Positions 1 to 64,000 of a DNA stretch of 64,000 nucleotides are shown one piece after another; positions within the stretch are counted from its first letter, which is position 1; every line of letters starts with the position of its first letter. A program made the translations under genes and the position numbers. The DNA lies in NCBI GenBank assembly GCA_025924315.1, contig JAICIO010000016.1, positions 1 through 64,000 of the forward strand, given 5' to 3'. The notes below the pieces were generated by a model. That model worked only from the letters and a program-made list of their open reading frames with translations, did not search any database and had not been told where the DNA came from. The stretch comes from Phycisphaerae bacterium (lineage in GTDB: Bacteria > Planctomycetota > Phycisphaerae > Tepidisphaerales > Tepidisphaeraceae).

Positions 1-104
1 CGAAGCTGCGCCGCCCCGCGGCGCAGGCGGGTTTGGAGACGCTTGGGGGTTTCGCATATCGAACCGGTTTCGTCTGCTAACCCGCGAAGCGACCACCATT
101 CGCA
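1..104. other. Window edge, no assignable gene
   Basis: Before the glycosyltransferase stop codon there is only a short G+C-rich stretch. The plus strand in frame 3 is open from the edge to a stop at 78-80 and could be the last 25 or so codons of a truncated gene, but nothing recognisable is encoded. No promoter or hairpin stands out. Confidence 0.2.
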
Positions 105-1808
105 TCACTTTTTCTTCAGAATGATCACGTCCACGATTCGCGAGCCGTCTGCGTACGACCAGCCGTGGATCAAGTTGATGACGTCCCATTTTGATCGAAT
201 TGAGTCGGGCGTCGCACGCCAGACATCCTTCGTGAGCACAACCCACATCGGTAGCTGATCGAACGGCGTGTGTTCGAGATACGCGTTGTCGCGCTGCGGG
301 TCGATCGTCCCGCCCTGATAGAACGCGAGCGTCGGCTCTTTGTAATCGATCATGATCACGTCACCGCGCTGGGTCGCGCCATTACTCTTCAGGACGTCGG
401 CGACCCGAGGGGAGATTTGCATGTACGTTGCATTTGGTAAGTACCAGCCGTAAAGCACGCCGATGAGCACGATCATCCCGATGCCCATCACGGCGGCGGC
501 ATCGAGGGGTTTATTCGCGCGGAAGTATCGCCAAACCTGCCGGCCCCATTCGGCGCCGATGACCGTTAGCAACAGCATCGGCCAGATCATCGGTTGCTTG
601 AAATCGAACCATCTGATCGCGAGCCACGGCACGCTCGCGAGCAGCGTGACGAGTACCGCCCAGCCGAACGTCACGCGCACGAAAGCGACGTTCGCCAGGT
701 CCTTGATCCGCTTGCGCGATGCGCGGATGAGCATGTCGGCACAGAGGTACGCCAGCGGTGGAAAGATCGGCAGCAAATAGTGCGGCAGCTTCGTCTGCAC
801 GATCTCGAACATCACCCACGGCCCGACGACGGCCGCGAGTGCGAAGCGAATCTGTGGAATGCGGCGATTCGTAAACGCCTGCACGATCGTGGCGGGGAGC
901 AGCAAACTCCACGGGAAGAACGTCGCCCAGATCAAAATCAGGTAATAACCCGGCGGACCTTTGTGGCCTTCGAGTCCGCTCGTGATCCGCTCGCCGACGT
1001 CATGCTTCAGAATGATGGAGAGAAACTCGGGCGCACGATGTTGCACCGCAACCAGCCACGGCACACAAATCGCCGCGACGATCAGCACCGCAACTACTGC
1101 ACCGAGCACGACGGATGTCATCCTGAGCGAAGCGAAGGATCTGGCCCCTCGAGCAACCATAAGGCCCGATCCTTCGCTGCGCTCAGGATGACTTCGGCGC
1201 GCGAGCCACAAATCGAGGCGTGTGAGTCCCCACAGGACGAGGAGCGTCATCCCATTCACCCCGAGCACGACAGGCCCCTTCGTAAGCCCGGCCAGCCCGA
1301 CTGCAACACCATAGATAATCCACGTGCCAATTTCCGCCCGCCCGCGCCAAAGCCGATAGACGCAGAACTGCGAAACCGTCACGGACACGAGCAGCACTGA
1401 ATCCGTCAGCGCCATCTTCGCCGCCGCGATCGTCAACGCGCTTGTTGCGAAGACGAACACTGTCCAGAACGCCCGCCGATTTCTCCCCAGCGTTACGAAT
1501 AAAATGACGACGGTCACCACCATTGCCACAACAGACGGAAACCTCGCCGCAAACCCATTCGCTCCGAACACGCGCATCGCCGAAGCCTGCAGCCAATAAA
1601 TCATCACCGGCTTGGCAGTGCGCGGCGTCTCCGGCGCGGAACCGAATCCAATCCGCGGCACGACCCAATCCCCGGAATTCAGCATCCACCGCGAGGCGTT
1701 CGCATATCGCGGTTCGTCCCGATCCCAGAGCGGAACCGTGTTGTTGCCGATGAGGTAGAGCGCCGCGCAGGCGAGAACGAGAAGTCCGAATTTGCCCGCA
1801 CGCGACAT
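105..1808 (-). CDS. ArnT/GT39-83-like membrane glycosyltransferase
   Basis: Integral membrane sugar transferase of the ArnT/PMT fold, expected to move a sugar from a polyprenyl-phosphate donor to a lipid or protein acceptor on the outer face of the inner membrane. About 567 residues with many hydrophobic helices. The first periplasmic loop carries the family signature WDRDEPRYA, whose acidic residues are the usual catalytic/metal site, followed by the conserved GDWVVP and KPVMIYWLQ blocks. I chose the ATG at 1808 because the reading frame upstream of it (to 1865) is only the arm of an intergenic palindrome. Near residues 205-230 the protein contains a palindrome-encoded stretch (HPERSEGSG ... 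SFASLRMT) in a loop between helices. The acceptor substrate cannot be told from sequence. Confidence 0.85.
   Translation of the reverse strand: MSRAGKFGLLVLACAALYLIGNNTVPLWDRDEPRYANASRWMLNSGDWVVPRIGFGSAPETPRTAKPVMIYWLQASAMRVFGANGFAARFPSVVAMVVTVVILFVTLGRNRRAFWTVFVFATSALTIAAAKMALTDSVLLVSVTVSQFCVYRLWRGRAEIGTWIIYGVAVGLAGLTKGPVVLGVNGMTLLVLWGLTRLDLWLARRSHPERSEGSGLMVARGARSFASLRMTSVVLGAVVAVLIVAAICVPWLVAVQHRAPEFLSIILKHDVGERITSGLEGHKGPPGYYLILIWATFFPWSLLLPATIVQAFTNRRIPQIRFALAAVVGPWVMFEIVQTKLPHYLLPIFPPLAYLCADMLIRASRKRIKDLANVAFVRVTFGWAVLVTLLASVPWLAIRWFDFKQPMIWPMLLLTVIGAEWGRQVWRYFRANKPLDAAAVMGIGMIVLIGVLYGWYLPNATYMQISPRVADVLKSNGATQRGDVIMIDYKEPTLAFYQGGTIDPQRDNAYLEHTPFDQLPMWVVLTKDVWRATPDSIRSKWDVINLIHGWSYADGSRIVDVIILKKK
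1117..1192. repeat. P2 palindrome inside the glycosyltransferase gene
   Basis: Imperfect inverted repeat beginning GTCATCCTGAGCGAAG and ending with its complement CTTCGCTGCGCTCAGGATGAC-type arm. The same family occurs at 20476, 40776 and 44986. Here it lies within an open reading frame and is translated in frame without a stop, giving the peptides HPERSEGSG and SFASLRMT. Confidence 0.85.
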
Positions 1809-1850
1809 GGGCGAGAACAGTACGGCGTGTGATGCGAAAGGGGAAGAGTC

Positions 1851-1929
1851 GTCCACGAAGGTCACGAAGGCACAGGAATGAAAGGCAAGTATGCTTCTTC
1901 TTCGTGTCCCTTCGTGACCTTCGTGGACA
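1851..1929. repeat. P5 palindrome (GTCCACGAAGGTCACGAAGG arms)
   Basis: Inverted repeat with arms GTCCACGAAGGTCACGAAGG and its near-complement CCTTCGTGACCTTCGTGGAC. It fills the gap between the alanine racemase stop and the glycosyltransferase start, both on the minus strand. Single copy in the window. Confidence 0.75.
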
Positions 1930-1937
1930 ATTCCGTT

Positions 1938-3173
1938 TTAGAAGTCGGAATCGGGTGAGAGCAGTTCTTCCTCGTCGTCGACCACTGCATCCGATCCATC
2001 CTGCGGTTGGATCGCGACGCGTTTTACGCGCTGGCCGATGTGAACGAAGATTTCATACGGGATCGTGTCCGCCCACTTCGCCAGCTCGTACACGCTGCAG
2101 GGCGAGAGCGGATCATTGTCGAGCAGCGTGACTTCATCGCCCAGGCTCGCGTGCGGGGCGTTGCTGAGATCGATCGTCGTGAGGTCCATGCTCACGCGTC
2201 CCACCACCGGGCACATTTCGCCCTGCAGGAGCATCACCCCGCGATTGCTGAAGGCTCGCAGGTAACCGTCCGCGTAGCCGACCGGTACGAGGCCGATGCG
2301 CATGTCGCGAGGCGCGCAATAGGTCTGGCCGTAACCGACAGTTGTGCCGGCAGAGACATCACGGATGCCGATGAGTGGGGCGGTCCACTTCATCACGGGT
2401 TTGAGCGCTCGATTAATGCTCGGTCGGCCGGTGGGGTCGATGCCATAGATCGCCAATCCCGGCCGCACCATGTCGAAGTGGGAGGCTGGGGTGAAGAAAA
2501 CGGCGCCCGAGTTGGCGGTGTGACGGAGGATTATGCCGTCGGATTCTTCCGCGATTGCGTCCGTCACTTGATGGAAGCGACTCAGCTGTTCGGTTGTAAA
2601 TTGATCGCCAGCGATTTCGGAATTGGCGAAGTGCGTGCCGACCGCGACGAGTTGCAAGACGGGTCGCGAAAGGATTCGCTGAACGACGTATTCGGTTTGC
2701 TGGTAATTCACGCCAGCGCGCGTCATGCCGGTATCGATCATGACCTGCACGCGAGCGCGCCGGCCGCAGGCGAGCGCCAGCCGCGCCACGTCATCCGCGG
2801 CAGCTGCTGTGGTGAGCGTAAGCGTCCACCCACTGCGGATCGCGTGTTCCAATGCCGATCGTTGGCGGCCGAGGAAGACGTTTTCGACAGGGCGGAGAAT
2901 GGTGATTGGAAGCAGTGTTTCAACGAGGCCGGCCGCCTCGTCCATCGTCGCGACAGCGATTTGCTCGACCGCGGGGGAATCCGACTGATCCGTCGCGAAG
3001 TTGCACAAGGCGTCCGCGACCAGGGCTCCGCCGTGCCCATACGCGCCCGCCTTCACGATCGCGCAGATTCTTGTCCCCGGCTGCAGCGCGTTGCGAATCG
3101 TTCGCACGTTCTGCAGCAGGGCACTGCGAGAAATCAACAGGCGAGGCTCTCCACGGGTCTGCTTCAGGTCCAT
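1938..3173 (-). CDS. alr: Alanine racemase
   Basis: PLP-dependent racemase making D-alanine for peptidoglycan, cytoplasmic. About 411 residues, slightly longer than the usual 360-390. The N-terminal PLP-barrel carries IVKAGAYGHG, with the Schiff-base lysine at about residue 41. The C-terminal domain carries VGYGQTY with the second catalytic tyrosine near residue 280, plus RVSMDLTTIDL, typical of Alr. The chosen ATG at 3173 has a strong GGAG six bases upstream. A longer in-frame ATG at 3239 has no ribosome binding site and adds a low-complexity extension. The C-terminal acidic tail (DDEEELLSPDSDF) is unusual but unremarkable in planctomycetes. Same strand as the upstream-positioned glycosyltransferase; co-transcription is possible. 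Confidence 0.95.
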   Translation of the reverse strand: MDLKQTRGEPRLLISRSALLQNVRTIRNALQPGTRICAIVKAGAYGHGGALVADALCNFATDQSDSPAVEQIAVATMDEAAGLVETLLPITILRPVENVFLGRQRSALEHAIRSGWTLTLTTAAAADDVARLALACGRRARVQVMIDTGMTRAGVNYQQTEYVVQRILSRPVLQLVAVGTHFANSEIAGDQFTTEQLSRFHQVTDAIAEESDGIILRHTANSGAVFFTPASHFDMVRPGLAIYGIDPTGRPSINRALKPVMKWTAPLIGIRDVSAGTTVGYGQTYCAPRDMRIGLVPVGYADGYLRAFSNRGVMLLQGEMCPVVGRVSMDLTTIDLSNAPHASLGDEVTLLDNDPLSPCSVYELAKWADTIPYEIFVHIGQRVKRVAIQPQDGSDAVVDDEEELLSPDSDF

Positions 3174-3260
3174 CCGGCGCTCCACTCCATTCTCTTTATC
3201 GGCACTTTTAGCTGGGGAGTGAAATGGATTATGGGACATGGGAGAAATGTGATCGGCGTG

Positions 3261-3393
3261 CCTGGTGATTGGTGATTGGTGCGTGACAGGCGTGCTATTG
3301 ATTGTTGATTATTGATTAATAGGAGGGGCCTTTATTAATCAATAATCACTAATCAATAGCCTCTTCATCAATCACCAATAACCAATCACCAGG
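3261..3393. repeat. P6 A+T-rich palindrome, divergent gap
   Basis: Long nested inverted repeat built from GGTGATTGGTGATTGG, ATTGATTGTTGATTATTG and their complements (ATCAATAATCACTAATCAAT, CCAATAACCAATCACC). It lies between the divergent alanine racemase and the membrane protein gene at 3439, so it may carry promoters or affect both. A shorter relative lies at 10864-10927, also in a divergent gap. Confidence 0.8.
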
Positions 3394-3438
3394 CACGATT
3401 TCCTTCCGAATCCCGCCTCCGCTTCATAGAATCTCGCC

Positions 3439-4731
3439 ATGTCCCAATATCCGCCGCAGGGAGGGCCGGTGCCGGTGCAGCCGCTTTATGCGATGCCCGT
3501 CGTGCCGCGTCGGCCAGGGATTATCAGCGCCATCGGCATTATCAGCATCGTCGTCGCGGCGATGGGTCTGCTCGGCGGGTTGATCACGGTTTTTTATTCC
3601 ATCTCGCTCATGACGCTCGCGGCGATGTCATCGGCTTCCGCGACGTTCTCGCCGACCACGATGCCATCTACGCCGGTCGCCGCTACTCAACCTTCCACCG
3701 CGCCATCCGTGCGTGTGTTCGAAAATGGTTTCGACGACGACCAGCGCGCGATTGTTCTCGAAGCGATGGAAAATGTTCATCCGCTGAACGATGTGCGTCA
3801 CAAGCAGCTCGATCGCCTGCTGGCGAAATGTGGGAAGCAGATGTTTCCGGTTGGCAAGCGGAACCTCGAGACCGCCATCAAAAATGGCATCAACGACAGC
3901 GGGCAGTCGTATTCGAATCGGGGAAACGGTCCGGACTATTACGTTTTGGCGAAGGGTCGCGTCGAAGTGAACGATGACCGCGCGCTGTACGATCCCATGG
4001 ACGGCGGCGAAAAAGTGCGCGTTGCCGACGACGAGCCGGACGACGACACCAATTCGCTGAGCCCGGCCGAGATCGATGCAGTCGTTAAGAAAGCCCAGAA
4101 GCTGGCCCGCCAAAAGCTCAGTCCGCAGCAGATGGCGACCTGGACGCAGGAGCTGCAGAATCCGAATCAGACGCTCATCAACTCCACCGGAAAGCCCGCG
4201 AAAACGGCGCTTCAGCTGTTGACCGTCAGCGTTCAGCAGGACGGCAGCGCGGTGTTCCAGACGCGCACGGGCGTCGTGTCGATGTCGCAAACGGGGGCCG
4301 TGTTCTTCTCGAGTTCATCCGGCGCGATGTTCGCCGGGGTCGGCGGTGGGGGGCCATCATTCAAGGTCAGCCACGGCGCGATCGCAATGGTGATCGTCGA
4401 CGCGGTGGGCGGATTGCTCCTCGCGATCCTCCTTCTCATCGCCGGCATCCTCGTGCTCAAACAATTGCCCCGAGGGCGAAAGCTGCACCTGATCTATGCG
4501 CTCGTGAAAATTCCGATCGTGATTCTCGGCGTGATCGGCTGGACATGGATCATCCGCGACATCGTCGCCGCGATTCAGACCAGCGTCGGCGCGACGGCTT
4601 CCATGCCCTCGGCCAAACCGATGGCCGGCTTCACCATCGCCTTCGCGGTGATCGCGCTGATCTATCCGATCGCGCTGCTGATCGTGCTGAATACAAGAAG
4701 CGTGAAGGAGTACTACGCGAGCGGGCAGTGA
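3439..4731 (+). CDS. Membrane protein of unknown function
   Basis: 430 residues, no family recognised. A proline-rich N-terminus (residues 1-27) is followed by a hydrophobic helix at about 28-57 (ISAIGIISIVVAAMGLLGG). A polar, Thr/Pro/Ala-rich then mixed-charge region spans about 60-290, and three hydrophobic helices lie in the last 130 residues. The middle region, with repeated acidic segments (DDDQRA, DDEPDDD), is predicted outside or as a soluble cytoplasmic module depending on topology. ATG at 3439 is the first in frame after the P6 repeat. It converges on infA with a palindrome between. It resembles planctomycete multi-pass proteins that follow a proline-rich N-tail, but no function can be inferred. 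Confidence 0.75.
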   Translation: MSQYPPQGGPVPVQPLYAMPVVPRRPGIISAIGIISIVVAAMGLLGGLITVFYSISLMTLAAMSSASATFSPTTMPSTPVAATQPSTAPSVRVFENGFDDDQRAIVLEAMENVHPLNDVRHKQLDRLLAKCGKQMFPVGKRNLETAIKNGINDSGQSYSNRGNGPDYYVLAKGRVEVNDDRALYDPMDGGEKVRVADDEPDDDTNSLSPAEIDAVVKKAQKLARQKLSPQQMATWTQELQNPNQTLINSTGKPAKTALQLLTVSVQQDGSAVFQTRTGVVSMSQTGAVFFSSSSGAMFAGVGGGGPSFKVSHGAIAMVIVDAVGGLLLAILLLIAGILVLKQLPRGRKLHLIYALVKIPIVILGVIGWTWIIRDIVAAIQTSVGATASMPSAKPMAGFTIAFAVIALIYPIALLIVLNTRSVKEYYASGQ

Positions 4732-4738
4732 GCGAATT

Positions 4739-4834
4739 CAACCGCGAAGGCGCGAAGAGCGCGAAGCAACTCACGCGAAGAAAGGACAAATCTCTTCGCG
4801 TGAGTTGCTTCGCGAGCTTTGCGCCTTCGCGGTT
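4739..4834. repeat. P4 palindrome in convergent gap
   Basis: Inverted repeat with arms AACCGCGAAGGCGC...GAAGCAACTCACGCGAAG and the complement CTTCGCGTGAGTTGCTTCGC...GCGCCTTCGCGGTT. It occupies almost the whole gap between the stop codon of the 3439 gene and that of infA, consistent with a two-way transcript end. Single copy here. Confidence 0.8.
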
Positions 4835-4837
4835 GAT

Positions 4838-5059
4838 TTACTTTTGGCGGAAAACAATCCGACCACGAGTGAGGTCGTAAGGCGAGAGCTCAACTTTCAC
4901 CCGATCGCCGGGAAGGATGCGGATGAAATGCTTGCGCATCTTGCCGGAGACGATGCCGAGGATTTCCTTGTCGGAATTGTCGAGCTTCAGCTTGAACATG
5001 GCGTTGGGCAACGCCTGCGAAACCGTCGCTTCCACTTCAATAGGCTCGGACTTGGCCAC
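4838..5059 (-). CDS. infA: Translation initiation factor IF-1
   Basis: 73-residue OB-fold protein that binds the 30S A site during initiation. The usual IF-1 core is seen: [11 protein letters not shown], then [26 protein letters not shown] and [16 protein letters not shown]. The start is a GTG at 5059 giving (M)[10 protein letters not shown], matching the conserved N-terminus of the family and preceded by GGAGAG about eight bases upstream. The longer reading frame reaching 5248 is not IF-1-like. Transcribed away from the neighbouring epimerase gene. Confidence 0.96.
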
Positions 5060-5108
5060 GAACACTCTCCGGAAAAATCGCCGCTTGCGAACTTGATCGA
5101 ACGGCCTC

Positions 5109-5137
5109 ATCCTACGAACAAACCCCGCACCGGGCAA
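5109..5137 (-). promoter_or_regulatory. Possible sigma-70 promoter for infA
   Basis: Read on the minus strand: TTGCCC, 17 bases, TAGGAT, about 50 bases upstream of the GTG. Spacing is ideal but each hexamer is imperfect, so this is only a candidate. Confidence 0.3.
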
Positions 5138-5194
5138 GTTATCCGCACATTCCCGGGCAATTTGCTTCGGTTTCGTGATGGAAGGAACACCACG

Positions 5195-6064
5195 TTGAAG
5201 ATTCTCATCACAGGCGCCGCCGGCAATGCCGGCTCTGTAATCAGCCAAACGATCGCGCGAACCGGCCGCTATTCGCTTCGCCTCGCGGACGCGTCCGCAT
5301 GCTCAGCGGAGATCGCGTCGCTCGGCGAATTCGTTCGCTGCGATACGCGCTCGCCGACCGATGTCGATCGCGCGGTCGAAGGCGTCGATGCGATCATTCA
5401 CCTGGCCGCGTGGCACTGTGCGCACCAGCCGCCGGTGTCGGACGAGACGATCTTCGCCGTCAATGTGGATGGCACGTTCAACGTGATCCAGGCCGCGCGT
5501 AAGCACCGAATCAAAGCCCTCATCTTTGCGTCATCGATGGCCTACGGCTTCGGCAGCGTCTACAGCGTGACGAAAGTCCTCGGCGAAGACCTCTGCCGCA
5601 TGTTCCACGAAACCACCAGCACGCCGACGGTCTGCCTCCGCTATCACGATTTCGTGCCCAAGCCGTATCTCGCTTTCGGGCAGAAGCTGCTCTTCAACGG
5701 CGTCGATCGCCGGGACGTCGCTACCGCGACGCTTGCTTCGCTTGACGCGGCGCTGGCCGGTCGTGTCAAACTTTTCATGACGATCGTTCATCGCGACAAC
5801 GCCGCGCCGAAACACGTCGCCGATCACTTCGCGACGAAGGGCGGCGCCTGGCTCGATTCACAATTCCCCGGCGCGACGAAGCTGATGGAAAAGTACGGCA
5901 TCAAGCTGCCGGAGAAACTCGAGCAGCACGATCTATCCGAAGCGGCGCGCCTGCTGAACTGGAAGCCGGCGATCAACTTCTTCAAATTCTTGAATGACCT
6001 GAAGCGACGCGATGAAGCTAGGGAGGACGTGTCGAAACTGTGGGCGCCGGGACAGCTTCCGTGA
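5195..6064 (+). CDS. NAD-dependent epimerase/dehydratase (extended SDR)
   Basis: About 289 residues of an extended short-chain dehydrogenase, the family of nucleotide-sugar epimerases and related enzymes; cytoplasmic, NAD(P)-dependent. The Rossmann motif GAAGNAG is at residues 7-13, followed by the cofactor-adjacent LAAWH block. SSMAYG supplies the catalytic serine region, and YSVTK supplies the catalytic Tyr and Lys (YxxxK) near residue 130. The TTG start at 5195 (giving [10 protein letters not shown]) is chosen because it begins exactly at the first beta strand and has GAAGG ten bases upstream; the frame is open further upstream but not protein-like. The spacing between the Ser region and YxxxK is short. 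The substrate is not predictable. Confidence 0.85.
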
Positions 6065-6070
6065 AACCAC

Positions 6071-6137
6071 GTGGCACATCCGCCCTCGGCTGTGCTCCTT
6101 CGGCAAAACGAAGCACAGCCGAGGGCGGCGGTGCCAC
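6071..6137. repeat. P7 palindrome (GTGGCAC...CCGCCCTCGGCTGTGC)
   Basis: Inverted repeat of the arm GTGGCACATCCGCCCTCGG and its complement, lying seven bases after the epimerase stop. Family members lie at 28987-29048 (inside a gene) and 61158-61182 (a single arm). Confidence 0.8.
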
Positions 6138-6208
6138 ACAACTCGGCTTAGAACTTCCACGGTTCCTCGTAATTGGACCGTCTCATTATCGCCGGTATTC
6201 TCAGCTGC

Positions 6209-6943
6209 ATGGAATCGCAGACCGCGGTGTCCGATGCGCCATACTGCTTAAACTGCGGCTATTCGCTCGAAGGCCTGACCGATTCGGCGCGCTGCCCCGA
6301 ATGCGGGAAGCCGCTGGTCGAAGTGCTCACGCGGCCGTCGTTCGGCGTGCGCCTCGGGAAGCGATATCAATCCAAGGCGAAGATCTTCGGCGTGCCGGTT
6401 GTTTCCATCGCGCTCGGTCCGCATGGGCGCGAAATGCGCGGGCACGCGCGCGGCCTGATCGCAATTGGCGACATTGCCACGGGTGGAATCGCATTGGGCG
6501 GGATCGCGCGCGGCGTGGTCGCACTCGGTGGGATGGCGATGGGGATCTGCTCGATCGGCGGGATGTCGATCGGGTTGCTCGGCGCCGTCGGTGGACTGGC
6601 AATCAGCGGCGGCATTGCGATCGGCGGGCTCGCGATCGCAACCATCGCCATCGGCGGCGGCGCGGTCGGCCTCCTCGCTCAAGGTGGCGGCGCGTTCGGG
6701 ATGTACACGCGCAGCGGACGCGGCGCGTCACCCGACAGCATCGCCGTCTTCAATCGCTATGCCGGGCTCTTCGGCGAATGGCCGCCGAGGTCGCGATCGT
6801 TTTTCGGCGCCTTGCGGCTGTATCTTCCCGCCGTCATTCCGTTCGCGATGGCCGTGTTCTTCTCATCGATCATCGGCCTGATGGCGCTTGTGCGCATGCG
6901 CAACGAAGAGAGCGATCAACGCAGCGAGGCTTCGATCCGCTGA
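6209..6943 (+). CDS. Zinc-ribbon protein with glycine-rich five-residue repeats
   Basis: About 244 residues. The N-terminus has a zinc ribbon: CLNCGYSLEGL, then CPECGKPL (four cysteines, residues 10-35). Residues of about 75-160 are a hydrophobic, Gly-rich tract with a five-residue rhythm (units such as IALGG, VALGG, IAIGG). A last hydrophobic helix near residues 210-230 precedes a charged tail. The ribbon is the same planctomycete cassette as in the proteins at 62750 and 63602. The ATG at 6209 is chosen because it starts just before the ribbon; an in-frame TTG at 6173 is possible and neither has a clear ribosome binding site. Its last 28 bases overlap the end of rsgA on the other strand. Function unknown; the repeat could be a membrane glycine-zipper or a short beta-helix. 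Confidence 0.75.
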   Translation: MESQTAVSDAPYCLNCGYSLEGLTDSARCPECGKPLVEVLTRPSFGVRLGKRYQSKAKIFGVPVVSIALGPHGREMRGHARGLIAIGDIATGGIALGGIARGVVALGGMAMGICSIGGMSIGLLGAVGGLAISGGIAIGGLAIATIAIGGGAVGLLAQGGGAFGMYTRSGRGASPDSIAVFNRYAGLFGEWPPRSRSFFGALRLYLPAVIPFAMAVFFSSIIGLMALVRMRNEESDQRSEASIR

Positions 6944-7965
6944 AAACTTTCCACGCGCCACTGCGGCGCCGTTCCACCGGCGACGTCGGGGAAGTAATCG
7001 CTCAGATTTTCGCGCGTGACGTTCCAGAGCCCAAAGAGCTTCACACCCGGCGTGTCGATCACGGCTCCGCCGATCTTCAGTGGGTAACGGCGTGCGGAGG
7101 TCGTCGTGTGGCGGCCCTTTTCGTTGTATCCGCTGATCGCGCCGATGCGCAAATCAAGATCCGGTTGCACGGCGCGAATCAGGCTGCTCTTTCCGACACC
7201 GCTGTGCCCCGCAAGCACGGTCACCTGGCCCGCGAGCAAATCGCGCAGCTCATCGATCCCGCGGTTTTGCTCGACGCTGGTTTGCAGCGTCTCGATCGAC
7301 ATCGCCTCATAATGCGAAAGGGCGGCTTCGGCTTCGGCCATTGCCTCGCGCGTGCCGTCATTCGTCTCCGCAAGATCGACCTTGTTCACGCAAACGATCG
7401 GCCGCAGCCCGCCGCCTTTCGCGGCGATGAGCATGCGATCGATCAATCCCCACTTCACCGAGGGCTGCGCCACGCTCGCGACGATGAGCATCTGTTCGGC
7501 GTTCGCGACGATCGGGTGCGACTCGATCGCCTTGAAACTGTCCGCCCGCGTGAGAAGCGTTTCTCGCGGCAGGATTTCTTCGATCACCGCTTCCGGCCGG
7601 CCCTGGTCGTCGGTCGACCCCGTCGCCCGAAAGCGCACGCGATCGCCGACGATTACCCCCGCGCCGCCGACTTGCATCAAGGTCTTGCGCAGCACGCACA
7701 GATACATTTGCCCGTCATGCTGCACGTCGCAAAAGAGCGAGTAATTCTGCACGACCTCGCCGATGGGCAGGCTCGCCATGTCGATCTGGCCCGACTCTTC
7801 GGCTGCGCGCATGAGCGAGGTCTTCGCGGTCTTGTTCGCCTGCGCATGCTTCGACCGCTGCGAAAACCGCTCCTGCTGCTCGACCCGATCTTCATCAAGA
7901 TTCCCCGAGAGATACCGCGCGGTAATGTCCTTCTCCCGCGGCGGTTTTTTCGGTTTGCCTTTCAT
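6916..7965 (-). CDS. rsgA: Circularly permuted GTPase RsgA, zinc knuckle missing
   Basis: 349-residue GTPase that matures the 30S subunit. Order of motifs is the permuted RsgA order: an OB-fold N-terminal domain (residues 60-130), NKVD (G4), GHSGVGKSSL (G1/P-loop), the HTTTSAR switch, then DTPGV (G3). A Lys/Arg-rich extension precedes the OB fold. The family normally ends in a zinc knuckle with three Cys and one His between the helix after FGLW and the closing RxxxYxRI helix. Here FGLWNVTRENLSDYF is followed only by about eight residues and then directly by RVESFQRIEASL, so the knuckle appears cleanly absent. The ATG at 7965 overlaps the PIN gene stop by four bases (ATGA), so translation is probably coupled. 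Confidence 0.92.
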   Translation of the reverse strand: MKGKPKKPPREKDITARYLSGNLDEDRVEQQERFSQRSKHAQANKTAKTSLMRAAEESGQIDMASLPIGEVVQNYSLFCDVQHDGQMYLCVLRKTLMQVGGAGVIVGDRVRFRATGSTDDQGRPEAVIEEILPRETLLTRADSFKAIESHPIVANAEQMLIVASVAQPSVKWGLIDRMLIAAKGGGLRPIVCVNKVDLAETNDGTREAMAEAEAALSHYEAMSIETLQTSVEQNRGIDELRDLLAGQVTVLAGHSGVGKSSLIRAVQPDLDLRIGAISGYNEKGRHTTTSARRYPLKIGGAVIDTPGVKLFGLWNVTRENLSDYFPDVAGGTAPQWRVESFQRIEASLR

Positions 7966-8417
7966 GCGCGAGGGAGGCCGAGGACGTCGAAGGGATTGAT
8001 GACGGTGATCTCTGCAAAACGGGAAAAGTCGCGATCATTGAAGGTGAGCAATCGATCCATATGGCTTGCGTTCATTAATGCGACCAAGCGGGCATCGTGT
8101 GCGGATTTGCCGACGACATTGTAGCGCACAACCAAATCTTCCCAGTGCTGATAGATGCTGTCGGTTTCAGGAAAAAGCTGAAAGAACGAGATAGCCCGAC
8201 GCAACTCGGTCTGCGCTTGATCGGGACTCCAGCCAAACCCGTTTACATTGACGGGGCGTGTTAAGACAACGTACATCTCGTAGAGCGACTGGGTGGCGAT
8301 TCCAATTGCCTGACCTGCTTGCGCAGATAACAGATTGACGGCTTCAGTTGCGGGTCGAAAATGGGGATGAGCCGGCTGGGCGAGCCGAAGAAGGATGTTC
8401 GTGTCAGCCAGAATCAT
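7962..8417 (-). CDS. PIN-domain ribonuclease (VapC-like toxin)
   Basis: 151 residues. PIN-domain metal site residues are visible: DTN at residues 5-7, a conserved Glu in QSLYEMYVVLTRP, Asp in AHDARLVALM, and Asp in LLTFNDRDF. This pattern is typical of VapC-type toxins, Mg-dependent endoribonucleases that cleave tRNA, rRNA or mRNA. It follows a small antitoxin-like gene by six bases and precedes rsgA with a four-base overlap, so all three read as one operon. The RNA target cannot be inferred. An alternative is a non-toxic PIN nuclease, but the upstream partner favours a toxin-antitoxin pair. Confidence 0.88.
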   Translation of the reverse strand: MILADTNILLRLAQPAHPHFRPATEAVNLLSAQAGQAIGIATQSLYEMYVVLTRPVNVNGFGWSPDQAQTELRRAISFFQLFPETDSIYQHWEDLVVRYNVVGKSAHDARLVALMNASHMDRLLTFNDRDFSRFAEITVINPFDVLGLPRA

Positions 8418-8423
8418 TCGAAG

Positions 8424-8675
8424 TCAGCGAGGATTATCCATCGTGCCTTCGTAAATCGATTCGCGGCTGTCATCAACGAAATGTCCGACGGGTTTGTGGC
8501 TTTCGACCCACGCCTTGAAGGCCTCCGCCCATCGCTCTCGCTCCTCCGGTGTGGATGATTCAGTGAGATGATGCGTTTCAATCGGTTCTAACACGGTGAC
8601 GCGCACCCGCTGTCCGCGAAGGTCCTCGCGATGGATGAGATCGTCCCAAGTTCCCTCGATGATGCGAGTCGTCAT
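8424..8675 (-). CDS. Putative type II antitoxin
   Basis: 83 residues, acidic. The N-terminal half (GTWDDLIHREDLRGQRVRVTVL) resembles the short beta-rich N-termini of antitoxins that precede PIN toxins in cyanobacteria and planctomycetes. The C-terminal half is helical and charged (PEERERWAEAFKAWVESH), as expected for the toxin-wrapping segment. Located six bases upstream of the PIN gene on the same strand. By analogy the pair would repress its own promoter, upstream of 8675. The antitoxin assignment rests mainly on position and length. Confidence 0.75.
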   Translation of the reverse strand: MTTRIIEGTWDDLIHREDLRGQRVRVTVLEPIETHHLTESSTPEERERWAEAFKAWVESHKPVGHFVDDSRESIYEGTMDNPR

Positions 8676-8728
8676 AGCATCACCATTGTAGTAACACGCC
8701 CATGAAAACTGAACCGAAATCCCGGAAG

Positions 8729-8757
8729 TTGACCGGCTTGTGCGGGTCTCGTAAGCT
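8729..8757 (+). promoter_or_regulatory. Possible promoter for purF
   Basis: TTGACC, 17 bases, TAAGCT. The -35 box is five of six to consensus, the -10 weak. It sits about 75 bases before the favoured purF start codon. Confidence 0.3.
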
Positions 8758-8832
8758 TCGTCTTTGATGCGATCGCGTCGTCATTTGACCGGTCGCAGCA
8801 TTCCTGAAACGCCCGTCAAACGGAGAACTCAA

Positions 8833-10275
8833 TTGTCTGTCGAACTCCCTCTCTATCCGGAGTATGAGAAGAAGGAGAAGTGCGGCCTCTTTGGAATTTG
8901 GGGTTCGCAGGAAGCGGCGCGCATCTGCTATCAGGGCCTCTTTGCGCAGCAACATCGCGGGCAGGAGTCGGCGGGGATTGTTGTCTCCGATGGTATGAAT
9001 CTCAATGGGCACACGGGCATGGGCCTCGTGTCGCAGGTGTTTTCGCCGCGATTGCTGCAGGAAGAACTCAAGGGGCACGGCGGGATCGGGCACGTTCGAT
9101 ATTCGACGACCGGTTCGAGCAAGCTCTGCAACGCACAGCCGTTGCTTCGGCAATATCTGATGGGGCCGGTGGCGGTCGCGCACAATGGCAATCTGATCAA
9201 CGCGGCGCTGCTCCGTCGAAGTTACGAAGAGCACGGGCATATTTTTCAGAGCACGACCGATACCGAAATCATCGTGCATCTGCTGGCCAAGCCGACGCAC
9301 GTCGAGAAGCATGATCCGCTGCCGCACGTGTTGCGACATCTGCAGGGCGCGTATTCGCTTCTGTTCTTGTTCCCAAATCGCATCGAAGCGTGCCGCGATC
9401 CGTGGGGCATTCGGCCGTTGTCGCTCGGTCGGACCCAGGAAGGGCATTGGGTCGTCGCGAGCGAAACGTGCGCGTTCGATGCGATCGGCGCGAGGTATGA
9501 GCGCGATGTTGAGCCAGGCGAGATCGTCCGCATCGATGATGGCGGCATCCAGAGCCGCCGCTTTGCCGAGCCGGCGGAGATCGGCGCGCGGTGCGTTTTT
9601 GAGCATGTCTATTTTGCGAATCCCGCGAGCAAGCTGTTCGGCGAAAATGTGACACGCGTTCGCCAGGAAATGGGTCGACAGCTGGCGCGGGAATCGGGGG
9701 TCGAAGCCGACGCCGTCATCCCGATGCCCGACAGCGGGCGCAGCGCCGCTCTTGGTTTCGCCAAGGAATCGGGAATTCCGTTTGAAGAAGGGATCGTGCC
9801 GAATCGATTCGTCGGCCGCACGTTCATCCTGCCGAATCAGTCGCAGCGCGACCTCGCGGTCAACATGAAACTCAACATCATCGGCGAACTCGTGAAAGAC
9901 AAACGCATCGTTGTCGTCGATGACTCAATCGTCCGCGGAACAACGACCCGGTCAAAGATGCGGGCGCTTCGTCGCGCCGGCGCGAAAGAGATTCACCTGC
10001 GCATCAGCTGCCCGCCGATCCGTCACCCCTGCTTTTACGGCATCGACTTCGCGACAACAAACGAGCTGATCGCCCACAACCGCACGGTCGAGCAGATCAA
10101 GGATTATCTCGAAGTCGATTCGCTCGCGTATCTCTCACTTGAAGGCACCGTAGCCGCCACGCGGCTCGACCCCAAACACTGCTGCACCGCCTGCTGGAGC
10201 GGTGAGTACAAGATCCCCATCGATCATCAGCAGACGAAGTTGGGGTTTGAGCTGGATCAGCTGAAGATGTTTTAG
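8833..10275 (+). CDS. purF: Amidophosphoribosyltransferase
   Basis: First committed enzyme of purine synthesis: PRPP plus glutamine to phosphoribosylamine. About 480 residues. The class II glutaminase begins at the conserved nucleophile in EKCGLFGIWG (Cys17 with the chosen start), implying a 16-residue propeptide to be removed. Further landmarks are RYSTTGSS and GPVAVAHNGN, and the PRPP loop VVVDDSIVRGTTTRSKM near residue 360. Cysteines in CVFEHVYF, RHPCFYG and CCTACW match the [4Fe-4S] type of PurF found in Bacillus and many other phyla. The TTG at 8833 is favoured because GGAG lies seven bases upstream; an ATG at 8767 would add 22 residues to the propeptide. Confidence 0.96.
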   Translation: MSVELPLYPEYEKKEKCGLFGIWGSQEAARICYQGLFAQQHRGQESAGIVVSDGMNLNGHTGMGLVSQVFSPRLLQEELKGHGGIGHVRYSTTGSSKLCNAQPLLRQYLMGPVAVAHNGNLINAALLRRSYEEHGHIFQSTTDTEIIVHLLAKPTHVEKHDPLPHVLRHLQGAYSLLFLFPNRIEACRDPWGIRPLSLGRTQEGHWVVASETCAFDAIGARYERDVEPGEIVRIDDGGIQSRRFAEPAEIGARCVFEHVYFANPASKLFGENVTRVRQEMGRQLARESGVEADAVIPMPDSGRSAALGFAKESGIPFEEGIVPNRFVGRTFILPNQSQRDLAVNMKLNIIGELVKDKRIVVVDDSIVRGTTTRSKMRALRRAGAKEIHLRISCPPIRHPCFYGIDFATTNELIAHNRTVEQIKDYLEVDSLAYLSLEGTVAATRLDPKHCCTACWSGEYKIPIDHQQTKLGFELDQLKMF

Positions 10276-10288
10276 TGCCTTTGCCTTC

Positions 10289-10365
10289 GTAGGGTCCGCT
10301 TTAGCGGACCGGTTATTTCTGCCCGAACAAAGAGAGTAACCGGTCCGCTGAAGCGCGACCCTACA
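10289..10365. repeat. P1 palindrome, copy 1
   Basis: Two hairpins, GGTCCGCTTTAGCGGACC and GGTCCGCTGAAGCGcGACC, joined by GGTTATT...GTAACC so that the whole unit is also an inverted repeat, bounded by GTAGGG and CCTAC. Lies between the convergent purF and RidA genes. Each half is a GC stem followed by a T-rich GGTTATTT, as in a weak intrinsic terminator. Confidence 0.85.
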
Positions 10366-10381
10366 AAAGCACGACCTTCAA

Positions 10382-10795
10382 TCACGCCACAATCGCATCC
10401 GCTTCGATTTCAATTTGTGCTTCGGAGTCGATGAGCTTGGTGACTTCGACGATTGTGGTGGCGGGGCGGATTTCGGCGAAGACTTCGCCGTGGACTTTGG
10501 CGACTTGTTCCCACTTGCTCACGTCAGTCACGAACATCCGCGTGCGGATGACGTGCTCGATCTTTCCGCCGAGGGCTTCGATGGCGGCGCGGATGATTGC
10601 GAGCGAGCGTCGCGCCTGGTCTTCCATTGAGCCGGAGTACTTGCCATCGGCGCCGATGCCGACGGTGCCGGTGACCGCGATGTAGTTTCCGCTGCGCACG
10701 GCGCGGGAGTAACCCATCTTCGGTTCCCACTTCGAGCCTGAGCTGGCGCATTTGCGGCCCACGCGGTCGGTGACGGTGATGGTTATGTCGGCCAT
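10382..10795 (-). CDS. RidA/YjgF family protein
   Basis: 137-residue RidA-superfamily protein, trimeric enamine/imine deaminase fold that removes reactive intermediates from PLP enzymes. Conserved blocks are seen: GYSRAVRSGNYIAVTGTVG near the N-terminus, AIIRAAIEALGG in the middle, and RPATTIVEV with the substrate-binding arginine. The ATG at 10795 has GGAG eight bases upstream and begins at the first beta strand; upstream codons are non-conserved. The slightly longer N-terminus places it outside the archetypal RidA subfamily, so the precise substrate is open. Confidence 0.88.
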   Translation of the reverse strand: MADITITVTDRVGRKCASSGSKWEPKMGYSRAVRSGNYIAVTGTVGIGADGKYSGSMEDQARRSLAIIRAAIEALGGKIEHVIRTRMFVTDVSKWEQVAKVHGEVFAEIRPATTIVEVTKLIDSEAQIEIEADAIVA

Positions 10796-11115
10796 GAAAA
10801 ACTCCTTCGTTGGTAAGGTAAGGGCGGGCATCTTACTGAGGTGCGTCGAACGAGGCGAGAGGGCTGGTGATTGCTGATTGATGATTGACCTCGCATTTGT
10901 CACGCACCAATCACGAATCACCAATCCTCGGCTTTTGCAAGGCATAACCCGCTCGGTTCAATAGAGTTAACACAATCTGCCGCGGTCGGAATCCGCTCCA
11001 GTCCCTCATTAGGGATACTTCACACCACAAGGACGCGTCTTAGGTTTCCGCCTCGCTTGAAGTCGGCGATGGGTGCGGTGGTCGCACGCTCGTCCGGCTC
11101 GTTAGAGGAGATGTC
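10796..11115. other. 320-bp divergent intergenic region
   Basis: Between the RidA gene and the exported protein gene at 11116. It holds a P6-type palindrome (10864-10927), then about 190 bases with no open frame, hairpin or convincing promoter that I can see, ending in GAGGAG just before the ATG at 11116. Confidence 0.6.
10864..10927. repeat. P6-type palindrome, short copy
   Basis: TGGTGATTGCTGATTGATG on the left and ACCAATCACGAATCACCAATC on the right form an imperfect inverted repeat related to the longer unit at 3261-3393. Both lie in divergent gaps. Confidence 0.65.
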
Positions 11116-11934
11116 ATGTTACGCGTTCGCGAGACGATGGGGTTGGTTCGTTCGATTCCGCTTTGGGTGGTTCCGCTTCCGCTGCTGGCCATCGTCATGT
11201 TGACGGCCGGTGCGGGTTCCAATCCGTCTGTCCCGGCATCGGTGACGCGCTATGGCACGGCCGTCGCGATGGGCAAGGGCACCGCGCGTTCGTGGGTCAA
11301 CTACGATGAGCAGGGTCTGCCAAAGGCGATTGGTATCTCGATGGAGGAGGCGGCGCTGAAAGGCCTGCCGACGGAATCAACCGGCAAAGCCTGCTGTGCG
11401 GAACACGAGTACGTGCTTGACCTGCCGGTCGACGCGCCGACGCCGTTCAATCACATCGTCATCAACTGGAACCCGAAGGGTCACGAGCCGGCGGGGATCT
11501 ACGATAAGCCGCACTTCGACTTTCACTTCTACATGATGAAGCCGGACGCGCGCCAGAAGATCACCGCCGAAGGCGACGACGTGCAGCGCGCGACGAAGGC
11601 GCTCGCGCAAGACGAAATGCCCGATGGTTATGTGATGGCCCCCGTCCCGCCCATGCCGCGGATGGGCACGCATCTCGTGAACCCCAGGGGCCGCGAGTTT
11701 ACGGGCAAGCCGTTTACCAAGACGCTGATCTACGGCGCCTACGACAGCCGCGTGACGTTCATCGAGCCGATGATTACCAAGGCGTATCTCGAATCGAAGC
11801 CGAACACGACGGAACTGATCGCTCTGCCGAAGAAGTATGCGACCGCCGGCTATTACCCGACCGCGTACACCGTGAAGTGGGACCCAAGCAATCGCGAGTA
11901 TCTCATCGCGCTCGAAGGCCTGACGCAGCGGTAA
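11116..11934 (+). CDS. Exported protein, DUF5602/TTHB210-like
   Basis: 272 residues with an N-terminal signal sequence or anchor: charged start, then hydrophobic PLWVVPLPLLAIVMLTAGAG to about residue 34. The mature part contains CC at about residue 93 in GKACCAEHEY, then HFDFHFYMM, a His/Asp/Phe-rich strand that recurs in TTHB210/DUF5602-type periplasmic proteins, and YYPTAYTVKWD near the end. The family was first noted next to an ECF sigma system in Thermus; no sigma factor adjoins it here. GAGGAG seven bases upstream supports the start at 11116. Function unknown; a metal-binding or ligand-binding periplasmic role is possible from the HxDxHxY pattern. Confidence 0.65.
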   Translation: MLRVRETMGLVRSIPLWVVPLPLLAIVMLTAGAGSNPSVPASVTRYGTAVAMGKGTARSWVNYDEQGLPKAIGISMEEAALKGLPTESTGKACCAEHEYVLDLPVDAPTPFNHIVINWNPKGHEPAGIYDKPHFDFHFYMMKPDARQKITAEGDDVQRATKALAQDEMPDGYVMAPVPPMPRMGTHLVNPRGREFTGKPFTKTLIYGAYDSRVTFIEPMITKAYLESKPNTTELIALPKKYATAGYYPTAYTVKWDPSNREYLIALEGLTQR

Positions 11935-11949
11935 TTCGCTGAGTTACTT

Positions 11950-12026
11950 GTAGGGTCTCCGCTTCAGCGGGACGGTTATTTGTCTGTCGAACAATGAGTA
12001 ACCGGTCCGCTGAAGCGGACCCTACA
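11950..12026. repeat. P1 palindrome, copy 2
   Basis: Starts GTAGGGTCTCCGCTTCAGCG and ends CGCTGAAGCGGACCCTACA. The left arm has small insertions relative to other copies. Convergent gap after the exported protein gene. Confidence 0.85.
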
Positions 12027-12175
12027 GAATCACGTGGAATACGCCGGGAGATGTCATGGCGAAAGAACTAATCCCGGGCGAAAGAAGCCGGCTATCAAAT
12101 CCACGCGCGTCGAAAAACTGCTGGGGCCGGATTCGATGGTGGTGGGATAAAGTAATCGTCATTTGACCGAGTTTC

Positions 12176-12248
12176 GGGAGGGCGAGGCCCCCGCCGAGCC
12201 GTTTCATGCGATGACGAAAATCCCTCGGCAGAAGACTCGCCCCTCCCA
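12176..12248. repeat. P9 palindrome, copy 1
   Basis: GGGAGGGCGAGGCCCCCGCC on the left, with GGCAGAAGACTCGCCCCTCCCA as a degenerate right arm. The second copy is at 17527-17599. It ends two bases before the stop codon of the PRC-barrel gene. Confidence 0.75.
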
Positions 12249-12250
12249 GG

Positions 12251-12568
12251 CTATTCAATTTCCTCGACTTCTTCCTTTCGACCTTGCAGTTTCGGATGTT
12301 TCGGATCGGACAGATCCATTTTGTCCCAGGGAATCTTGTGCGTGACTTGTCCCTTTCGGGCGCCGAACGGAAGCAAGGCGGAGTAGGCGAGGCCGGGGAT
12401 GGAGAGACGTTCGATTAGCCCTTGGCGGCCGAGGAGGAAATGAGTGATCACCGTTTCGCCGTCGCGTTCTTCGCAGCGGAATTCTTCGATTCGGCCGACG
12501 TTGTTGCCGTCGAGGTCGATCACCTTTCGGCCGAGGAGTCCCTCGAGATGAACTCGTTTGCCGGCCAT
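12251..12568 (-). CDS. PRC-barrel domain protein
   Basis: 105 residues. The core VHLEGLLGRKVIDLDGNNVGRIEE is a typical PRC-barrel opening (a conserved xGxxVxDxxGxxxGxVxD strand pair), followed by strands VITHFLLG and a charged C-terminus. PRC barrels occur in RimM, photosynthetic reaction-centre H and in bacterial proteins that tether or regulate membrane partners. The start codon at 12568 shares one base with the stop of the preceding gene (TAATG). It is the last gene of the four-gene operon with the Nramp-like transporter, so it may be a cytoplasmic modulator of transport. Confidence 0.82.
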   Translation of the reverse strand: MAGKRVHLEGLLGRKVIDLDGNNVGRIEEFRCEERDGETVITHFLLGRQGLIERLSIPGLAYSALLPFGARKGQVTHKIPWDKMDLSDPKHPKLQGRKEEVEEIE

Positions 12569-12927
12569 TATTGCGACCCCGGAATGTGCCGAATGATGTG
12601 CTCGCATAGCGCCTGTTCCCATCGCAGGGCTGGTGTACGCTCGGCGTCGATAATCACTTTTGTGTCGATGTTGACGAACTTCACCTTCGACCACGCGATG
12701 CGCATCACGCGGCCTCTTCGCAGGCCGAAGCGCCGGCCGAGCCAGCGCACGATGGGTTCGAACTTCGGAGAGATCCGTCGAGCGAGCACCGGAAACCCGC
12801 ATTCGATGAACACGATGCGCGGCGGAGCATTGTCGCGCAGCTCGATCGTCAGGCCGTCGACCATTCCCATCGGCCGCATGTTCTCATCGATGAGCTGGCT
12901 ATCGAGCACGTCGCGCACCAGATCCAT
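12568..12927 (-). CDS. Small PRC-barrel-like protein
   Basis: 119 residues. The N-terminus (DLVRDVLDSQLIDENMRPMGMVDGL) follows the PRC-barrel strand pattern, with the G/D-rich turn that joins the first two strands. A basic middle (RWLGRRFGLRRGRVMRI) and a strand-rich C-terminal half follow. The ATG at 12927 overlaps the transporter stop by one base (TGATG), and its own stop overlaps the next start by one base, so the three genes are very probably translated together. No enzyme motif seen. A regulatory or tethering role for the transporter is inference from position. Confidence 0.72.
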   Translation of the reverse strand: MDLVRDVLDSQLIDENMRPMGMVDGLTIELRDNAPPRIVFIECGFPVLARRISPKFEPIVRWLGRRFGLRRGRVMRIAWSKVKFVNIDTKVIIDAERTPALRWEQALCEHIIRHIPGSQ

Positions 12928-14144
12928 CACGAACCTCCGAGTAACTCCAGTGGAATGGCAACGATGGCCAGCACGAATGCGATGACCACGATCGCGAACA
13001 CGACTCCGTTGCTGAGCATCCCGTTTTTGTGTTTCCCGACTAACTCCTCGTCGTTCATGATGACGAGGAACGGAAAAACGATCAGCGGCAGAATCACGCA
13101 TGTGATCGCGGTGGAAAAGAGCGTGAGCTTGAGCGGGTCGACGCCGACGATCGAGAAGATCGATGCGACCGCGATGAACAATGTGAACATCATGCTGAAG
13201 CGCGTTGCGTTGCCGGGCTTTTCGTTTTCGCCCCACTTCCAACCGAAGGTTTGTCCGTAGACGTAGGCGATGTCGAGGCTCAATTCGAGCGCCGCGCCGG
13301 AGCAGGCGATAAAAAGCGCAGCGCCGAAGATCCAGAATCCCCGGATGCCCAGCGGACTCGATGTGATGAGCGCAACCTGGGTGTAATCATTCACGTCGAT
13401 CTTCCGCGGATGGAGAACCATCGCGGCGCAAATGAGAACGGCGACGGAAACGAGTCCGCCGAAGCCCATGCCGAGCGTCGCGGAGATGCGGTTCGGCCAG
13501 ATGTCGCCTTCGTCCCAGTTGTCTTCCACCGCGCCGCTGGAATAGAAGTTGAACAAGTAAGGGCTGACCGTTGCGCCGATCATGCTCACCACGAGAAACC
13601 AGTAGCGCGATTTCTCATGCGTCGGCAGCGTCGGAATGAGGCCTTTGAACATGTCCGCAGGCGCGGGATGCAGCTTAAAAGCGGCGACGACGAACACCAG
13701 CGTGATCAAACCAAGCAGCGAAACGCCATACTCGATGATTCCGAAGTTGCCGTACCAAAGCGTCGCCCAAACGACTACAGCGACGAGCGGCGCCCACCAT
13801 TGAAACGAGATGCCGGTCATCAATTGCAAACCGATGCAGGCTCCGCCGATTTCCGATGCGAGCACGAGCAGATCGACGAACGTCTCCGCGATGAGCGGAA
13901 CGATGTAGTAATTGAATCCGAGCCGCTTACGCACGGCCGCGGGGAGCGCGTGATGACTGATCGCCGCAAGCCGCCCCGACATCTCGATCAAACAGATCAC
14001 GCAGATCGTTCCCAGGACGATGGGCCAGATGAGTTGAAACCTGAACAGCGCGCCCGCCTGCGCACTGGTCGCGATCGAACCGACCTCGAGAAATCCGCCG
14101 ATGCTCGTGATGATGCCAAGGGCGATTTCCAGAAGCCTTCTCAT
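12927..14144 (-). CDS. Nramp-fold transporter with altered metal-site motifs
   Basis: 405-residue, roughly eleven-helix protein of the Nramp/LeuT fold. In classical Nramp/MntH proteins helix 1 carries DPGN and helix 6 carries MPH, which together coordinate Mn or Fe. Here the aligned positions read EVGS (in GGFLEVGSIATSAQAG) and SPY (in GATVSPYLFNF), so the acidic residue is Glu, the Asn is Ser, and both the soft Met and the His are lost. Flanking helices and the GATV lead-in are conserved, so this is a diverged member, not a misassignment. Its substrate may be a harder cation, as in Nramp-related Mg transporters, or something else. It starts four bases inside the lipoprotein gene (ATGA) and is followed by two PRC-barrel-type genes. 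Confidence 0.85.
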   Translation of the reverse strand: MRRLLEIALGIITSIGGFLEVGSIATSAQAGALFRFQLIWPIVLGTICVICLIEMSGRLAAISHHALPAAVRKRLGFNYYIVPLIAETFVDLLVLASEIGGACIGLQLMTGISFQWWAPLVAVVVWATLWYGNFGIIEYGVSLLGLITLVFVVAAFKLHPAPADMFKGLIPTLPTHEKSRYWFLVVSMIGATVSPYLFNFYSSGAVEDNWDEGDIWPNRISATLGMGFGGLVSVAVLICAAMVLHPRKIDVNDYTQVALITSSPLGIRGFWIFGAALFIACSGAALELSLDIAYVYGQTFGWKWGENEKPGNATRFSMMFTLFIAVASIFSIVGVDPLKLTLFSTAITCVILPLIVFPFLVIMNDEELVGKHKNGMLSNGVVFAIVVIAFVLAIVAIPLELLGGS

Positions 14145-14542
14145 CGCGCCTCCAATCGGCGCGATTCCGGATCAATCGCTGCGATGCGCTGCTTGATCTG
14201 CTGGTTGTCATCCGTTTCGATCGCAAGCTTGATCTTCTCGGCGGAGTCGGAAAGAGCGAGAATCCGCGCTGCGAGCGCCTTCTTTTGATCGGTGTAACCT
14301 TGAACACCCTGCAGCTGTTTCGAAAGTTTGGTTAACGAATTGCGCGCGGCTTCGGTGGTTTGGCGGAGATACTCCGCGGGGACGTGGCCATCGAGCCGCA
14401 ACTGGCTGGCCATTCGCAGCGTCTGCGCCCAGGAGGAAATCCCCTTATCGATTTGCTCGAGCTGGCTCGAGGAATCGCTGCAGCCAGCCGCCGATAGCAT
14501 CAACACAACAACGGCTAGTTGGACCATCGGACGCGTTCTCAT
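14141..14542 (-). CDS. Lipoprotein, helical
   Basis: 133 residues. A lipoprotein signal peptide (VQLAVVVLMLSAAGC) ends in a clear lipobox with the acceptor Cys at residue 21. The mature part is mostly amphipathic helix with heptad-like Leu/Ala spacing (RNSLTKLSKQLQGVQGY ... ARILALSDSAEKIKLAI), suggesting a small helical bundle or coiled coil. It is the first gene of the operon with the Nramp-like transporter and overlaps it by four bases. It may be an envelope partner or scavenging protein for the same substrate; no ligand site is visible. Confidence 0.75.
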   Translation of the reverse strand: MRTRPMVQLAVVVLMLSAAGCSDSSSQLEQIDKGISSWAQTLRMASQLRLDGHVPAEYLRQTTEAARNSLTKLSKQLQGVQGYTDQKKALAARILALSDSAEKIKLAIETDDNQQIKQRIAAIDPESRRLEAR

Positions 14543-14637
14543 CGGACGCGCGCATTATGCGTAGAACGCTTCGAATTCGTCCATATCGAAAATTCTCGGT
14601 GTGATCCGCGTGTAGCCGGACTTCGAAGAGCTCAGGC

Positions 14638-14700
14638 GAGTCGCGAGCTTGCTCGCCGTTTCTTCCGGCGAAAAACGGCGTGCAAGCTCGCCGGCTAAAC
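14638..14700. repeat. P8 palindrome (GCGAGCTTGCTCGC), divergent gap
   Basis: GAGTCGCGAGCTTGCTCGCCG pairs with CGGCGTGCAAGCTCGCCGGC. Ends in GGCTAAAC, as does the other copy at 36762-36830. Between the lipoprotein operon and the serine hydrolase. Confidence 0.8.
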
Positions 14701-14820
14701 ACAGCAACCACGATGAGCCGCAAGTTTTCCAACCTTTTTCGCGTTATCGTGTCCAATAGTCGCGGCTTCAGGCCATAAATCATGAGGCCGCGGGGCTTGG
14801 GCAATCATCGGAGACTCGAA

Positions 14821-15975
14821 ATGATGACGAGAACGCTCGTGGGGATCTTCGTGTCGTTGTGCGCTGCGCCTGCATTCGCCGCGGGACCGGCCAGCGCGCC
14901 GTCGGAAGTTCCCGCATCGGCACGGGATGTCTCCGCGGAGATCAAACCGATCGTCGAGAAATACAAACTCCCCGGCATGGCGGCGCTCGCGATTGAAGGC
15001 GATCAGATCACGCTTCAAGGCGTAGCCGGCGTGCGCTGGCGGGGCAGCAAAGAAGCCATCACCATCAATGATCAGTTCCACCTCGGCTCCGACACCAAAG
15101 CGATGACCGCGACCTTGTGTGCGATGCTCGTCGAACAGGGCAAGCTGAAGTGGGACACGACGCTGGAAGAAGTCTTCCCGAAATTCGCGCCGAAGATGAA
15201 CGCGGATTTCAAGAAATGCACGCTGCGCAACCTGCTCACCAACCGCGGCGGATGTCCGGGCGATCTGTCGAAGCTGCCGATCTGGGGCAAACTCTGGTCG
15301 ATGCGCGGAAATCCGGTCGGGTCGCGCCAAGCGCTACTCGAGGCGATCACGTCGCAACCGCCGGAATATCCGCCGGGCACGAAGTTCGTTTATTCCAACG
15401 CCAACTTCGCCATCGCGGGTCACATGGCCGAAGAGGTGACACACACGCCATGGGAAAAGCTGATCACCGAGCGCCTCTTCAAGCCGCTCGGAATGAAGTC
15501 GGCCGGCTTTGGCGCGCCTCAGGGCGATCAGCCGCGCGGGCACTTCGCGAACGGAAAACCAGTCGATCCGAAATCGCCACAATCGGACAACCCATCCGGC
15601 ATCGGCCCCGCCGGCACCGTGCACTGCTCGCTGCCGGATTGGGCGAAGTTCGTCGCGTTTCATCTCACTCGCGGCGCATCGCATCCGGGATTGCTGAAGC
15701 CCGAAACGTTCGACATCCTTCACAAAGCCGAAGGCGAAGGCGACGACGCCTACGCCTACGCGATGGGCTGGCTCGTCGCGGCGCGCGGGTGGGCGCATGG
15801 CGATGCGCTCACGCATGCGGGCTCGAACACGATGTGGTACTGCGTCGTGTGGATTGCCCCCAAGCGTAACGTCGCCGCCCTCGTGGCGACGAACGAGGCC
15901 GGCGAGAATGCGCCAAAAGCATGCGATGAGGCGATCGGCGTACTGCTGCAGAAACAACTCGGAAAACTGAAGTAG
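14821..15975 (+). CDS. Secreted serine beta-lactamase-like hydrolase
   Basis: 384 residues. Signal peptide (MMTRTLVGIFVSLCAAPAFA) then a class C beta-lactamase/esterase fold. The nucleophile is in SDTK (SxxK) within FHLGSDTKAMTA, the catalytic tyrosine in YSN within FVYSNANFAIAGHM, and the third motif is HAGS near residue 340. Proteins of this type include esterases, D-aminopeptidases and rarely true beta-lactamases; planctomycete genomes hold many. GGAG seven bases upstream supports the start at 14821. No accessory domain. The substrate is unknown and antibiotic resistance should not be assumed. Confidence 0.88.
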   Translation: MMTRTLVGIFVSLCAAPAFAAGPASAPSEVPASARDVSAEIKPIVEKYKLPGMAALAIEGDQITLQGVAGVRWRGSKEAITINDQFHLGSDTKAMTATLCAMLVEQGKLKWDTTLEEVFPKFAPKMNADFKKCTLRNLLTNRGGCPGDLSKLPIWGKLWSMRGNPVGSRQALLEAITSQPPEYPPGTKFVYSNANFAIAGHMAEEVTHTPWEKLITERLFKPLGMKSAGFGAPQGDQPRGHFANGKPVDPKSPQSDNPSGIGPAGTVHCSLPDWAKFVAFHLTRGASHPGLLKPETFDILHKAEGEGDDAYAYAMGWLVAARGWAHGDALTHAGSNTMWYCVVWIAPKRNVAALVATNEAGENAPKACDEAIGVLLQKQLGKLK

Positions 15976-15980
15976 CACTT

Positions 15981-16055
15981 GTAGGGTCCGCTTCAGCGGA
16001 CCGGTTATTTCTTGTGCGCGAGAGGAGTAACCGGTCCGCTGAAGCGGACCCTACA
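15981..16055. repeat. P1 palindrome, copy 3
   Basis: GTAGGGTCCGCTTCAGCGG on the left and CCGCTGAAGCGGACCCTAC on the right, nearly perfect. It sits between the stop codons of the serine hydrolase and the carboxypeptidase-like-fold protein. Confidence 0.88.
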
Positions 16056-16066
16056 GAACCTCGGAC

Positions 16067-17542
16067 CTAAAAATCATCCGCCGTCAGCTCGACACCGTCT
16101 TTTACTTCGCCGGGTTTGAGATCGACGATCACCGCCGATTCTTCCTTCGACCTTTGCCGGGCCTCGACAAACGGTGCCACCTGGATCGACTGCTCGGTCG
16201 GCCGGATCAGGGTCAGTTCGAAATGGCCGCTTTTATCGGTGTGGGTGTTCGGTCCGCTGAAACTCGCATCGAGATGGTCTGTCGCGAAGGCTTTCACTTC
16301 GCGATTGGCGACGGGGTGGCCGTTCTTATCGACGACTCGACCCTTCACCGTCGCGCCGCGGGTGAGGTGGATCTTGATGTTGTCGATCTGCTGCCCGGGC
16401 GTCGTTTTCATCGGCGTGCTCACACCCTCTGCGAAGGACTGGCCCATGTCGCGCGCCATCACGTTGCACGCTTCGTCAAAACTCGCGGGAATTTTCAGTT
16501 CAAACGTGCCGTCGTCTTTGGTGATGACCATGAGCTTCGACGACACAACGATGTCGCCCGATTTGGAAATGATCGGCTCGACCATCGCTCCGCCGCGCGG
16601 TTTGCCCGTGGGATCCACGACAAGTCCGCTGACGGTCACCGCCTTCTCCATGAAGATCGTGACCGGCTTCATGTCCGGTTTGATATCGAAACCCGCGACG
16701 TCGGTCTGCGAGACGAGCCCGACGCCCTCGGGCGATTTGCCGTCCGGGTCGAGGTTGTCTTCGGACCAGAATCGCGCGTGATTCGGACTGGAGATTACGA
16801 ATACCAGCTTGCCGGGGAATAAGTTCGGGAATGTGACGATGCCGTGCGAATCGCTCGTCGCGGTCATCTGCTTTTGATTCCTGATCCAGATTTTCACGCC
16901 TTCGATCGGCACGGTCGATTCGCTGTCGACAAATTTCGCGACGAACGAAATCCCCGCGGAAAGTTGAATGTCCTGCGTCTTGTGCTCACCGTCGCCGATC
17001 GTCGCCGCAATGCGCGCAACGCCCGCGCCCGGCACGCGCACCTGCAGGTGATAATCGTCCGCCGCGACGAGTAGCTTGTAATGCCCATCCGCATCGGTCG
17101 TCGTCGTCGTCCAGACGTGATCGATATAGAAATGATCCGCCTTCTTCGGCCCCTGATCGCCACGAACTTCGACATTCGGCAGCGGCTTCCCATCCGACGA
17201 TCGCACGACGCCCTCGAAATACGTGTGGTCGTTCAGGTGTATAACGAGATCGCCGACGCCGGTGTCCTGCTTCAGAATGTAGTGGGGCGAGAGACCTTTC
17301 TTCGAGAATCGCAGCTCAATGAGCTGATTGGGCGCGAGACCCTTGAGAAGAAACGCGCCGTTCTTGTCCGTCCGCGTCTGATCGCCCGGCTGGCTCGTCC
17401 ACGCATCGACGAGCACGCCTTCGATCGGTTGATCTTTGTCGTTGAGCACACGGCCGGCAATCTGCCCGCGGCGTACATCAGCAAATGCATTGGTAGCAAA
17501 TGCAATGACTACGATAAGCAACCAGATGGGAGGGCGAGGCAC
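16067..17542 (-). CDS. Secreted protein with repeated carboxypeptidase-regulatory-like domains
   Basis: 491 residues. A signal peptide (IWLLIVVIAFATNAFA) is followed by several seven-strand beta-sandwich units of the carboxypeptidase regulatory-like (CarboxypepD_reg/SpaA-like) type. Each is marked by GxVxxxxGxPxxGxxV: AGRVLNDKDQPIEGVLV at about residue 29, EGVVRSSDGKPLPNVEV at about 110, SGLVVDPTGKPRGGAMV, and KGRVVDKNGHPVANREV. Such proteins are periplasmic or surface adhesive/structural modules. The start is a GTG at 17542 that lies inside a P9 palindrome, so the repeat arm encodes the first residues of the signal peptide (PRPP). No catalytic domain is present. Confidence 0.8.
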   Translation of the reverse strand: MPRPPIWLLIVVIAFATNAFADVRRGQIAGRVLNDKDQPIEGVLVDAWTSQPGDQTRTDKNGAFLLKGLAPNQLIELRFSKKGLSPHYILKQDTGVGDLVIHLNDHTYFEGVVRSSDGKPLPNVEVRGDQGPKKADHFYIDHVWTTTTTDADGHYKLLVAADDYHLQVRVPGAGVARIAATIGDGEHKTQDIQLSAGISFVAKFVDSESTVPIEGVKIWIRNQKQMTATSDSHGIVTFPNLFPGKLVFVISSPNHARFWSEDNLDPDGKSPEGVGLVSQTDVAGFDIKPDMKPVTIFMEKAVTVSGLVVDPTGKPRGGAMVEPIISKSGDIVVSSKLMVITKDDGTFELKIPASFDEACNVMARDMGQSFAEGVSTPMKTTPGQQIDNIKIHLTRGATVKGRVVDKNGHPVANREVKAFATDHLDASFSGPNTHTDKSGHFELTLIRPTEQSIQVAPFVEARQRSKEESAVIVDLKPGEVKDGVELTADDF

Positions 17543-17599
17543 CCGCCGAGCCGCATTTTGCTAACGAATACCGGCTCGGCTGGAGCCTCGCCCTCCCAT
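17527..17599. repeat. P9 palindrome, copy 2, overlapping a gene start
   Basis: TGGGAGGGCGAGGCACCCGC pairs with GCGGCTC-type arm ending GGAGCCTCGCCCTCCCA. The GTG start and first codons of the gene ending at 16067 lie in its left arm. Confidence 0.85.
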
Positions 17600-17617
17600 G
17601 ATCGTCATTCGCGACTC

Positions 17618-18526
17618 CTATTGCTTCTTGAGTTTCGTCACGCGGCCGGTGCTGATCCACTCGACGACGTAGATGTCGCCCTTTGAATCGACGCAGCAGG
17701 CGTGGGGACTGCTGAATTTGCCGGGCTTGAGCTTGTCCTGGATGTTTGGCCAGCCTTCGGTCTTCGGCGCCTCGGGATCGTCACCGAGCACGGCCACGGG
17801 GTTGTCGTTCTTGTCGAGGATCGTGACTCGGGCCTGAAGGTCTGGGATGCACATCTCGTCTTTGAACTGGAAGAAGCAGCACGGCTGTTTCATTTCGGCG
17901 GTGATGAAGCGCTTGTGTTTGCCATCGAGTGTGAAGACCTGGATGCGGTTGTTGCCACGATCAGCGACGTAGAGTTCGGGCTCCACTTTTCGCGTGTCGA
18001 CCCATCCGCCGTGCGGGCATTTCAGTTTGCCGGGCTCGGTGCCGTCTCCGCCGAAGGAATCTTTGTATTTCGCGTCGGCGCTATAGCGATGGACCCAGGG
18101 TTGACCGTAGCCGTCGAAGACGTAGAAATCGCCGTTGGGCGCGACGCAGACGTCGGTCGGTTTGAACTTCTCGGGCGTGTCGTAGATGTCGGCCCGCGGC
18201 GGTTGGCCGATGGTGAAAATCACTTCGCCGTCGAGGGTGGTCTTGGTGATCTTCTGTGCGGCGTAGTCCGCGAAGTAGAGATATTCCTTTCCGCCTTCCT
18301 TGCTCAGAAACATGCCGTGCGCACCGTCCTTGAACTGTTTGCCCCATGATTTGATGAAGTTGCCGGCGGAATCGAACACGCACACCGCGTCTTCGCTCTG
18401 GTTGTGAACGTACACGTTGTCCTTCGCATCGGTGACGACGCCGTGCGTGTAGCCGAGCTTTTTGCCGGCGGGGAGCTTGCCGAATTCGGCCCACTCATAG
18501 ATGTGCGATCCGCTGCCGAGTTTCAT
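17618..18526 (-). CDS. NHL/six-bladed beta-propeller protein
   Basis: About 302 residues of repeated propeller blades with the NHL-like pattern GVVTDAKDNVYVHNQ, VCVAPNGDFYVFDG, LYVADRGNNRIQVFTLDG and CCVDSKGDIYVVEW. Such propellers act as ligand- or protein-binding scaffolds; some are peptidyl-glycine lyase-like or lactonase-like, but no catalytic set is certain here. The ATG at 18526 starts just before the first blade. An upstream in-frame start at 18589 would add a hydrophobic stretch resembling a weak signal peptide, so export is uncertain. A run HGMF...GGKEY and two Cys pairs (QPCCFF, HACCVD) are notable. Confidence 0.75.
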   Translation of the reverse strand: MKLGSGSHIYEWAEFGKLPAGKKLGYTHGVVTDAKDNVYVHNQSEDAVCVFDSAGNFIKSWGKQFKDGAHGMFLSKEGGKEYLYFADYAAQKITKTTLDGEVIFTIGQPPRADIYDTPEKFKPTDVCVAPNGDFYVFDGYGQPWVHRYSADAKYKDSFGGDGTEPGKLKCPHGGWVDTRKVEPELYVADRGNNRIQVFTLDGKHKRFITAEMKQPCCFFQFKDEMCIPDLQARVTILDKNDNPVAVLGDDPEAPKTEGWPNIQDKLKPGKFSSPHACCVDSKGDIYVVEWISTGRVTKLKKQ

Positions 18527-18609
18527 TGTGTTTTCCCTTCGTGGTAAAAGTGGGAGGGTTATCAAAATCGAGAGATGCGCGAAATGCAAATGCGCGCCGC
18601 GCCTTCACT

Positions 18610-18733
18610 CCCTCTCCCCATCGGGGAGAGGGCAGGGGAGAGGGGCTAGCGGCGCTCGAGTTGGATGACCCGTCGTTTACGAATCATGCACTCAGCCCCT
18701 CTCCCCCGCCCTCTCCCCGGTGGGGAGCGGGAG
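18610..18733. repeat. P10 palindrome (CCCTCTCCCC), divergent gap, supplies an RBS
   Basis: CCTCTCCCCATCGGGGAGAGG forms one hairpin; AGCCCCTCTCCCCCGCCC and GGTGGGGAGCGGGAG complete a larger inverted repeat. The last arm, GGGGAGCGGGAG, immediately precedes the ATG at 18735 and probably acts as its ribosome binding site. Confidence 0.75.
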
Positions 18734-18734
18734 A

Positions 18735-20456
18735 ATGGCTCTTGATATGCGAAGATTGCTCTGCTTGCTCGCGTTTCTCGGCTCGACAACTTTTGCACAA
18801 ACCAAGCTCACCGGTCCGCCGCCGCAGATTCGGATCGCGATCATCGGCAATCCGGTCACCGCCGTCGAATGGAACGACGAATCGGTGAAGGCCATCGCCG
18901 ACGCCGGCTATAACGCGGTGCAGCTCAACATCGCGTGGGGCGGGCGACCGCATGGCGAGCCGCTGAACCTTCGCGACGTCGTTGGCATCCCGGGCCAGCC
19001 GCTCGATGCGAAGGTGAAAGCACGCCAGCCGCAATTCCACGAGCGCATCCGCCTCGCGAAGAAGTGCGGGCTCAAGACGCTGTTTCACTTCGGCTCGCCT
19101 TACATGTGGCGCGATCCGGACACCGGCGAGGTGAAGTGGAATTCGCCGGAGGCATTCAAGAAGCCGTTCTTCGATGTCGGGAATCCGAAGCTTGTTGAGT
19201 ACGAAACGGGATTGCTGAAGGAATTCCGCAGGGAGTTTCCGGAGGTCGACGACATCCTGGTTTACACCTATGACCAGGATGCGTGGCAGGCGTGGCAGTT
19301 TGGATCGAGCGCGTATTCGCGGGGCGTTCCGCTGCACGAGCGGCTTCCTGTGTATTTGAAGCAATTGCAACAAGTCTGGACCCACGGGGGCAGCGATCAC
19401 CGCATGTGGTGGGAACCGTGGGAACTGTCGGCGGGGCAGATCTACAAGATCATTCCGCAGCTTCCTAAAGACAATTTCGGGATGATCATCCACTGCAACA
19501 TCGCCGAAGCGCAGATCGCCAAGCCGGTGGATTTGTGGTTCAAGAACGTCGCGCGGCTGTGCCAGCAGAACGGCCTGCCGGTGATCGGCGAAGGGGCGTT
19601 CGGCGAGGTGACGGAGGAGACGCAGGATCTGGCGATTCCGTGCCCGCGGCTCGCGGATCAGCAATACCTCACGATGGCGAACGTGCCGGGGGTGGTCGGG
19701 ATTAAGGAGTATTTCGGCTGCATTCCGCTCTCGGGCGATTTGAACTTCGCGATGGTTCGCGCGCGGCAGCTGCATTCGGAGGCCTCGACAGACGAGTTGC
19801 TTCAGCAGATCACCGCAAAATTCGGCGCACAGCAGGCCAATGTCCTCAAGTTATGCGATGAGATGACGGAGGCGATGCTGATCTACCCGTGGGAGGCGTC
19901 GTGGATGTTTCGCCTGACGAGTCACGCGTCGACCGATCACGGCTGGAGCGCTGCCGTCATTCGCGGGCAGATGGCGGACACGCCGAGTTGGAACGCCACG
20001 CGTCGCGCGAAATTCATGAAGACCAATGACCAGAACGATCATCCGGATTTATTGGAAGACGTTCAGCTGCGATGCGAAGTGGCCGCGGATCACTTCGCGA
20101 AGGGATTGGAGATTTCTCGCAAGCTCGAGAAGAGCGATCCGAAGTTTGCGCAGACGACGAAGGACATCGACATTTTCCTCCGCGTCGCGCGCAGCTTTGC
20201 GCTGCACATCCGCGAGACGCTTGTCGCACGGATGTTGCGCGAGGATCTGGAACAGAAGAAGCCGATGGAAGAGAAGCTCGTGGCAGAGATGAAGAAGCTG
20301 CTTGCGGACGATGTCGAGAATCAGCACGGCAAGGGCCGCGTCGTCGAGAAGCAGGCGGAGTTTGAGAAGGACCCGGAGAAGTTCATCCGCAGCGAGCTCG
20401 TGCCGACCGACAAGACGATCGGCGAGCGGGGGATCTGGTCGGTAACGACGCGATAG
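18735..20456 (+). CDS. Secreted protein, probable TIM-barrel glycosidase-like fold
   Basis: 573 residues. Signal peptide MRRLLCLLAFLGSTTFAQ. The following 350 residues have TIM-barrel-like alternation: ADAGYNAVQLNIAWG, then KKCGLKTLFHFGSPYMW, DDILVYTYDQDAWQ, WWEPWELSAGQIY and NGLPVIGEGAFGE. Acidic residues at strand ends (YDQD, WEPWE, GEG) are placed as in glycoside hydrolases, but no family signature is certain. The C-terminal 200 residues are helical and charged. The start at 18735 follows the purine-rich arm of the P10 repeat. Convergent with the RND operon. Confidence 0.65.
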   Translation: MALDMRRLLCLLAFLGSTTFAQTKLTGPPPQIRIAIIGNPVTAVEWNDESVKAIADAGYNAVQLNIAWGGRPHGEPLNLRDVVGIPGQPLDAKVKARQPQFHERIRLAKKCGLKTLFHFGSPYMWRDPDTGEVKWNSPEAFKKPFFDVGNPKLVEYETGLLKEFRREFPEVDDILVYTYDQDAWQAWQFGSSAYSRGVPLHERLPVYLKQLQQVWTHGGSDHRMWWEPWELSAGQIYKIIPQLPKDNFGMIIHCNIAEAQIAKPVDLWFKNVARLCQQNGLPVIGEGAFGEVTEETQDLAIPCPRLADQQYLTMANVPGVVGIKEYFGCIPLSGDLNFAMVRARQLHSEASTDELLQQITAKFGAQQANVLKLCDEMTEAMLIYPWEASWMFRLTSHASTDHGWSAAVIRGQMADTPSWNATRRAKFMKTNDQNDHPDLLEDVQLRCEVAADHFAKGLEISRKLEKSDPKFAQTTKDIDIFLRVARSFALHIRETLVARMLREDLEQKKPMEEKLVAEMKKLLADDVENQHGKGRVVEKQAEFEKDPEKFIRSELVPTDKTIGERGIWSVTTR

Positions 20457-20475
20457 GCTAGAGGTCTAGGGACAT

Positions 20476-20665
20476 GTCATCCTGAGCGAAGCGAAGGATC
20501 TCGATATCGAACGCGTGGCGTGATCTCGAGATCGTTCGCTTCGCTCAGAGTCTGTGATTTTTTGCGTGGCGAGGGCGTCTCGCCCTCGCATTTGCGGCTA
20601 CCGCCGCGTTCGCGAGGGCAAGATGCCCTCGCCACGCTGAAAAGATCACATGCTCTCAGGATGAC
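20476..20665. repeat. 190-bp composite palindrome, copy 1 (P3 inside P2)
   Basis: Outer arms GTCATCCTGAGCGAAGCG and CTCAGGATGAC with a second CTTCGCTCAGAGT arm; inside, a 70-bp P3 palindrome (20566-20635: GTGGCGAGGGCGTCTCGCCC to GGGCAAGATGCCCTCGCCAC). The second copy at 44986-45175 has the same length and order. It fills the convergent gap before the membrane-fusion protein gene. Confidence 0.88.
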
Positions 20666-20695
20666 ATTGGGCGAAATTTTGCAGACGCCACAATT

Positions 20696-22015
20696 CTACT
20701 TTGCCGACGCTTGCTCGCTCTTCGGTTTTGGCGTGTCGGTTTTGTCGGCTACGGTTTTGCTGACAACGCTCACGTCCACACCTTCCGCCAGCCGCTCGCC
20801 GGGGTTGGTGACGATGGATTCGTTCCCGGTCAAACCGCTGCGCGCTTCGATCTCGGTGCCGTAGTCGCGGCCGACTTCGATGGATTTGGACTTCACCTTG
20901 TTGTCCTCGACCGCCCACACGCGCGTGCCCTTGGAATCGAACACGACGGCGCTGGTCGGCACCATAATTGGAGGCTCGGCCGGTTTCACGACAATCCGCA
21001 CGGTGCCGTACATGCCGGACTTGAGCGCGCCGTCCTTGTTGGGCACGTCGATCTCATATCGAAGCGTGCGCGCCTGAGGATCGAGCGCGCCGGTCGAGCG
21101 CGTCACGACGCCGGGAAATTCCCGGCCGGGATAGTTCGGCACGCTCACAAACGCCTGCTCGCCAATCGCTACCGAATTGATGTACTGCTGCGCGACGTTC
21201 ACGAAAATGCGCAGCGTATCCGACTGCACGACGCGGAAAAGTTCCTTGCCGTCGCCGGTGTTGGTCGGCGAAAGCAGTGCGCCGACGTCATAGTTGCGGC
21301 TCATGATCACGCCGTCGAACGGGGCATAAACCTTTTCAAAGCTCTGCGTCGCCTGAAGGCGCTGCACCGCCGCGGTGGCGACCAGCTCGCTGGCCTTCGC
21401 GGCATTCATCGCCGCTTTCGCCTGATCGCTCGCCGCGGTTTTTTCGTCGAGTTCCTGCACCGTCACACCGCCGGTCCTGGTCAGACCCGCAAAGCGCACC
21501 CGCGTGCGCTCGGCGAGGTCGAAGTCGTTCTGCGCCTTGGCGTAGTTGGCCTTGGCCTGGTCGACCGTCGCTTTTGCCTGGTTGAGATCCGCATCGACTT
21601 CCGGCGCTTCGATCTCCGCGAGCAACTCGCCGGCCTTCACGTGTGCGCCGATATCGACGTACTGCTTGCCGAGATAACCGTTGGCCCGCGGGAAGATCGA
21701 CGTCTCCTGGAATGCGCGGATATCGCCGGGCACCATGAGATCGAACGGTTTCGACTCGCGCGTCGGCACCATCACGTCGACGGTCGGCGGCGCGTCGGCA
21801 GAGTCGGTTTCGGCGTCGAGTTTTGCGATACGATCGGCTCGCGGGAACCAGCCGAGGGCGAAAAGCCCGGCGAACGCTGCAAGCGCGATGATCGTCGCGA
21901 CGATCACCCATCCGGTGTGGATCTTCGGCAGATCCGTCGGGATCTGGTCGTGGTCGTCATGAGCAGCATCGTTTGGGTGTTGCTGCGTTCGTTCTTGTGT
22001 AAGGGTATCGGACAT
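20696..22015 (-). CDS. RND efflux membrane-fusion protein
   Basis: 439-residue periplasmic adaptor (HlyD/AcrA type). A cytoplasmic His/Asp-rich tail is followed by one membrane anchor at about residues 35-57. The lipoyl half-motifs are GYLGKQYVDIGAHVKAGELL and VYAPFDGVIMSRNYDVGALL, flanking a coiled-coil hairpin (residues 130-215), then beta-barrel and membrane-proximal domains. It begins one base into the end of the permease gene and is the last gene of a MarR-permease-adaptor operon. No TolC-like outer-membrane channel is in the window, so the tripartite pump would need one from elsewhere. Confidence 0.93.
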   Translation of the reverse strand: MSDTLTQERTQQHPNDAAHDDHDQIPTDLPKIHTGWVIVATIIALAAFAGLFALGWFPRADRIAKLDAETDSADAPPTVDVMVPTRESKPFDLMVPGDIRAFQETSIFPRANGYLGKQYVDIGAHVKAGELLAEIEAPEVDADLNQAKATVDQAKANYAKAQNDFDLAERTRVRFAGLTRTGGVTVQELDEKTAASDQAKAAMNAAKASELVATAAVQRLQATQSFEKVYAPFDGVIMSRNYDVGALLSPTNTGDGKELFRVVQSDTLRIFVNVAQQYINSVAIGEQAFVSVPNYPGREFPGVVTRSTGALDPQARTLRYEIDVPNKDGALKSGMYGTVRIVVKPAEPPIMVPTSAVVFDSKGTRVWAVEDNKVKSKSIEVGRDYGTEIEARSGLTGNESIVTNPGERLAEGVDVSVVSKTVADKTDTPKPKSEQASAK

Positions 22016-25000
22016 TACATCAACTCCTCTTCGACCTGAGTCACAGGCGCTTTCTTCCGCAGGGCGCTGTAGACGACCGGCACGAAGAACAGGGTGGTAA
22101 ACGTAGCGAGCGCAAGTCCGCCGATGACTGCGCGGCCGAGCGGGGCGTTCTGCTCGCCGCCGTCGCCGAGGCCTAAGGACATCGGCAGCATGCCGATGAT
22201 CATCGCCAGCGCCGTCATGATGACCGGCCGCAGGCGGGTCAAGCCGGCGGCCAGGGCAGCGTCGTGCGCATCCTTGCCGAGCTTGCGCTGGTCATTGGCA
22301 AACGTGATCATCAGAATCGAGTTCGCGGTCGCGACGCCGATCGACATGATCGCGCCCATCATCGCCGGCACGCTGATCGTGGTGTGCGTCGCAAAGAGGA
22401 TCCACAAAATGCCCGCGAGCGCGCCCGGCAAGGCCATCAGGATGATCAGCGGGTCCATCCACGACTGGAAATTGATCACCATCAGCAGGTAAACGAGCAC
22501 GACGGCGAAGATCATGCCGGAGCCCAGGCCGATGAACGACGAACGCATGCTCTCGATCTGCCCGCGCAAATGCACGGTCGACCCGCGGGGCAGGTCCTTC
22601 TGATAACGGTCCACAACTTCCTGGACGCGATTCGCGACCGATCCCAGGTCCGTGCCCGCGACGCCCATCTGAACGTCGAACGTCGGGTTGATGTTGTAGT
22701 GCGTTGCGTTCGTCGGCGTGGCGCCTCGAGCGACGGAGGCGACGTTCCCGAGCAATTGAGCTTCGCCGGTATTTGGAATGAGCGGCGTGTTTTCCAGCGC
22801 GTTCACCGAGCTCATCCGATACTGCGGGGTCTGCACGAGGATGTTGTAGTTGACGCCGTTGACTGGATTCATCCAGAAGTTCGGCGCTGTCTGCTGGCTC
22901 GACGAAAGCGAGATGAGCAAGTCGCTGGCGACTTCTTTTTGTGTCATGCCAAGCTGGTCGGCCATGTCGCGATTAACGTTCACGCGGATTTCCGGCGTGT
23001 CAGTCACCTGCGCCAGGCGAATGTCGGCGGCGCCGGGGATCTTGCGGATATCGGCGAGCATCGCCTTGGCGATCTGGGCGTTCTTCGCCGAGTTGGGCAT
23101 CGGGCCTGTCACCTGCACGTCGATCGACGCCGGCAGACCGAAGTTCAGCACCTGCGTCGCGATATCGGACGGCTGGAAGAAGCAGACGAGCTGCGGAAAT
23201 TTCTCCGCGAGCTTCTTTCGCAGATCGTGCTGGTACTGCGCGGTCGGATGGTGATTCTCCTTGAGCGACACGAGGATCTCACCGTCGGCGGCGCTCATCA
23301 TTGATCCGTCGCTGAGCGAGAGGTTGATGGTGCTGTTGGGGATGCCGATGTTGTCGATCAGCGTTTCGACCTCATTGGCCGGGATCGTGTCGCGAATCAC
23401 CGCTTCGACTTGCGCGTAATACCGCTCGGTTTCTTCCAGTCTCGTCCCGGCGGGAGCGCGCACATGCAGGCGAAGCTGCCCGGCATCAACCGAGGGGAAG
23501 AAGTCCTGCCCGATGATCGGGATGAGTGCGAGCGAACCGATCGCGAGGATCGCGAACACAACCGTAACGGCGCCGCGGTGTGCGAGCGCCCAGGCGAGCA
23601 ATCCACCGTAGATTCGACGGAGCCGCTCGAACTGCGCGTTGAAAGCGTCGTGCACCCGCCAGATCAAATCGAACGCGGCGATGATGTACACCACCGCGAC
23701 GAATGCCACGAGTCCCAGGCAGATCATCGCGAGTGTTCGCCAGTGCAGGTTCATGAAAGCCTGGATCGCTTGCGCTTTCCCGTCGCTTAAGTATGGAACG
23801 TGGCCATCTCTCCACGCTGTCGCCACCAGCAGGACGAATGAACCCATAAGATTCACGACGACGAAAATCGCGACGATGAGCAGGATCAGCGTCCCCCAAC
23901 TCATTTTCGTCGAGTGCTGCTCCTTCGGCGGCAGTTCGCCGTGATGTTCTTTGGCGTAGATCGCCGCCTTGGCGTGCGGGTCTTCCGGATCGAGCTCGCC
24001 GCCATAACGTTCGACTTCGCCGGCGAGCAGGTAATGCACCATCGTCGGCACGAGCGTTCGGCTGAGGATATAGCTCGTCATCATCGCGAAGACGACGGCC
24101 ATCGACAGGGGCGTGAAGAGGTACTTCGCGGCGCCGGTGATGAACACAACCGGCACGAACACGATGCAGATACACAAAGTCGAAACGAACGCGGGCACCG
24201 CGATCTGCTGAGCGCCGTCGAGAATCGCCTTCACCAGCCGCTTGCGCTGATGCAGGTTGCGGTGGATGTTTTCGATCTCCACCGTCGCGTCATCGACGAG
24301 AATGCCGACCGCCAGCGCCATTCCGCCGAGCGTCATCACGTTCAGCGTCTCGCCGAGGAAATACAGGACGATGATCGAGACGAGAATCGACAGCGGGATC
24401 GAGATCACGACGATCAGCGTGCTGCGCCACGATCCCAGGAACAGCAGGATCATCAGCCCGGTCAAACCGGCGGCGATCGCGGCCTCTTTCACGACGCCTT
24501 CAACCGATGCGCGCACGAAGATCGATTGATCGAACATCGGCGTGATCACCAGATCTTTCGGAAGCGTCGCCGCAGCGCGGGGCAAGGCCTCCTTCACGCC
24601 TTTCACAACGTCCAGCGTCGAGACGTTGCCATTTTTCAGGATCGAGAGCAGCACGCCGCCTTTACCGTCGGCATGCACGACGTTGGTCTGCACGGCATAG
24701 CCGTCGCGCACGTTGGCGACGTCACGGATGTAGATCGTGCTGCCGTTGACGGTCTTAATGGGAAGATCATTGAGGTGCTGCGCGATTTCCGGGCTGCCAT
24801 TCAGACGAATCGGATATTCCTGCTTGCCGATCTTCGATGTGCCCGCGGGCAGGATCAGGTTCTGCGCGTTCACCGCGTTGGAAACGTCGGCCGGGGAGAT
24901 GCCGTACGCATAAAGCTTTTCCGGCTCCAGATCGACCATGATCTGGCGCTGCTTTCCACCGTACGGATATGGAATTTCCACGCCCGGGACCGTGATCAAC

Positions 25001-25497
25001 TCTTTTCGCAGCCCGTTGATCGCCAGATCAAACAGGCTCTGCTCGGGAAGCGTTTTGCTCGAAAGCGAGAGCTGCAAAATCGGCACGTCGGACGCGCTGT
25101 AACGAATGATCAGCGGCGGCTGTGTGCCCGGCGGCATATTACGCGTCGCGGTTTGCGCGATCGCCGTCACCTGCGCGGTCGCTTCTTCGATGTTGGCGTT
25201 CTTCTGAAAGTAAATCTTGATAATCCCACGGCCGTTGAGCGACTGGCTTTCGATGTGTTCGATGTCGTCGACTGTCGTCGTGAGGATGCGCTCGAAGTTG
25301 CCCGTGATGCGCTTTTCCATCTCGTCGGCGGGCATGCCTTCGTAGTTAAACGCGACCGAGATGACCGGGATGTTAATGTTCGGGAAGATGTCGACCGGCA
25401 TCCACAGGAAGACAATGAGCGCGCCAAGAATCGCCACCAGCATCGCTGCGACGACAAATGTGTAGGGCCGACGAAGTGCGAGACGAACGATCCACAT
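22015..25497 (-). CDS. RND multidrug-type efflux permease with an inserted membrane segment
   Basis: 1160-residue proton-driven inner-membrane exporter of the hydrophobe/amphiphile (AcrB) class. Proton-relay acidic pair in GILVDDATVEIENIH (helix 4); two large periplasmic loops; conserved MWIVRLALRRPYT start and GGLALATFTTLFFVPVVYS end. It is about 110-120 residues longer than AcrB. The extra length lies between the two halves, roughly residues 500-625, and contains two hydrophobic helices (TLILLIVAIFVVVNLMGS and LAMICLGLVAFVAVVYIIA). Fifty-one bases separate it from the MarR gene upstream. Confidence 0.93.
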   Translation of the reverse strand: MWIVRLALRRPYTFVVAAMLVAILGALIVFLWMPVDIFPNINIPVISVAFNYEGMPADEMEKRITGNFERILTTTVDDIEHIESQSLNGRGIIKIYFQKNANIEEATAQVTAIAQTATRNMPPGTQPPLIIRYSASDVPILQLSLSSKTLPEQSLFDLAINGLRKELITVPGVEIPYPYGGKQRQIMVDLEPEKLYAYGISPADVSNAVNAQNLILPAGTSKIGKQEYPIRLNGSPEIAQHLNDLPIKTVNGSTIYIRDVANVRDGYAVQTNVVHADGKGGVLLSILKNGNVSTLDVVKGVKEALPRAAATLPKDLVITPMFDQSIFVRASVEGVVKEAAIAAGLTGLMILLFLGSWRSTLIVVISIPLSILVSIIVLYFLGETLNVMTLGGMALAVGILVDDATVEIENIHRNLHQRKRLVKAILDGAQQIAVPAFVSTLCICIVFVPVVFITGAAKYLFTPLSMAVVFAMMTSYILSRTLVPTMVHYLLAGEVERYGGELDPEDPHAKAAIYAKEHHGELPPKEQHSTKMSWGTLILLIVAIFVVVNLMGSFVLLVATAWRDGHVPYLSDGKAQAIQAFMNLHWRTLAMICLGLVAFVAVVYIIAAFDLIWRVHDAFNAQFERLRRIYGGLLAWALAHRGAVTVVFAILAIGSLALIPIIGQDFFPSVDAGQLRLHVRAPAGTRLEETERYYAQVEAVIRDTIPANEVETLIDNIGIPNSTINLSLSDGSMMSAADGEILVSLKENHHPTAQYQHDLRKKLAEKFPQLVCFFQPSDIATQVLNFGLPASIDVQVTGPMPNSAKNAQIAKAMLADIRKIPGAADIRLAQVTDTPEIRVNVNRDMADQLGMTQKEVASDLLISLSSSQQTAPNFWMNPVNGVNYNILVQTPQYRMSSVNALENTPLIPNTGEAQLLGNVASVARGATPTNATHYNINPTFDVQMGVAGTDLGSVANRVQEVVDRYQKDLPRGSTVHLRGQIESMRSSFIGLGSGMIFAVVLVYLLMVINFQSWMDPLIILMALPGALAGILWILFATHTTISVPAMMGAIMSIGVATANSILMITFANDQRKLGKDAHDAALAAGLTRLRPVIMTALAMIIGMLPMSLGLGDGGEQNAPLGRAVIGGLALATFTTLFFVPVVYSALRKKAPVTQVEEELM

Positions 25498-25548
25498 AAA
25501 CAGCTCGAATCAAATCAAAGGAGCCAGGAGCCAGAAGAAAGGAACGAG

Positions 25549-26070
25549 TTACGTCTCCTGCTTTCGCTTACAGCATCGACCCGCGTCATCCGTGTGCAGG
25601 TCGGGAACGAAGAGAGACCGGAGGGACTGCATTCCCTTCGCGATTTGCGCCCGCTGCGGCGCTGTGAGGTTCTGCAGCTCGCGGGAAAGTTCCTCACGCG
25701 TGGCGCGATGTGCGATTTCGACAGTGGCGGACCCGCGCGGAGTGAGCACGAGCTCGAGCTGCCGGCGGTCGTCGGCGTGTTCGCAGCGTTCGACAAGTCC
25801 CTTGCTCACGAGGCCGGAGACAATGCGGGAAGCAGTGGGGAGTGAAGCGCCGAGAAACTCCGCGACGGCGGACAGATTCGCCGACGGCACCGATCGCAGA
25901 AGGGCGAGCGTTCGAAACTGTGGAAGGGACAATCCTTTGGCGCGGCGCGAACGCATGTGCCGGCGGACGAAGCGGATCACGCCGGGAAGCGCATCGAGGA
26001 TTTCGGTCGCGCACCAGTCCGGACAGCCGGGCTCGGCCTTGGCATTAGTTGCTTCTGACAACAATTGCAT
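25549..26070 (-). CDS. MarR-family transcriptional regulator
   Basis: About 173 residues with the winged-helix MarR core: LSLPQFRTLALLRSVPSANLSAVAEFLG as the first helices, TASRIVSGLVSKGLVERCEHADDRRQLELVLTPRG as recognition helix and wing. It has several Cys (CPDWCATE, RCEHAD, RCCKRK), which could allow redox or thiol sensing. First gene of the operon with the RND permease and adaptor, which it most likely represses. The ATG at 26070 starts close to the dimerisation helix; a longer start at 26154 is possible and neither has a clear ribosome binding site. Confidence 0.88.
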   Translation of the reverse strand: MQLLSEATNAKAEPGCPDWCATEILDALPGVIRFVRRHMRSRRAKGLSLPQFRTLALLRSVPSANLSAVAEFLGASLPTASRIVSGLVSKGLVERCEHADDRRQLELVLTPRGSATVEIAHRATREELSRELQNLTAPQRAQIAKGMQSLRSLFVPDLHTDDAGRCCKRKQET

Positions 26071-26109
26071 GCGGCAATAGTAGCCATCTGGCAACTGTTT
26101 TGGCAACTG
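26065..26109. promoter_or_regulatory. Candidate MarR operator
   Basis: TTGC(5)GCAA inverted repeat at about 26065-26077, overlapping the proposed MarR start, followed by two direct repeats TGGCAACTG at 26089-26097 and 26101-26109, 12 bases apart. Clustered GGCAA half-sites just upstream of a MarR gene suggest autoregulation. Confidence 0.35.
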
Positions 26110-26321
26110 GGTGCAGGAGGATTCCACGTATGTCGGTAAGTAGGCCCTCGCCAAACGTTTAGGGGACTCGACATCTTTCGGAGGACGAGGCCTTCCGCGC
26201 TAGTATATGGGGCGGTTCGCTTCTAACGCCTTGGCTGTTCCATCCTTGTGATGGAAAACGCAGAGGCAGTTTGTAAAATACCTCACGCGTTTGCGGTGGG
26301 GTTCTCTTGGGGAGATATGCC

Positions 26322-27503
26322 GTGGACAACAAGATCTCTCGCCGTTTTGCATGCGTGATCGCTGCTTCGATGGTGGGTGCAGGTTGGTCCATCACGGTGG
26401 AGGCGGCCGCGGGCCAGCGGCTTTCGCTTGCACCGAGCTATACGCAACAGCAAGCGCTCAATGCATCGCTCAGTTCAGCGCCGCCGCTAACAAATAACCT
26501 GGGCACATTTAATATTGTCATCGTTCCCGGCCCCGGCCTTGCGGCGAACGCGCCGGCCCTGGCGGCGTTCAACAATGCAGCGGCGGCGTGGGCCAGCCGC
26601 ATCTCCGATCCGATCACCGTCACGATCAACGCGGATCTCACCACGACCGGTCCCAATGGCAACCCGTTTGGATCGAACACCATCGGAGCGACGCAGACAG
26701 TAACGCTTCAGGGCGGCTACGACACTGTGCGCAACGCGATGGTGAGCGACGCCGCCGCGCAGCCCGCGTTCACGCAAAACCAGATCGTCACCGCACTACC
26801 CACCTCTGCTCAATTCTCGGCCACCCTTCCTTCGGGCCGGTCACTGAGCGGCAATCTGCTTGTGACGAAGGCGAACGCGAAAGCCCTCGGCTTTACCGGC
26901 CTCGATGCTCCGCCCGCCTCCGGTGGCTTCGGGCCGAGCGACGCGATCATCGACTTCAATACAAACTTCACGTTCGATTACGACAATTCCAACGGAGTTT
27001 CTCCCGGCGAGATCGATTTCCAAACCAGCGCCACTCATGAAATCGGACACGTGCTGGGCTTCACTTCGAGCGTCGATACGATTGACACCACAACGTCCGC
27101 GACGACCCCGACCATCAGTCCAACGACGCTCGACTTGTTCCGTTTCGGCCGATTGAGCGGCAATCCCGCGACCACCAGCGACTTCACGACTTTCAGCCGA
27201 AACCTCGTTCCCGGCGTCGACACCATCACCGACGACACGACCAACGAGTACCGCATGTCCACCGGCATCAACGGTGGCGATGGCGAGCAGGCGAGCCACT
27301 GGAAAGACAACAACTTCACCGGAAGCCTGATCGGAATCATGGACCCGACGTTACCCGCCGCGACGGTCGAAAATCTGACCGACGCCGACTTCCGCGCGAT
27401 CGACCTGATCGGCTACGACGTCACGCCCGAACCTGGAGCGGTCGCGATGTTTCTCATATTCGTGCCCGCGCTGCTCCGTCGCCGCCGCAGCAGGGCATCG
27501 TGA
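26322..27503 (+). CDS. PEP-CTERM zinc metalloprotease (HExxHxxGF)
   Basis: 393 residues. Signal peptide (RRFACVIAASMVGAGWSITVEAAA). The zinc site is HEIGHVLGF near residue 240, the metzincin-like HExxHxxG(F) motif, with a following Met-turn candidate IGIMDP. This matches the NF038122-like metalloproteases of PEP-CTERM bacteria. The C-terminus is a PEP-CTERM signal: PEPGAVAMFLIFVPALLRRRRSR, that is PEP, a hydrophobic helix and an Arg cluster, implying exosortase processing and surface or matrix export. The start is a GTG at 26322 with GGGGAG seven bases upstream. Its end lies nine bases from the next convergent gene. Confidence 0.85.
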   Translation: MDNKISRRFACVIAASMVGAGWSITVEAAAGQRLSLAPSYTQQQALNASLSSAPPLTNNLGTFNIVIVPGPGLAANAPALAAFNNAAAAWASRISDPITVTINADLTTTGPNGNPFGSNTIGATQTVTLQGGYDTVRNAMVSDAAAQPAFTQNQIVTALPTSAQFSATLPSGRSLSGNLLVTKANAKALGFTGLDAPPASGGFGPSDAIIDFNTNFTFDYDNSNGVSPGEIDFQTSATHEIGHVLGFTSSVDTIDTTTSATTPTISPTTLDLFRFGRLSGNPATTSDFTTFSRNLVPGVDTITDDTTNEYRMSTGINGGDGEQASHWKDNNFTGSLIGIMDPTLPAATVENLTDADFRAIDLIGYDVTPEPGAVAMFLIFVPALLRRRRSRAS

Positions 27504-27512
27504 TCTGTCAGA

Positions 27513-29162
27513 TCAATACGATTCGAGCGTCGCGTCCTTCAGAAGCTTTTCGCCGTCGAATACGTCGGCCGGCGCCTGGGCCGGCGTCATCAGAATGATG
27601 TCGCTGTGCCAGGTCTCGAAATACGCGTCGTCGCGAAGATTTGGGAACACGCCATACGATTCAAAATACTGCGTGGTCGCGAACCAAGATCCGGTTGGTA
27701 GTTGAATCCAATCCTTGAGCGAATCGATGCGCTCGTTCTTCCACTGGCCTTTCAACAACCGTTGTTCGATCGTGCGGAGGCACACGTAACCCTTGGCAGG
27801 ATCGATCCAGTAGTCGGTGCTCGTGTCGCCGATCTCGCGCCGAAGGACGATCAGTCCCGCAGGTGTGCCGGCAGGTGGATCGATCTTCTTGGCCGGCGGA
27901 GTCCATTGCGAGTACGCCCACTGCATGCCTGGCGGAAAATTGATGTCATCACCAAGGCCCATTGACCGCATCACGCGCGCCTGCGGTTTGGGAATGTTGT
28001 TGGCGAGGCCGGGTGATGGATTCTGCCGCGAATAATCCTTGTCGGCGTTCGTGATGTGCTGCTCGATCGGCGTGCGCGTCTTCATCCAATTCACCACCAC
28101 CTGCGGATCTTTCGTGTCCCATGGAAATTCGGCGTAGCCTTCGACCGTGTTGGTAAACCACCGCGAAAAGGCGTGGCGTTTGTCATCGCGATACTCGAGA
28201 TCCGCTTCGCCGCTGTCGTTGCCCATTCGCCAGCGGACGATGCGCCAGTGCTTCGGGAACTTTTCCCAGGCCGCCTTCGCCGCGGTGTTGATTTCCGCGA
28301 CATCTGCGGGCGGCTTGGCATCTGTATCGAGGATAGGAAAACTTTTCGGCACGCCGAGGTCATAGATGTCCGTTGGGCCGGTCGTTGGGAAGGAGAAGGT
28401 GCCCACAATCGCGTCGCGTTTTTGATCTTCACGCTCAGCCAGTTGCAGGACATCACGCACCTTGATCGGCAGTTTTGTTTGCGGGTCGGCCCAGAGTTGC
28501 TTCACGAGAATCTGCCGGCCGAGCAGGTCTTTGAAGTGCGAGTCAAAGCGCACGACCTTCTTTCCGTCGATCACATCGTCGTGCTGCTCCGTCCCGGTGT
28601 CCTTCGTGCCCGAGGGAACCGAATAGCTTTTGACGTATCGATCCCACGCGGTGGTCGGCCCGTGCGGCGGCGGCTTGTCGCCGAGGAACCATTTGTCTTT
28701 CGAGATGTACTGCGTCTGAGGCCACCAGGCGAGCCGCAGGCCGTTGGGTTCGGAGTAAACGGCGCGGCCATCGTAATCTTTGAAGAAATAGCGGCCATCA
28801 GTGAGATTGCTCCATTCCTCGCGGCCATTGTCATATTTCACATGGACCCAGGATTGTTTCTGAAACTCCGCGGCGACTTCCGCGAGCGTCAGCGGCGGTT
28901 GACGCAGATACGCGAGAATTCCCAGCAAGAAGAGCAGCGGCAGCAACACGACCGCCGCGCGACGAAAGATTTTTGCCAATGACCATGTGGCAGAGCCGCC
29001 CTCGGCTGTGCGGCTTGGCTGAAACACAGCCGAGGGCGGCTCTGCCACATTGATCACGAGGGCCGCGGACGCTTCACGCAGGATCTGCTCATCGCGATCC
29101 GCACGCGACTGGAACCGGATGCGGCCGAGCAACTCTTCAATTTGAGTGTCTTGCTCGTTCAT
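27513..29162 (-). CDS. Single-pass membrane partner of the ECF sigma factor
   Basis: 549 residues. A cytoplasmic N-terminus of about 75 residues opens with TQIEELLGRIRFQSRADRD, followed by one membrane helix (VVLLPLLFLLGILAYL) and a large periplasmic domain with Trp/Tyr-rich strands. It starts four bases inside the sigma gene, so the two are coupled; by analogy with other planctomycete pairs it is the likely anti-sigma or signal receiver, though no zinc anti-sigma motif is seen. Residues of about 38-60 (AEPPSAVFQ...TAEGGSAT) are encoded by a P7 palindrome lying in frame inside the gene, in the cytoplasmic part that would contact sigma. Confidence 0.75.
   Translation of the reverse strand: MNEQDTQIEELLGRIRFQSRADRDEQILREASAALVINVAEPPSAVFQPSRTAEGGSATWSLAKIFRRAAVVLLPLLFLLGILAYLRQPPLTLAEVAAEFQKQSWVHVKYDNGREEWSNLTDGRYFFKDYDGRAVYSEPNGLRLAWWPQTQYISKDKWFLGDKPPPHGPTTAWDRYVKSYSVPSGTKDTGTEQHDDVIDGKKVVRFDSHFKDLLGRQILVKQLWADPQTKLPIKVRDVLQLAEREDQKRDAIVGTFSFPTTGPTDIYDLGVPKSFPILDTDAKPPADVAEINTAAKAAWEKFPKHWRIVRWRMGNDSGEADLEYRDDKRHAFSRWFTNTVEGYAEFPWDTKDPQVVVNWMKTRTPIEQHITNADKDYSRQNPSPGLANNIPKPQARVMRSMGLGDDINFPPGMQWAYSQWTPPAKKIDPPAGTPAGLIVLRREIGDTSTDYWIDPAKGYVCLRTIEQRLLKGQWKNERIDSLKDWIQLPTGSWFATTQYFESYGVFPNLRDDAYFETWHSDIILMTPAQAPADVFDGEKLLKDATLESY
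28987..29048. repeat. P7 palindrome inside the sigma-partner gene
   Basis: A perfect inverted repeat of 24-base arms (GTGGCAGAGCCGCCCTCGG... and its complement) around a 14-base loop. It is read in frame without a stop in the minus-strand gene, encoding AEPPSAV and TAEGGSAT. Confidence 0.9.
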
Positions 29163-29710
29163 CGTTCCGCTCCTTCGTAGTGCCGCCGGAGTTTCCCCAG
29201 CGCGTAGCGGTAGCGCGATTGCGCGGTGTTCTCGCTGATCCCTTCGCTTTCAGCGATTTCGGGAAAACTCATCCCGCCCCAGATGCGAAGCGAGACGACG
29301 ACGCGTTGCTCTTCCGGCAGGGCGGTGAGATGCTTCATCACCGCCGCGGCTTCTTCGTCGCGTTCGAGCAAGTCCGAAACGTGCGGCTCTTCGGATGCGA
29401 CCGATCCAAGTTCTTCATCGGAGCCTGTCGCGCGCTTCCCCTTAAATCGATCGCGCGCTCGGTAAACCGCCGATCGCGTGAGATAGGCCCGCAGGTTTGT
29501 GTCGTCGCGCAAATCACGCGCCACGCGCGCCAGCGCCACGAAGACCTCGTGCAGTACATCCCAAGCATCCGCCGCTCGCGCACCAAGCACCGACGCCGCG
29601 ACGGAAAGAACATCATTTTTGTGCCGCTCGTAGGCTGTCCGAAGCGCGGCTGCGTCGCCGCGCTTCAGCCCGGCCACCAGCGGATCTGCCGTTGATTCAC
29701 CCAAACTCAC
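29159..29710 (-). CDS. ECF-type RNA polymerase sigma factor
   Basis: 183 residues. Region 2 (DAWDVLHEVFVALARVARDL...LRAYLTRSAVYRARDRFKG) and region 4 (LPEEQRVVVSLRIWGGMSFPEIAESEGISENTAQSRYRYALGKLRR) are both clear. These are the -10- and -35-binding parts of an extracytoplasmic-function sigma factor. It overlaps the membrane-protein gene by four bases. The regulon is unknown; autoregulation from the promoter region 29711-29793 is possible. Confidence 0.92.
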   Translation of the reverse strand: MSLGESTADPLVAGLKRGDAAALRTAYERHKNDVLSVAASVLGARAADAWDVLHEVFVALARVARDLRDDTNLRAYLTRSAVYRARDRFKGKRATGSDEELGSVASEEPHVSDLLERDEEAAAVMKHLTALPEEQRVVVSLRIWGGMSFPEIAESEGISENTAQSRYRYALGKLRRHYEGAER

Positions 29711-29793
29711 CTCGATCCCCGATCATCAGACAAACGGCCGAAGCGCAGCACTCCGTCTAAGAATTTCGAAGATTTCCACCCCGCCCGCTTAAA

Positions 29794-29822
29794 TTGACAC
29801 CCCTCTCCGCCATTCCTATACT
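29794..29822 (+). promoter_or_regulatory. Strong sigma-70 promoter for pyruvate phosphate dikinase
   Basis: TTGACA (29794-29799), exactly 17 bases, TATACT (29817-29822): six of six and five of six matches to the housekeeping consensus. It implies a transcript starting near 29830 and a leader of about 90 bases before the ATG at 29919. Confidence 0.85.
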
Positions 29823-29918
29823 GCCGCCTCAATTTTTGCCCGGAAAACCCACAGGAATTCACGCGCGCGACCACCGGGATGCTCCTTCGCGTTGCGCGAC
29901 AAATGGAGATGAGCTATC

Positions 29919-32672
29919 ATGTTACGGCAACAAAAGAAGGTCGCTCGCAAGCCCGCCAGGAACGGCAAGGCTTCGAGCGCCGCGAGCGGGAAATCGAGTA
30001 AGCGCGTTTATTTCTTCGGCAACGGCAAGGCCGAAGGCAACGCCAACATGAAGGACCAGCTCGGCGGAAAGGGCGCGAACCTCGCCGACATGACGCTCGT
30101 CCCGCTGCCCGTTCCCCCGGGCTTCACCATCACCACCGACACCTGCGGCGATTACAACGACGCCGGCGGGAAGCTGCCGAAGGGTTTGATGGACGAAGTT
30201 CGCGCGAACATTGCAAAAGTTGAAAAAGCAACCGGCAAGAAGTTTGGCGATCCAAAGAACCCGCTGCTGGTCGCCGCCCGCTCGGGCGCGAAGATGTCCA
30301 TGCCGGGCATGATGGACACGGTCCTCAACATCGGCATGAACGACGACGTTGTCGAAGGCCTCGCAAAGCTCGCCAGCAACGAGCGCTTCGCCTACGACAG
30401 CTATCGCCGACTGATCAACATGTTCGGCGACACCGTGAAGGGCGTCGATCATCACTTCTTCGAACATGAACTGTCCGAAGTGAAGCAGAAGAAGGGCGTC
30501 ACGCTCGACACCGAGCTCAGCGCTGAAGACCTGAAGGAAGTCGTCGCACGATACAAGAAGGTCTATAAGGACAAACTCGGCGAAGAGTTCCCCACCGATC
30601 CGTTCAAGCAGCTCGAGGCCGCGATCGAAGCGGTGTTCCAGAGCTGGATGGGCGAGCGCGCGATCAAGTACCGCGAGCTGAACGAAATCCGCGGACTGCG
30701 CGGCACGGCTGTGAACGTGCAGTCGATGGTGTTCGGCAACATGGGCGATGACAGCGCCACCGGCGTCGCGTTCACCCGCAATCCGTCCACCGGCGAAAAC
30801 GAGTTCTATGGCGAATTCCTCGTCAACGCGCAGGGCGAAGACGTCGTCGCGGGCATCCGCACGCCGCTCGATTGTAAAACCGAGATGGGCAAGTGGAGCA
30901 CCAAGAGCTGGAAGGAACTGCTCAAGATCAAGGACACGCTCGAGAAGCGGTACAAGGACGTGCAGGATTTCGAATTCACGATCGAGAAGGGCAAGCTCTA
31001 CATGCTGCAGACCCGCAACGGCAAGCGCACTGCGCAGGCCGCTGTTCGCATCGCTGTCGACATGGTGAAAGAGCGCCTGATCGACGAGAAGACGGCGATT
31101 TTGCGTGTCGAACCGGCGTCGCTCGATCAGCTCTTGCATCCGACGTTCAACCCGAAGGCGGCGAAGGACGTGATCGCGAAAGGTTTGCCTGCCTCGCCGG
31201 GCGCGGCCGTCGGCAAGCTCGCGTTCACCGCGGAAGAAGCCGAGCATCGCGTCGCGAATGGTGAAAAAATTATCCTCGTGCGTCGCGAAACTGAACCCGC
31301 GGACATCGGCGGCATGCACGTCTCCGAAGGCATCCTCACTTCGACCGGTGGCATGACGAGTCACGCCGCGGTCGTCGCGCGCGGCATGGGCACGCCCTGC
31401 GTCGCAGGCGCGGGCGCGCTTCGCATCGACGCGGCCAAGAAAACCCTCACCGTCGACAACAAGACCTACGGCCCGAATGACTGGATCTCCCTCGACGGTG
31501 GAAACGGTGAAGTCTATTCCGGCCAGGTGCAGACGCAGGAAGCGTCGCTCGCGGGCGCGTTCGCTCAGATCATGAAATGGGCCGACAAGTATCGCACGCT
31601 GAAGGTTCGCACCAATGCCGACACCCCGCACGATGCGGAAGTCGCTCGCAATTTCGGCGCTGAAGGCATCGGCCTCACGCGCACCGAGCACATGTTTTTT
31701 GACCCGCAGCGCATCCACAACATGCGCGAGATGATCCTCGCCAGCGACACCGAAGGCCGCAAAGCCGCGCTCGCGAAGCTGCTCCCGTATCAGCGCGAAG
31801 ACTTCATCGGCATCTTCAAAGCGATGAACGGCCTGCCGGTGACGATCCGCCTGCTCGATCCGCCGCTGCATGAGTTCCTCCCGCACAGCGAGAAGGATCA
31901 GGCGGAGCTCGCCAAGTCGCTGGGCATGTCGCTGCAGGACGTGAAGAACCGCGTGCAGCAGCTGCACGAAGCGAACCCGATGCTCGGCCACCGCGGCGAT
32001 CGGTTGGCGATCACGTATCCCGAAATTCTCGAAATGCAGGTTCGCGCAATCCTCGAAGCGGCGGTCGAAGTAAAGCAGGCCGGCATCAAAGTTCTCCCCG
32101 AAATCATGATCCCACTCGTGGGGACCAAAGCCGAGCTGGATTACCTCAAGAAGTTCACGACGGACACGGCCAACGCCGTCTTCGCCGAGAAGAAGGCGAA
32201 GGTCGATTACATGTACGGCACAATGATTGAAGTGCCGCGTGCCGCGATCACCGCCGACGAGCTGGCGGAGACCGCGGAGTTCTTCAGCTTCGGCACCAAT
32301 GACCTCACGCAGATGACCTTCGGCTACTCACGCGACGACGCGGGCGTGTTCCTGCCGGAATACATCAAGAAGGAAATCCTCGAGCGCGATCCATTCCAGT
32401 CGCTCGATGTCGGCGGCGTCGGCAAGCTCGTCCGCATGGGCGTCGAACTCGGCCGCAAGACGAATCCGGATCTCAAGTGCGGCATCTGCGGCGAACACGG
32501 CGGCGACCCCAAGTCCGTCGAGTTCTGCCACCAGGTCGGGCTGAACTACGTCTCTTGCTCCCCCTTCCGCGTCCCCATCGCACGCTTGGCCGCCGCTCAT
32601 GCTGCGATCAAGGAAGGCGAAGCCAAAGGCAAGGCCGGAAAGAAGGGCAAAGCCTCGTATTCGCTCGCTTGA
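29919..32672 (+). CDS. ppdK: Pyruvate, phosphate dikinase
   Basis: 917-residue enzyme interconverting pyruvate + ATP + Pi and PEP + AMP + PPi, cytoplasmic. A Lys/Ala-rich extension (residues 1-28) precedes the ATP-grasp domain (KDQLGGKGANLADM; SGAKMSMPGMMDTVLNIG). The phosphohistidine domain carries GGMTSHAAVVARGMGTPCV, with the swivelling His near residue 486. The C-terminal barrel carries LTRTEHMFF, SFGTNDLTQMTFGYSRDD and the catalytic Cys in CGICGEHGGDP. Length is normal for bacterial PPDK plus the short tail. A very good promoter and a 13-bp hairpin terminator flank it, so it is a single-gene unit. Confidence 0.97.
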   Translation: MLRQQKKVARKPARNGKASSAASGKSSKRVYFFGNGKAEGNANMKDQLGGKGANLADMTLVPLPVPPGFTITTDTCGDYNDAGGKLPKGLMDEVRANIAKVEKATGKKFGDPKNPLLVAARSGAKMSMPGMMDTVLNIGMNDDVVEGLAKLASNERFAYDSYRRLINMFGDTVKGVDHHFFEHELSEVKQKKGVTLDTELSAEDLKEVVARYKKVYKDKLGEEFPTDPFKQLEAAIEAVFQSWMGERAIKYRELNEIRGLRGTAVNVQSMVFGNMGDDSATGVAFTRNPSTGENEFYGEFLVNAQGEDVVAGIRTPLDCKTEMGKWSTKSWKELLKIKDTLEKRYKDVQDFEFTIEKGKLYMLQTRNGKRTAQAAVRIAVDMVKERLIDEKTAILRVEPASLDQLLHPTFNPKAAKDVIAKGLPASPGAAVGKLAFTAEEAEHRVANGEKIILVRRETEPADIGGMHVSEGILTSTGGMTSHAAVVARGMGTPCVAGAGALRIDAAKKTLTVDNKTYGPNDWISLDGGNGEVYSGQVQTQEASLAGAFAQIMKWADKYRTLKVRTNADTPHDAEVARNFGAEGIGLTRTEHMFFDPQRIHNMREMILASDTEGRKAALAKLLPYQREDFIGIFKAMNGLPVTIRLLDPPLHEFLPHSEKDQAELAKSLGMSLQDVKNRVQQLHEANPMLGHRGDRLAITYPEILEMQVRAILEAAVEVKQAGIKVLPEIMIPLVGTKAELDYLKKFTTDTANAVFAEKKAKVDYMYGTMIEVPRAAITADELAETAEFFSFGTNDLTQMTFGYSRDDAGVFLPEYIKKEILERDPFQSLDVGGVGKLVRMGVELGRKTNPDLKCGICGEHGGDPKSVEFCHQVGLNYVSCSPFRVPIARLAAAHAAIKEGEAKGKAGKKGKASYSLA

Positions 32673-32702
32673 TCTTCTCGCAAGCGAGATGCAGAAAGCC
32701 AG

Positions 32703-32738
32703 GTGGCGTGATCAATCAGTTTGATCACGCCACATTTA
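32703..32738 (+). terminator. Hairpin terminator of ppdK
   Basis: A 13-bp perfect stem, GTGGCGTGATCAA and TTGATCACGCCAC, around a five-base loop, followed by ATTTACTT. It starts 30 bases after the ppdK stop codon. Confidence 0.7.
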
Positions 32739-32885
32739 CTTCTGCGCTAACGCTCGCGGCCCCTGCTGGTTGTTTCTTTCTCTTTCCCACTTTTGTGGTA
32801 AAGCTCGTAGAGCTTTCCAAGGTTTTCGTTAATTTCTTGGGAAGCACGAATTGTTTTTTCAAATCACTGGCCCCGAGTGTCGCTG
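32739..32885. other. A+T-richer spacer between terminator and P1
   Basis: Noticeably richer in T and A than the rest of the window, with a small hairpin AAAGCTC-GTA-GAGCTTT near 32800. No gene seen. Confidence 0.4.
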
Positions 32886-32961
32886 GTAGGGTGCGCTTCA
32901 GCGCACCAGTTATTGTCTCTACACGCACAATGAATAACCGGTGCGCTGAAGCGCACCCTAC
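32886..32961. repeat. P1 palindrome, copy 4 (variant), supplies a stop codon
   Basis: Variant arms GTAGGGTGCGCTTCAGCGC and GCGCTGAAGCGCACCCTAC, with compensated changes that preserve the stems. The TAG stop codon of the gene on the minus strand (32958-32960) lies in its right end. Confidence 0.85.
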
Positions 32962-35123
32962 GGCGTTGGGCGCCGCGGACGCCAGGTGAGTGACATCGCC
33001 AGGAAGACCGTCGCGAGCGACATCGCCGGTTCTGGAACCGTGACCAGCAGATCGATGCTGTGCGCCGCCGTGTTGTTGAGGAACGTGTAGGTGAAGCCGT
33101 TCGGAACAGACCCGGTCGATAGATTGGCGATCGAACCGGCGAATGAGCCGTTGTAAGCAAGCAGCGGATACTCGCCGGCGCCGAATCCGGTCGCTGCAGT
33201 GATGGAAACGATGCCTCCATTCACGGTGAGCCCGTCGGTGCTCGTTATGATCGTTTTGTCGCTCGCCGCGGGGGTGCCGAGCTCGTAATCGAGATTTGAA
33301 TTGGAGGCGAGCGTCAGGCTGCCAACCGTCAATACGCCGACACTTGTGCCGGGCGTGAGATGTCCGCCGGTGTTGATTGTGACTGTGCCGGTGATCGTGC
33401 CGTTTCCGCCCAAGCCTGCGCCGGAGGCGACATTTACCGGGCCGGTTCCCGTTGCCGAGCCGGATGAGTTGCCGGCGATCAGCGTCCCGACGTTCACGTT
33501 CGTGATTCCCGCGTAAGTGTTCGCGCCCGAGAGCGTCAGCTTCCCAGCCGCGACTTTGTAAACGGAACCACTTCCCGAGATCACTCCGCCGTAGCTGATG
33601 TTCTCGACGCGGTTGAAGGTGAGCGTTGAGTTGTTCACGACGTCGGAAACGATCGATCCCGGCTCGCCGGCATTTCCTTGGCCGATCATCAACGTGCCCG
33701 AAGAAATGGTCGTCGTGCCGGTGTAGAGATTGTCCGAAACGAGGCGAACGGTGGCGCTGCTGGTATTGGCGACGACGAGTTGGCCCGCCCCCGAAAAAAC
33801 ATCGAAGAAGGACTTATTCGATCCTCGCTCGAACTTGAACGTCGCGCCCGCGTCGATCACGACCGACGACGGAGTCGCAAGCGTTCCCGGCAGCAAGCCG
33901 TTCGATCCGTTTTGTCCGAGTTGCAGAATCCCCTCGTGTACGCGCGTTCCGCCCGCCCAGGTCGCGGCTGAGTTGTTGAGCACCAGTACGCCTGTGCCCC
34001 ATTTGCCCATCGTGCCCGCACCCGAAATGGCTCCCCCATCGAAGGTCTGGATCCACGCGCCGGTATCGAGCGTGCCACAGCCCGAGCCGATGATCAGATT
34101 TCGCTGAAACGTGTATCCGCCGGACTCAGAGCGAATCTCGCCACTATCGAGCTTGATCGAGAGAATGGCTCCGCCCGCACCGGTTTCGCTGCCGAGTTCT
34201 CCACCCGTCGGCGTGACGGTGCCCGATGTCTGCACGATCGCGCCGCCGGTCAGCGTAAGGTTGATCGACCCGGCCGGCAGATTGCTCCCGAATGGATTGA
34301 TGCTGGCGAGCTTGTCCGTGCCGAGAACCAGAATCCCCGGATTCGGACCGGAGTTCGTCACCAGCAGTGACCCCGGCCCGCCCTGGATCGAACCATACCA
34401 GAACACGCTATGGCCATTCGTGTCGATGACGCCGTCGCCGAGATTGGATGAGTTGTTCGTGTTCACCTTCGTGCGACGGTTGATGCTCATCGTCCCATCT
34501 GCGTCGAACTGGATGGTGGATTGGTTGAGTTGGATATCGGTGACCGTGTTTCGCGCCGTGTCGGGAAGCGGCGCTCCCAACGCCGTGTCGGCGCTGATGC
34601 GCAGCGTTCCGCCGTCGATTCGCCATCCGCCTTCGCTCGACGTCGCGGTGTTGGTGTTCGATGTGTTGCCGAGCACCAGCGTTCCCGCGCCGATCTTGTC
34701 CATCGTGGCGGTGCCCGCGATCGTTGAATCGATCATTGCGGTGACGCCCGCGTCGACGTTGTAATTCGCGGGCGTCGGGCCCATCGTGAGCGTCCCACCG
34801 CTCAAGATGTAGCCGTCGGATTTGAAGGAGACGGACGCCGCAGATTGCCCCGCGCCGAGTGTGACCGTTCCCGCAGTTCCCGTGAAGATCGCATCCGAGC
34901 CTGCCGACCAGGCGACGTCGCTTACGCCGTTAAACCAGGTTGAAGTGTCCCACGTGCCGGTCCCACCGAGGCCAGCGCCGGTCGAGGTGTTGTTTCCCGC
35001 CGCCGTCGCGTCCGGATCCCAATACAGCGCGGCCCGCGCAGATGTTGTCACCAGTGCCAACACAATCAGCGCGCAGAACCAACTCGCTGCTCGCGGAAAC
35101 GGCGTCGCTGCTGGTCGCATCAT
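32958..35123 (-). CDS. Autotransporter-type beta-strand repeat protein with PEP-CTERM end
   Basis: About 721 residues. A signal peptide (WFCALIVLALVTTSARA) is followed by a long passenger of Gly/Thr/Ser-rich strands typical of the autotransporter-associated beta-strand repeat (units such as TTTISSGTLMIGQGN and KVAAGKLTLSGANTYAGIT), which form a right-handed beta-helix or solenoid. The end is PEPAMSLATVFLAMSLTWRPRR, a PEP-CTERM sorting signal, so it is exported by exosortase and not by a beta-barrel translocator, which is absent. GGAG seven bases before the ATG at 35123 fixes the start. The stop codon lies inside a P1 repeat. Confidence 0.82.
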   Translation of the reverse strand: MMRPAATPFPRAASWFCALIVLALVTTSARAALYWDPDATAAGNNTSTGAGLGGTGTWDTSTWFNGVSDVAWSAGSDAIFTGTAGTVTLGAGQSAASVSFKSDGYILSGGTLTMGPTPANYNVDAGVTAMIDSTIAGTATMDKIGAGTLVLGNTSNTNTATSSEGGWRIDGGTLRISADTALGAPLPDTARNTVTDIQLNQSTIQFDADGTMSINRRTKVNTNNSSNLGDGVIDTNGHSVFWYGSIQGGPGSLLVTNSGPNPGILVLGTDKLASINPFGSNLPAGSINLTLTGGAIVQTSGTVTPTGGELGSETGAGGAILSIKLDSGEIRSESGGYTFQRNLIIGSGCGTLDTGAWIQTFDGGAISGAGTMGKWGTGVLVLNNSAATWAGGTRVHEGILQLGQNGSNGLLPGTLATPSSVVIDAGATFKFERGSNKSFFDVFSGAGQLVVANTSSATVRLVSDNLYTGTTTISSGTLMIGQGNAGEPGSIVSDVVNNSTLTFNRVENISYGGVISGSGSVYKVAAGKLTLSGANTYAGITNVNVGTLIAGNSSGSATGTGPVNVASGAGLGGNGTITGTVTINTGGHLTPGTSVGVLTVGSLTLASNSNLDYELGTPAASDKTIITSTDGLTVNGGIVSITAATGFGAGEYPLLAYNGSFAGSIANLSTGSVPNGFTYTFLNNTAAHSIDLLVTVPEPAMSLATVFLAMSLTWRPRRPTP

Positions 35124-35209
35124 CTCCTGGCTCCGAAACAACTCCCAAACGCACTATACCGCGCCAGCCGAGGCGGGATGCAAGTATACTTTCGCCCATA
35201 CCGACGAAT

Positions 35210-36754
35210 ATGGAATCTTCCGCGATTGGCTCTTTTCTGCCCCGACCGACGAGCGATTCGCGTCGTCGTAAACATCTCGTGCTGCTGGGGTTGATTCTCG
35301 CGCTCGCGGCCGCGTTGCGGTTCTTTCAGATCTCACGCGACGCGCTTTGGCACGACGAGGCCTATTCGCTCCAGGCAATTACCGGGCACAACTACCGGTA
35401 CATGCACTTGCCCGCAAATGTCATGATTCCAGCCGGGGAGATTGATCTTTTCCGTCGCGATCGGCCGGTCTGGGCGATCTGGACTTCACTTCGCGAAGAC
35501 ACCTTTCCGCCGTTGTATTACGTGTTGCTACGACTGTGGGTGAACGCCTTCGGCGATTCGGACGTCGCGCTTCGGATTCCCAGCGTGGTGCTGTCCGTCG
35601 CCGCCGTCGCGGTCTTCTTTGATGTCGTGCGACTGATGAACGGGGCAAACTATGCGCTTTGGGGCGCGCTGGTGATGGCGATCGCGGGCGCGCAGATCCA
35701 GATGTCGCACGAGGTGCGCGCGTACGCGCTCGTGCTCCTGCTTTCGCTTCTCGCGTGCGACGCGATCGTTCGCATCGAGCGCTTTGGGCCGAGCATCCCG
35801 CGCGCTCTCGCACTCGCCGCGGCATGCTATGGAGTGATGCTCACGCATTATTTCGCGTATCCGGTCGTCGCCGCGCTCGCGCTCTATGCGGTGCTTCGTC
35901 TGCGCGATGGCGCCCGCGGATATGCGCTTTGCGCCCTGCTCTGTGCCGTCGTCTTGATCGTCACCACGTGGTTGCCGTTTCTCGTTCAACAAATGCGCGA
36001 TTATCCGCCCGGGCGTGATTTTGCGACGGACGCGGGACCGCACTACTTGTGGGACGGGATAAATCGTCTCGCTCAACTGCCCAATCGCATGCTGAGCAAT
36101 GTCAACGAGCGGGCGACGCTGCCGCTTGTCGCGGGGCTGCTCTTTCTTTTCGTGCCGGCGATCATCGCCCTGGGCCGCCGTGAGGCGCTGCTGTGGATTC
36201 TAATCCTTGTCTGCGTCGTCGGCTCGGTTTTCGCGATCGATCTGCTGCGCCACACCAGCCAGCTGCATTACGTTCGCTACATTTTCACCGCCACGCCCGC
36301 GCTCTACGCGCTTCTCGTCACACTTGGCGGGACATCAAAACTTCGGTGGGTTATCCCGCCGCTCATTGCTTTCGCCGCCGTGACGTCGCTGCCGTATGTC
36401 GTCTGGCCCTACCATCACGACGCCGACGATTGGCGCGCGATCGCCAATCGGATCAACAACTCCACGCGAGCAGACGAATTGCTGGTCTTTCACGGAACCG
36501 GAAAGGGCCTGCCCAGCTCGCGAGCGCTGTTGCTCTGTGTCAGCCGCTATCTGAGCGCGCCGCACCCGATCATGATTATCGACGACGATCGTCCGAGCGC
36601 GCAGGCGATCGCGGCGCTGGCGCAGCGCGATCACTTCTGGCTCATCTCCAAACATCAAAGCGCAGCCGACACCTTCCCCGGTGGGCGCGATCTTCAAACC
36701 TACTTCTATCCCGGCATATGCTCAGTGTGGGATGTTTCAACGCACGCGAGATGA
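35210..36754 (+). CDS. GT39-like membrane glycosyltransferase
   Basis: About 514 residues, multi-pass, of the PMT/ArnT clan. The first periplasmic loop carries ALWHDEAYSLQAI, the paired acidic DE motif of the active site, and later LREDTFPPLYYVLLRLW, typical of this clan. It is expected to transfer a lipid-linked sugar to a protein or lipid on the outer face of the inner membrane. The ATG at 35210 is chosen because the first helix (VLLGLILALAAALRFF) follows directly; the longer frame reaching back to 34940 only crosses the start of the divergent neighbour. Acceptor unknown. Confidence 0.85.
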   Translation: MESSAIGSFLPRPTSDSRRRKHLVLLGLILALAAALRFFQISRDALWHDEAYSLQAITGHNYRYMHLPANVMIPAGEIDLFRRDRPVWAIWTSLREDTFPPLYYVLLRLWVNAFGDSDVALRIPSVVLSVAAVAVFFDVVRLMNGANYALWGALVMAIAGAQIQMSHEVRAYALVLLLSLLACDAIVRIERFGPSIPRALALAAACYGVMLTHYFAYPVVAALALYAVLRLRDGARGYALCALLCAVVLIVTTWLPFLVQQMRDYPPGRDFATDAGPHYLWDGINRLAQLPNRMLSNVNERATLPLVAGLLFLFVPAIIALGRREALLWILILVCVVGSVFAIDLLRHTSQLHYVRYIFTATPALYALLVTLGGTSKLRWVIPPLIAFAAVTSLPYVVWPYHHDADDWRAIANRINNSTRADELLVFHGTGKGLPSSRALLLCVSRYLSAPHPIMIIDDDRPSAQAIAALAQRDHFWLISKHQSAADTFPGGRDLQTYFYPGICSVWDVSTHAR

Positions 36755-36761
36755 CTCTTCC

Positions 36762-36830
36762 CGTTTACCCGCGAGCTTGCTCGCGTTGCTTTTGCGCCAC
36801 AAAAACTCGCGAGCAAGCTCGCGGCTAAAC
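36762..36830. repeat. P8 palindrome, copy 2, convergent gap
   Basis: GTTTACCCGCGAGCTTGC on the left and GAGCAAGCTCGCGGCTAAAC on the right; near-perfect. Between the glycosyltransferase and the ferritin-like gene. Confidence 0.85.
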
Positions 36831-36841
36831 GGTGCTGTACA

Positions 36842-37288
36842 TCAAGCTTCGCCCGCGTCCGGCGGATCGATCCCCAGCGCCGTTGCCAAATCGATTAAGT
36901 GATCCTGCTCCTGCACCAGGATCTCGCGGATCGTTTCGCTCAACGCATATTCGTGAAGCTGCTCCGCCTGCTTGAGCCGCGTGCGGTAATTCGCGATCGT
37001 CACGCGCTCGTTCTCCAGGTCGAACTTGAGCATCTGCTCCGCCTTGTCGCTCGTCTTTACCGGCACCGGCGTGACGCTCGGCATTCCGCCGAGATAATCG
37101 ATCTGCTTCGCGATCTTCAGTGCGTGATCGAGCTCTTCCTTCGCGTGCGACTCCAGTTCCTTCGCGATCTGCATATACGCGGCGCCTTTCAGCACCTGGC
37201 TGTAATTCACATACGAGATGATCGCCTGATATTCCCGCGAAAGATCTTCGTTCAAAAGCTTGATGAGCTCTTTTCGGTCGAGTGCCAT
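36842..37288 (-). CDS. Ferritin-like (bacterioferritin-type) diiron protein
   Basis: 148-residue four-helix bundle. Metal ligands expected of the ferritin superfamily are visible: Glu in LSREYQAIISY (helix 1), ELESHAKEELDHA (helix 2, ExxH type), a Glu in ENERVTIANY (helix 3) and EQDHLIDL (helix 4, ExxH). It is shorter than standard bacterioferritin (about 158) and lacks an obvious haem methionine, so it may be a bacterioferritin-like or rubrerythrin-core protein handling iron or peroxide. Divergent from the UvrA2 gene, so the two may share a 110-base control region. Confidence 0.82.
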   Translation of the reverse strand: MALDRKELIKLLNEDLSREYQAIISYVNYSQVLKGAAYMQIAKELESHAKEELDHALKIAKQIDYLGGMPSVTPVPVKTSDKAEQMLKFDLENERVTIANYRTRLKQAEQLHEYALSETIREILVQEQDHLIDLATALGIDPPDAGEA

Positions 37289-37398
37289 AGCCGTTCTCCT
37301 TTGTGGTCGAACAATGTACGGCGCGGCGTTCGGATTGTGGAAGGGCCATTTCGTTATGGACGTTCCGCGATGATTGCAAAGCCAGTTACATTCCCGTG

Positions 37399-39972
37399 AT
37401 GCGAGTTGTTGCTCAGCGAAAAGCTCCGCCGCGCGTCAACGGGGAGCATGTGAAGGCGAATGGTTTCAGCGGTTTTGTCGACGTTCGCGGGGCGCGCGAG
37501 CACAATCTGAAAAACGTCAATTTGAAGATTCCGCGGGATGCGCTCGTGGTATTCACCGGCGTTTCCGGTTCAGGAAAATCCTCGCTCGCGTTCGGCACGC
37601 TTTATGCCGAAGCGCAACGTCGTTATCTCGAATCGGTCGCGCCGTATGCGCGTCGTCTCTTCCACCAGATGGGCCCGCCGCAGGTGGATGAGATCGACGG
37701 ACTTCCACCGGCGGTGGCGCTTCAGCAGCAGCGCGGCTCGCCGACAACGCGCTCCAGCGTCGGTAGTGTGACGACGCTCTCGAATCTCTTGCGCATGCTC
37801 TATTCGCGCGCCGGCGAGTACCCGCCGGGGCAATCGATCCTCTACGCCGAATCCTTCTCGCCCAACACGCCCGAAGGCGCCTGCCCGAAATGCCACGGGC
37901 TCGGCCGAATCTACGACGTCACCGAAAAGTCCATGGTGCCCGACGACACCAAAACCATCCGCGAGCGCGCGATCGCGGCCTGGCCACCCGCGTGGCACGG
38001 GCAAAACCTCCGCGACATCGTCACCACGCTCGGCATCGACATCGATGTGCCGTGGAAAGATCTGCCCAAGAAGACGCGCGATTGGCTGCTCTTCACCGAC
38101 GAGCAACCGCAGGTGCCGGTCTATGCGGGCTGGGATCTGGATGAAGTGAAGAGGGCGCTCAAGCGCAAGGAAGAACCCAGTTACATGGGCACCTTCACCG
38201 GCGCGAAGAAGTACGTGCTCGAAACATTCGCGAAGACCGAAAGCGCCTCGATGAAGAAACGCGTGGCGCAGTACATGGTCAGCGCCGAGTGCCCCGAATG
38301 TCATGGCAAACGTCTTCGCCCAGAGGCGCTGCGAATCAAGTTCGCGGGAATGGACATCACCGATATCTCGCGCGAGCCGCTCAAGCGTTTGGCGAAGTTA
38401 TTTGAGCCATACGCCAAGGAGGGCGCATCCGTTTTGAGGAAGTTGACCGCGGATCACCCGGAAAAGGCAGTCGTCACGCAGCGGATCGCGGAAGATCTGT
38501 GCGCGCGACTCGATGTGCTGCTTGAACTCGGCCTCGGTTATCTCACACTCGAGCGCAGTACGCCGACGCTTTCGCCCGGCGAATTGCAGCGATTGCGCCT
38601 CGCGACGCAGGTGCGGTCGAATCTCTTTGGCGTGGTGTATGTGCTCGACGAGCCGTCCGCTGGGCTGCATCCGGTTGATACCGAAGCCCTGCTGGCGGCC
38701 CTCGATCGACTCAAAGCCTCGGGCAATTCGCTCTTCGTCGTCGAGCACGAGATCGACGTGATTCGCCACGCGGACTGGATCGTCGACGTGGGACCCGCCG
38801 CGGGCGAGCATGGCGGGGAAATTCTCTACAGCGGCCCGCCGGCGGGTTTGGAAGACGTCAAAGACTCGCGCACGCGGCGGTATCTGTTCGGCGATCAGAA
38901 AATCGCGCCGCGCATGCCGCGAAAGCCGAAGGGGCATCTTCGCCTCGAAGGAATCGCGCGAAACAATCTGCAGAACCTCGACGTCGAATTTCCGCTCGGC
39001 GTGATGTGCGCGATCACCGGCGTCTCCGGTTCGGGCAAGTCGAGCCTCATCAGCCAGGCGCTGGTCGAGCTGGTTTGCGATCAACTCGGTCATCACGTTT
39101 CGCCCGAAGAGGAAGAAGATGGCGAGGCGCTGGAGCGAGGCCCGGCGATTCCGACCGGCGGACGAATCGCCAGCGGGATGGAGCAGATCAAGCGACTGGT
39201 ACGCGTCGATCAGAAACCGATCGGCCGCACGCCACGCTCGAATCTCGCGACGTACACCGGGTTGTTTGATTACGTGCGCAAGCTGTTCGCCGACACGAAA
39301 GCGGCCAAGGCGCGCCATTACGACGCGGGCCGATTCTCTTTCAACGTCGCGAAAGGCCGCTGCGAGAATTGCCAGGGCGAAGGTTTTGTGTTCGTCGAGT
39401 TGCTCTTCCTGCCGAGCGTTTACGCGCCGTGCCCCGTCTGTCACGGCTCGCGCTACAACGCCAAGACGCTCGAGATCAAATATCGCGAAAAGAATATCGC
39501 GGAGGTGCTTCATCTGACCGTCGATGCCGCCTTCGAATTCTTTCAGGACGAGCCGCATCTGCAGCGGTCGCTCGATGTGCTGCGGCAGGTCGGCCTCGGC
39601 TACATTCGCCTCGGTCAGCCCGCGACCGAACTCTCCGGCGGCGAAGCGCAGCGCATTAAGCTCGCGACCGAGCTTCAGCGCATGAGCCGCGGAAATACGC
39701 TCTACATTCTCGATGAGCCGACGACGGGATTGCATCCGTCGGATGTGGAAAAGCTCGTGAAACAGCTCGATGGTTTGGTTGAAGCGGGAAATACGGTGAT
39801 TGTCGTCGAGCACGACATGCACGTCGTCGCGCACAGCGATTGGGTGATCGACATCGGCCCCGGCGCCGGCGACGAAGGCGGAAAGATCGTCGCGCAAGGT
39901 CCGCCGAGCGCCATCGCGAAATCACAACGGTCTCGCACGGCTCCGTACCTCGCAGAATTTGTAGGAGTATGA
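37399..39972 (+). CDS. UvrA2-type ABC ATPase
   Basis: 857 residues; two ABC modules. Walker A motifs: [17 protein letters not shown] (N-terminal) and [16 protein letters not shown] (C-terminal). ABC signatures: [12 protein letters not shown] and [12 protein letters not shown]. Zinc-finger pairs: CPKCHGLG and CENCQGEG...CPVCHG. Full-length UvrA is about 940 residues; the shorter length, with the first zinc finger following a shortened signature domain ([12 protein letters not shown]), fits the class II (UvrA2) type that lacks the UvrB-binding domain. UvrA2 proteins are linked to DNA-damage or drug tolerance. Start at ATG 37399; a longer frame from 37303 is not conserved. Confidence 0.92.
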
Positions 39973-39983
39973 AGACATCGTTG

Positions 39984-40042
39984 GTGACACGGGCTTCTAG
40001 CCCGTGCGAGCGGCGTCAGCGCGGGCTAGAAGCCCGCGTCAC
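39984..40042. repeat. P11 palindrome (GTGACACGGGCTTC)
   Basis: GTGACACGGGCTTCTAGCCCG and CGGGCTAGAAGCCCGCGTCAC. Two short hairpins within one inverted repeat, 11 bases after the UvrA2 stop and 25 before the next gene start. Single copy. Confidence 0.8.
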
Positions 40043-40067
40043 GATCACGTCGAAGAAAGGAAAAGAA

Positions 40068-40754
40068 TTGAAACCGTACATCATCTGCCACATGGTCACG
40101 ACGATCGACGGGAAGATCCTGCCGGATCGATGGGGAAAAATACCCGGACCCAAATCATCCGGTTCGCTCTTCGAAGACACCGCCGCGTCGTTTGGGATCG
40201 GGGCTTGGATCGTCGGCACCAAAACGCTCAAAGAATTTTCTCATCGCCCGTTCAAGCTCCCAGCGACGAAGGGAACGGTGGGGCTGGAGGACTTCGTCGC
40301 CCGTCCGGACGCGAAAACGCTCGCGATCGGCGTGGATGTCGATGGCAGCACGTTCTGGAAATCGGATGAAGTGGACGGCGATCACGTCGTGCTGCTGATT
40401 ACCGAGCGGACCACGCGCGCGTATCGCGCCCATCTTCGCGCCGCCAGCGTCTCGTATCTCGTCTGTGGGAAGCAAGAGGTTGATCTAAAGCGTGCCCTCG
40501 ACAAGCTGAGTCGCGCGTTCAGGCTCAAGAAGCTGATGCTGCAGGGCGGCGGAAAGATGAACGGATCATTCTTGAACGAAGGGCTGGTCGACGAGATCAG
40601 CCAGGTCATCGTGCCGGTCGTCGACGGCGGAATAGGCATTTCGAGTTTCTTCGACATCGTCGATCCACCCCCAAAGGCCGCGGCGCATCTGCGGCAGATG
40701 TCGTATAAGAAACTCCCCGGCGGGGTAAACTGGTTCCGCTATCGCGTGCTTTAG
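40068..40754 (+). CDS. RibD C-terminal-type/dihydrofolate reductase-like reductase
   Basis: 228 residues of the RibD-C/DHFR fold, NADPH-dependent reductases of pyrimidines or pteridines. The opening HMVTTIDGKI matches the conserved strand S-[LM]-DG of RibD-C, followed by an IVGTKTLKEF helix (nucleotide region) and LMLQGGGKMNGSFLNEGLVDEI, the family G-G-G cofactor loop. No deaminase domain is attached, so it is a stand-alone reductase, related to YyaP/YwjB-type proteins. The TTG start at 40068 follows AAAGGA seven bases upstream. Role beyond a reductase uncertain. Confidence 0.85.
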   Translation: MKPYIICHMVTTIDGKILPDRWGKIPGPKSSGSLFEDTAASFGIGAWIVGTKTLKEFSHRPFKLPATKGTVGLEDFVARPDAKTLAIGVDVDGSTFWKSDEVDGDHVVLLITERTTRAYRAHLRAASVSYLVCGKQEVDLKRALDKLSRAFRLKKLMLQGGGKMNGSFLNEGLVDEISQVIVPVVDGGIGISSFFDIVDPPPKAAAHLRQMSYKKLPGGVNWFRYRVL

Positions 40755-40775
40755 AACGACGCTGCGGAGGCCGCT

Positions 40776-40852
40776 GTCATCCTGAGTGAAGCGAAGAATC
40801 TGGCACTCATTGACCACGAAAAGGCCAGATTCTTCGCTTCACTCAGAATGAC
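40776..40852. repeat. P2 palindrome in convergent gap
   Basis: GTCATCCTGAGTGAAGCG and CTTCGCTTCACTCAGAATGAC arms around CAGATTC-type inner stem. No P3 insert here, so it shows the simple form of P2. Confidence 0.85.
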
Positions 40853-40913
40853 AATTCACCTGGTGTCCTCGAGCGCGAGTTGATGCGCAATGGTGTGAAC
40901 CGGACCCTGCAAA

Positions 40914-41864
40914 CTATCGGGTACTGCGATCGGCCTGCGGCGCGTCGCGCTCCATCGTCTGCGCTTCGATAAAAATCTTTCGCACATCTGGATGCTTTTC
41001 GCGGATGCGCTTTTCGAGGCGATCGACCGCGGCGGCGTGGTCGGCGGCGCTGAGGCCCTCGCGAAAGACAATGTCGAGCGTGAGCAGCACCTGGTGCGGG
41101 CCAAGTTGCATCGTCAGCGGGCGATCGACGCGGCGCACATCCGGGTCCTGCATCGCGATCTGGCGCATAGCCTGCACCGACCGCGGATCGGCGCTTTCGC
41201 CGACGAGCAGTCCGCGGCTTTCCCATGCGAGGAGGCACGCGACGATCGCCATCATAAAGCCGATGAGCACCGACGCGAGGCCGTCGAAGTACGGATTGTC
41301 GAACCGTCGCTCGAGAAAAATGCCGAAGAAAGCGAGGGTGATGCCGATCAGATCGGCCGCGTCTGCAAAGACAACGGTGTAAACGGTCGGATCCTTGCTT
41401 CGCCGAAAGGCCTGCCACCACCTCTCGTCGTCGCGCTTCTGCCGCGAGAATTCACGAATGCCGATGACGAACGATCCGATGCTGAACACCATCGAGATGC
41501 CCAGCACCCAATAGCTGATCGTCGGATGTTCGGTGCGCTGCGGACGAATGAGATGTTGAACGCCTTCGTACGTGCTCATGCCTCCGCCGACGCCGAAGAT
41601 CACCATCGCGACGAGCAGCGACCAGAAATAAATCTCGCGGCCATAGCCAAAAGGATGGTCTTCATCCGGCGGGCGCGCCGCGCGTTTCTCGCCGACGAGC
41701 AGCAGGCAGCTGTTGGCGGTGTCGATGACCGAGTGAATGGCCTCCGACAACATCGACGAGCTGCCACTGACGCCCGCGGCGATGAACTTCGCGATTGCAA
41801 TCGCGGCGTCTGCAGCGATGGCGCCCCAGATGACAAGCCGGTTTCCGCTCATCGCACTGTGCAT
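40914..41864 (-). CDS. Cation diffusion facilitator (CDF) transporter
   Basis: About 316 residues, six helices. The CDF metal site is visible: SSMLSEAIHSVIDTAN (helix 2) and VFADAADLIGITLAF (helix 5), each with Asp/His at the right spacing. The loop DEDHPFGYGREIYFW is the conserved HPFGYGR block of the Fe/Zn- and Zn-CDF subclass. The C-terminal cytoplasmic domain (VDRPLTMQLGPHQVLLTLD...) is the metal-sensing ferredoxin-like fold. Exports Zn, Fe or Mn in exchange for protons. The start could be 41864 or 41852, neither with a good ribosome binding site. Divergent from the TIM-barrel gene. Confidence 0.9.
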   Translation of the reverse strand: MHSAMSGNRLVIWGAIAADAAIAIAKFIAAGVSGSSSMLSEAIHSVIDTANSCLLLVGEKRAARPPDEDHPFGYGREIYFWSLLVAMVIFGVGGGMSTYEGVQHLIRPQRTEHPTISYWVLGISMVFSIGSFVIGIREFSRQKRDDERWWQAFRRSKDPTVYTVVFADAADLIGITLAFFGIFLERRFDNPYFDGLASVLIGFMMAIVACLLAWESRGLLVGESADPRSVQAMRQIAMQDPDVRRVDRPLTMQLGPHQVLLTLDIVFREGLSAADHAAAVDRLEKRIREKHPDVRKIFIEAQTMERDAPQADRSTR

Positions 41865-41916
41865 ACCGCGCCCGCGGCGCGTTGTGAGCGTCCGTTTCGC
41901 GCGCGACAATGGCCGG

Positions 41917-43536
41917 ATGATGCGACTGTCGTTTATTGCTCTGTCGATATTGATCTGCACCCAAGCGTTCGCGGCGGACGATCCGCTCGCGATTGGCGTC
42001 GCGGGACACGCGTTCGATCATCTCGGAAACATCGGCGATCAAGCCGAAGCCGCGCTCGCGAGCGGGGAGAACATCATTTATTCGACGGGCATTGGTGGGC
42101 TCGGTTATGCCGGTCTTCCGCCCGCGGCGCAGTTGGATGAAGCGGAGAAAAGTGCCACCGCGTATTTGAAGAAGGCGAAAGCGTCCGGCGTGCGCCTCGC
42201 GATCGGGTATGTGTGCGCGACGTCGATCGTGAAGCTCGACACGTTCGACAAGAACTGGCCCGCGGAGCTTCGGTCGCAGCTAAAAACCCCGCCTTCGCAA
42301 TGGCTTCAGCGCGATAAAGACGGGCAGCCGCTGCCGTCGTGGTACGGCGGAGACTATCGGCCGGCGTGCATGAACAACCCGGATTGGCGGAGTTATGAAA
42401 AGTACATCGTCCGCCAGCAGATCGAAGCAGGGTTCGACGGCATCTTCTTCGACAATCCCACGGTTCATCCCGCTGGTTGCTACTGCGATTATTGCATGAC
42501 CAAATTCCGTAAGTTTGTCGGCGCCAAGGCCCCCGAAGATGTTCCCGCCATCCGTCAGTATGCGCAGCAGCACAAGGACGAGTTTCTTCGCTTCCGCAGC
42601 ACGATCGCCGCGGATTTCCTCAAGGAGATGCGCGCGTATGCGCGGACAATCAACCCCAAGGCGCTGATCACCTGCAACAACAGCCTGAATTCGCCCGAGC
42701 AGTTTTTCTCGCAATGTCGCGTTTACGGCTACGACATCTACGAACTGAGCAAGGTCGAGGATCTGGTCGTCATCGAAGACATGGCGACGCAACCGCGGGT
42801 TCTGCCGGACGGAAAGGTCGTCGAGTATGGTCCGGTGTACGAGATGCTGCATGCGATTTCGCATGACAAGCCGATCGTCGCGGTGGTGATTGCGGACGGG
42901 GATTATCACACTCCGCCGAACCTGATGCGGCTCGCGATGGCAGAGGCGGCGGCGCATGGGGCGTCGTATCTTTCCTGGCCGACGTGGCCCGAGAATGAAC
43001 GGAAGCGCATGAGCGCCGCGGTGCGCCCCGAGGCGGAGTTTCTTCGCGCGCATGCGGATCTGCTGAATGATGTGAAGCACTGCGACGACGCGGTGAGTTA
43101 TCTCCCGTTCACGAAGTGGGTCCAGACGGATAATTGCCCCGAGCTGGCGATGGTTCGTCAACTCTCGGCGGCGAATGTGCAGTTTTCTGTTGTGACGGAC
43201 GAGAAACAAGCGAAGTCGCTCGCATCGACGCGAACCATCGAACTGCCCGACGCTCCGCCGACGGTTCGCGCGGTCGTCCGCGAGAAGGCCGGGAAGACGA
43301 TCGTGCACCTTCTGAACCTCAACGTGCAGCGAATCTCGTCGTTCGAAGATCGCGTCACGCCCGCGAGCAATCTTCGCGTGCGGTTGCGCTGTTCGACGAC
43401 GCCGAAATCGGTGACCGCGCTTTCTGCAGATTCGTCTGCGACTCAGGGCACCGTTCCATTCAAAACTGTCGGCGATGGACAGATCGAACTCACGCTTCCG
43501 ACCCTGGAGATTTCGACGATCCTGGTTGTCGAATGA
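41917..43536 (+). CDS. Secreted TIM-barrel protein, glycoside-hydrolase-like
   Basis: 539 residues. Signal peptide (LSFIALSILICTQAFA). The TIM-barrel pattern is marked by GVRLAIGYVCATS, AGFDGIFFDNPTVHP and an acidic pair (FFDN) at the end of a central strand. A Cys cluster follows (HPAGCYCDYCMTKF), perhaps a metal or disulfide site seen in DUF-type glycosidases. The last 130 residues form a beta-sandwich with KTIVHLLNLNVQRISSFEDRV, as in trimerisation domains of GH42-like proteins. A helper or enzyme for plant or algal glycan is likely; substrate unknown. It directly precedes the sulfatase gene, whose possible upstream ATG at 43533 overlaps its stop. Confidence 0.72.
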   Translation: MMRLSFIALSILICTQAFAADDPLAIGVAGHAFDHLGNIGDQAEAALASGENIIYSTGIGGLGYAGLPPAAQLDEAEKSATAYLKKAKASGVRLAIGYVCATSIVKLDTFDKNWPAELRSQLKTPPSQWLQRDKDGQPLPSWYGGDYRPACMNNPDWRSYEKYIVRQQIEAGFDGIFFDNPTVHPAGCYCDYCMTKFRKFVGAKAPEDVPAIRQYAQQHKDEFLRFRSTIAADFLKEMRAYARTINPKALITCNNSLNSPEQFFSQCRVYGYDIYELSKVEDLVVIEDMATQPRVLPDGKVVEYGPVYEMLHAISHDKPIVAVVIADGDYHTPPNLMRLAMAEAAAHGASYLSWPTWPENERKRMSAAVRPEAEFLRAHADLLNDVKHCDDAVSYLPFTKWVQTDNCPELAMVRQLSAANVQFSVVTDEKQAKSLASTRTIELPDAPPTVRAVVREKAGKTIVHLLNLNVQRISSFEDRVTPASNLRVRLRCSTTPKSVTALSADSSATQGTVPFKTVGDGQIELTLPTLEISTILVVE

Positions 43537-43574
43537 TCTTGACCGCGCTCGCGCAGGACTCTACAAGCGCCGCC

Positions 43575-44963
43575 ATGAAATCGATCTTTGTTGCTTTCGT
43601 GTTGCTGTTTGCGTCGACCGTGATCGCCGATGCGAAGAAGCCGAACATCGTGTTTCTGCTGGCGGACGATCTGGGCGTCGGCGAGCTGGGTTGTTACGGC
43701 CAGACGAAAATCGCGACGCCGAATATCGATCGGCTCGCGAAAGACGGGATGAAGTTCACGCAGGCCTATTCGCCGAGCCCGGTGTGTGCGCCCTCGCGCT
43801 GCGGGATTCTCACGGGCCTTTCCATGGGCCACGCGTACATCCGCGACAACAAAGAGATTCAGCCGGAAGGGCAGTACCCGATCCCCGCGGACACGGTCAC
43901 GATCGCGAAGCTGCTGAAGAGCGCCGGTTACACGACCGCGTGCATCGGCAAGTGGGGCCTTGGGCCGGTGGATTCGAGCGGCGATCCGATCAAACAGGGG
44001 TTCGACTTTTTCTTTGGCGATAATTGTCAGCGCGTCGCGCACAACCATTATCCGGATCACGTGTGGAAGAACGACGAGCGGACCGACCTCGACGGCGGCG
44101 GGCCGCAGGTCGTGAGCGGCAAGCATTACGCGCCCGACATGATGGGCGCAGAGGCGGTGAAGTGGCTCGGCGAGAACAAGGACAAGCCGATGTTCCTGTA
44201 TTTCTCGACGACGCTGCCGCACGTGTCGCTGCAGGCGCCCGCCGATGCGCTTGCGCCGTACGCGGGGAAATTTCCCGAGCCGAAATTTCCGGGCAAGGGG
44301 ACGTACGTCGAATGCGACGAGCCGCACGCGACGTACGCTGCGATGGTCTCGCGACTGGATCAGCATGTCGGGGCGATCGTCGATCAGATCGAGAAGCTGG
44401 GGCTGAAGGACAACACGATCATCATCTTCGCGAGCGACAACGGTCCGACTTTTAAAGTCGGCGGGGCGGATTCGGAATTCTTCGGTTCGGCCCAGGGTCG
44501 GCGAGGGTTGAAGGAAGAAGTGTACGAGGGCGGGATCCGGGTGCCGATGATTGCGCGGTGGCCGGGGCATACCGCGGCGGGCACGTCGTCCGATTTCGCG
44601 ACGGTGCTTTACGATTTGTTCCCGACGTTTGAAGAAGCCGCTGATCTTCCCGCGTCATCGAACATCGACGGCGTATCCCTCGTGCCGACGCTCACCGGGC
44701 AAGGCGAGCAGAAGCCGCATGATTATTTGTATTTCGAATTCGCGTCGCACGGCGGGCAGCGGGCGATTCGACAAGGGAATTGGAAGGCGGTGCAAACCGG
44801 TTTGAAGAAGCATCCGGATGCGCCGGTGCAACTCTACGATCTCGCGAGCGATCCGAATGAATCGAAGGATGTGGCGAAGGAACATCCGGAGGTTGTGGAG
44901 AAGTTGACGAAGCTGATGAAGAGAGCGCGGACACCGGCGGTGTTGCCGGCGTGGAATTTTTAG
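43575..44963 (+). CDS. Cys-type sulfatase (S1 family)
   Basis: 462 residues. Signal peptide MKSIFVAFVLLFASTVIAD. Metal ligands DD in FLLADDLG; the formylglycine site is CAPSR (CxPSR) in PVCAPSRCGILTG, so it needs an FGE-type maturase that is not in the window. HGMF-like lysine block TACIGKWGLG, and DNGP for the last metal ligands. Arylsulfatase-type enzymes remove sulfate from glycans, common in planctomycetes. The start at 43575 begins the signal peptide; an ATG at 43533 coupled to the previous stop would add 14 residues. Same strand, probably co-transcribed with the TIM-barrel gene. Confidence 0.93.
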   Translation: MKSIFVAFVLLFASTVIADAKKPNIVFLLADDLGVGELGCYGQTKIATPNIDRLAKDGMKFTQAYSPSPVCAPSRCGILTGLSMGHAYIRDNKEIQPEGQYPIPADTVTIAKLLKSAGYTTACIGKWGLGPVDSSGDPIKQGFDFFFGDNCQRVAHNHYPDHVWKNDERTDLDGGGPQVVSGKHYAPDMMGAEAVKWLGENKDKPMFLYFSTTLPHVSLQAPADALAPYAGKFPEPKFPGKGTYVECDEPHATYAAMVSRLDQHVGAIVDQIEKLGLKDNTIIIFASDNGPTFKVGGADSEFFGSAQGRRGLKEEVYEGGIRVPMIARWPGHTAAGTSSDFATVLYDLFPTFEEAADLPASSNIDGVSLVPTLTGQGEQKPHDYLYFEFASHGGQRAIRQGNWKAVQTGLKKHPDAPVQLYDLASDPNESKDVAKEHPEVVEKLTKLMKRARTPAVLPAWNF

Positions 44964-44985
44964 GAGTTCCACCTGGTCCAAGCGT

Positions 44986-45175
44986 GTCATCCTGAGCGCA
45001 GCGAAGGACCTCGGGGCCGGACGACGCGTACGACATCGAGATTCTTCGCCTCGCTCAGAATGTGTGAGTTTTTGTGTGGCGAGGGCGTCTCGCCCTCGCA
45101 TTTGCGGCTACAGCCGCGTTCGCGAGGGCAAGATGCCCTCGCCACGTCGAAAAACTCACACGCTTTCAGAATGAC
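44986..45175. repeat. 190-bp composite palindrome, copy 2 (P3 inside P2)
   Basis: Same order and length as 20476-20665: P2 outer arms with P3 at 45076-45145. The P3 core is almost identical in the two copies; the P2 parts differ at scattered positions. Convergent gap between sulfatase and GH43 genes. Confidence 0.88.
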
Positions 45176-45197
45176 TTCTGTCGAGACGCCGGGAAGA

Positions 45198-47807
45198 TCA
45201 CGTCGGCAGCGCGTCGTCGTCGTTCGCGAAGATCGCCATCGCGAGAGGCGCTTGTGGTGGCGGCGTGAGATCGGTGCCCGCCGGGGCGCCGCTGGCGAAG
45301 ATTGCGGGGCCGGGCTGGGCGGTGGTGGTGGGGGTTCCGGTATTGGCGGCGAAGACGGGCCAGTCGTTCACCCAGGAGATTTCGTCGAGCATCACGACGC
45401 GGCCGTACGATTGGTTGTCGGCATGGCGCGCGTGATAGACGAACCAGCAGGTGCCCGCGGCGTCCTGCACGATCGCGCCGTGGCCCGGACCGACCCACGT
45501 TGAATTGTTGCCGAGGATCGGGTTGGCAGGGTTGCGCGTGAAGCCGCTCGTGGGCGAGGTGCTGCGCGCGACGCCCTCGCGATAGGTGTCGTCGATGAAT
45601 CCGCCGCTGTAGAACAAGTAGTAGTAGCCGTTGCGCTTGATGACCCACGGGCCTTCCGCGACGCCCTTTTCCCACGCGAAATAATTCGAGCTGGTGGTGG
45701 TCGTCGTGGCGGTGAGGATTGTGGTCGTCGTTGAGCCCGCGAGGAACTGCGTCGGGTTGTTCGGATCGAGCTCGCGCACGCGGATGAAGGTGTTTCCGCT
45801 GCTCTTCTTCCAGTAAAGATACACGCGGCCGTCCTCGTCCTGAAAGATGTGCGAGTCGATGTTCGTCGCGGCTTCCGCGACGATCGGCGTGGCGCTGATG
45901 GTGTACGGCCCATCAACCGAATCTGCGGTCGCCATCGCGATTACACGGAAACCATTCACCGGATCGCTCGCGTCGTTCGGATTTTGATACAAGCTCGTGC
46001 CAGTGAGGACGTATTTGTAGCCCGTCGCGTTACGCACGAGGTGAATTTCCGGCGCCCAGTATTGCCCGTTCATCCACGGCTGGCGATTGGTGCTGTTGAG
46101 CAAGTTGCTGACCGACGTCCAGTTGATCATGTCGCGCGATTTGAGCAGCGGCCAGCCGGTCGTTGGTCCGCCGGAGGTGTGGACCATCCAGTAATATCCA
46201 CCGTCGAAGAGCACGCCGGGATCGGGGCGATCTTTGTCGAACGTGGGATTCGTATACGCGGCGCTGTAGGTTGGCGCGGGAACCGATTCCGAAGCAAGCA
46301 AACGATTAGCGGGGATCACCTGTCGCGCCTGGCTCGTGCTGCTCCACTCCAGCTTCGCGGTCGCGGTGTTGGTGCCTTCGTAATAATCCATCCACAGGTC
46401 GTAGCGCTGCCCGGCGACGAGCGCGATTGTGCCGGTGTTCACCGTCGAGCCGTGCGTGGTCCAATTGTCGATGATCGGCTGGCCGTTGATCCACAGGCGC
46501 ACGCCGTCGTCGCTTGTCGTGTAGAACGTGTACGTCTGCGTGTACTGCGGAAGAAGCTGCCCGGTCCAGTGGACGGAGAAATTGTCTGCCCCGATCGACG
46601 GATCGGGCGAGCCGGTGCCGTACGTGAAGTTGACGGATGAATCGATGCGATCGAGCTGCGTGCCGGTGAAATCGTTGTTGTCGTAATAGTGGCCGGCGAA
46701 ACCGGTCGGCGCGAAATAGAGCGCGCTCGACGGAATGATCTGCTTCGCCTGGCTTGCGCTGCTCCACTGAAGATTGACGCTCGCCGACGAAGTGTTTTCG
46801 TAATACTCGAGCCGGATGTCGTACTTCTGCCCCGCCTTGAGCAGGATGATTCCGCTGTCTTGTTTCGCGGCGTGGTCTGTCCAGTCGTTGATGATCGGCT
46901 GGCCATCGACCCACAGGCGCACGCCGTCGTCGCTCGTCGTATAGAACGTATACGTTTCGTTGTAGAGCGCCTGAACCTGGCCGGTCCATCGGACCGAATA
47001 CGTGTCACTCGCGATCGACGGATCCGGCGAGCCTGTGCCCCAGTTGAAGTTCACGGTTGAGTCGGTCCGGAGGAGCTTCGTGCCGGTGAGATCGGAGTTG
47101 TCGAAGTATTCGCCCGCCAAACCGAGCGGGGCGGCGTAGAGATTCGCCTCCGGGATGATCTGCTTCGCGACGCTTGAGCTGCTCCAGAAAAGTTTCGCCG
47201 AAGCGTTGCCGTAACTCTGCGCGAACTCGAGCTTGATGTCGTAATTCTGGCCGGCGGTCAGCGCGATCGTTCCGCTGTCTTCGAGATTGGCGGTTCCGGT
47301 TTTGCCGAAGGAGGCCGCGAGCTTGTTGAAGTCGAGAATGTCGACCGTTCCGCTGCCGTCGAAATCGCCTTGCTGCCACGTGCGATTCGTCTTCCCGAAG
47401 TTGGCGGCCAGCGTGTTGAAGTCGAGGATGTTGACGGTGCCGCTTAAGTCCGCATCGCCGTCGATCGAGAGGCGTTCGTAATTCCGGTTGATGATGAGCT
47501 GGCCGTTCACCCACAACTTCACCCCGCCGTCGGCCTGCGTATAGAAGGTGTAGTTTTGCGAGAAGGCGGGTTGAACCTGTCCTGTCCAGCGAATGGAAAA
47601 AGCCCCGGCGTCCATCAACGTATCCGGCGAGCCGCTGCCGTAGTCGAAGTTCACGTTCGCGTCGATGCGCTGAAGCTTCGTGGTGGTGAATGTGCTGCCG
47701 TTGAAGTACTCGGCCGACAGGCCATCGCCCGCGAGAAGCATGCGCGCTTCGAGATGCTCGATGCGGTATTTCGGACTCATCGAAATTCGTCGCGGTGATC
47801 GTGTCAT
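45198..47807 (-). CDS. PA14/dockerin/GH43 secreted glycosidase with LEPR-XLL start
   Basis: About 869 residues. N-terminus MTRSPRRIS...IEHLEARMLLAG is the LEPR-XLL type found in planctomycete surface proteins. Then three PA14 domains (each opening ..AEYF/GEYF/GHYY and containing TFYT.{2}DGGV/DDGVRLWV). The first PA14 is interrupted at about residues 110-172 by a type I dockerin pair (DADLSGTVNILDFNTLAANFG and DFDGSGTVDILDFNKLAASFG), after which its strand DSGTIALTAGQNYDI resumes. The last 350 residues are a five-bladed GH43 propeller: DRPDPGVLF, DSHIFQDEDGRVYLYWK, and EGPWVIKRNGYYYLFYS with catalytic acid/base residues. Probable arabinan/xylan-side-chain hydrolase. Start at 47807 tentative (alternative 47780). 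Confidence 0.9.
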   Translation of the reverse strand: MTRSPRRISMSPKYRIEHLEARMLLAGDGLSAEYFNGSTFTTTKLQRIDANVNFDYGSGSPDTLMDAGAFSIRWTGQVQPAFSQNYTFYTQADGGVKLWVNGQLIINRNYERLSIDGDADLSGTVNILDFNTLAANFGKTNRTWQQGDFDGSGTVDILDFNKLAASFGKTGTANLEDSGTIALTAGQNYDIKLEFAQSYGNASAKLFWSSSSVAKQIIPEANLYAAPLGLAGEYFDNSDLTGTKLLRTDSTVNFNWGTGSPDPSIASDTYSVRWTGQVQALYNETYTFYTTSDDGVRLWVDGQPIINDWTDHAAKQDSGIILLKAGQKYDIRLEYYENTSSASVNLQWSSASQAKQIIPSSALYFAPTGFAGHYYDNNDFTGTQLDRIDSSVNFTYGTGSPDPSIGADNFSVHWTGQLLPQYTQTYTFYTTSDDGVRLWINGQPIIDNWTTHGSTVNTGTIALVAGQRYDLWMDYYEGTNTATAKLEWSSTSQARQVIPANRLLASESVPAPTYSAAYTNPTFDKDRPDPGVLFDGGYYWMVHTSGGPTTGWPLLKSRDMINWTSVSNLLNSTNRQPWMNGQYWAPEIHLVRNATGYKYVLTGTSLYQNPNDASDPVNGFRVIAMATADSVDGPYTISATPIVAEAATNIDSHIFQDEDGRVYLYWKKSSGNTFIRVRELDPNNPTQFLAGSTTTTILTATTTTTSSNYFAWEKGVAEGPWVIKRNGYYYLFYSGGFIDDTYREGVARSTSPTSGFTRNPANPILGNNSTWVGPGHGAIVQDAAGTCWFVYHARHADNQSYGRVVMLDEISWVNDWPVFAANTGTPTTTAQPGPAIFASGAPAGTDLTPPPQAPLAMAIFANDDDALPT

Positions 47808-47981
47808 CAGGTGCAGCAAAGGGATACCACGAGCGTGACCTGCGGGCCAAGTGAAATCGCATACTCGAATCGCACGTCGGCCGCGGCACCCGAATTTGGC
47901 GGTTTACCGAAAGTTAACCTTTGCCCGCTCGCCGGGTTCCTAGAGTTCTCGCGTCGTCAGGGCTTTAACAAGGAGAACACC

Positions 47982-48284
47982 ATGTACGACAAGAAGAATC
48001 TCTCGAAGTTTTCGCGGCTGGGTGAGCTCGCGCCGGAGGCATTCAAGGCATTCGTCGCGTTTGACGAAGCGGTGGTGAAGTACGGCGTGGTTCCGCTGAA
48101 GTACAAGGAGCTGATTGCATTCGGCGTGGCGCTCACGACGCAGTGCCCATACTGCATCGACATCCACACGACCAAGGCGAAGAAGGCCGGCGCGACCGAG
48201 CAGGAACTGGCGGAGGCGACGCTCATCGCCGCGGCGCTTCGAGCGGGCGGGGCGATGACCCACGGCACGCACTCGTTGGAATAA
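47982..48284 (+). CDS. AhpD-like carboxymuconolactone decarboxylase-family protein
   Basis: 100-residue all-helical protein. The active-site motif is CPYCIDIH (CxxC then His) in TTQCPYCIDIHTTKAKKAG, matching AhpD-like peroxidase/disulfide-reducing members of the family and not the decarboxylase. AAGGAG seven bases upstream of the ATG at 47982. Followed by a hairpin terminator and the AraC-type gene, with which it may be co-regulated. Confidence 0.9.
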   Translation: MYDKKNLSKFSRLGELAPEAFKAFVAFDEAVVKYGVVPLKYKELIAFGVALTTQCPYCIDIHTTKAKKAGATEQELAEATLIAAALRAGGAMTHGTHSLE

Positions 48285-48315
48285 TTCCCACGCCGGTGGA
48301 GACAATTAGCCTACG

Positions 48316-48350
48316 AAGCTCGCCACGAACGACGCGTTCGTGGCGAGCTT
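48316..48350 (+). terminator. 16-bp hairpin after the AhpD-like gene
   Basis: AAGCTCGCCACGAACG, loop ACG, CGTTCGTGGCGAGCTT: a perfect 16-bp stem 32 bases after the stop. There is no strong T tract, so a terminator function is likely but not certain. Confidence 0.6.
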
Positions 48351-48409
48351 GTTCATGAAAATCGCAGATTCATGCTTTTGTTGTGGCCCACTAATCTTGC
48401 TCATTTGTA

Positions 48410-48427
48410 TCAGATGCCTTCATCTGA
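48410..48427. promoter_or_regulatory. Palindrome upstream of the AraC-type gene
   Basis: TCAGATG-CCTT-CATCTGA, a perfect 7-bp inverted repeat 45 bases before the ATG at 48472. A plausible operator for the adjacent regulator. Confidence 0.35.
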
Positions 48428-48471
48428 AGTGTGTGACTGCTTACAGTCCCGCCCCATAGGGATATCGGGAT

Positions 48472-48849
48472 ATGAAGTCGAAGGCCAAAGGTGATCCGCC
48501 GCGCCGACCGGTGGCGCCGCACCAGAGACCGCGGATTGAAGACGCGATGGATTACTTGCGCGCGCACTTTCGCGAAGCACCGCGATTGCATGACGTGGCG
48601 AAGGCAGCGCACTTCAGCCCGTATCACTTTCATCGAATCTTCCGCACACACTACGGCAAGACAATCAAGACGGCCACCACGGAGATGCAGATCGAAGAAG
48701 CGAAGCGGCTCTTACTCGAGGGCAAACCGATCGCCGAGGTGAGCAAGTCCGTCGGATTCGCCAGCCACGCGAGCTTCACCACCCGCTTCAAGCGCCTCGT
48801 CGGCGTCTCGCCTCACCAGTGGTCGAATGGGCAACGTTCTAGTTCGTGA
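48472..48849 (+). CDS. Stand-alone AraC-type DNA-binding protein
   Basis: 125 residues; only the two-helix-turn-helix AraC/XylS DNA-binding domain is present. First HTH: PRLHDVAKAAHFSPYHFHRIFRTHYGKT. Second: KPIAEVSKSVGFASHASFTTRFKRLVGVSPHQW. There is no sensor domain; a short basic N-tail (SKAKGDPPRRP) precedes it. Such short members (SoxS/MarA-like in size) are controlled by their amount. It follows an AhpD-like gene and precedes the glycan region, so it could regulate either; the perfect palindrome at 48410 is a candidate site. Confidence 0.85.
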   Translation: MKSKAKGDPPRRPVAPHQRPRIEDAMDYLRAHFREAPRLHDVAKAAHFSPYHFHRIFRTHYGKTIKTATTEMQIEEAKRLLLEGKPIAEVSKSVGFASHASFTTRFKRLVGVSPHQWSNGQRSSS

Positions 48850-48876
48850 GCATCTCGCACCCACGCCTCAATCTTC

Positions 48877-48951
48877 TAGGGTCCGCTTCAGCGGACCGGT
48901 TATTCGCTTTTTGATGTAGACAATAACCCGTCCGCTTCAGCGGACCCTACA
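48877..48951. repeat. P1 palindrome, copy 5
   Basis: TAGGGTCCGCTTCAGCGG left arm, AATAACCCGTCCGCTTC...GGACCCTACA right arm. In the right half the inner loop reads TTCA where other copies read TGAA, so that half keeps its hairpin in the opposite loop orientation. Convergent gap. Confidence 0.85.
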
Positions 48952-48969
48952 GGGTCGCGAGAAACCTGG

Positions 48970-50346
48970 CTAATGCGCCGGAGCGGTGGTGGTTGTCGTG
49001 GGGGACACTCGCACGTCGGTGCAGGTGAGGCCCCCGCAGTTGTGAAGATCGAGGTTGCCTTTCTCGATGTGAATGTCTCGCAGCTCCAAATCCGAGTTTG
49101 GCGCCGAATTCTCTTGCTCTCCCTCGACGATGAAGTCGCCGTTCCTCAGCTCGATTCCGTCCAGTGTGCAATCGCGCGCGTGGAGGATGCGGATTCGGCG
49201 GTTCTCGGCTTTCGCCCCACGCACGGTCACGCCGGCGGCATCGGCGATGTAGATGCTGTCGGCCGTGCAATCCTTGGCGGTGAGGTTGGAGAGCTGGATG
49301 TCGTGTCGCCACCACTTGTCGTCCCCCGTCAGCGGCGAATTGTTGTAGTTCCAGACGTAGAAGCCGGTCATGCAGTTGATGGCCACAACGTTGGAGATGG
49401 TGATCTGGCGATTGGCCAGCCAGGACCAACTGGCTTTGGGCGGATCTTTCTTTCCGCAGTCGGAAATGATCGCGCGCATCTTGCCCTCGACGACGACATT
49501 CGATAGCGCGACGTTGATCGCCCCGCCGAAGCGCACGCCGTTGGCGGTTCCACCTTTGGCGTAGATGTTGGTGGCGGTCGAGCCGTTGGAGTTGAATTCA
49601 CCGTAACCGGCCAAGGCGTAGGAGCCTGGCCCGCCGCTGTAGGCATCCACGGCTTTGTCGTCCTCGTAGGTCATGAAGGAGACCGTATCGTCGCCGGTCT
49701 CGATGCCGGTCACGCCGTTCACGTGGATGTGCCGGCATGCGTTGAAGTGCAAACCGTCCGCGAACGTGCGGGTGATGCGGAAGTTCTCGACGTCGATGTC
49801 CGAGCAGCCCATCAAGACCGCGCCGGTCTGCGGGCTGTTCTCGGCGCTGCACTGAAGCATGCGAATATTGGAAATGCAGCGATCGTCGGACGGAAATCCC
49901 TCGAAACGAAACGCATCGCCCTGGCTTCGGTTGGCCGGTCGTTTCGCCCATTTCACCGCGACGTTTGTCAGCGTGATGTCGTGACACGGCCCTTTGAAGA
50001 GAACGCCATGCCCGCGATCGCCTAATCCGGTTTTCGGATTGAGATTGTCCAGCAGGAGGACCGCGCCCGCGTCGAAGAGGATGCCCACGTTCGAGACGCC
50101 GCTGAATTCGATCGCGTTGGCCGTTCCTCGACCAATGCGATACGTGCCGCTGGGAAAGTAGAGCACGCCGCCTTTGTTTTTCGTGACGGCTTCAACCGCG
50201 CGCGTAATTGCGGGCTGATCGTCGGCGATTCCGTCGCCGACCGCGCCGAATGCGTGAACATTGAAGCGCTCGGGCGCCTTGTCGGCGGCGAGGAGTGGAA
50301 GGCAAAGCGTGAGGATGACGAGCAATTGAATGAAGGGGTTTTTCAT
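48970..50346 (-). CDS. Secreted pectate-lyase-3/GH28-like beta-helix protein
   Basis: 458 residues. Signal peptide (FIQLLVILTLCLPLLA). The opening NVHAFGAVGDGIADDQPAITRAVEA is the hallmark of Pectate_lyase_3/GH28/GH55 parallel beta-helix proteins. It continues in coils with N/G/D-rich turns: FEGFPSDDRCISNIRML, SDIDVENFRITRTFADGLHFN, ITGIETGDDTVSFM, in which GDD resembles the GH28 catalytic aspartates. Likely polygalacturonase-like or lyase-like, but the full GH28 signature (NTD, G/QDD, G/SHG, RIK) is not complete. Its start overlaps the stop of the beta-helix gene upstream by four bases (ATGA), so they form an operon. Confidence 0.8.
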   Translation of the reverse strand: MKNPFIQLLVILTLCLPLLAADKAPERFNVHAFGAVGDGIADDQPAITRAVEAVTKNKGGVLYFPSGTYRIGRGTANAIEFSGVSNVGILFDAGAVLLLDNLNPKTGLGDRGHGVLFKGPCHDITLTNVAVKWAKRPANRSQGDAFRFEGFPSDDRCISNIRMLQCSAENSPQTGAVLMGCSDIDVENFRITRTFADGLHFNACRHIHVNGVTGIETGDDTVSFMTYEDDKAVDAYSGGPGSYALAGYGEFNSNGSTATNIYAKGGTANGVRFGGAINVALSNVVVEGKMRAIISDCGKKDPPKASWSWLANRQITISNVVAINCMTGFYVWNYNNSPLTGDDKWWRHDIQLSNLTAKDCTADSIYIADAAGVTVRGAKAENRRIRILHARDCTLDGIELRNGDFIVEGEQENSAPNSDLELRDIHIEKGNLDLHNCGGLTCTDVRVSPTTTTTAPAH

Positions 50347-52283
50347 TTTGTATCGGTAGAAGACGGACGGCTCGCCGCGGGCAGCGGCCACACGGTGATC
50401 GTCTGAGTACCCGCGTGAAGGTTTTGAATCGCGCCGGCGATTGCGTTGTCTGGCGTGATCGGCTGCCCGAGCAGATCGAAATCGTCGGACTTCGGCGTGC
50501 TCGGTTCTGTCGTTGGGATCGCGGGCGCGGCGGGGATGGCGCTCGCGGACGGCACGTCGATCTGAAGCTGGTATTTGTCCTTGTCGAGATGCATCCGGAA
50601 CCCCGCGGGCAGCGGCGCGCTGTTCTCATCCATCTTCATGACCGTCCGCCACTGCGGCAGCGAAAGTGTCACGACGCGCTTGGGATCGGCGTCGCGATGC
50701 TCGCTGGCGGGCAGATCTGCTTTCAATCGCTCGCGACACGCGGCGAGAATCGTCTTGGCGGGGATGCGGCCCATGTTGTCGTTGATCACGAAGTACGGAT
50801 TCGGATCGAGCGCGTTGTGATCGGAATGGTTGTCGTGCGAGCGGGGCGATTCGAGCGGCAGCGCGATGTCGGCGTCGTGGTTGCCGAAGAAGAGGTTGCC
50901 GCCGATGGACTCATTCGAGGTTTCGGAAAGGCGTCTGCCTCCATAGGAGCGCTCGGCCGCGACGCGCATCTCGAGGCCGTAGTGCGCGTTGCCCGTCAAG
51001 GTGTTGTGCGTGATCGTGACGTCGGAGGAATCATGCGCATAAATGCCGTCGCCGAAATAGGGCGGCCACAGTGCCGGAGTTTGCGCGCAGAGGTTGTGAT
51101 CGACCACGCAAGGCCCGAAGCCGAATTCGACGAAGATCCCCGCGCCGCGGTTGCGGATAGCAACGTTGCGCGTGACGCGGGCGTTTTCCCAGCCGTTGTC
51201 GAGCCAGATGCCGAATGACGCATTGTCTTCGATGAGATTGCCCTCGAGCAGGCCATGGCGGAAGGCATGGACCTTGATGCCCGCGGCCTCGGCGTCGGCG
51301 AGTGACCACGGCGGTTTGGGGTTCTCGCCACCGGCACTGGCATTATTGCGCACGATGTTGTTGATGATGCGGACGTCGTCGGTGTTCCACGCGGCGATGC
51401 CGCATTGGGCGTTATCCGTGACCACGTTGCCTTCGACCAGGTTCTGCCCGCCGATGATGAGGTGCATGTCCTGGGGATCGGTGTAGGTCATCAACTTCAT
51501 GTTCCAGGTTTCGCTGCCGCAGTCGATGCCTTTGCCGGTGGTTTGACGGACGATGTTGTCGCGGATGGTCCAGAATCTTCCGCTGCGCGTGCTGAGCGCG
51601 CCGAGCTGTGGCCAGCCGACATGAGTCGCCGCGCGCTCGAAGATGAAGCCCTCGACGTCGATGAAGCGCAACCCGCGGCGATGCGGGGCGAAGATGCGGT
51701 CGCGCGTGGTGATTTCGATCGAATTCTTCGCGGGGGCGGCGTCGCCCTGAAGATGAATGAGCAACTGCTTGCCGTCATCGCTCGACATCCAACTGTTTGG
51801 CGTCTTGATCAGCGATTCCTGAGTGGTGACCTGCAGCAGCGGCTGATCGTTTTGGAAGACAAGCGCGGTGCGCTTGCTTCCCTTGGCGCCGGCGAACGGG
51901 TTCCCGAAGACGAAGGCTTGCTGCGGAAGTGTCGCGCTGAAGACGCCCGCGGCCTCGGGTATGGGTTGCCATGTCGCGTTGAGAACGTCGGTTCCGCGCA
52001 CGATGGCCGCGTGCCGGGGCACCGAGCGATAAAGTATCGGCTTGTTCGGCGCGCCGCTGCGCGCGGGCGAAACCCATTCGTGATAGATGCCAGGACCCAC
52101 GGTAACGACATCGCCCGGCTGCGCTTCTTGCGCCGCGGCGCTGATCGTGCGTAGCGGATGATCCGCCGATCCGTCCGCGCTGTCAGACGCATTCGCATCC
52201 GCTTGGCGCACGAACCATTCGCGTGCGGAAGCCGTCGAATCGAATGACAGCGTCAGGGCGCAAAACACCAGCACGCTCTTCAT
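50343..52283 (-). CDS. Secreted right-handed beta-helix protein, paralogue A
   Basis: 646 residues. Signal peptide MKSVLVFCALTLSFDSTASA, then DADH-type opening REWFVRQADANASDSADGS and a long parallel beta-helix with repeated coil turns (LVEGNVVTDNAQCGIAAWNTDDVRII, NASFGIWLDNGWENARVTRN). The fold matches Beta_helix/PL-like carbohydrate-binding or lyase proteins; an exact PL family is not clear. It is closely similar along its whole length to the protein at 55277-57205. The C-terminal QLQIDVPSASA... DDFDLLGQPI ... NLHAGTQTITVWPLP is shared only with that paralogue. Four-base overlap with the next gene. Confidence 0.82.
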   Translation of the reverse strand: MKSVLVFCALTLSFDSTASAREWFVRQADANASDSADGSADHPLRTISAAAQEAQPGDVVTVGPGIYHEWVSPARSGAPNKPILYRSVPRHAAIVRGTDVLNATWQPIPEAAGVFSATLPQQAFVFGNPFAGAKGSKRTALVFQNDQPLLQVTTQESLIKTPNSWMSSDDGKQLLIHLQGDAAPAKNSIEITTRDRIFAPHRRGLRFIDVEGFIFERAATHVGWPQLGALSTRSGRFWTIRDNIVRQTTGKGIDCGSETWNMKLMTYTDPQDMHLIIGGQNLVEGNVVTDNAQCGIAAWNTDDVRIINNIVRNNASAGGENPKPPWSLADAEAAGIKVHAFRHGLLEGNLIEDNASFGIWLDNGWENARVTRNVAIRNRGAGIFVEFGFGPCVVDHNLCAQTPALWPPYFGDGIYAHDSSDVTITHNTLTGNAHYGLEMRVAAERSYGGRRLSETSNESIGGNLFFGNHDADIALPLESPRSHDNHSDHNALDPNPYFVINDNMGRIPAKTILAACRERLKADLPASEHRDADPKRVVTLSLPQWRTVMKMDENSAPLPAGFRMHLDKDKYQLQIDVPSASAIPAAPAIPTTEPSTPKSDDFDLLGQPITPDNAIAGAIQNLHAGTQTITVWPLPAASRPSSTDTK

Positions 52284-52492
52284 GATCAAGAATTGCTCCG
52301 TTGCGGCGAGGACGGGCCTGACCCTCGACTGGGCCAACATGATACCCATACGCTCGATTCGTGCGCGGTGTTGAAGAATGCCTCGAAGTGCGGATGATCC
52401 CGGCTTCGTCGATGCCTCAGCGCCAGATGAGAGTCCGCCACACTGACGTGCGTGGTACCGCCTCCATCCCAACGATACGATCGAACACGATC

Positions 52493-55261
52493 ATGCCCAA
52501 TTCACGACTTGCCAAAGTTTTTACACTCGGCGCGTTCCTTGCGATGACACTAATCTTCACGCGCGGCGCGGTCGCGGTTGAAACGACCGTCAAGGTGAAT
52601 GTTTCCGGCGGGGTGATTCACAAGATCCATGGCGATGATCGCATTAACCCTCAACTCTTCGCCGCGGATGTCGGGTCGGGAGGTTTCGCTGGCTGGAAAG
52701 AGGCGAACCTTCAGTGGTTCCGCAGCACCAGCGTCATTCGAATCCCGGGTTTGACTGAGGATGCAAAAAACCCTGGACATCCCGATCCCGCCGCGCTGGA
52801 TAAGGCGTTTCCCACCAAGGGCACCAGCGGCAGCAAGCCCGAGTTCAACATGATTCACATGTTTTTCCCGGGCCAGCCGGCGGACACGCCGCCGTGGGTT
52901 TCGCCCATGGCTGGCCGAGAGGGCAGCCCGGAGGCGAGCAAGGCTTTCGGTGAAGTCGCTGCACGCGTCGTCGCATCGGAGCTGCGGCCTTATGCGGACG
53001 GGAGCATTCCTCAAACGATGTTCGAAATGGGGAATGAGATGATGTACCCGTGGATCAAGTCGCCGTTCTTTCAGATCGACTCGACGCGATTTTCGCCCGC
53101 ATCGTACGGCAACAACAACGCCAAGGCCTATCGGCAGTGGGTGTATTACACCGCCAAGGCGATCAAAGATCGCTCGCCGGATGCGAAAATCCTCGGCGGC
53201 GCGGGGGACATGGCGCTGGCGGCCTTTGACTGGTGGGGATGGAACAATTGGGACAAGCCGTTTCTGGATCTGTGCACACCGTATGTCGATTATTACGTGA
53301 CGCACTGGTACGACGAAGATCCGATGGAGATCGTGCTCGAGGCGGGGCTCGTTCGCGCTTACACGGAAAAGAAGTTTGCCAAACCGCTCAGTACGCAAAT
53401 CACCGAAAGCGGCCTGGCGGTGAGCGGGCCGGAAGCGCCGCTCGATGTGCAGTGGTCGCGGCTGCAGTATTCGGCATCGGTGAAGTTCGCGGCGCTGAGG
53501 GACCCGGACAAGATCTCCGGGATTTACGATTTCATCTGGAGCGCGAAAGAGGCGCCGTACTGGACGATCAAAGGGAGCTTGCTCGAGAAGTGGCTGCAGG
53601 CGACGAAGGATTTGCGCGGGCAAACCATCCTCGCGCAAAGCTCTTCGCCGACGGTGCTGGTCGCTGCGACACAGGGGGACAATTCGCTCGTGATGGTCGC
53701 GGAAAACTTTGGCGATGGACCGGAGTCGGTGGATGTCAAAGTCACCGCGCCCAAAGGCCGCAAGGTCACCGGATACGAAATTACCCTCCTGAACTATGAC
53801 GCCGCATCCGACAAAGTCAGTGATGAGAAACGATCCACGCCGCTTCCTTCTCCGGCATCAGAGTTCGCTTGTCCGGTAAAACTCTCGGCCGGCGGGACGG
53901 TCGCGATCATGGCAAATCTGGATGGACCAATCGCGACGGATCGCGTGGTGTCAACGGATGAATTTACGAGCGATCAATTCCTCGTTCCCGCCGGCGAGCC
54001 GATCCACGTCAACGTCACGAAGGAAGCGAAGAGCGAACATGCGCTGCTGCGCATGGCGGTGGAGAATAAGACGAGCCACTGGTCGGATGTTTGGGTGAAG
54101 ATCAACGGCGAATTGTATCAGATGCCGTCTTCACTTTGGCGCAGACCATTAAGGCTGTTCGAGATTCCGATCGAATCATCGATCATCAAGCAGAAGAATA
54201 CGATCGAGGTGATTGCGGATCCCTCGGCCGAGCTTCGCGTCGTGATGACCGCGATCGAACTGTCGGATGTGCCGATGGATTCTGTGAACCCGCGGCCGAT
54301 GCTGGCGATGGCGCAGATTCAAGCTCCGTCAGAAACGCTCGAGGGCGGCAAAAGCTATTCGGTGAGTATCGTGACGCCCGCGGGCACATCATCGACTCTC
54401 GATCCCGGCCACATCGTGTGGTCGCTTCCCGAGGGTTGGGAGATGAAGCCGGGCACTCTTTCCAACGGACAGTATTCGGCCGAATTGAAGATCCCCGATG
54501 ACGCCGTGGTCGATTGGTATCCACTTTACGCGAAGGTCGACATCGCCGATGAGCACATCGATCTCCATACGCAGGTTCGTGTCATCACGCCGATTGCGTG
54601 CGACGAATTCAAGACCGCTCCGAAGATCGACGGCGATCTTTCGGAATGGGCGGACCACAAGTCGTACGAAATCCTCACACCGACGTGGCAATACCAGCGA
54701 CTGATGTGGATGCCCGGTCACCGTGACTACCAGCACACCGGAAAATCCATGCGCTTCGGATGGTCAAAGGACGGCTTCTACTTCGCCGTCGAGATGGAGC
54801 CGCGCAAGGAGCTCTGGTCGGACAAGTGGAATCACCGCAAACACGAATGGATCGATTTGTATTTCGATCTTCTCGACGACCGAGAGTGGTTCACCTATCG
54901 CCGCGATGACGATCAGTTTGGAATTGTTCTGAACGATAATGGCGAAGCGATTGTTTCCGAACCCATCTGGGTCGGCGCCGCGCCGAAATACACCGTCAAG
55001 CCGCTGCCCGGCGCCGTCGCGAAATGGGTGAAGAAGGATGGCCACACGATCGTCGAGGGCTTCATCCCCGCCGATGCTTTTGAGGTCTGGGCGCCGCGGC
55101 AGATCTCGAAGATCGGTTTCGACTTCCGCATCGCCGATCCGTTTGACTGGTACGGCCGCGGCTATGAGTCCGCGCTGGATCAAATGCCGACGTCGTATGG
55201 ATGGGGCCAGGAGCAGGTCATGACGTGCCCTGCGCTCTGGGCGGCGATGAAGTTCAGGTAA
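52493..55261 (+). CDS. Secreted clan-A-like glycoside hydrolase with CBM9-like tail
   Basis: 922 residues. Signal peptide (AKVFTLGAFLAMTLIFTRGAVA). Residues 35-400 form a TIM barrel with the clan-A pair: acid/base Glu in FEMGNEMMYPW (about residue 180) and nucleophile Glu in TQITESGLA (about residue 304). This resembles the GH39/GH86/agarase-type clan-A enzymes, exact family uncertain. A beta-sandwich (400-700) follows, and the last 220 residues start KIDGDLSEWADHKSYE, a CBM9/DOMON-type module for sugar binding. It lies between two paralogous beta-helix genes on the other strand. The start at 52493 begins the signal peptide. Confidence 0.82.
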   Translation: MPNSRLAKVFTLGAFLAMTLIFTRGAVAVETTVKVNVSGGVIHKIHGDDRINPQLFAADVGSGGFAGWKEANLQWFRSTSVIRIPGLTEDAKNPGHPDPAALDKAFPTKGTSGSKPEFNMIHMFFPGQPADTPPWVSPMAGREGSPEASKAFGEVAARVVASELRPYADGSIPQTMFEMGNEMMYPWIKSPFFQIDSTRFSPASYGNNNAKAYRQWVYYTAKAIKDRSPDAKILGGAGDMALAAFDWWGWNNWDKPFLDLCTPYVDYYVTHWYDEDPMEIVLEAGLVRAYTEKKFAKPLSTQITESGLAVSGPEAPLDVQWSRLQYSASVKFAALRDPDKISGIYDFIWSAKEAPYWTIKGSLLEKWLQATKDLRGQTILAQSSSPTVLVAATQGDNSLVMVAENFGDGPESVDVKVTAPKGRKVTGYEITLLNYDAASDKVSDEKRSTPLPSPASEFACPVKLSAGGTVAIMANLDGPIATDRVVSTDEFTSDQFLVPAGEPIHVNVTKEAKSEHALLRMAVENKTSHWSDVWVKINGELYQMPSSLWRRPLRLFEIPIESSIIKQKNTIEVIADPSAELRVVMTAIELSDVPMDSVNPRPMLAMAQIQAPSETLEGGKSYSVSIVTPAGTSSTLDPGHIVWSLPEGWEMKPGTLSNGQYSAELKIPDDAVVDWYPLYAKVDIADEHIDLHTQVRVITPIACDEFKTAPKIDGDLSEWADHKSYEILTPTWQYQRLMWMPGHRDYQHTGKSMRFGWSKDGFYFAVEMEPRKELWSDKWNHRKHEWIDLYFDLLDDREWFTYRRDDDQFGIVLNDNGEAIVSEPIWVGAAPKYTVKPLPGAVAKWVKKDGHTIVEGFIPADAFEVWAPRQISKIGFDFRIADPFDWYGRGYESALDQMPTSYGWGQEQVMTCPALWAAMKFR

Positions 55262-55276
55262 GAACGCACCGATAGA

Positions 55277-57205
55277 TCATTTCTGTCCTTCCTTCCGCAC
55301 TACTTCGGGCAGTGGCCAGAGACTGATCGTCTGCGTGCCTGCGTGCAAATGCTGGATTGCGCCGGCGACAGCTTTGCCATGCTCGACCGGCTGTCCGAGC
55401 AAATCAAAATCGTCCGCGGGGCCCGCGGGCGTCGTCAGGATAGCATCGGCCGTTGGCATGTCGATCTGCAACTGCACCTTCTGGTTCTGGTCAAGCCGCA
55501 TGTGAAACTTCTCGGGAAGCGTCGTGGTGTTCAGATCCACCTGCATCACCGCGCGCCATGCGTCCAGTGACAGGGTTGGCAGTTGCTTCGGATCCGACAG
55601 GTCTGGCCAATCGCTCTTCGGCACCTCCGCGACCTGCAACCGGTCGCGGCACTCTCGTTGAATCATCGCGATGGGAATTCGGCCGGCGAGGTTGTTGATG
55701 CCGAACTTCGCGCCCGGTTCGATCGCGTTGTAATCGGAAACGTTGTCGCGCGACCGCGGCGACGTGAGCGGCCAGAAGATCGCGCCCACTTTGTTGCCGT
55801 AGAAAACGTTTCCCGTGATCGTTTCGTTTGAAGCCTCAGCCATGTGCTTCGGGCCGTAAACACGCTCTGTCACCACGATCTGTTCCACGCCGTAATGCGC
55901 GTTACCCAGGAACGTGTTGTGTGTGATCGTTACGCCGGACGAATCGTGCGTGTAGATGCCATCGCCGAAGTAAGGCGGATCGAGCAGCACGTTCGCCGCG
56001 GAGAAATTGTGATCGACCAGGATCGGCCCGAAGCCCAGTTCGACGAAAATCCCTGAGCCGTGATTGCCGATGCAGACGTTCCGTGTGACGCGGGCGTTCT
56101 CCCATCCGTTGTCGAGCCAGATACCGAACGATGAGTTGTTGACCACCAGGTTGCGCTCGATCACGCCATTGCGGAAGGCGTGAACTTTGATCCCGCCGGC
56201 CTCGAAATCGATGAGCGAGTGCTCACTGCCGAGCGCGGACGAGCAGTTGTCGCGAACCACGTTCCCGATGATTCTTACAAAATCAGTGTTCCACGCGGCG
56301 ATGCCACCTTCGGCGTTGTCGGTGCAGACATTGCCTTCGACGAGGTGATGCCCGCCGATGAAAATGTGCTTGTCCGGGGTTTCAGTGTCGATGAGCTCGG
56401 CCGGATCCCAGGTTTCACTCCCGCAATCAATGCCGCGGCCGGTGGTCTGCCGAACGATGTTGTTGCGGATGATCCAATATTGGCCGCTGCGCGTGCTGAC
56501 GGCGCCGAGCTGCGGAAAGCCAGGGCGAGTGGCGCAGCGCTCGAAGACAAAACCGTCGACAGTGATATAGCCTTGCCCACGCCGATGCGGGGCAAAGATT
56601 CGATCGCGCGTGGTAATCTCGATCGTGCCGGCGGCCGGTGCGACGTTGTCCTTCAGATGAACGAGCAGCTGCTGGCCATCATCGCTGGCGAACCAGCTGT
56701 CGGGTGTCTTTGCCAGGTCCACGCGCGTCACCACCTGCGAGAGCACCTGATCCTTAAAGAAGACCAGCGCGTTGCATGGGCTGATCTGCTTTTTCTTCGA
56801 CGGCGGCGGTCGCACGAACGGGTTGCCAAAGATGAATGCCTTCTGCGGCAGCGGGGCTGTAAAGACGCCAGTCGCATCGGGCACCGGTTGCCACTGCGCA
56901 TCGAGGACGTCCGTGCCACGAACGATCGCCGCGTGTTCCGGTACTGAGCGATAAAGAATCGGAGCGCTCGCGCTTCCCCCGCGCGCGGGTGAAACCCATT
57001 CGTGATAGATGCCGGCGCCGACGCTGACGACGTCACCGGGCTGAGCGAGCTGGGCCGCGGCGTTGATCGTGCGAAATGGATGATCGTTGGAACCGTCGCC
57101 GCTGTCCGACGCCGCCGGATCCGCTTGACGAACGAACCATTCTTTCGCGGATGCAGTTGAGGCGAACGAGATCGTCAGCACACAAACGACAAGCAGGCTC
57201 TTCAC
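55277..57205 (-). CDS. Secreted right-handed beta-helix protein, paralogue B
   Basis: 642 residues, same architecture as 50343-52283: signal peptide MKSLLVVCVLTISFASTASA, KEWFVRQADPAASDSGDGS, coils such as LVEGNVCTDNAEGGIAAWNTDFVRII, and the shared C-terminal DDFDLLGQP ... LHAGTQTISLWPLP. It carries a short basic insertion PPPSKKKQ not in paralogue A, and different Cys positions. Convergent with the CBM9-like hydrolase gene at only 15 bases. It has no downstream lyase-like gene, unlike paralogue A. A likely duplication within the glycan region. Confidence 0.82.
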   Translation of the reverse strand: MKSLLVVCVLTISFASTASAKEWFVRQADPAASDSGDGSNDHPFRTINAAAQLAQPGDVVSVGAGIYHEWVSPARGGSASAPILYRSVPEHAAIVRGTDVLDAQWQPVPDATGVFTAPLPQKAFIFGNPFVRPPPSKKKQISPCNALVFFKDQVLSQVVTRVDLAKTPDSWFASDDGQQLLVHLKDNVAPAAGTIEITTRDRIFAPHRRGQGYITVDGFVFERCATRPGFPQLGAVSTRSGQYWIIRNNIVRQTTGRGIDCGSETWDPAELIDTETPDKHIFIGGHHLVEGNVCTDNAEGGIAAWNTDFVRIIGNVVRDNCSSALGSEHSLIDFEAGGIKVHAFRNGVIERNLVVNNSSFGIWLDNGWENARVTRNVCIGNHGSGIFVELGFGPILVDHNFSAANVLLDPPYFGDGIYTHDSSGVTITHNTFLGNAHYGVEQIVVTERVYGPKHMAEASNETITGNVFYGNKVGAIFWPLTSPRSRDNVSDYNAIEPGAKFGINNLAGRIPIAMIQRECRDRLQVAEVPKSDWPDLSDPKQLPTLSLDAWRAVMQVDLNTTTLPEKFHMRLDQNQKVQLQIDMPTADAILTTPAGPADDFDLLGQPVEHGKAVAGAIQHLHAGTQTISLWPLPEVVRKEGQK

Positions 57206-57306
57206 GATCGAATCTTTCTGTTGAGGATCCGTGGGACAGTGAGACTATCCCGATTCGACGGGAAAAAGAAAAGCGCGGAGCACCGTCGTGATACATTACG
57301 CGCGAT

Positions 57307-59658
57307 ATGATCGACATCAGCCGCAGAGATATGATACGAGCCGCGGTGATCGCAGGAGCTGCGATGCTCACATCGGATGTTTCATCGGCGCTTTCGGACG
57401 AATCGCGCGAGAAGAGGTCGCCGCTCGTTCTGTGGTACCGACAGCCCGCAAAAGAGTGGGTCGAAGCGCTTCCACTCGGCAACGGGCGGATCGGCGCGAT
57501 GCTCTTCGGCGGAGTCGACGAAGAGCGGCTGCAGCTGAACGAAGACACGCTCTGGGCCGGCGGGCCGTACGATCCGATCAGTCCCGAAGCGCACGACGCG
57601 CTGCCTGAAGTTCGCCGGCTGATTTTCGCCGGCAAATACGCGGAAGCGCGCGATCTCGTAGCGCAAAAGGTGCTCGCGCGGCCCGTTCGGCAGATGCCGT
57701 ATCAAACCGTCGGAGATTTGATTCTTCGCTTCGATGGCGAGAACCCGGCCAGCGATTATCGGCGCGAATTGGATCTCGATCGGGCCGTCGCGCGCGTCAC
57801 CTTCACTTCCGGCGCGATCCGATTTGTGCGCGAAGTGTTCGCTTCGCCGGTTGATCAGGTAATCCTCGTTCGACTGACTGCGGACAAGCCCGCGGCGATC
57901 AACGTGACGCTCTCGATAAAAACGCCGCAGCAGGCGAGCGCGTCGATTGAGCAACCCAGCACGCTTGTCGTGAGCGGCAAGAATGGCGACGCGTACGGCA
58001 TCGAGGGGAAGCTCAAGTTCGAAGCGCGCGTCCGCGCGATGAGCGACGGCGGGGCGATCGAAGCCGGCAAGGACGAGTTGCGTATTCGCGATGCGAACAG
58101 CGTGACGCTGCTGATCGCGATGGCGACGAGTTACAAGCGCTACGACGACATCACCGGCGATCCGGCTTCGCTGACGCGAACGGCAATCGAGAAAGCCGCG
58201 CCTCGACCGTACGACGCGATGCTCGCGGATCACATCGCGGAGCACCGCCGGCTCTTTCGCCGCGTGTCGATCGATCTCGGCACGACCGCGGCGGCGAATC
58301 GTCCGACCGACGAGCGCATCAATGATTCCGCGAAGAGCAACGATCCGGCGCTGGCGGCGCTCTATTACCAGGTCGGGCGGTATCTGCTGATCTGCAGCTC
58401 GCGGCCCGGCACGCAGCCGGCCAATCTGCAAGGCATCTGGAACGACAGCCAGTTGCCGCCATGGGGCAGCAAGTACACCATCAACATTAACACGGAGATG
58501 AACTTCTGGCCGGTTGAATCCACAAACTTGGCGGAGTGCGCGCTGCCGCTCTTCCGCCTCGTGAAAGAGATCGCGGAAACCGGCGCGACGACCGCGAAGA
58601 AGATGTACGGCGCTCGCGGCTGGGTCGCGCATCACAACACCGATCTATGGCGCGCCACCGCGCCGATTGACGGCCCCAACTACGGCATGTGGCCCACCGG
58701 CGGGGCGTGGCTTTGTCAGAATCTCTGGGAGCATTATCTCTACAGCAACGACCTCGAGTATCTGCGCCAGCTTTATCCGATTCTGAAAGGCGCCGCCGAG
58801 TTTTTCGTGGACACGCTTGTTGAAGAACCGACGCACAAGTGGATTGTCACCTGTCCATCGCTCTCGCCGGAGAACGAGCACCACAAAGGCGTCGCCACCT
58901 GCGCCGGCCCAGCGATGGATCAGCAGATCCTTCGCGATCTTTTCGCAAATTGCATTCGCGCTTCGGAATTGCTCGCCGTCGATGAAGAGTTTCGCGCGCA
59001 GCTCACGCAAACGCGGGCGCGTCTCGCGCCGGATCAGATCAGCAAGTCCGGGCATCTGCAGGAATGGCTCGAGGATTGGGATCTTCAGGTGGACGATCTT
59101 CATCATCGTCACGTGTCGCATCTCTATGCGCTCTTCCCGAGCAATCAGATCGATCCGCGAACGACGCCGGAGCTTGCGGCGCCGGCGCGCAAGTCGCTCG
59201 AGATTCGTGGCGACATGGCGACAGGCTGGGCGATCGCGTGGCGGATCAATCTGTGGGCGCGGCTGGGCGACGGCGAGCGTGCGCACAAAATTGTGAAGAT
59301 GCTCCTCGATCCATCGCGCACCTATCCGAATATGTTCGACGCGCATCCGCCGTTCCAGATCGACGGCAACTTCGGCGGAACGAGCGGCATCACCGAAATG
59401 CTCCTGCAAAGCCACGGCGGAGAGATTCGCTTGCTGCCGGCATTACCCAGCGCGTGGCCGAACGGATCGATCAAAGGCATTCGCGCCCGCGGCGGGTTTG
59501 AAGTCGATCTCGCGTGGGCGAACGGCGCACCCACTCGCGCGGTTATTCGCGCCGCACGCAGGGGCCCATGCCGCCTTCGCTACCGCGATCGCGAAGCGGC
59601 AACTGAGATGCGCGCCGGACAGAGCTACGCATTCGATGCTCAATTAAGTCGAGTGTAG
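57307..59658 (+). CDS. GH95 alpha-L-fucosidase/galactosidase
   Basis: 783 residues. Twin-arginine-type start (SRRDMIRAAVIAGAAML), suggesting folded export. The N-terminal domain opens with the GH95 block EWVEALPLGNGRIGAMLFGG followed by LNEDTLWAGGP, where the family residues bind the substrate. The alpha/alpha barrel carries NLQGIWNDSQLPPWGSKYTININTEMNFWP, the GH95 catalytic region (Asn/Glu/Asp), and HRHVSHLYALFP near the end. GH95 enzymes release alpha-1,2-L-fucose or galactose from glycans; the actual sugar is not predictable. Its TAG stop codon is the TAG of a P1 repeat. Confidence 0.93.
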   Translation: MIDISRRDMIRAAVIAGAAMLTSDVSSALSDESREKRSPLVLWYRQPAKEWVEALPLGNGRIGAMLFGGVDEERLQLNEDTLWAGGPYDPISPEAHDALPEVRRLIFAGKYAEARDLVAQKVLARPVRQMPYQTVGDLILRFDGENPASDYRRELDLDRAVARVTFTSGAIRFVREVFASPVDQVILVRLTADKPAAINVTLSIKTPQQASASIEQPSTLVVSGKNGDAYGIEGKLKFEARVRAMSDGGAIEAGKDELRIRDANSVTLLIAMATSYKRYDDITGDPASLTRTAIEKAAPRPYDAMLADHIAEHRRLFRRVSIDLGTTAAANRPTDERINDSAKSNDPALAALYYQVGRYLLICSSRPGTQPANLQGIWNDSQLPPWGSKYTININTEMNFWPVESTNLAECALPLFRLVKEIAETGATTAKKMYGARGWVAHHNTDLWRATAPIDGPNYGMWPTGGAWLCQNLWEHYLYSNDLEYLRQLYPILKGAAEFFVDTLVEEPTHKWIVTCPSLSPENEHHKGVATCAGPAMDQQILRDLFANCIRASELLAVDEEFRAQLTQTRARLAPDQISKSGHLQEWLEDWDLQVDDLHHRHVSHLYALFPSNQIDPRTTPELAAPARKSLEIRGDMATGWAIAWRINLWARLGDGERAHKIVKMLLDPSRTYPNMFDAHPPFQIDGNFGGTSGITEMLLQSHGGEIRLLPALPSAWPNGSIKGIRARGGFEVDLAWANGAPTRAVIRAARRGPCRLRYRDREAATEMRAGQSYAFDAQLSRV

Positions 59659-59731
59659 GGTCCGCTTCGGCGGACCGGTTATTTCTCCTGTCGGGAATGC
59701 GAATAACCGGTCCGCTGAAGCGGACCCTACA
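59655..59731. repeat. P1 palindrome, copy 6, fills a convergent gap exactly
   Basis: GTAGGGTCCGCTTCGGCGG to CCGCTGAAGCGGACCCTACA. Its TAG at 59656-59658 is the GH95 stop, and two bases beyond its other end lies the TAA of the GH88-like gene. So the gap between the two stop codons is essentially the repeat. Confidence 0.9.
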
Positions 59732-59732
59732 A

Positions 59733-61145
59733 TTAAGAGCGCGCATCATCGAAGAAAGCGAGATACGGCTTGCCGTGCGCGAGCCGGTCGATATGGACGG
59801 CGAGTTCGAGCAGGTGATAATCGCCCCACATCGATGACTCGCCGCAGGGAACCTTTCGGCCAGGCGGGATATAGTCCCAGTTGTTCGGGCGATGATAGAC
59901 CGAATGCAGAAGCAGACCCTGATGGTTCGGATCGGCCGCGAGATAATCGTCGCTGAGCAATCGCTGCGCGATCGTTAAACCGGCGGCCAGGTATCTCGTC
60001 CCGGCACCACCGAGATACCGGCCGAGTCGAAGCAAGCCTTGTGCGGCGATGACGCTCGCGGATGAATCGACCGGCTCGTAGTCGTTGAACGGCTCACCGT
60101 CGCGCGATCGCCAATCGCCGAGCTTCGTAAGGCCGGGGGCACCATCGTCCCAATACACGATCCCGTCGAGCGCCGAGCAGTCGGCGATGTAGTGATCGCA
60201 GGTCGCCTTAGCCGCGGATTCGAAAACCTTCACCACTTCCGCCTTGTTCAAACCGACCGACGACGCGAATCGTGATTCGTCGATTGCCGCGAAAAACTCA
60301 AGCTGCTCGGCGTATCCGAGCATCGCCCACGCCAGTCCGCGCGTCCAGGTGCTGAACGGCGAATAGCCCTGCTGCGTGCTGCGGTTGCGGAACGATCCAT
60401 CGCTGCGGTTGAAGACCGCCTCGTGACTGGTTCTTCCACGAACGTCATAGACGTGCTGACTGTCGCCGTGGAAGAGGATGTACTGGTTCGTGCACAGCGC
60501 GTGAAGGACCAGCCGTTTGAGCAGATCGGCCGAGCGATCGCCTTCGTGCATCAGCTTGTGACCCAGCTGCCACGCGAGGCCCAGAATCCGCAGCGTCCGC
60601 ATCGTGTCCACGAAGAGCGAATGCGGTCCGTTGAAAGAGTAGATGTAGCCGAGGCTCGTTGAGCCGGCACTTTTCGGCGATGGTTCCCTCACCAGGGCGC
60701 CGGACCAGCGGTTCGCCTGCACCGCGCCGGATGCCTTAATCGCCAATTCGCAAAAGTGATTTTCCCACTCGTTGTGCGGAATGCGGTTCTCGCGCATGAG
60801 ACGGCGGAGGTTGCCGTAGGTTGAGAGGTTGTTGAAGCCGTGATCGTGCACGCCGGTGTGCGTGACGTGCGGGGCCATCTGTTTCAGCGTGCGATCCCGG
60901 CCGAGTTGCAGCAGTTGCTCATCGCCCGTCGCGTCGAACGCGAGAATCGCGCAGCCGTATTGAAAGCCCTGCGTCCACTCCGTCCAGCCTTTGCTCGTGT
61001 AGTTGCCCTGAACGGTAAAAACCGGCGCGCCTTTGCTCGCGTCCCAAGTTTTGTCGATCAGCCGAACTTTTTGCGCGGCCAGCGTGAAGAGACGATCGAG
61101 CTGTTGCGCGAGTTGCTGTGGCGAAACTGTTTCGTCGATTTTCAT
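59733..61145 (-). CDS. GH88-like unsaturated glucuronyl hydrolase
   Basis: 470 residues with an alpha/alpha-barrel. Family blocks: TEWTQGFQYGCAILAF, THTGVHDHGFNN, NRSTQQGYSPFSTWTRGLAWAMLGY (a near-exact GH88 barrel core) and DSSASVIAAQGLLRLG. GH88 enzymes hydrate the 4,5-double bond left by polysaccharide lyases, releasing unsaturated uronic acids. Catalytic Asp residues of GH88 are expected within HDHG and WDDGAPG; I could not align them with certainty. No signal peptide, so the end products are imported first. Next to the OYE-type gene with 46 bases between; likely one operon. Confidence 0.85.
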   Translation of the reverse strand: MKIDETVSPQQLAQQLDRLFTLAAQKVRLIDKTWDASKGAPVFTVQGNYTSKGWTEWTQGFQYGCAILAFDATGDEQLLQLGRDRTLKQMAPHVTHTGVHDHGFNNLSTYGNLRRLMRENRIPHNEWENHFCELAIKASGAVQANRWSGALVREPSPKSAGSTSLGYIYSFNGPHSLFVDTMRTLRILGLAWQLGHKLMHEGDRSADLLKRLVLHALCTNQYILFHGDSQHVYDVRGRTSHEAVFNRSDGSFRNRSTQQGYSPFSTWTRGLAWAMLGYAEQLEFFAAIDESRFASSVGLNKAEVVKVFESAAKATCDHYIADCSALDGIVYWDDGAPGLTKLGDWRSRDGEPFNDYEPVDSSASVIAAQGLLRLGRYLGGAGTRYLAAGLTIAQRLLSDDYLAADPNHQGLLLHSVYHRPNNWDYIPPGRKVPCGESSMWGDYHLLELAVHIDRLAHGKPYLAFFDDARS

Positions 61146-61157
61146 CGCGGGTACTTT

Positions 61158-61182
61158 GTGGCACAGCCGCCCTCGGCTGTGC
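61158..61182. repeat. Single P7 arm
   Basis: GTGGCACAGCCGCCCTCGGC with a short hairpin but no distant complementary arm. A decayed or half copy of P7, between the OYE stop and the GH88-like start. Confidence 0.7.
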
Positions 61183-61191
61183 TTCATTGTT

Positions 61192-62700
61192 TTACAAGAC
61201 GGTCAGTCGTTTGCGCAGGTCCGCCTTCTTCGTCTTCAGCTCCACGTGTTCGGGTGCATTCTTGTAATGCTCGTCGAGCGGATAGCAACCGCTGATCAGG
61301 CCATTTCGCGGGGCGGTGGTGCAGTCGCTGAAGGTTCGGCAGATCTTTTTCGCGTGAAGCGGGCGACCCGCAAGCGTGTCCGCGGGCAATTCCGGATAGC
61401 TGAGCACGAGGCGGCCGATGCCGACTGAATGCGCCGAACCATTGCGTACGATCGCCTGCGCGACGTTCGGCAGAAATTCCTGGAGATAGGTATAGCCCGT
61501 TCCGACGATGATCGATTGAGGACAGGCGAGCGTCAATTGACGAACGGCTTCGATCTGCCGCGCGACGCCAACAATCGGATCCTCCGGCGGTTGGTATCCG
61601 TCGCTCGGGGGAAACATCGCGGGACGCTGAATGTGCGGGTTGTAATACGGCGAGCCGCCGCTCGCGTTGATCATCCGCACGCCCATCCCCGCGAGCATAT
61701 TGATGAACGCGATCGGCTCCGCGAGATCCATTTCCAGCGGATTGTTCGGATTGCAGCCGAAGCCGTATTGATAGGGAAGGAACTTCTCAAACTCCTCGGG
61801 AATGCCCGGCCCAAGTTTGCCATTGCCACCGCGCGTCGGATCCGGCTTGAACGGCGGCTCGTCGAATGCGCTGAGGCGAACGCCGATCATCAGGCCTGGA
61901 CATTCCGCCTGAATCCCCCGAATGATCTCGCGCGCAAACCGCGTGCGGTTCTCGAAGCTTCCGCCGTACGGTCCGGGTCGCGTGAAAGCGCTGAGCATCT
62001 CGTGGCCGAGGTAACCGTGACAATGTTTAACATCGACGAATTGGAAACCGACGCGCTGCGCGAGCTTCGCGACGCGAATGTACTGCTCGATCACTCGGCG
62101 GATCTCGTCGTCGCGCATCACGACGCTGTCGTCATCGGGCGCGATGCCGAATTTCGCGTCGAGAATCGGGTGGTGATACGCGATGCGCGGCGCGAGCTTC
62201 TTCTTGTCGCTCGGCCGACAAAATCGCCCGCTGTGCGTGAGCTGTAAGCCGACAAGCAGATCATCCGTCATGCCGAATCTTTCGCGATGCGCGCTCACGA
62301 GCGTCCGCAGAAGTTCCGACAATCCGCGGGCGGCGCGTTCTTCGTCGCCGTCGATCAATCCGATCTGATTCGGATTCGCCCGCGCATCGTTCTGCACCGC
62401 AAACGCTTCGCCGCCCCAGACCAGCTTGCATCCACTCTGGCCGAAATGTTTCCACCGCCGCAGCGTATGCTCGCTCGGCTCGCCGCTGGTGGTTCCGTCC
62501 CATCCTTCCATCGGATGGACGCACCACCGGTTGCCGACGACAAACCCGCCCACGTCAAGCGGCTGCGCCATCGGGCTGCCCTCCGCGCTGCTCAGCACAC
62601 GCTCATCGCACGGCAGCTCGATCCCCAGCGACGCAAGATGCCGCGAAAACTCTGCGACGCTTTTGAAGTGCCCGATCTTCGGAAATTCATCCACTGCCAT
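61192..62700 (-). CDS. Old Yellow Enzyme-family NADH:flavin oxidoreductase
   Basis: 502 residues, FMN-dependent alpha/beta barrel. Seen: NRWCVHPMEGWDGTTSGEPSE (FMN site; the usual M-TR), LVGLQLTHSGRFCRPS (Q-HGR active region), and FQFVDVKHCHGYLGHEMLSAFTRPGPYGGSFENRTRFAREI (the H-C-H-G-Y-L block and the SxENR flavin motif). The catalytic His pair appears as KHCHGY. It lacks the C-terminal [4Fe-4S]/NADPH module found in 2,4-dienoyl-CoA reductases, and has extra Cys at its end (CRTFSDCTTAP). GAGG seven bases upstream of the ATG at 62700. Possibly acts on an enone from glycan or plant-aromatic breakdown. Confidence 0.88.
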   Translation of the reverse strand: MAVDEFPKIGHFKSVAEFSRHLASLGIELPCDERVLSSAEGSPMAQPLDVGGFVVGNRWCVHPMEGWDGTTSGEPSEHTLRRWKHFGQSGCKLVWGGEAFAVQNDARANPNQIGLIDGDEERAARGLSELLRTLVSAHRERFGMTDDLLVGLQLTHSGRFCRPSDKKKLAPRIAYHHPILDAKFGIAPDDDSVVMRDDEIRRVIEQYIRVAKLAQRVGFQFVDVKHCHGYLGHEMLSAFTRPGPYGGSFENRTRFAREIIRGIQAECPGLMIGVRLSAFDEPPFKPDPTRGGNGKLGPGIPEEFEKFLPYQYGFGCNPNNPLEMDLAEPIAFINMLAGMGVRMINASGGSPYYNPHIQRPAMFPPSDGYQPPEDPIVGVARQIEAVRQLTLACPQSIIVGTGYTYLQEFLPNVAQAIVRNGSAHSVGIGRLVLSYPELPADTLAGRPLHAKKICRTFSDCTTAPRNGLISGCYPLDEHYKNAPEHVELKTKKADLRKRLTVL

Positions 62701-62749
62701 ACAAAACCTCATCGATGCCGGAAGCTTAAGCGCTTCCGCGGACGGCACA

Positions 62750-63565
62750 ATGGATGAGGCGACTGACAAAAGAGGATTCCCAAGTATCGCGATGCAACGG
62801 TCCCGTCCCACCCGAATTCTGTCGCGACCGCCGACCCTCATCGATAGACTTCGTCGCGTGCGGGGCAAGCTGAGAAAGATTGTCGTTGGTGTGTCGCTCC
62901 TCGGCTGTGTCTTCATCGCGGCGATCTGGATTCGCAGCAGGAGCCACTACGACGCGTTCGCTCTTGAATCTCCGCTGACGGGCACGCCGAGAATCCAGCT
63001 CATCTTTCTCGTGTGCGAAGGGCGACTCGTGCTCGCGCGAGCGCACGACACATTTGAGTTCGGCAAGCCCTCCGTCGACATGCGGCTTCCAAATGATCAT
63101 TGGCGCTTCGCGCATCGGTCCGACGAACGTCTCTCGGAGGCTATCCTTAACGTTGCCAGAGAAGAAAACAGGGTCAACGCGATCAAGCAGGGGTGGCTTG
63201 ACTGCGTGGAACACAACGCTCGCGGCAGCCCCACGAAATTCGCCGAGCAACTGATTGGTTCTGAGGCCGCAGAGAACGGAATGATGGCGATTTACCATCA
63301 TGCGCGATCAGTGGAAACGGCCGGTCCACTCGGCCTGAGTTGGGGCTCATGGGGCTATGTTCAAAAGGGTGTGAAATTCCTTTTGATTCCTCTGTGGCTC
63401 ATCGAACTTCTCTCTGCCAGCTTCATCGCGCTGCCGATTCTCAGCTGGGCTCGCGCGCGTCGCCGCGTGAAAAGTAATCACTGCCACGTCTGCGGCTACG
63501 ATCTCCGCGCAACGCCGGAGAGATGCCCGGAATGCGGAACGGCGAAGGTGGCGAAGAGCGCGTAG
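62750..63565 (+). CDS. Membrane protein with C-terminal zinc ribbon
   Basis: About 271 residues. One helix near residue 37 (LRKIVVGVSLLGCVFIAAIWI), a soluble region, then a second hydrophobic helix (FLLIPLWLIELLSASFIALPIL) and a C-terminal ribbon CHVCGYDLRATPERCPECG. The ribbon probably faces the cytoplasm. The same cassette ends the next gene and begins the protein at 6209. Typical of planctomycete membrane proteins of unknown function. The start at 62750 is uncertain (alternative 62792). Confidence 0.75.
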   Translation: MDEATDKRGFPSIAMQRSRPTRILSRPPTLIDRLRRVRGKLRKIVVGVSLLGCVFIAAIWIRSRSHYDAFALESPLTGTPRIQLIFLVCEGRLVLARAHDTFEFGKPSVDMRLPNDHWRFAHRSDERLSEAILNVAREENRVNAIKQGWLDCVEHNARGSPTKFAEQLIGSEAAENGMMAIYHHARSVETAGPLGLSWGSWGYVQKGVKFLLIPLWLIELLSASFIALPILSWARARRRVKSNHCHVCGYDLRATPERCPECGTAKVAKSA

Positions 63566-63601
63566 TGACGACGGCACCGATCACATAGAATCTGCTTTCA
63601 C

Positions 63602-64000
63602 ATGTCGCGTCGTAGTGCTGGTATCTTCATACTGATTGCGGCCCATATCGTCGCCGCGATGATATTTGAGCTGGTGCTCCGTGTATTTGCGGCCGTGGGT
63701 TTCGCCTCGACAAGTTTCGTCGATTGGGATATCCGATTCAGGTTCGTTCCTGTTTCTTTGAATTGGCTCGCGAGGCCATTCATCGCACTGCCGGTAACGT
63801 TCGTAACCGACAGGACATTTGGCTTGTATCGGCTTCTCGTTCTGACTTGGGCGGCCTACCTCGTCCCGTTTCTGGTCACCTACTCGGCATGTTCGTATGT
63901 CTGGACGCGCTGTTACACTATTCCGAAGGGGTGTTGCGTACGGTGCGGTTATGATCTGCGCGAGAGCCCGGAGCGCTGTCCAGAATGCGGGACGAGGGCG
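63602..64000 (+). CDS. Membrane protein with C-terminal zinc ribbon, truncated by the window edge
   Basis: Open to the window end (133 codons, no stop). Signal-like helix IFILIAAHIVAAMIFELVLRVF, a second helix (LVLTWAAYLVPFLVTYSACSY) and the ribbon CVRCGYDLRESPERCPECGT. A tandem relative of the previous gene, sharing its two-helix-plus-ribbon layout. It is probably within a few codons of its true end. Confidence 0.75.
   Translation, partial: MSRRSAGIFILIAAHIVAAMIFELVLRVFAAVGFASTSFVDWDIRFRFVPVSLNWLARPFIALPVTFVTDRTFGLYRLLVLTWAAYLVPFLVTYSACSYVWTRCYTIPKGCCVRCGYDLRESPERCPECGTRA

Follow-up and report, generated by a model that had tools for sequence, protein, structure and literature searches.

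What does a carrier of the Nramp fold transport once most of its metal ligands have been exchanged, and why should its gene be kept together with those for two PRC-barrel-like proteins and a lipoprotein? Both questions are raised by a four-gene locus (the quartet) on a Phycisphaerae contig, of which a stretch of 64,000 nucleotides, here called the window, was analysed. The same genome also encodes MntH, two MgtE proteins and one CorA. The quartet is an addition to these usual Mn and Mg importers, and because they are already present the need that it meets is not obvious. Nramp carriers have been studied as single-subunit transporters, and the quartet suggests a transport system of several parts that has not been described before. 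Nramp-related carriers as such are already known; what is new is a clade of them with a fixed set of companions.

The reading that we favor, at slightly better than even chances, is that the quartet carriers form an uncharacterised Nramp-related clade of divalent-cation permeases, served by a cytoplasmic PRC module and an outer lipoprotein; we infer both the substrate and the contact between the parts.

Organization and conservation of the quartet

The minus strand carries all four genes. The gene for the predicted lipoprotein (LIPO, 133 aa; 14141-14542), an open reading frame with the lipobox SAAGC and its cysteine at Cys21, is followed by that for the Nramp-like carrier (405 aa, 11 TM helices, Pfam PF01566; 12927-14144). 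Then come the genes for two PRC-barrel-like proteins: PRC1 (119 aa; 12568-12927), assigned from weak Pfam PRC matches in relatives and from profile homology to PRC2, and PRC2 (105 aa; 12251-12568), assigned from Pfam PRC matches across relatives. The preliminary description had taken this arrangement for an operon of a diverged Nramp, two PRC-barrel proteins and a lipoprotein, all joined by one- or four-base overlaps. The overlaps are as claimed, with 4 bases shared by LIPO and carrier (14141-14144), 1 by carrier and PRC1 (12927) and 1 by PRC1 and PRC2 (12568), and the operon is real: profile searches with the four proteins found the genes adjacent and in identical order in 17 of 17 intact relatives, where they mostly overlap or abut.

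Five phyla are represented among the intact quartets (Planctomycetota, Gemmatimonadota, Cyanobacteriota, Pseudomonadota and Actinomycetota). Of the 17 loci, several rhizobial ones are near-duplicates, which leaves about a dozen independent cases. Relatives at 49-63% identity were found in Phycisphaerae/Phycisphaerales, in the cyanobacterium Elainella saxicola and in two Gemmatimonadota genomes, others at 49-53% are plasmid-borne in Rhizobium, Mesorhizobium, Caballeronia and Paraburkholderia, and the most distant quartet (34%) is carried by a Streptomyces plasmid. A scan of genome contigs returned no relatives with a single sequence and five with a three-row profile. Within samples of the window's own family, class and phylum, to which the frequency figures apply, the carrier occurs in 3 of 26 genomes of the family, and no further members of the clade turned up among 397 genomes of the class or 392 of the phylum. 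This sparse occurrence looks like horizontal spread or loss. A decayed quartet was also seen on a Paraburkholderia sabiae plasmid (locus L044, 4932-6884), where the reading frames of carrier and PRC1 are broken by frameshift.

Among the intact loci examined the carrier was never found without its three companions, and a PRC-barrel neighbor, for which a search of conserved neighborhoods had been proposed, proved to be a constant partner in all 17. As controls we took 24 loci that surround other Nramp-type genes; the same MntH gene is at the centre of two of these. Canonical Nramp/MntH genes in these loci lack the quartet's companions; the lipoprotein occurs in none of the 24, and the sole PRC-like match adjoins the gene of an Nramp-related magnesium transporter (NRMT). 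It could be argued that the PRC and lipoprotein genes are passengers that share the carrier's promoter, contact between the products being a prediction and the AF2 model of PRC1 (pLDDT 42) being too low in confidence to set a fold. That said, the retention of all three companions in every intact relative over five phyla, mostly as overlapping or abutting genes, and the lipoprotein's absence from the control loci leave this idea scarcely credible. Linkage as constant as this shows that the genes share a function; it does not show contact.

The carrier and its altered site

The carrier covers the full PF01566 Nramp model (196.5 bits, E 8.9e-58; curated cut-off 29.8) and lies far under the NCBIfam MntH/nramp cut-offs (98.7 against 430 bits, and 43 against 272.5 bits). 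Its nearest solved protein by sequence is EleNRMT (E 7e-31), which is also the best PDB match of its predicted fold (TM-score 0.88; AF2 model with pLDDT 74.8 and pTM 0.78). With canonical Nramp/MntH proteins such as DraNramp and EcoDMT it shares PF01566, the LeuT fold of 11 TM helices and the TM3 Glu, but the DPGN, the MPH and the TM10 Gln of those proteins are all lost.

These changes were read from an alignment that sets the quartet carriers beside canonical Nramps, NRMTs and further Nramp-related proteins. In the window carrier, DPGN of TM1 has become EVGS (residues 20-23), A-x-x-M-P-H of TM6 has become A-x-x-S-P-Y (A191xxS194-P-Y), and the TM10 Gln is a Thr (T345); the last position is held by Met, Thr or Leu within the clade, and by Met in 15 of its 17 members. 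EVGS and SPY occupy the very columns of DPGN and MPH, which rules out misalignment as the source of the altered site. The preliminary description had gone further, holding that the canonical site is altered at almost every ligand while the fold is retained. Most ligands are indeed changed and the fold is kept, but "almost every" is too strong: the TM6 Ala of AxxM is retained in the window carrier, and the TM3 Glu (E98) in all members of the clade.

Members of the clade have Glu as the TM1 acid, except for two with Asp (DVGA in Elainella, DIGD in Streptomyces), and the change from acid to Glu is conservative. The fourth TM1 position varies (S, A, N, Q, E or D); this would be unusual in a strict metal ligand and counts against the cation-permease reading. 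Ser, Thr or Ala stands in for the TM6 Met. One Glu in TM8 (E287) is invariant in the clade and missing from the canonical and NRMT rows. Three tryptophans (W130, W210 and W304) are likewise invariant and private to the clade, and map to the cytoplasmic side in a topology built from the helices of the model and an N-in start.

Transition-metal carriers have the site DxxN-AxxM, and NRMTs have DxxG-TxxA/T (PMC8806188). The former is present in no member of the quartet clade in the site alignment, and the window carrier, with ExxS-AxxS, does not have the latter either. The plant Nramp-related aluminium transporters (NRAT) resemble the carrier in their TM6 AxxT/S, where a hard oxygen replaces Met; they differ in being eukaryotic and in keeping DxxN in TM1.

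Could the site changes be neutral drift in an ordinary Mn2+/Fe2+ importer? The full-length PF01566 match would fit, as would the finding that EcoDMT given NRMT site residues still transports Mn2+ (PMC8806188). However, the changes are fixed over five phyla, the clade has private invariant residues of its own, and a canonical MntH is already present in the genome, all of which makes drift highly improbable.

A distinctly unlikely alternative, though a better one than drift, is transport of a non-metal solute or a monovalent cation by the carrier, with the private TM8 Glu and the lost soft ligand marking a change of substrate class of the kind seen in other LeuT-fold families. Consistent with this are the change of most canonical ligands, including TM10 Gln to Met, Thr or Leu, the private E287 and the variable fourth position of TM1. 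There is also a neighborhood of possible relevance in another Nramp-related branch, the PGTxTT group, one gene of which, on a Haloferax mediterranei plasmid (L043, 4001-7219), is followed directly by hydantoinase/oxoprolinase genes; from these neighbors, the PGTxTT branch may carry a non-metal. Against a non-metal or monovalent substrate for the quartet carrier, every member keeps the acidic TM1 residue and the TM3 Glu, the closest characterised relatives carry Mg or Mn (PMC8806188), and no catabolic genes recur beside the quartet among the relatives' loci.

Phylogenetic position

In an IQ-TREE tree of 45 carriers, with rows picked for convenience and the root set on canonical Nramps, the quartet carriers group together as a single clade (support 100/100). 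It stands apart from two of the families with which a phylogenetic comparison had been suggested, the canonical Nramps (100/100) and the NRMTs (94/93), and from two other Nramp-related groups. The SDDDP group is sister to the NRMT rows, and the quartet clade, outside the NRMT branch, is sister to the NRMTs and the SDDDP group together (joining node 98/96). Given this choice of rows and root, the tree shows the distinctness of the quartet clade rather than its deep history. Ray et al. (PMC12873925) treat Nramp-related proteins as paraphyletic and diverse, and as lacking the canonical motifs; the quartet clade would be one unnamed branch among them.

The PRC-barrel-like proteins and the NRMT partner

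Against Pfam PRC (PF05239), PRC2 of the window scores 16.3 bits (E 0.01), under the cut-off of 21.2. Eleven of 12 PRC2 members have a PRC match, so that the signal is consistent though weak, with the Streptomyces copy alone over the cut-off (22.9), and the top PDB profile matches of PRC2, also weak (E 0.02-0.05), are PRC-barrel proteins. PRC1 of the window has no Pfam PRC match, and PRC is the commonest Pfam match of the PRC1 members (8 of 13 at E<=1, weak, best 9e-4). The two proteins are homologues of one another (hhalign 97.3%, E 1.6e-11). In a Phycisphaerales genome (L006/L026) and on an actinobacterium-like contig (L060) they are fused into one protein, and a MAFFT alignment of the fused L026 protein with single PRC1 and PRC2 rows stacked PRC1 on PRC2. 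Among the weak Foldseek matches of the low-confidence PRC1 model, which we set aside, several were to H subunits of reaction centres and to CdpB PRC proteins. The L060 contig (MT836826.1, from faeces and labelled 'Bacteriophage sp.') holds the C-terminal half of a quartet carrier, the fused PRC1-PRC2 and a glycoside-hydrolase-like gene. Phage carriage of the quartet was considered on account of it and rejected; the neighbor genes point to a bacterial contig.

An MgtE-N-like gene adjoins most NrmT genes, with its role left open (Shin et al. 2014, PMC4072509). In the seven such NRMT partner proteins that we examined, all of which adjoin an Nramp-type gene, the architecture is PRC-PRC-MgtE_N-CBS; the first PRC exceeds the Pfam cut-off in four, and the second is visible by profile comparison only. 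The PRC2 profile aligns with the first PRC (E 1.8e-7) and that of PRC1 with the second (E 3.6e-7). Tandem PRCs next to an Nramp-type carrier are thus common to both systems, but in the quartet they are two stand-alone proteins encoded by separate genes in swapped order, and MgtE_N and CBS are absent. Nor is there an MgtE_N(-CBS) gene beside the window carrier, which only PRC1, PRC2 and the lipoprotein adjoin. PRC barrels as partners of an Nramp-type carrier had been put forward as something unheard of. For the papers that we searched, for PRC-barrel with Nramp, MgtE or the full family names, this stands, as none deals with the pairing; the PRC pair of NRMT's MgtE-like partner is nevertheless a genomic precedent.

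These likenesses raise the question of whether the quartet is simply an Mg2+ importer of the NRMT kind, its partner reduced to the PRC pair by loss of the MgtE_N-CBS part. NRMT/NrmT proteins (EleNRMT, C. acetobutylicum CA_C0685) share with the carrier the Nramp fold, the loss of the TM6 Met and His, and the TM3 Glu, and have their PRC domains in an adjacent partner gene. Add to this that EleNRMT is the nearest structure, that the PRC pairs are homologous and that the quartet clade is sister to the NRMTs and the SDDDP group, and the idea has its attractions. We nonetheless think it fairly unlikely. The site is ExxS-AxxS, not DxxG-TxxA (motif from PMC8806188), the quartet carriers form a separate clade of full support, and a lipoprotein has been added. 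An Rfam scan at gathering score found no riboswitch, M-box included, in the window and 12 relatives. MgtE and CorA are already encoded in the genome, and an NrmT relative from A. capsulatum was reported to act mainly on Mn (PMC4072509).

The loops of the carriers bear on where the PRC pair would be placed. In a test that ignores tree structure and relatedness, conservation was higher in cytoplasmic than in outer loops for the quartet clade (0.76 vs 0.62, p 8e-4) and for the NRMTs (0.68 vs 0.53, p 1e-3); the values for canonical Nramps were 0.60 and 0.56 (p 0.27). Higher conservation of cytoplasmic loops in the PRC-partnered clades, and not in the PRC-less canonical Nramps, is suggestive of a PRC pair on the cytoplasmic side, as far as such sequence comparisons go.

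The lipoprotein

LIPO has a lipobox (...SAAG/C) and a mostly helical tail. Its Cys21 is invariant in 9 aligned relatives, which makes it a predicted bacterial lipoprotein by the criterion of a signal peptide with a lipobox cysteine, and in 17 of 17 intact loci the gene just upstream of that for the carrier encodes a homologue (E <= 7e-11). The Streptomyces relative retains LIPO as well, and because this host is Gram-positive and monoderm, the protein probably belongs to the cytoplasmic rather than the outer membrane.

A working model

We propose that the carrier imports a divalent cation, most likely Mn2+, Fe2+ or Mg2+, through the alternating-access cycle of the LeuT fold, and that it probably does not use the canonical proton pathway. 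Hard oxygen ligands of E20, S23, S194 and E98 would hold the ion, perhaps aided in most relatives by the Met that stands in place of the TM10 Gln. PRC1 and PRC2 are proposed to act as one module, because they are fused in two relatives; this module would dock on the conserved cytoplasmic loops and set the activity or stability of the carrier without a CBS sensor, and a like role has been proposed for the PRC-PRC-MgtE_N-CBS protein on NRMTs. The lipoprotein would sit beside the carrier on the outer face of the cytoplasmic membrane. Certainty falls in the order given here: that the four products probably act together, that the PRC pair works from the cytoplasmic side, and that the carrier passes a divalent cation.

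A bolder version, which we hold possible and yet doubtful, is an obligate four-component system with a new, acid-rich substrate site (E20, E98 and perhaps E287), a substrate outside the Nramp/NRMT range and a PRC pair that gates the carrier.

The fixed companions, taken with the homology of the PRC proteins to the NRMT partner domains, suggest that Nramp-related carriers generally have PRC modules as partners in the cytoplasm. The role of NrmT's MgtE-like neighbor, a question dating from 2014, becomes testable in a simpler system that lacks CBS, and the fixed ligand changes amount to a natural experiment on substrate switching at the Nramp site.

Genome context and possible regulation

Some indication of how the rhizobial copies are controlled comes from their upstream regions. 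In 8 of 9 alphaproteobacterial loci, the lipoprotein gene is preceded at 34-68 nt by GGAAC, which (C/G)xTT follows 16-17 nt further on. This broad pattern was defined after the alignment had been viewed, and the p-values obtained with it serve as a rough indication. The R. etli EcfG promoter is GGAAC-N16-CGTT, with GGAAC as the -35 element (PMC3892343); its full consensus is matched by no more than two loci, both R. leguminosarum-type and closely related. From such motifs, the rhizobial operon may be under the general stress sigma factor EcfG. Several rhizobial copies lie near stress-type genes (ferritin-like, DUF892, trehalose-6-phosphate synthase and low-affinity iron permease), and these neighbors together with the GGAAC element hint at a stress-related role in rhizobia.

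In the window, a gene with a TTHB210-like domain (PF18197, 64 bits; 11116-11934, plus strand) neighbors the quartet and lies outside it. The intergenic regions also hold a dispersed palindrome, with arms near CCGCTGAAGCGGACCCTAC about 37 nt apart, in five copies (11958-12025, 15981-16054, 32886-32961, 48876-48950 and 59655-59730) and as a single arm (10289-10307); its arms give 10 matches in the window against 0 expected, and it resembles a REP/MITE-type element. Three copies of a second, short repeat, GAGGGCGAGGCNCCCGCCGAGCC, are present against 0 expected (12178-12200, 17530-17552 and 17573-17595), one of them just downstream of the quartet; this repeat creates spurious ORFs that read REGEAPAEP/AGASPSH.
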